A stretch of DNA of 13,985 nucleotides from Bacteroides sp. (GTDB lineage Bacteria; Bacteroidota; Bacteroidia; Bacteroidales; Bacteroidaceae). A program made the position numbers and the translations under genes. Of the stretch, positions 1 through 13,985 are shown in pieces. Each line of letters begins with the position of its first letter. Within the stretch, counting starts at the first letter, position 1. Under the pieces are notes generated by a model. It had not been told where the DNA came from and did no database searches. It worked only from the letters and a program-made list of their open reading frames with translations. The DNA lies in the NCBI GenBank assembly GCA_017556595.1, contig JAFYML010000116.1, positions 1 to 13,985 of the forward strand. Reading direction: 5' to 3'.

Positions 1-203
1 AAGGAGTTTTTGCATAACAACAGAACACGATCACGGCGAACGCCTGACCAGGCCTTGTGGATAATTGTTATTAAGTTTTCAATAGTTTGTTCAAGGTCAT
101 GTTTATTAAGAGGGCAATAGTTATAACGATGATTATCTTGTAAAATGCCATGACTTACTATTTTCTTACAAAGATATAGAAAATAAACGGCATGGCTATT
201 CAT
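1..203 (-). CDS. possible partial hypothetical protein, divergent from ruvB
   Basis: A minus-strand frame is open from an ATG at 203 to the left window edge (67 codons, no stop), so the 3' end is missing. The visible protein is mixed and polar, with stretches such as [20 protein letters not shown] and [15 protein letters not shown], which look more like a folded protein than a random translation. I do not recognise a family. Against it, a good Bacteroidetes -7 box (TATCTTTG, minus 176-169) lies inside the frame, and no ATG follows it in this frame. Either that box is not used, or the true gene begins elsewhere. A 67-codon open frame at an edge can also occur by chance. Confidence 0.3.
169..176 (-). 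promoter_or_regulatory. possible minus-strand -7 box TATCTTTG
   Basis: CAAAGATA on the plus strand reads TATCTTTG on the minus strand and matches the Bacteroidetes -7 consensus TAnnTTTG. It would drive leftward transcription, away from ruvB. I see no convincing -33 element, and its relation to the partial reading frame at the left edge is unclear. Confidence 0.35.
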
Positions 204-221
204 TCATTTCACTTTTTCGCG

Positions 222-229
222 TATCTTTG
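222..229 (+). promoter_or_regulatory. ruvB promoter -7 box (TATCTTTG)
   Basis: This is a perfect TAnnTTTG box 22 nt before the ATG at 252. No clear TTTG -33 element is present. Transcription would begin a few bases downstream, giving a leader of roughly 15 nt. That rules out the in-frame ATG at 192 as the translation start. A palindrome TTTGC-TTC-GCAAA (226-238) overlaps the box and the expected start of the transcript. Confidence 0.55.
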
Positions 230-251
230 CTTCGCAAACCATTGTATTGCT

Positions 252-1286
252 ATGGAACAAGAAGATTTTGATATACGTCGTCAGCAGCTCTCTTCGGGGA
301 AGGAGAAGGACTTTGAAAATGCCCTTCGCCCACTTTGCTTTGAGGACTTCAGCGGACAAGACAAGGTGGTGGATAATCTGCGCATCTTTGTAAAGGCGGC
401 TCGCTTGCGTGGCGAGGCTCTTGACCACGTGTTGCTGCATGGCCCTCCGGGATTGGGAAAAACTACATTGAGCCAAATCATTGCCAATGAATTGGGGGTA
501 GGGTTTAAGATTACCAGCGGCCCTGTGCTGGACAAGCCGGGCGACTTGGCCGGTATCTTAACCAGTCTTGAGCCGAACGATGTGCTTTTCATCGATGAAA
601 TTCATCGCCTTAGCCCCATTGTGGAGGAGTATCTCTACTCGGCCATGGAGGATTATCGCATTGATATCATGATAGACAAAGGCCCCTCGGCACGAAGTAT
701 TCAGATTGATTTGAATCCTTTCACCTTGGTGGGCGCTACTACTCGTAGCGGTTTGCTTACGGCACCGCTTCGTGCGCGTTTTGGCATCAATCTCCATTTA
801 GAGTACTACGATGATGAGGTGTTGAGCAGCATTATCCGTCGCTCGGCTTCGATTCTCGATGTGCCTTGCTCGTCGAAAGCAGCCGGCGAGATTGCCGGAC
901 GTAGTCGCGGCACACCGCGTATAGCCAACGCTTTGTTGCGCCGCGTGCGCGATTTTGCACAAGTAAAGGGTACCGGCAGCATTGACACCGAGATTGCTCA
1001 ATATGCCCTCGAATCGTTGGGCGTGGATCGCTATGGGCTCGATGAAATCGATAATAAATTGCTTTGCACCATCATTGATAAGTTTCGTGGGGGGCCAGTG
1101 GGCATTACAACCATTGCTACGGCTTTGGGCGAGGATGCCGGCACCATTGAGGAGGTTTACGAGCCTTTCCTCATCAAGGAGGGTTTCCTAAAACGTACTC
1201 CTCGCGGACGCGAAGTCACTGAACTTGCCTATAAGCACTTGGGTAGAAACCTTTATAGTAACCAAGGAAACTTATTTAGTGAATAA
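252..1286 (+). CDS. ruvB: Holliday junction branch migration ATPase RuvB
   Basis: RuvB is the hexameric AAA+ motor that, with RuvA, drives branch migration of Holliday junctions during recombination and repair in the cytoplasm. The 344-residue protein has Walker A GPPGLGKT (64-71), Walker B with LFIDEIH (112-118), sensor GATTR (161-165) and PLRARFG with the arginine finger at R174. The C-terminal winged helix has the family pattern [10 protein letters not shown] and ends [17 protein letters not shown]. Length matches the usual 335-345 residues. An in-frame ATG at 192 would add 20 unrelated residues and lies upstream of the -7 box, so I chose the ATG at 252. It is the first gene of a tight cluster with the flippase, which starts 5 nt after the stop. 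Confidence 0.97.
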
Positions 1287-1291
1287 TTTAC

Positions 1292-2734
1292 ATGGCAAAC
1301 CTAAAGTCATTAGCAAAAGATACGGCTATCTATGGATTGAGTAGCATCGTGGGTAGGTTTCTGAACTACTTGTTAGTACCTATCTACACTACGGCTATGG
1401 CCGCTGAAAGCGGTGGGTATGGTGTAGTGACCAATGTTTATGCTTGGGTAGCGTTGATATTGGTGTTGCTCACTTGCGGCATGGAAACTACCTTCTTCCG
1501 CTTTGCCAACAAACAAGAAGAGAATCCGATGCGAGTATATTCCACATCGCTTGCCTTTGTGGGAAGTGCCTCGTTGCTTTTCCTTTTGTTAGGCTTTATC
1601 TTCTTGTCTCCCATAGCCGGATGGATGGGGTATGCAGAGCATCCGTGGTACTTAGGCATGATGATGATTGTAGTAGCGATGGATGCTGTGCAAAGCATAC
1701 CGTTTGCTTATCTTCGCTATCAAAAGCGGCCGTTAAAGTTTGCATCTTTAAAATTGCTGTTCATTGCTTTGAACATTGCCTTGAACCTTATCTACTTCGT
1801 AGCAATGAAGGGTAGTGACCCAGGGGCTGCCTTCTTCTTCAACTTGGTTTGCACGTCGGTCATCATGCTTTGCTTCCTTCCCGAATTGCGCGGTTTCTCC
1901 TATGTATGCGACCGTGCATTGCTTCGCCGCATGCTTGCTTATAGCCTGCCGTTGTTAGTGTTGGGCTTGGCCGGTATTCTCAATCAAGTGGCCGATAAGA
2001 TAATCTTCCCCTTTGTCTATCCCGATAAAGCACAAGGTGGGGTAGAGTTGGGCATTTACGGTGCGGCCGTTAAGATAGCAATGGTGATGGCTATGTTGAC
2101 GCAAGCCTTCCGCTATGCCTACGAGCCGTTTGTCTTTGCCGGAAGCAAGGAGAAGGATAGTCGTAAGACTTATGCCGATGCCATGAAGTTTTTCATCATT
2201 TTTACCTTGCTTGCCTATTTGGCCGTGATGTTCTACATGGATATCCTGAAGTACATCATTGCGCCCGACTATTGGCCGGGTTTGAAGGTTGTGCCTATTG
2301 TGATGGCAGCCGAGATATTTATGGGCATCTATTTCAACCTCTCCTTCTGGTATAAGCTGATTGATGAAACCCGTTGGGGTGCCTATTTCTCGATAATCGG
2401 GTGTGCCGTGCTGATTACCATCAACCTGTTGTTCATCCCTCGTTTTAGCTATATGGCATGCGCTTGGGCGGGATTTGCCGGCTATGGTGTAGCCATGTTG
2501 CTGAGCTATTTTGTGGGGCAGAAGAAGTATCCTATCAACTACGATTTGAAAGCCATCTTCCTCTATCTGTTGGTGGCCGCTTTGCTTTATGCCGCTGCTA
2601 TGTTGTTGCCGATAGATAACTTATGGCTTCGTGTGGCCTATCGCACCTTGTTGTTGCTACTCTTTGTAGCCTATATCATAAAACGCGATTTACCCTTGAA
2701 ACAGATCCCGTTTATAAACAGATTTGTGCGATGA
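1292..2734 (+). CDS. polysaccharide/lipid-linked oligosaccharide flippase (Wzx/MATE-like)
   Basis: This is an integral inner-membrane protein of 480 residues, hydrophobic throughout, with about 12-14 predicted membrane segments. Its N-terminus (SLAKDTAIYGLSSIVGRFLN) is typical of the polysaccharide_synt/oligosaccharide flippase family in the MOP superfamily. Such proteins move undecaprenyl-linked sugar units across the membrane for LPS, capsule or O-glycan assembly. No glycosyltransferase or polymerase gene lies nearby, so the substrate cannot be inferred; a MurJ-like or general glycan role is also possible. The ATG is 5 nt after the ruvB stop and the TGA overlaps the ATG of the next gene, so translation is probably coupled on one transcript. 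Confidence 0.85.
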   Translation: MANLKSLAKDTAIYGLSSIVGRFLNYLLVPIYTTAMAAESGGYGVVTNVYAWVALILVLLTCGMETTFFRFANKQEENPMRVYSTSLAFVGSASLLFLLLGFIFLSPIAGWMGYAEHPWYLGMMMIVVAMDAVQSIPFAYLRYQKRPLKFASLKLLFIALNIALNLIYFVAMKGSDPGAAFFFNLVCTSVIMLCFLPELRGFSYVCDRALLRRMLAYSLPLLVLGLAGILNQVADKIIFPFVYPDKAQGGVELGIYGAAVKIAMVMAMLTQAFRYAYEPFVFAGSKEKDSRKTYADAMKFFIIFTLLAYLAVMFYMDILKYIIAPDYWPGLKVVPIVMAAEIFMGIYFNLSFWYKLIDETRWGAYFSIIGCAVLITINLLFIPRFSYMACAWAGFAGYGVAMLLSYFVGQKKYPINYDLKAIFLYLLVAALLYAAAMLLPIDNLWLRVAYRTLLLLLFVAYIIKRDLPLKQIPFINRFVR

Positions 2735-4857
2735 AAAGGCTGTTTTTTCTTCTTTTAGCCCTTTGTTGTTTATTGCCTACACATGCCGATGAGGGGATAT
2801 GGATGCTGAGCAACTTGAATAAAGCCGTGCGTCGCGACATGAAAGAGCGTGGCTTGGATATGTCGCTAAAGCAACTCTACCATCCTAAAAAGGCTTCGCT
2901 AAAGGATGCGATAGTCAGTTTTGGAGGATTTTGCTCGGGCGTAGTGGTGAGCGAAGAGGGCTTGTTGCTGACCAACCACCATTGTGGCTTCAGTAGCGTT
3001 CAGCAACACTCGTCACCGCAACACGACTACCTGCAAGATGGTTTTGTGGCGCAAACGAAAGCGGAAGAGTTGCCTTGCCCCGAACTCTATGCACGCTTCT
3101 TGATTGAACAGACAGATGTGACCGATAGGGTGTTGTCGCCCGTCACCTCTGCAATGGATGAGGCTACAAGAAGTGCCGTTATCGACTCTATGCTCTACCT
3201 TATCGAGGAAGAGATTTATCAAAAAGATACAACGCTGATTGCTATAGTCGATACCTATTATGGAGGTACCGAGTTTTGGCTATCTACCTATCGCGACTAT
3301 AACGATGTACGGTTGGTGTATGCACCCCCTACATCGGTGGGAAAATTCGGATGGGACACCGACAATTGGATGTGGCCTCGCCATACGGGCGATTTCTGCG
3401 TGTTCCGTATCTATGCCGATGCCAACAATTGTCCGGCCGATTACTCTCCCGACAATCGTCCCTACCATCCACGCTATGTAGCACCCATTTCATTGAACGG
3501 CTATGCAGAAGGCGACTTCTGTATGACCATTGGTTATCCCGGTAGCACCGAGCGATACCTCTCTTCCTTTGGCATTGAAGAGATGATGCTGACGCAAAAT
3601 CAAGCGCAGATTGATGTACGGGGCGTGAAGCAAGCTATTTGGGAGCAAGCCATGGAAGCAAGTGATAGCATTCGCATAAAGTATGCTTCCAAATACGACC
3701 AAAGTTCCAATTATTGGAAGAATAGCATTGGCATGAATCGTTCCATTAAAAAACTGAAAATAGTAGAGAAAAAACAAGCGGCCGAACAAGAACTTCTTCG
3801 ATGGATTCGACAAAATCGTACCGAGGATGAATCTTCGTTGCTTCATCTGCTCACCGATTTGGAGTTGAACTACGAAGCACGCCGTGATGCCTATCGAGCG
3901 CAAGCCTATTTTGTGGAATCGTTCTTCAATGCGGCAGAGTTGTTCCCATTGGCGTTGAACACTTTGAATTTGGATATCGAGGGAAATTCAGAGCTATTGG
4001 AAAATGCGGTTGAAAGCTTGGAAGAGATTTACGAAGATTTTGATGCCGCGATAGACAAAGAGGTTTTCGTGGCTATGTTGGAAGGCTATCGTGAGCACGT
4101 TTCTCCTGAATACCTACCGGCTTTCTACTATACAATCGAAGTAGAGCATGGCGGCAATATGCAGGCTTTTGCCGACTCTATTTATGACCACTCCTTGCTT
4201 ACGACACCAAGGGCTCTGCATCGCTATTTGCAACGCGACACTACTTTCCACATTGCCGATGATGCCGCCGTAAATGTATGTTTCGACCTATTGGTCACAT
4301 ATATGGAATTGAATGCTTATTTGCAACAACCTTCGGAGAAGATACAACAATCCGAACGATTGTTATCCGCCACTATGCGCAGAATGTATGCTCAACGCAA
4401 CTTCTATCCCGATGCCAATTCAACGATGCGTCTTAGCTTTGGTGCGGTGCGTGGATATAATCCGGCCGACGGAGTGGCTTATGATTACTATACCACAACG
4501 CAAGGAATCTTGGAGAAAGAGCGAGCGCACAAGGGCGATAAGGATTTCTATGTGCAACCCGAATTATTGTCTTTATTGCAAGGAAACTATGGCCAATATG
4601 CCGATGAAAACGGGGAAATGCGCGTTTGTTTCATTACCGATAACGATATTACAGGCGGTAATAGCGGTAGTGCCATGTTCAATGGCAAAGGCGAATTGTT
4701 GGGATTGGCTTTCGATGGTAATTGGGAGGCCATGAGTAGCGACCTACAATACGAACCACACCTACAACGATGTATAGGTGTGGATGTACGTTATATGCTA
4801 TTTATCATTGAGCATTATGGTAATGCCAAGCATATTGTTGAAGAAATGTGTCGCTAA
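2731..4857 (+). CDS. S46 family dipeptidyl-peptidase, DPP7-like
   Basis: This is a secreted serine exopeptidase of 708 residues that removes dipeptides from peptide N-termini, probably in the periplasm, for peptide nutrition. It starts with a signal peptide (MKRLFFLLLALCCLLPTHA, cleavage probably near residue 19). The catalytic His lies in TNHHCG (H84). The DTDNWMWPRHTGDF block (about 209-222) carries the family's catalytic Asp. The nucleophile is Ser645 in GGNSGS. Eighteen residues after it is Gly663 in LAFDGNWE; DPP11 enzymes have Arg there (Arg673 in P. gingivalis), which selects acidic P1 residues. Gly points to DPP7-type, hydrophobic-leaning broad specificity. The ATG at 2731 overlaps the flippase TGA. 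An in-frame ATG at 2623 lies inside the flippase and would bury the signal peptide. The stop overlaps that of convergent ahpF. Confidence 0.93.
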   Translation: MKRLFFLLLALCCLLPTHADEGIWMLSNLNKAVRRDMKERGLDMSLKQLYHPKKASLKDAIVSFGGFCSGVVVSEEGLLLTNHHCGFSSVQQHSSPQHDYLQDGFVAQTKAEELPCPELYARFLIEQTDVTDRVLSPVTSAMDEATRSAVIDSMLYLIEEEIYQKDTTLIAIVDTYYGGTEFWLSTYRDYNDVRLVYAPPTSVGKFGWDTDNWMWPRHTGDFCVFRIYADANNCPADYSPDNRPYHPRYVAPISLNGYAEGDFCMTIGYPGSTERYLSSFGIEEMMLTQNQAQIDVRGVKQAIWEQAMEASDSIRIKYASKYDQSSNYWKNSIGMNRSIKKLKIVEKKQAAEQELLRWIRQNRTEDESSLLHLLTDLELNYEARRDAYRAQAYFVESFFNAAELFPLALNTLNLDIEGNSELLENAVESLEEIYEDFDAAIDKEVFVAMLEGYREHVSPEYLPAFYYTIEVEHGGNMQAFADSIYDHSLLTTPRALHRYLQRDTTFHIADDAAVNVCFDLLVTYMELNAYLQQPSEKIQQSERLLSATMRRMYAQRNFYPDANSTMRLSFGAVRGYNPADGVAYDYYTTTQGILEKERAHKGDKDFYVQPELLSLLQGNYGQYADENGEMRVCFITDNDITGGNSGSAMFNGKGELLGLAFDGNWEAMSSDLQYEPHLQRCIGVDVRYMLFIIEHYGNAKHIVEEMCR

Positions 4858-6416
4858 ATCACCCCTCTTGTTCTATCATCGAAGGCCGATAGCGCTGCTT
4901 TTGCACCTTCGCCCATGGCGATGATAATCTGTTTGTAGGGTACACTCGATACATCGCCTGCAGCATAAACACCCGGTAGGTTAGTGCGGCAAGCAGCATC
5001 AATTTTGATTTCTCCGATAGGGGTAGTATCCAATGCCTCACGGAAAGGTGCGCTGTTGGCTGCCAATCCAATCTGTACAAAGATGCCATCCAATGGGTGT
5101 ACCATTTCTTCGCCAGTGTTCCTGTTTTTCACTCTAATACCTGTAACCTTTTCACCATTGCCTACAACTTCTGTTGTTTGCATTGCGGTGAATACCTCTA
5201 CATTTGGAAGACCGAAAAGTTTTTTCTGCAATACTTGGTCAGCTTTTAAGTTGTCCAAGAATTCATAAACAGTTACTTTGCTACAGATACCGGCCAAATC
5301 TATGGCGGCTTCGATGCCTGAATTACCTCCACCGATAACGGCTACGTGCTTTCCTTTATAGAAAGGACCATCGCAATGTGGACAGAAGGCTACACCACGA
5401 CCGATGTATTCGTTCTCTCCCGGCACATTTAATCGGCGCCAACTGGCTCCGGTAGCTATGATAACGGCTGGTGCCGAGAAGGTTTCGCCACCACGAGTCA
5501 TGATTAGTTTGTGTGGCTCTTGCAATAAGGCACTTTCAATGCTGCGTTCCTCGAATAAATCTATGGGGTAATGATTCATGTGGCTTCGCAGGTCATTGGC
5601 CAATTGGGCACCGGTGGTTTGTGGCACAGAGATTAAATTTTCAATTCCTACGGTCTCTTTCACTTGTCCGCCAATGCGGCCGGCCACTACACCAACGTGC
5701 AATCCTTTGCGGGCAGAATAGATAGCTGCCGATGCTCCAGCTGGTCCTCCTCCAATGACTAATACATCAAATTCGCGATGAATAGGGCGATTTTCTTCGT
5801 TTGGTTCACTACCAAATCGTTCTTCCAATTTCTGTAAGAGTTCGCCTAAAGAGCCACGTCCCATGTGTAGCATCTCGCCATCGGCATATACCGCCGGTAC
5901 GGCTTGTATGTTCAATCGGTTCACTTCATCTTGGAAAAGAGCGCCATCCACCATTTCATGAGTAAGGTTTGGATTTTGTAAAGCCATGATGTTTAGTGCT
6001 TGTACAATGTCGGGGCAGTTGGTACAAGTTAAAGAAACATAGGTTTGCAAGCGGATAGTACCTTTCAACGATTTGATGCGTTGGCAAATAGTCTCATCGG
6101 GCAAGTTCTTTCCTTTACCATCGGCATTGAGCACGGCCAATAAAAGCGAAGTAAATTCATGTCCATTGGGAATGCCACGGAAGGTGATACCTGTTTCCTT
6201 GCCATTTTTCAACAGTGTGAATTCAAGACTGTTATCCTGAAAAGTTTGGTTAAATTCACATGTCAGATGGTCGGAGCAAGAAGCAAAATCGTTAAGAAAT
6301 TGGCGCATTTCTTCTGTTTCATTGCGGTTACTATCGGCAATAACTCGGAAAGTATAGTGAGCTTCGAGATTCTTGAATATTTCTCGTACTTGTTGGAGGA
6401 TGGATTGATCTAACAT
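4854..6416 (-). CDS. ahpF: alkyl hydroperoxide reductase subunit F (AhpF)
   Basis: AhpF is the cytoplasmic FAD-dependent NADH:peroxiredoxin reductase that recycles AhpC. The 520-residue protein has the full layout: an N-terminal tandem thioredoxin-fold domain with the redox pair CTNC (131-134), a linker to about 213, then a thioredoxin-reductase-like body. The body has the FAD motif IGGGPAG (221-227), the active disulfide CPHC (345-348), the nucleotide-binding IGGGNSG (361-367) and the C-terminal FAD motif AGDV (487-489). The Cys345/Cys348 positions are the same as in E. coli AhpF, and length and order are typical. It lies 86 nt downstream of ahpC, with a strong hairpin between them. Its TAG overlaps the TAA of the S46 peptidase, and no terminator is visible there. 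Confidence 0.97.
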   Translation of the reverse strand: MLDQSILQQVREIFKNLEAHYTFRVIADSNRNETEEMRQFLNDFASCSDHLTCEFNQTFQDNSLEFTLLKNGKETGITFRGIPNGHEFTSLLLAVLNADGKGKNLPDETICQRIKSLKGTIRLQTYVSLTCTNCPDIVQALNIMALQNPNLTHEMVDGALFQDEVNRLNIQAVPAVYADGEMLHMGRGSLGELLQKLEERFGSEPNEENRPIHREFDVLVIGGGPAGASAAIYSARKGLHVGVVAGRIGGQVKETVGIENLISVPQTTGAQLANDLRSHMNHYPIDLFEERSIESALLQEPHKLIMTRGGETFSAPAVIIATGASWRRLNVPGENEYIGRGVAFCPHCDGPFYKGKHVAVIGGGNSGIEAAIDLAGICSKVTVYEFLDNLKADQVLQKKLFGLPNVEVFTAMQTTEVVGNGEKVTGIRVKNRNTGEEMVHPLDGIFVQIGLAANSAPFREALDTTPIGEIKIDAACRTNLPGVYAAGDVSSVPYKQIIIAMGEGAKAALSAFDDRTRGVI

Positions 6417-6461
6417 AATGAATAGTGTTTAGGATTGAACGTTTGTTGTGGGATGTGGATT

Positions 6462-6493
6462 AAATAGAGAATTGGGCTCCCAATTCTCTATTT
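6462..6493 (-). terminator. ahpC-ahpF intercistronic hairpin (attenuator or 3' stabiliser)
   Basis: Arms 6462-6475 and 6480-6493 are perfectly complementary over 14 bp around a 4-nt loop (15 bp if the loop tightens). On the ahpC strand the hairpin begins 10 nt after the ahpC stop codon and is followed only by a weak TTTAAT tract. It therefore looks like a leaky terminator or a 3' protecting structure, not a full stop. This would fit a higher level of AhpC than AhpF. The role is inferred from position and structure. Confidence 0.6.
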
Positions 6494-6502
6494 TTAATTA
6501 AA

Positions 6503-7069
6503 TCAGATTTTGCCTACAAGGTCAATGCTTGGTTTCAATGTTTCGGCACCTTGTTTCCATTTAGCTGGGCAAACTTCGCCTGGATGGCTGGCTACGAACA
6601 AAGCAGCTTCTACCTTGCGAACCAATTCGTCGGCATTGCGACCGATGCTGTTGTCTTGGATTTCGGCAATCTTTACTTTACCTTCAGGATTTACGAGGAA
6701 TGTACCACGATAGGCCATACCATCTTCTTCGATCATCACGCCAAAGCCGCGGCTGATGACGCCTGTTGGGTCGGCCAACATAGGATAGTTGATTTTGCGG
6801 ATGCTTTCTGATGCATCGTGCCATGCTTTGTGTACAAAGTGAGAGTCGGTACTTACTGAATATACCTCTACACCTAAACTTTGCAACTTTTCGTATTTCT
6901 CTGCGAGGTCAACCAATTCGGTAGGACATACGAAAGTAAAGTCTGCTGGATAGAAGAAGAAGATGGCCCACTTGCCTTTTACGTCTTCGCTTGAAACTGT
7001 CTTGAAAGCTCCGTTGTGATACGCTTGAACTTTGAACTCGGGCATTTGTGCATTGATAATCGGTGTCAT
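6503..7069 (-). CDS. ahpC: alkyl hydroperoxide reductase subunit C (peroxiredoxin AhpC)
   Basis: AhpC is a typical 2-Cys peroxiredoxin that reduces H2O2, organic peroxides and peroxynitrite, and is recycled by AhpF. From the ATG at 7069 it has 188 residues (E. coli AhpC has 187). The peroxidatic Cys48 lies in the PxxxTxxC motif FYPADFTFVCP and the resolving Cys166 in HPGEVCPAKWK. The protein ends with SIDLVGKI, as in enterobacterial AhpC. The GGLG and C-terminal YF motifs of overoxidation-sensitive peroxiredoxins are absent, which predicts a robust enzyme. A second ATG two codons upstream (7075) is equally open; I prefer 7069 by family length. A -7 box and a paired OxyR-like site lie upstream. 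Confidence 0.97.
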   Translation of the reverse strand: MTPIINAQMPEFKVQAYHNGAFKTVSSEDVKGKWAIFFFYPADFTFVCPTELVDLAEKYEKLQSLGVEVYSVSTDSHFVHKAWHDASESIRKINYPMLADPTGVISRGFGVMIEEDGMAYRGTFLVNPEGKVKIAEIQDNSIGRNADELVRKVEAALFVASHPGEVCPAKWKQGAETLKPSIDLVGKI

Positions 7070-7156
7070 AATCATTTTGTTTTAAAGGGTTATTACTTAA
7101 TTTATTTCTATATTTTCTTAATTCATTTCGGGAGTGTTTCCCTTGTTTTGACATTG

Positions 7157-7188
7157 CAAAAATATAGCAGAAATTCCGATTAAAACAA
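7157..7188 (-). promoter_or_regulatory. ahpC promoter
   Basis: On the minus strand, TATTTTTG (7164-7157) matches TAnnTTTG, and a TTG at 7188-7186 lies 21 nt upstream, in the -33 place. The predicted leader is about 80 nt. The OxyR-like site (7232-7197) is just upstream of the -33 element, an activating position. Confidence 0.6.
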
Positions 7189-7196
7189 TAATTTCG

Positions 7197-7232
7197 ATTG
7201 AAAGGTTTTATGGCCCGATAGAGTTTATCTAT
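7197..7232 (-). promoter_or_regulatory. putative OxyR operator of ahpC
   Basis: The distal dyad is a perfect ATAG-N7-CTAT (7218-7232), overlapping the oxyR stop codon. Six bases away is a degraded dyad (7197-7211; ATTG-N7-TTAT on the plus strand, 6 of 8 matches). The two centres are 21 bp apart. The known E. coli OxyR site is a four-element array of the same words with N7 between dyads. OxyR binding here is inferred from the motif and the neighbouring oxyR gene. Confidence 0.6.
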
Positions 7233-8158
7233 AATGCTGCTTGTGATACCCTGAGTTTAATCATTTCGCGTGGAACGGAATTTTGTATCTCTTTTATAAT
7301 TGTATTTAATAAGGTGTGGCGAATGTAGTTTTTGTTGGTCATCATAATGAGTTGTCGGGTAGGGATGGGTACGGCAAAGGGGCGTACCAATCTTTTTTGT
7401 GTTTCGCTCATTTGCATTACGGCCAATTCGGGAATAAACGTAACGCCACGGCCACTTTCCACCATGCGCATAAATGTTTCCATGCTTCCCAATCGGTAGG
7501 TTAATTGACTATTCTGTGCCGGCTTCAGTTGGCAGAAGCGCACTAATTGGTCGCGGAAGCAATGGCCTTCGTCAAGCAACCATAGCTGATTGCTTGTTGC
7601 TAAGTCGGTAGTGCGTATTTTTTCGTTTTCGTAAAGCGGATCTTCTTCGGCAACGTAGGCATAATATTGTTCGTAGAAGAGGTGGTTCACGGTGTATTCT
7701 TCAAAATCGGGCATGTTGGCCAAGATACCGCCATCTATTTCGCCGGTAAGTAGGGCCTGCTTAATTTCGAAGGTCTTCATTTCGCTGACACGAATATCCA
7801 ATTTGGGGAATTTCTTTTCCAGGGCGGGAAAGAATCTTGGTAGCAAATAGGGAGCAATGGTGGGGAGAATACCCAATCGGAATATACCGCTTACTTCCTG
7901 ACGTGCCTCTTCGATGAGGCTTTTTATGCGGTCGGCTTGATTCAGCACTTCGCGGGCTTGTTCAATGACTTGTTGACCAATGGGCGTAATACCAATGGGT
8001 TGACGATTGCGTTCGAATATCTTCGTACCCAATTCTTCTTCCAGTTTTTGAATCATTGCGCTCAACGTGGGTTGTGTCACGTTGCATTGCTCAGCCGCTT
8101 TGCCAAAATGGCGTTGTTGTGCCAAAGCCAAGATGTATTCCAATTGTTGCAGAGTCAT
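7229..8158 (-). CDS. oxyR: peroxide-sensing LysR-family regulator OxyR
   Basis: OxyR is a cytoplasmic transcription factor activated by H2O2 through an intramolecular disulfide. The 309-residue protein has the LysR N-terminal winged helix (about 1-60, with FGKAAEQCNVTQPTLSAMIQKLEEELG) and a substrate-binding-like sensor domain (about 90-300). The diagnostic stretch LLDEGHCFRDQLVRFC holds Cys200 and Cys209, with the nine-residue spacing of E. coli Cys199/Cys208 and the same GHC-RDQ context, so redox sensing is very likely. It lies between its presumed targets: ahpC 160 nt downstream in the same direction, dps divergent upstream. An OxyR-like site covers its own -7 box, suggesting autorepression. 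No terminator is seen between oxyR and ahpC. Confidence 0.96.
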   Translation of the reverse strand: MTLQQLEYILALAQQRHFGKAAEQCNVTQPTLSAMIQKLEEELGTKIFERNRQPIGITPIGQQVIEQAREVLNQADRIKSLIEEARQEVSGIFRLGILPTIAPYLLPRFFPALEKKFPKLDIRVSEMKTFEIKQALLTGEIDGGILANMPDFEEYTVNHLFYEQYYAYVAEEDPLYENEKIRTTDLATSNQLWLLDEGHCFRDQLVRFCQLKPAQNSQLTYRLGSMETFMRMVESGRGVTFIPELAVMQMSETQKRLVRPFAVPIPTRQLIMMTNKNYIRHTLLNTIIKEIQNSVPREMIKLRVSQAAL

Positions 8159-8170
8159 ACGAATAGGTTT

Positions 8171-8206
8171 ATAGATTTTGTCTATGCAAAGATAGAAATT
8201 ATCTGT
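8171..8206. promoter_or_regulatory. putative OxyR operator shared by oxyR and dps
   Basis: ATAG-N7-CTAT (8171-8185, perfect) is followed after 6 bp by ATAG-N7-CTGT (8192-8206, 7 of 8 matches), with centres 21 bp apart. This closely follows the E. coli OxyR consensus of four ATAG/CTAT words in major grooves on one face of the helix. The site covers the oxyR -7 box (8194-8187) and abuts the dps -33 region. It could therefore repress oxyR and activate dps. Binding is inferred. Confidence 0.7.
8187..8194 (-). promoter_or_regulatory. oxyR promoter -7 box (TATCTTTG)
   Basis: A perfect TAnnTTTG box on the minus strand, 28 nt before the oxyR ATG. No clear -33 TTTG is seen. The box lies wholly inside the paired OxyR-like site, so bound OxyR would block it. 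Confidence 0.6.
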
Positions 8207-8236
8207 TGGAAACCATTCATTTGCCCCATATCTTTG
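8206..8236 (+). promoter_or_regulatory. dps promoter
   Basis: TATCTTTG (8229-8236) is a perfect -7 box, with TTG at 8206-8208 lying 20 nt upstream in the -33 place. Transcription would start near 8243, leaving a leader of about 38 nt that is A-rich (8241-8280). The OxyR-like site ends at the -33 element. Confidence 0.65.
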
Positions 8237-8280
8237 CTGCAGAAAAAGAAAAAATATTAACCCTTTAAATAGATTGAATC

Positions 8281-8769
8281 ATGAAGACATTAAATTTTTT
8301 GAATTTGAACGAGAACAGCGTAGCTAACGTAGTAGCAGCATTGAATCCTTTGTTGGCCGATTTCCAAGTATTCTACACCAACCTTCGTGGTTTCCATTGG
8401 GAAATTAAAGGACGCGGATTCTTTATCCTACATAGCAAGTTTGAAGAACTTTATGACGATGTAGCTGCTAAAGTGGATGAACTGGCAGAACGCATTCTTA
8501 TGTTGGGTGGTACTCCGGAAAGCAAATATAGTGAATACTTGAAACAAGCGCGTATAAAAGAGGTTTCGGGTGTGAGTTGTGGTCATGAAGCTATTGAGAA
8601 TATCCTCGATACTTACAAGCACTTTATTGCCGAAGAACGTAAATTGATTGATGTGGCCAACGAAGCTAATGATGTAGTTACAGCAGATATGTTGACCGGT
8701 TACTTGAAAGAGCAAGAGAAACTGGTGTGGATGCTGACTGCTTTCAATACCAAAAGTTGCGAGAAATAG
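8281..8769 (+). CDS. dps: Dps-family DNA-binding/ferritin-like protein
   Basis: Dps forms a 12-subunit shell that oxidises and stores Fe2+ using H2O2, limiting Fenton damage, and may bind DNA. The 162-residue protein has the ferroxidase pattern in GFHWEIKG, LHSKFEELYDD and VDELAERI. His39, His51, Asp66 and Glu70 align with E. coli His51, His63, Asp78 and Glu82, with the same spacing. Length is typical. The N-terminus (MKTLNFLNLNENS) lacks a lysine-rich tail, so DNA binding is not assured. It is divergent from oxyR, has its own promoter next to an OxyR-like site, and ends with a strong terminator, so it forms a single-gene unit. Confidence 0.95.
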   Translation: MKTLNFLNLNENSVANVVAALNPLLADFQVFYTNLRGFHWEIKGRGFFILHSKFEELYDDVAAKVDELAERILMLGGTPESKYSEYLKQARIKEVSGVSCGHEAIENILDTYKHFIAEERKLIDVANEANDVVTADMLTGYLKEQEKLVWMLTAFNTKSCEK

Positions 8770-8791
8770 TAAATAAATTCTGATTTTGCTT

Positions 8792-8830
8792 GGCGGTGTG
8801 CGGTTCATTTGCACACCGCCTTTTTTATTT
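8792..8830 (+). terminator. dps intrinsic terminator
   Basis: GGCGGTGTGC (8792-8801) pairs perfectly with GCACACCGCC (8811-8820) around a 9-nt loop, followed at once by TTTTTTATTT. This is a strong Rho-independent terminator 22 nt after the dps stop. Confidence 0.9.
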
Positions 8831-8887
8831 TTGGAGGGATATGTCGTTAAATATCCTTAATTAGATAATCAGCTCTTACTTTTCTGC

Positions 8888-8895
8888 TATTTTTG
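8888..8895 (+). promoter_or_regulatory. -7 box before the DUF2752 gene (TATTTTTG)
   Basis: This matches TAnnTTTG 18 nt before the ATG at 8914. No clear -33 word is present. It sits between the dps terminator and the next gene, where a promoter is expected, and it overlaps an in-frame TTG at 8893, arguing against that codon as a start. Confidence 0.5.
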
Positions 8896-8913
8896 CTTAA
8901 AAGTTTGTACTCG

Positions 8914-9270
8914 ATGAAGATACGGATAGTTTATTTGTTGCTGGGTATCCTTTTGTTATGCCTATTGGCATTGCCTATTGGCGAGCAATGGATGCTTCCT
9001 TGCCTATTTCATAAGTTTACGGGGTGGGATTGTCCCTTGTGTGGTGGGCAGCGTATGGTTCGTGCCTTACTACATGCCGACTTTCCCGCAGCTTTCGCTT
9101 ACAATCCTTTCTTGTTGTGTAGCCTGCCGCTTTTTGCTATTTGGTTGCTTAGGTACGTAAAGCCATCGCTTATTAAAAACAATCCTTTTTTGTCCAAATT
9201 GTGTAGCGACCGAATCTTTTTTCTCTATTTATTTGTTGCTTTGCTATGGGGGATATGGAGAAATCTTTAA
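8914..9270 (+). CDS. DUF2752 family small membrane protein
   Basis: This 118-residue inner-membrane protein has about three hydrophobic segments (roughly 5-22, 64-82 and 100-115). It carries the DUF2752 signature CPLCGGQR (C40, C43, R47), preceded by a hydrophobic segment and followed by RALLHADFPAAFAYNPF, as the family usually shows. The biochemical role of DUF2752 is unknown; the CPxCG pair might bind metal or form a disulfide, which is conjecture. I chose the ATG at 8914 because the earlier in-frame TTG at 8893 lies in the -7 box. The next gene, another membrane protein, begins 34 nt after the stop, so they are probably co-expressed. Confidence 0.75.
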   Translation: MKIRIVYLLLGILLLCLLALPIGEQWMLPCLFHKFTGWDCPLCGGQRMVRALLHADFPAAFAYNPFLLCSLPLFAIWLLRYVKPSLIKNNPFLSKLCSDRIFFLYLFVALLWGIWRNL

Positions 9271-9275
9271 CTTTG
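9268..9275 (+). promoter_or_regulatory. possible -7 box before the 9305 gene (TAACTTTG)
   Basis: TAACTTTG fits TAnnTTTG and overlaps the DUF2752 stop codon, 29 nt before the next ATG. A TTTG at 9240-9243 is 24 nt upstream, longer than the usual 19-21, so the promoter is uncertain. The downstream gene may also be read from the DUF2752 promoter. Confidence 0.35.
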
Positions 9276-9304
9276 CATAAAATAACCATTAAATATTTAT
9301 CATT

Positions 9305-10057
9305 ATGGAAAATCAACAACCGCAATTTAGTGTAGGTCTTGTGCTTGACAAGGCATGGGAATTGACGAAAAAGCATTTCCCCGTATTTTTGTTACTAACG
9401 ATTTTAGGCTATATCATTGGGGGTATATTTCAATATGCTTATTATGGTCCTTATCTCGAACTTGCATTGAGCAATCTCGATACCACTATTACGGAAGATG
9501 AGTGGATGAATATGATGGTGGCAAATGGCGAAATTTGGAATTGGGTTGGCAAGCTATCTTTAGCCGGTATTTTTGTCTTTTTGGTTAATAATTATTTGGC
9601 GGTAGTGGGTGGCCGAATGTTGCACGCGGCTGTTTATGACGAAAGAGTGGATATGAGTGCCGAGTTTAAAAATGCTCGCCACACTTTCTTGTTCTATCTT
9701 GGCACTTGGATTGTATATTTGGTGATTGTAACAATCGGTTCGTTCCTTTGCATTTTGCCAGGTATCTTTTTGGCTGTTCGCCTTATGTTTGCTCCGATGA
9801 TTGCCATTAATCATCCCGAATTAACGTTTAGCGAAGCCTTTACACGCTCTTGGCAAATGACTAAAGGATATTTCTGGCAAATGATTGGTTTGTATCTTCT
9901 TGTGATATTGATTAATATTTTGGGTCTTATCTGTTGTTGTGTAGGTTATCTGTTGACAATGGTCATTACCTATATGATGTACGGATATGCTTATAAGTTG
10001 TTATATCCGGTTGAAGAAAACATACCTTTGGAAGAACCGATAGAAGTTACTGAATAA
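9305..10057 (+). CDS. polytopic membrane protein, UPF0259/DUF975-like
   Basis: This 250-residue integral membrane protein has about five or six hydrophobic segments (near 22-45, 82-105, 128-150, 152-165 and 192-232). The segment from LPGIFLAVRLMFAPMIAINH to SEAFTRSWQMTKGYFWQ resembles the conserved core of the YciC/UPF0259 and DUF975-like membrane families, in which a PGI/L-x-x-x-R membrane turn precedes an amphipathic helix. No catalytic motif is visible and the function is unknown. Start and stop are clear: the ATG follows an A/T-rich leader, and the TAA (10055-10057) lies just before a bidirectional terminator. It probably works or is expressed with the DUF2752 protein upstream. Confidence 0.75.
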   Translation: MENQQPQFSVGLVLDKAWELTKKHFPVFLLLTILGYIIGGIFQYAYYGPYLELALSNLDTTITEDEWMNMMVANGEIWNWVGKLSLAGIFVFLVNNYLAVVGGRMLHAAVYDERVDMSAEFKNARHTFLFYLGTWIVYLVIVTIGSFLCILPGIFLAVRLMFAPMIAINHPELTFSEAFTRSWQMTKGYFWQMIGLYLLVILINILGLICCCVGYLLTMVITYMMYGYAYKLLYPVEENIPLEEPIEVTE

Positions 10058-10060
10058 ATA

Positions 10061-10086
10061 AAAAGGGGTGCAATCGCACCCCTTTT
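10061..10086. terminator. bidirectional intrinsic terminator
   Basis: AAAAGGGGTGC (10061-10071) and GCACCCCTTTT (10076-10086) are perfect inverted repeats around the loop AATC, with A and T tracts at the two ends. It can stop rightward transcription of the membrane-protein genes and leftward transcription of the DEAD-box helicase, whose stop is at 10100. Confidence 0.9.
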
Positions 10087-10099
10087 CGTTTGTTTGTAA

Positions 10100-11998
10100 C
10101 TATCTCTTTTTTCCATTCTTCAGTGGTTTTGCCCATCCATCTTCGTTGAAGTCGGGTTCGGGACCTTTCAGCCATTTGCTATTTTCGGGCGCAAAGAACT
10201 GTTTCCAATCATCCTTTCGGCCGCGTGGCTTGGTGTAGCCACGTTCTTCGCGTGTGGGCTTCTTTGTTCTTGCTGCTTTGGGCTCTTTTACCTCCCTTGT
10301 AGCTTCTTTATATTCTTTTCTCTTTTGAGGTTTAGCAAAATCTTGTTCTGCCTTTTTCTTAGGTTTCTCTTCTCCTTTCTCTTCCGAAAGTTCTACAACA
10401 ACCTTGCGACCGCGGAAATTGGCATTTTTCAGTGCTTTTACCACGAGTTTGGCATCCTCTTCGCGTACTTCGAAGAAAGAGAAGTTTTGCATTAAGTCTA
10501 TGCGGCCGGTTTCTACACGTTTGCGTGTGTGCTGATTCAGCAAGTCGAGTACATCGTATGGACGGAAATTATCTTTCTTTCCAAGGTTGATGAACAAGCG
10601 TGCAAATCCCTTTTCAGCCTTGCGGCTACGGCCTTTTTTGCCCTTTTCATCGTTGCTTTCTTTCTTTCCGGTATCGGTTTTAATCTCTTCGCGGTCGCGG
10701 TAATAATCAAGGAAACGGTTGAATTCCAACGATACAATTCGTTTGATAAGGTCCTCTTTCGATAGCCATTCCAATTTGCGATACACATCGTGCATGAATT
10801 CGCTGATTTCCTCTTCGTTTACCTTTACCTTTTCCAATTCATCAATCACTTTGAAGAGTTGCTTTTGGCAGATTTGTTGGCTGGTGGGGATGGTGCCCAT
10901 TTCGAATTGTTTGCCAATGATTTTTTCTATTTGGCGCATCTTTCCCTTCTCGCGTAGGTTGATGATGGAGATAGAGGTACCCGTCTTTCCGGCACGGCCG
11001 GTACGTCCGCTTCGGTGGGTATAGCTTTCTGTATCGTCGGGTAGGCCGTAGTTAATGACATGTGTCAAGTCGTCCACATCAAGACCACGTGCTGCTACGT
11101 CGGTAGCAACGAGCAGTTGCAAGTTGCGGATGCGGAACTTCTGCATCACCGCATCGCGTTGTGCTTGACTCAGTTCTCCGTGCAGGGTGTCGGCATTATA
11201 GCCCTCTTGCATCAGCTTGTCGGCAATTTCCTGTGTCTCTTTGCGTGTGCGGCAGAAGATGATGGCATAGATGTCGGGATAGTAATCCACCACTCGCTTC
11301 AATGCTTCGTATTTATCTTTTGCTTGTACGCAATAGGCGCGATGCTTTACGTTGGCGGTACTTTCGTTCTTACGGCCGATGGTTACCTCTTTGGCATTGC
11401 GTAGGTAGTTCTTCGCAATGGCGGCTATTTCGGGGCTCATCGTAGCACTGAACATCAGCGTGTTGCGTTGCTCGGGCACTTGCTCCAAAATGGCGTTGAT
11501 GCTATCGGTGAATCCCATATTCAGCATCTCGTCAGCTTCGTCCATCACCACGTTTTCGATGGTGGCTAACGAAACGGTTTTGCGCTCCATTAGGTCAATC
11601 AATCGTCCGGGGGTAGCTACAATGATGTGAACACCTCGTTTCAAAGCGCGTATTTGGCTTTCAATGCTGCTTCCACCATAAACGGGAAGTACGCGAAGGT
11701 CGTCGATATACTTGGAGTAATCGTTCAGGTCACCGGCAATTTGCAAGCAGAGTTCGCGGGTGGGGCAGAGGATGAGTGATTGTGGGTGGCGTTGCTTCAC
11801 GTCCACCTTTTGTAGTAGGGGCAAGCCAAAGGCGGCTGTCTTGCCGGTGCCGGTTTGTGCCAAGGCTACTACATCGTTATTTTCTCCTAACAGGTATGGG
11901 ATGACGGCTTCTTGTACCGGCATGGGTTGCTCATAGCCCATCTCGCTGATGGCTTGGCAAATGGCGGGCGATACGCCCAATTCTTCGAAACTGTTCAC
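10100..11998 (-). CDS. DEAD-box ATP-dependent RNA helicase (DeaD/CsdA-like, DbpA-type RNA-binding domain)
   Basis: This cytoplasmic RNA helicase probably acts in ribosome assembly, RNA decay or cold adaptation. From a GTG start at 11998 it has 632 residues. Motifs in order are the Q motif region (FEELGVSP to PMPVQ), Walker A AQTGTGKT (47-54), PTREL, DEAD (153-156), SAT (184-186), ATDVAARGLD and HRSGRTGRAG (328-337). A linker is followed by a DbpA/CsdA-type RRM-fold domain (about 465-538, ARLFINLGKKDNF to GRKVVVEL) and a lysine/arginine-rich tail to the end. An upstream in-frame ATG (12043) lies on the far side of the -7 box and cannot be on the main transcript. GTG gives an N-terminus (MNSFEELGVSP) that fits the family. 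It is a single-gene unit. Confidence 0.93.
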   Translation of the reverse strand: MNSFEELGVSPAICQAISEMGYEQPMPVQEAVIPYLLGENNDVVALAQTGTGKTAAFGLPLLQKVDVKQRHPQSLILCPTRELCLQIAGDLNDYSKYIDDLRVLPVYGGSSIESQIRALKRGVHIIVATPGRLIDLMERKTVSLATIENVVMDEADEMLNMGFTDSINAILEQVPEQRNTLMFSATMSPEIAAIAKNYLRNAKEVTIGRKNESTANVKHRAYCVQAKDKYEALKRVVDYYPDIYAIIFCRTRKETQEIADKLMQEGYNADTLHGELSQAQRDAVMQKFRIRNLQLLVATDVAARGLDVDDLTHVINYGLPDDTESYTHRSGRTGRAGKTGTSISIINLREKGKMRQIEKIIGKQFEMGTIPTSQQICQKQLFKVIDELEKVKVNEEEISEFMHDVYRKLEWLSKEDLIKRIVSLEFNRFLDYYRDREEIKTDTGKKESNDEKGKKGRSRKAEKGFARLFINLGKKDNFRPYDVLDLLNQHTRKRVETGRIDLMQNFSFFEVREEDAKLVVKALKNANFRGRKVVVELSEEKGEEKPKKKAEQDFAKPQKRKEYKEATREVKEPKAARTKKPTREERGYTKPRGRKDDWKQFFAPENSKWLKGPEPDFNEDGWAKPLKNGKKR

Positions 11999-12029
11999 GT
12001 TCTGATTGTTGCTTTTTTGATTTCGGGTG

Positions 12030-12060
12030 CAAAGATAGTGCAAGCCGAGAGGAGGACAAA
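12030..12060 (-). promoter_or_regulatory. helicase promoter, full Bacteroidetes consensus
   Basis: On the minus strand TTTG (12060-12057), 19 nt, then TATCTTTG (12037-12030) is an exact match to the -33/-7 consensus TTTG-N19-21-TAnnTTTG. The -7 box ends 31 nt before the GTG at 11998. This is the best promoter in the window and it decides the helicase start. Confidence 0.8.
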
Positions 12061-12106
12061 ATAAATTTATTTATTTTTCATTCCGAGGTGCCGCCTATCT
12101 TATAAT

Positions 12107-12132
12107 AAAAGGCCGCGTATTAGCGGCCTTTT
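12107..12132 (-). terminator. intrinsic terminator after the beta-barrel gene
   Basis: AAAAGGCCGC (12107-12116) and GCGGCCTTTT (12123-12132) form a perfect 10-bp stem with a 6-nt loop. Minus-strand transcripts leaving the 12197 gene would reach it 64 nt after the stop and meet a T tract. It separates that unit from the helicase promoter at 12060-12030. Confidence 0.85.
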
Positions 12133-12196
12133 ACCTTGAGTTCAAAACTTTATATGATGAATTAATTTGCATTTGCAAGTTGAATTCGCCATTGAT

Positions 12197-12757
12197 TTAA
12201 AATGACCAACCAAAACTTATATATGGGTAGAAGAATGTTCTGGCCAATCCACACTTACCATAACTGAATGATGGCGTAAATCCGGTGCGAAATACGAATC
12301 CTTTAGGTCGTTGATAACGATAACCTATGTTCCCGAAAAAGAAATACCCAAAACGAGTATCCTTGTTAAAATGCGTTTCAAACTTTCCTTCCGGATGCTC
12401 TGGCGATGGTTCGTAATAATATGCCAATTCCTCTTTTATGCGATACACACCAATGCTTGTACCTACTCCAAGTTCCAATTTACTATTTTTCTTTCCCAAA
12501 AGATAGTTCATTTCCAATGGTATGCCTACACCCTTTATGGTTGTTTCTTCAAAGAAGGAATCAGAGTTGCCATAACCGAATCCAATACCTATACGATAAC
12601 CCCATCCCGAATTCCCGTGGAGTCGGGTATCATAGTTTATGCCTATGGTATTTTGCGCACCGAGTGCTTCTACTGAAATATTACGGACTTTATCTTGAGC
12701 TATTGCTCCAAGAGTAGTACATAAAAGTGCTAATAGAATAATTGTTCTCTTTGTCAT
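12197..12757 (-). CDS. outer-membrane beta-barrel family protein, function unknown
   Basis: This 186-residue exported protein has a clear signal peptide (MTKRTIILLALLCTTLGAIA, cleavage probably after residue 20). The rest alternates short, Gly- and aromatic-rich strands (GWGYRIGIGFGYG, LELGVGTSIGVY, FGYFFFGNIGYRY, FVFRTGFTPSFSYG). It ends in the aromatic YISFGWSF, a C-terminal signature typical of barrel proteins recognised by the BAM machinery. An eight-stranded porin-like or OmpA-like small barrel is the likeliest fold. I cannot assign a ligand or an activity. It starts 6 nt after the stop of the small lipoprotein gene and ends before a strong terminator, so it is the last gene of the cluster. 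Confidence 0.7.
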   Translation of the reverse strand: MTKRTIILLALLCTTLGAIAQDKVRNISVEALGAQNTIGINYDTRLHGNSGWGYRIGIGFGYGNSDSFFEETTIKGVGIPLEMNYLLGKKNSKLELGVGTSIGVYRIKEELAYYYEPSPEHPEGKFETHFNKDTRFGYFFFGNIGYRYQRPKGFVFRTGFTPSFSYGKCGLARTFFYPYISFGWSF

Positions 12758-12763
12758 TTGCGT

Positions 12764-13042
12764 TTAATATTTGTCATTGTTTATATCTATATTCTCTTTA
12801 CGTGCTAATGAATCTAAAGCATCTTGCAACTTCTTTTTCTTCAAATCCTTTCGAGTTTCAATAACTTCTCCTGCATTTATAAAATATGGTTCAGAGTCGT
12901 TCTTTCTAACAAAGACTTGTGTGTCGGTCTTTGGGTCGACAATCGATTCCATAAATAATTCTTTCATCGTTTGACAAGATGTTAAGAACAGAAGTATCGC
13001 TACCCCGAAAATCTTTTTTCTTGAAAGTAATAATTTGTGCAT
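12764..13042 (-). CDS. small predicted lipoprotein, function unknown
   Basis: This 92-residue protein has a lipoprotein signal: basic start (MHKLLLSRKK), hydrophobic core, and lipobox LTSC with the lipidated Cys at residue 23. The mature part (about 70 residues) is polar, with a Lys-rich helix (RKDLKKKKLQDALDSLARKE) near the end. No acidic surface-export pattern directly follows the Cys, so the lipoprotein may stay in the periplasm-facing leaflet. I do not recognise a family. It lies 40 nt after the thioredoxin-like gene and 6 nt before the barrel gene, all in one direction, which suggests one transcript and a shared envelope role. Confidence 0.7.
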   Translation of the reverse strand: MHKLLLSRKKIFGVAILLFLTSCQTMKELFMESIVDPKTDTQVFVRKNDSEPYFINAGEVIETRKDLKKKKLQDALDSLARKENIDINNDKY

Positions 13043-13082
13043 TTTATCACTAAATGTTCTATTTTGCGACCTTTTACTATCT

Positions 13083-13985
13083 TTATAATGCTTTTTCTAA
13101 CTCTTCTTTCATCTTGCTTGTACCCGGATAGCCAACCGATCTGAATGCGGTGTTTCCTTCGCGGTCTATTATATAATAGGTTGGCACGCCACTGATATCG
13201 AGCGAATTGCCTAAATATTCCCATTGTTCTTGGGTGAGGTAGAAGTGTTCGCCATGTAAATCAGGTATCATCTGTTCCCATGTCGTTTTATCAGAGGTCT
13301 CACCGGTGATGTAAACATACACTATATCTTTATCTTTCAGCATTTCTTTCATGGGCTTCATTTCCTTATTGGCTGCTCTACAAGGGCCGCACCATGTTGC
13401 CCAGAAGTCAACCAATAGGACCTTTCCACGGAATTTGCTGATGATGCTTTCAAATAGCTTTTCGTTGGCTACATCGCCCACTTCGTTTACGTTATAGCCC
13501 TCTTTCTTTTTGTTGGCTTCGATGGTAGCGAGTAGTTTCTCATTGACATCGTTCAGGTATTGCTGACAAGCTTCGGGTAGCGATTTCATCTCTTCTTTCT
13601 GCTTGTCGGTTAGCGGAGTGAAGCCGTGCAAATCATTAACGATTGCCAATGTTTTATTCATACTCTTCAATAATCCCTCCTTCATGGTTGAAGTATTTCC
13701 ATTTATTCTTAAGAGCGATGGATATGGATTGGTGGTTATCGCAATGGTGCTGTTCAGCAAATCTTCTAATTCTTTAGGTAGTTGATAGAAATCGGCAGGG
13801 ATGGTTTGGCTCATCTTTTTCCAACCAGCGAGGATTTCTTCTTCACTCTTATTATTCATCAGCTCTTTACGTTGGTATATGTTGATATAGTTTTCGGGTG
13901 CCATTATCAAAGAGGACATCATACGAGCAGCTGCTTCTACCTTAATATAGTCTTTGGTAGCTTGGCTCAAGTCCGATTGGTTTGC
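13083..13985 (-). CDS. TlpA/ResA-like thiol-disulfide oxidoreductase (5' end outside window)
   Basis: The frame is open to the right edge, so the N-terminus, probably with a signal peptide, is missing; 300 residues are visible. A helical N-terminal part of about 180 residues without a recognised motif precedes a thioredoxin-like domain (roughly 185-300). That domain has FRGKVLLVDFWATWCGPC, with the redox pair in WCGPC (198-202), and a GVPT cis-proline loop (266-269). TlpA-type proteins with long N-terminal regions are common in Bacteroidetes envelopes, where they reduce or shuffle disulfides of exported proteins. An in-frame TTG at 13970 is not the likely start, since coding continues upstream of it. 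The small lipoprotein and barrel protein follow in the same direction. Confidence 0.85.
   Translation of the reverse strand, partial: ANQSDLSQATKDYIKVEAAARMMSSLIMAPENYINIYQRKELMNNKSEEEILAGWKKMSQTIPADFYQLPKELEDLLNSTIAITTNPYPSLLRINGNTSTMKEGLLKSMNKTLAIVNDLHGFTPLTDKQKEEMKSLPEACQQYLNDVNEKLLATIEANKKKEGYNVNEVGDVANEKLFESIISKFRGKVLLVDFWATWCGPCRAANKEMKPMKEMLKDKDIVYVYITGETSDKTTWEQMIPDLHGEHFYLTQEQWEYLGNSLDISGVPTYYIIDREGNTAFRSVGYPGTSKMKEELEKAL

Follow-up and report, generated by a model that had tools for sequence, protein, structure and literature searches.

Introduction

In Escherichia coli, the OxyR consensus is ATAG-N7-CTAT-N7-ATAG-N7-CTAT, with a centre of 7 bp (PMC5720770; PMC10580950). ATAG-N7-CTAT is the known OxyR word pair (PMC5720770), and T-N11-A repeats of this sort are bound by LysR proteins (PMC5002191). 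At E. coli oxyS, OxyR uses repeats whose centres lie at -66 and -44, and a third repeat at -35; whether oxidised or reduced, the protein represses oxyR (PMC5002191). In its reduced form OxyR acts as a repressor in many bacteria, and the Bacteroides protein appears in a published list among the activators (PMC8115020).

Among the Bacteroidia, B. fragilis OxyR controls katB, ahpCF, tpx and dps (PMC6158253), and a P. intermedia oxyR mutant shows a fall of 378-fold in ahpC, 153-fold in ahpF and 18.3-fold in dps (PMC7999485). In B. thetaiotaomicron, oxyR faces away from dps (PMC10434189). The Bacteroides OxyR regulon is already known; so far as the literature searched shows, which was represented in part and did not cover key B. 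fragilis papers, no operator has been described for Bacteroides OxyR.

Genes of the window and the OxyR protein

The window, which is the whole stretch of 13,985 nucleotides of Bacteroides sp. DNA analysed (assembly GCA_017556595.1, contig JAFYML010000116.1), carries oxyR on the minus strand (7229-8158), encoding a LysR-type regulator, and dps on the plus strand (8281-8769), encoding a Dps-family ferritin-like protein. Also on the minus strand are ahpC (6503-7075) and ahpF (4854-6416), encoding alkyl hydroperoxide reductase subunits C and F, which score above the cut-offs of TIGR03137 and TIGR03140, respectively. The regulator consists of PF00126 (LysR HTH) and PF03466 (LysR substrate domain), and its best solved relative is P. 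gingivalis OxyR (PDB 3ho7, E 3e-66). It contains cysteines at positions 25, 200 and 209, the last two aligning with the E. coli redox pair Cys199 and Cys208. The original prediction placed an OxyR-type site between a Cys200/Cys209 OxyR and dps, and both neighbours are as described there.

The NCBIfam model for E. coli-type OxyR, NF008361, gives 218 bits against a cut-off of 329 and the NCBIfam Dps model gives 68 against 114, so the names OxyR and Dps rest on other evidence. Identity to E. coli OxyR is 29/60 in the HTH, 7/28 in the linker and 65/217 in the sensor domain and rest (part boundaries set by the authors), making the HTH the region most like E. coli OxyR, with QPTLS common to both. 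Peroxide sensing and DNA binding by this protein are predicted.

The operator between oxyR and dps

Two ATAG-N7-CTAT-type repeats lie at 8171-8185 and 8192-8206 on the plus strand, separated by a centre of 6 bp, with the repeat centres 21 bp apart. The 36 bases at 8171-8206 read ATAG ATTTTGT CTAT GCAAAG ATAG AAATTAT CTGT, matching 15 of the 16 letters of the four-word E. coli-type pattern (one mismatch), which are the letters given in the original prediction. The four words ATAG/CTAT are thus arranged in two N7 repeats, and the centre is 6 bp in place of the E. coli-type 7 bp.

At up to three mismatches the 16-letter pattern occurs at two places in the window, 8171-8206 (one mismatch) and 7197-7232 (two mismatches), where 200 shuffles give 0.03 places per window on average. 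Neither the single mismatch of the oxyR-dps intergene nor the two mismatches of the ahpC-oxyR stretch was reached in any of 2000 dinucleotide shuffles, with centres of 4-9 bp allowed. The second place, which the original prediction did not include, is an operator on the minus strand reading ATAG-N7-CTAT-N6-ATAA-N7-CAAT toward ahpC and overlapping the 3' end of oxyR. In the organism's own assembly (1.72 Mb, 70.62% complete), 8171-8206 is the sole place with one mismatch; at up to three mismatches there are 19 places against 10 for the reversed pattern, so that noise makes up much of the three-mismatch tail. One of these places, with two mismatches, lies at position 1152 of contig 212. The site at 8171-8206 is a conserved operator, and OxyR is its most likely reader.

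Conservation and the 6-bp centre

A single protein scan found 284 relatives, of which 80 named oxyR loci were kept, giving 81 loci with the window added. Divergent dps lies within 700 bp of oxyR in 37 of them, window included (the dps set), and 36 of the 37 have the site at up to three mismatches, always with a centre of 6, while L035 has four mismatches; the loci are related and the counts are therefore not independent. A lack of conservation of the motif in orthologous oxyR-dps intergenes had been set beforehand as a refuting outcome, and the prediction withstood this test. Over the 36 loci, word 1 is ATAG in 29, word 2 is CTAT in 35 and word 3 is ATAG in all, and at word 4, on the dps side, CTGT occurs in 22 loci and CAGT in 14. 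The CTGT that had been counted as a mismatch to the E. coli word is therefore an instance of the rule, as CTGT or CAGT stands there in 36/36 loci. In the 23 loci that are less than 80% identical, information content is 1.52 bits in the operator columns, 0.27 in the outer flank and 1.36 in the dps -7 region, and 22 or 23 of the 23 have an A directly after ATAG and a T directly before CTAT.

Spacing was examined with the extended pattern at up to three mismatches across 22 named genomes, with the reversed pattern as control. A centre of 6 yields 57 places against 16 reversed. Centres of 7 (19 against 25) and 5 (12 against 15) show no excess over the reversed patterns in these genomes and were rejected, the centre-7 list being partly tandem repeat, with 4 of its 19 places on contig 17 of one genome (G304). 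When the pattern is fitted to E. coli K-12 upstream regions, oxyR (two mismatches) and grxA (three) fit best with a centre of 7, katG fits weakly (five mismatches, equalled with a centre of 10), and dps and ahpC have at least six mismatches at any centre. The view that nearly the enterobacterial recognition words were kept therefore holds for the four words but not for their spacing, the centre being 6 and not E. coli's 7 in all 36 dps sites and all 45 ahpC sites.

Promoters and operator-promoter geometry

Bacteroidetes primary-sigma promoters have a -33 TTG about 20 bp upstream of the -7 box. Both elements are predicted for dps: a TTG at 8206-8208 (plus strand), overlapping the last operator base and 20 bp before the -7 box, and the -7 box itself, TATCTTTG at 8229-8236 (plus strand), 22 bp past the operator and of the form TAnnTTTG. 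The published -7 consensus is TANNTTTGY (PMC12632263). In the dps set, a TTG is found at the operator edge or adjoining it. The predicted -7 box of oxyR, TATCTTTG at 8187-8194 on the minus strand, lies inside the operator centre, where 34 of the 36 dps-set loci with the site retain ATCTTTG; inspection by eye gave no clear -33 box for the oxyR promoter. The predicted ahpC -7 box, TATTTTTG at 7157-7164 (minus strand), is 32 bp past the ahpC operator.

The window thus holds two registers, 22 for dps and 32 for ahpC, and the same two recur in the 22 genomes. In 32 of 56 places the TAnnTTTG box begins 22-23 bp beyond the operator, and in 15 it begins 32-34 bp beyond (47/56 in total), the counts being 20 at 22 bp, 12 at 23, six at 32, four at 33, five at 34, one at 12 and two at 36, with none from 24 to 31. 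None of the control places falls at 22-23 or 32-34 bp, neither with a centre of 7 (0/18, the distinct places among 19) nor with a centre of 5 (0/12). In this set every dps, katA and sod place counted is in the near register, ahpC places are divided into ten far and four near, and rubrerythrin places into five far and one near. Of the 36 sites of the dps set, 35 have the box at 22-23 bp, and the ahpC sites of the 81-locus set have it at 32-33 bp in 41 of 45, at 22 in three and not at all in one. For nine of the 56 sites no -7 box was found when 60 bp to each side were searched (L137, L140, L161, L155 and L177-L181); the first three of these lie inside long frames.

Since the two registers differ by about one helical turn, a dependence on the face of the helix may be supposed. 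Of the proposal that the core promoters differ completely from the enterobacterial ones, the difference in promoter type stands, with the qualification that operator and Bacteroidetes -7 box keep fixed distances from each other.

Target genes

A motif search upstream of dps and ahpC orthologues had been suggested together with the original prediction, and it gives sites within 300 bp of 34 of the 39 dps genes and 45 of the 49 ahpC genes examined, all with a centre of 6 (81 loci, plain 16 letters). The ahpC genes of L095, L100, L101 and L106 have no site in their own 300 bp. Among the 57 places in the 22 genomes, one has an unreadable flank and 46 of the other 56 have defence genes downstream. 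These are dps (15, of which 11 are shared with oxyR), ahpC (14, three shared), rubrerythrin (six, one shared), sod (six, four shared), katA (three), a peroxiredoxin and a thioredoxin, with labels taken from Pfam for ten proteins, from BLAST to the window proteins, and otherwise from reading of the translations. One further place lies before a small protein read as DUF2892-like, next to a second LysR gene.

In the organism's own genome, a degenerate pattern finds four best places at zero or one mismatch (reversed control 0) and three further places at two mismatches. The four are those of dps/oxyR, ahpC, desulfoferrodoxin and rubredoxin. The operator before desulfoferrodoxin, a superoxide reductase, is on contig 149 (L128, 3198-3233), 66 bp from the gene, and that before rubredoxin is on contig 121 (L129, 2932-2967), about 80 bp from the gene, each with a -7 box 22 bp on.

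The operator and its divergent partner

Divergent dps is absent from 44 loci, nine of which have divergent sod, rubrerythrin or ahpC (frames read from listing). The site is found upstream of oxyR in eight of these nine, the ninth (L106) having four mismatches. Where there is no divergent defence gene at all, the site stands upstream of oxyR in 1 of 35 loci, four of which have less than 700 bp upstream; the one, L090, has the operator and a dps-type promoter, and neither a long frame nor a dps frame was found there.

The closest relatives of the window locus, L027, L028 and L029 (OxyR 93, 91 and 89% identical), lack dps beside oxyR and have an intact ahpC operator. In L027 and L028, oxyR directly adjoins the gene that in the window lies beyond dps, and the words have decayed to ATTG, CTAT, ATAA and TTAC with the oxyR -7 box kept. 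These two loci represent a natural deletion, in which the oxyR -7 box was left and the outer words were lost.

Retention of the operator seems to be tied to the divergent defence gene and not to oxyR, because the operator occurs in 1/35 loci without such a gene and because its words decay where dps is lost. That 1/35 gives no support to the idea that the site exists to autoregulate oxyR. The damping of oxyR, predicted because its -7 box lies in the centre of the operator, seems to be a by-product.

A separate observation concerns Mediterranea massiliensis (L133, 1097-2084), where a second LysR gene, whose product is 35% identical to the window OxyR, and a small protein that is DUF2892-like by its translation have one such operator in common. 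This second LysR is possibly a sister sensor.

Reach across the Bacteroidia

Class-wide, at up to two mismatches, 28 of 395 genomes have a site (43 places against 18 reversed), and 24 of the 395 have an OxyR at E 1e-75 or better. Seven loci were chosen by eye from the 28 genomes, and six have the site beside oxyR; its divergent partner, named from translations, is a catalase in L245 and L246, a KatG-like catalase in L267 and L270, and a peroxiredoxin in L250 and L255. The seventh, L258, has the site before a catalase alone (also named from its translation). The exact TAnnTTTG is absent from the first 80 bases in five of these seven loci. At more distant OxyR loci, a centre-6 site at up to three mismatches is found in 4 of 12 readable ones (of 18). 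In G583 (L247, contig 67, 47557-47676), an array of tandem 21-bp units matches the operator pattern five times at two mismatches, and these matches overlap.

The sod promoter of P. gingivalis is bound by P. gingivalis OxyR in EMSA and ChIP (PMC2430334). The exact published primer located it in one genome among the 26 of the genus, and it does not contain the pattern, having at best seven mismatches at a centre of 6 and six at any centre; a genome in which the primer matches with one mismatch likewise has no site, with six mismatches at best. As published support for the pattern this promoter fails, the paired words being absent. At up to three mismatches, 18 of the 26 Porphyromonas genomes have places (35 against 6 reversed), and among the five places read a peroxiredoxin lies downstream in L231, L235 and L241, and no clear defence gene in L232 and L234. 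In L241 and L231, the operator stands between the peroxiredoxin and a repeat-rich, secreted-looking protein, with oxyR absent there and a -7 box 22 bp on.

Given 4/12 distant loci, 28/395 genomes and a P. gingivalis sod promoter without a site, the rule is not class-wide; it holds for the Bacteroides- and Prevotella-like loci of the protein scan and for scattered lineages besides.

Proposed mechanism and alternative explanations

The best explanation, to which we assign a probability of roughly 0.8, is that 8171-8206 is a conserved operator, most likely that of OxyR, placed at a fixed distance from the dps promoter, through which OxyR would activate dps and cover the oxyR -7 box. The words, their 6-bp centre and conservation, the genes downstream of them and the favoured -7 distances are observed; from sequence we infer binding by the window OxyR, its tetramer state, activation, autorepression and the transcription starts. 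OxyR oxidised at Cys200/Cys209 would occupy each 15-bp repeat as a dimer, the two dimers being 21 bp, or two helical turns, apart. Its downstream edge would then lie against the dps -33 box, from where RNA polymerase would be recruited to the -7 box 22 bp on, and the same occupancy would cover the oxyR -7 box in the operator centre and damp oxyR. At 7197-7232, OxyR would act likewise for ahpCF, one helical turn further off. Provided that dps starts near 8242, the geometry of activation would be kept despite a pitch of 21 bp as against 22 bp. The losses in the P. intermedia mutant and the OxyR control in B. fragilis, both other organisms, fit activation of dps and ahpCF.

That the words are read by another oxygen-response regulator, such as a second LysR, PerR or a MarR-type protein, with OxyR a mere neighbour, is unlikely. 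It would account for the site beside the different LysR gene of L133 and for the P. gingivalis sod promoter, which OxyR binds without the words. In B. thetaiotaomicron, PerR has been linked to rubrerythrin and, within an expanded network, to hydroperoxide reductases (PMC12596196), which also speaks for such a reader. Against it, the PerR box appears unlike the OxyR words; ATAG-N7-CTAT is OxyR's known word pair (PMC5720770) and its T-N11-A repeats are of the kind that LysR proteins bind (PMC5002191), while the sites adjoin oxyR and precede genes whose expression is lost in oxyR mutants.

A reading in which OxyR is chiefly a repressor, its reduced form blocking dps and oxyR until oxidation frees them, draws on an operator in contact with the -33 box predicted for dps and lying over the -7 box predicted for oxyR, and on the repressive reduced OxyR of many bacteria (PMC8115020). 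It is improbable, as the site precedes the promoter of its target at two distances that are related by the helical turn, the Bacteroides protein is counted among the activators (PMC8115020), and loss of oxyR lowers ahpCF and dps expression in P. intermedia (PMC7999485). Least credible, to the point of being scarcely tenable, is that the words are chance or a by-product of overlapping promoter boxes, with no operator. The oxyR -7 box TATCTTTG does contribute letters to words 2 and 3 where oxyR and dps diverge, but words and 6-bp centre are kept without a TATCTTTG centre at ahpC, katA, sod, rubrerythrin and other sites, so the promoter-overlap artefact is rejected; the -7 box stays and the words decay in L027 and L028, where dps is missing, and the shuffles gave 0/2000.

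Beyond this locus, activation by OxyR from a conserved operator may extend to a general description, which we hold to be reasonably probable. Bacteroidia OxyR would read a re-pitched ATAGA-N5-TCTAT, twice, two helical turns apart and with no third sliding repeat, locked to the promoter at 22-23 or 32-34 bp. The operator would be kept together with a defence gene that faces oxyR across it and varies by lineage (dps, sod, ahpC, rubrerythrin, catalase, KatG or peroxiredoxin), in a broad oxygen-defence regulon including superoxide reductase, rubredoxin and rubrerythrin. If true, the oxygen-defence regulon of these anaerobes would be legible from sequence; a motif with preferred promoter distances would make the regulon of gut and oral anaerobes predictable. 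It would also provide a clean test case of a LysR activator coping with a one-base change in pitch and with a promoter without -10/-35 boxes, and suggests that anaerobes place superoxide reductase, rubredoxin and rubrerythrin under a peroxide sensor.

Comparison with known OxyR systems

The operator resembles that of E. coli OxyR (oxyR-oxyS, grxA, katG) in its four words, its two 15-bp inverted repeats and its place between oxyR and a divergent target, and its repeats would lie at about -64 and -43 from a dps start near 8242, compared with -66 and -44 at E. coli oxyS. Unlike in E. coli, the centre is 6 bp and not 7, with repeat centres 21 and not 22 bp apart, the A/T beside the words is near-fixed where E. 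coli has ATAGnt, the promoter is of the Bacteroidetes -33/-7 type, and the dps-side word is CTGT or CAGT. A third repeat, which at E. coli oxyR-oxyS is reported 31 bp from the first, is found at an offset of 30 or 31, at up to three mismatches, in 0 of 23 loci, which sets the site apart from the E. coli type, and for this reason E. coli's alternative site seems to be missing here.

With regard to the closer systems, P. gingivalis OxyR is the best solved relative, yet its sod promoter is without the paired words, and tpx, named as OxyR-controlled in B. fragilis, is not among the targets assigned to sites. The likeness to the OxyR regulon of B. fragilis and P. intermedia (katB, ahpCF, dps) lies in the sites before katA, ahpC and dps, beyond which sites also stand here before rubrerythrin, sod and thioredoxin and, in the organism's own genome, before desulfoferrodoxin and rubredoxin.
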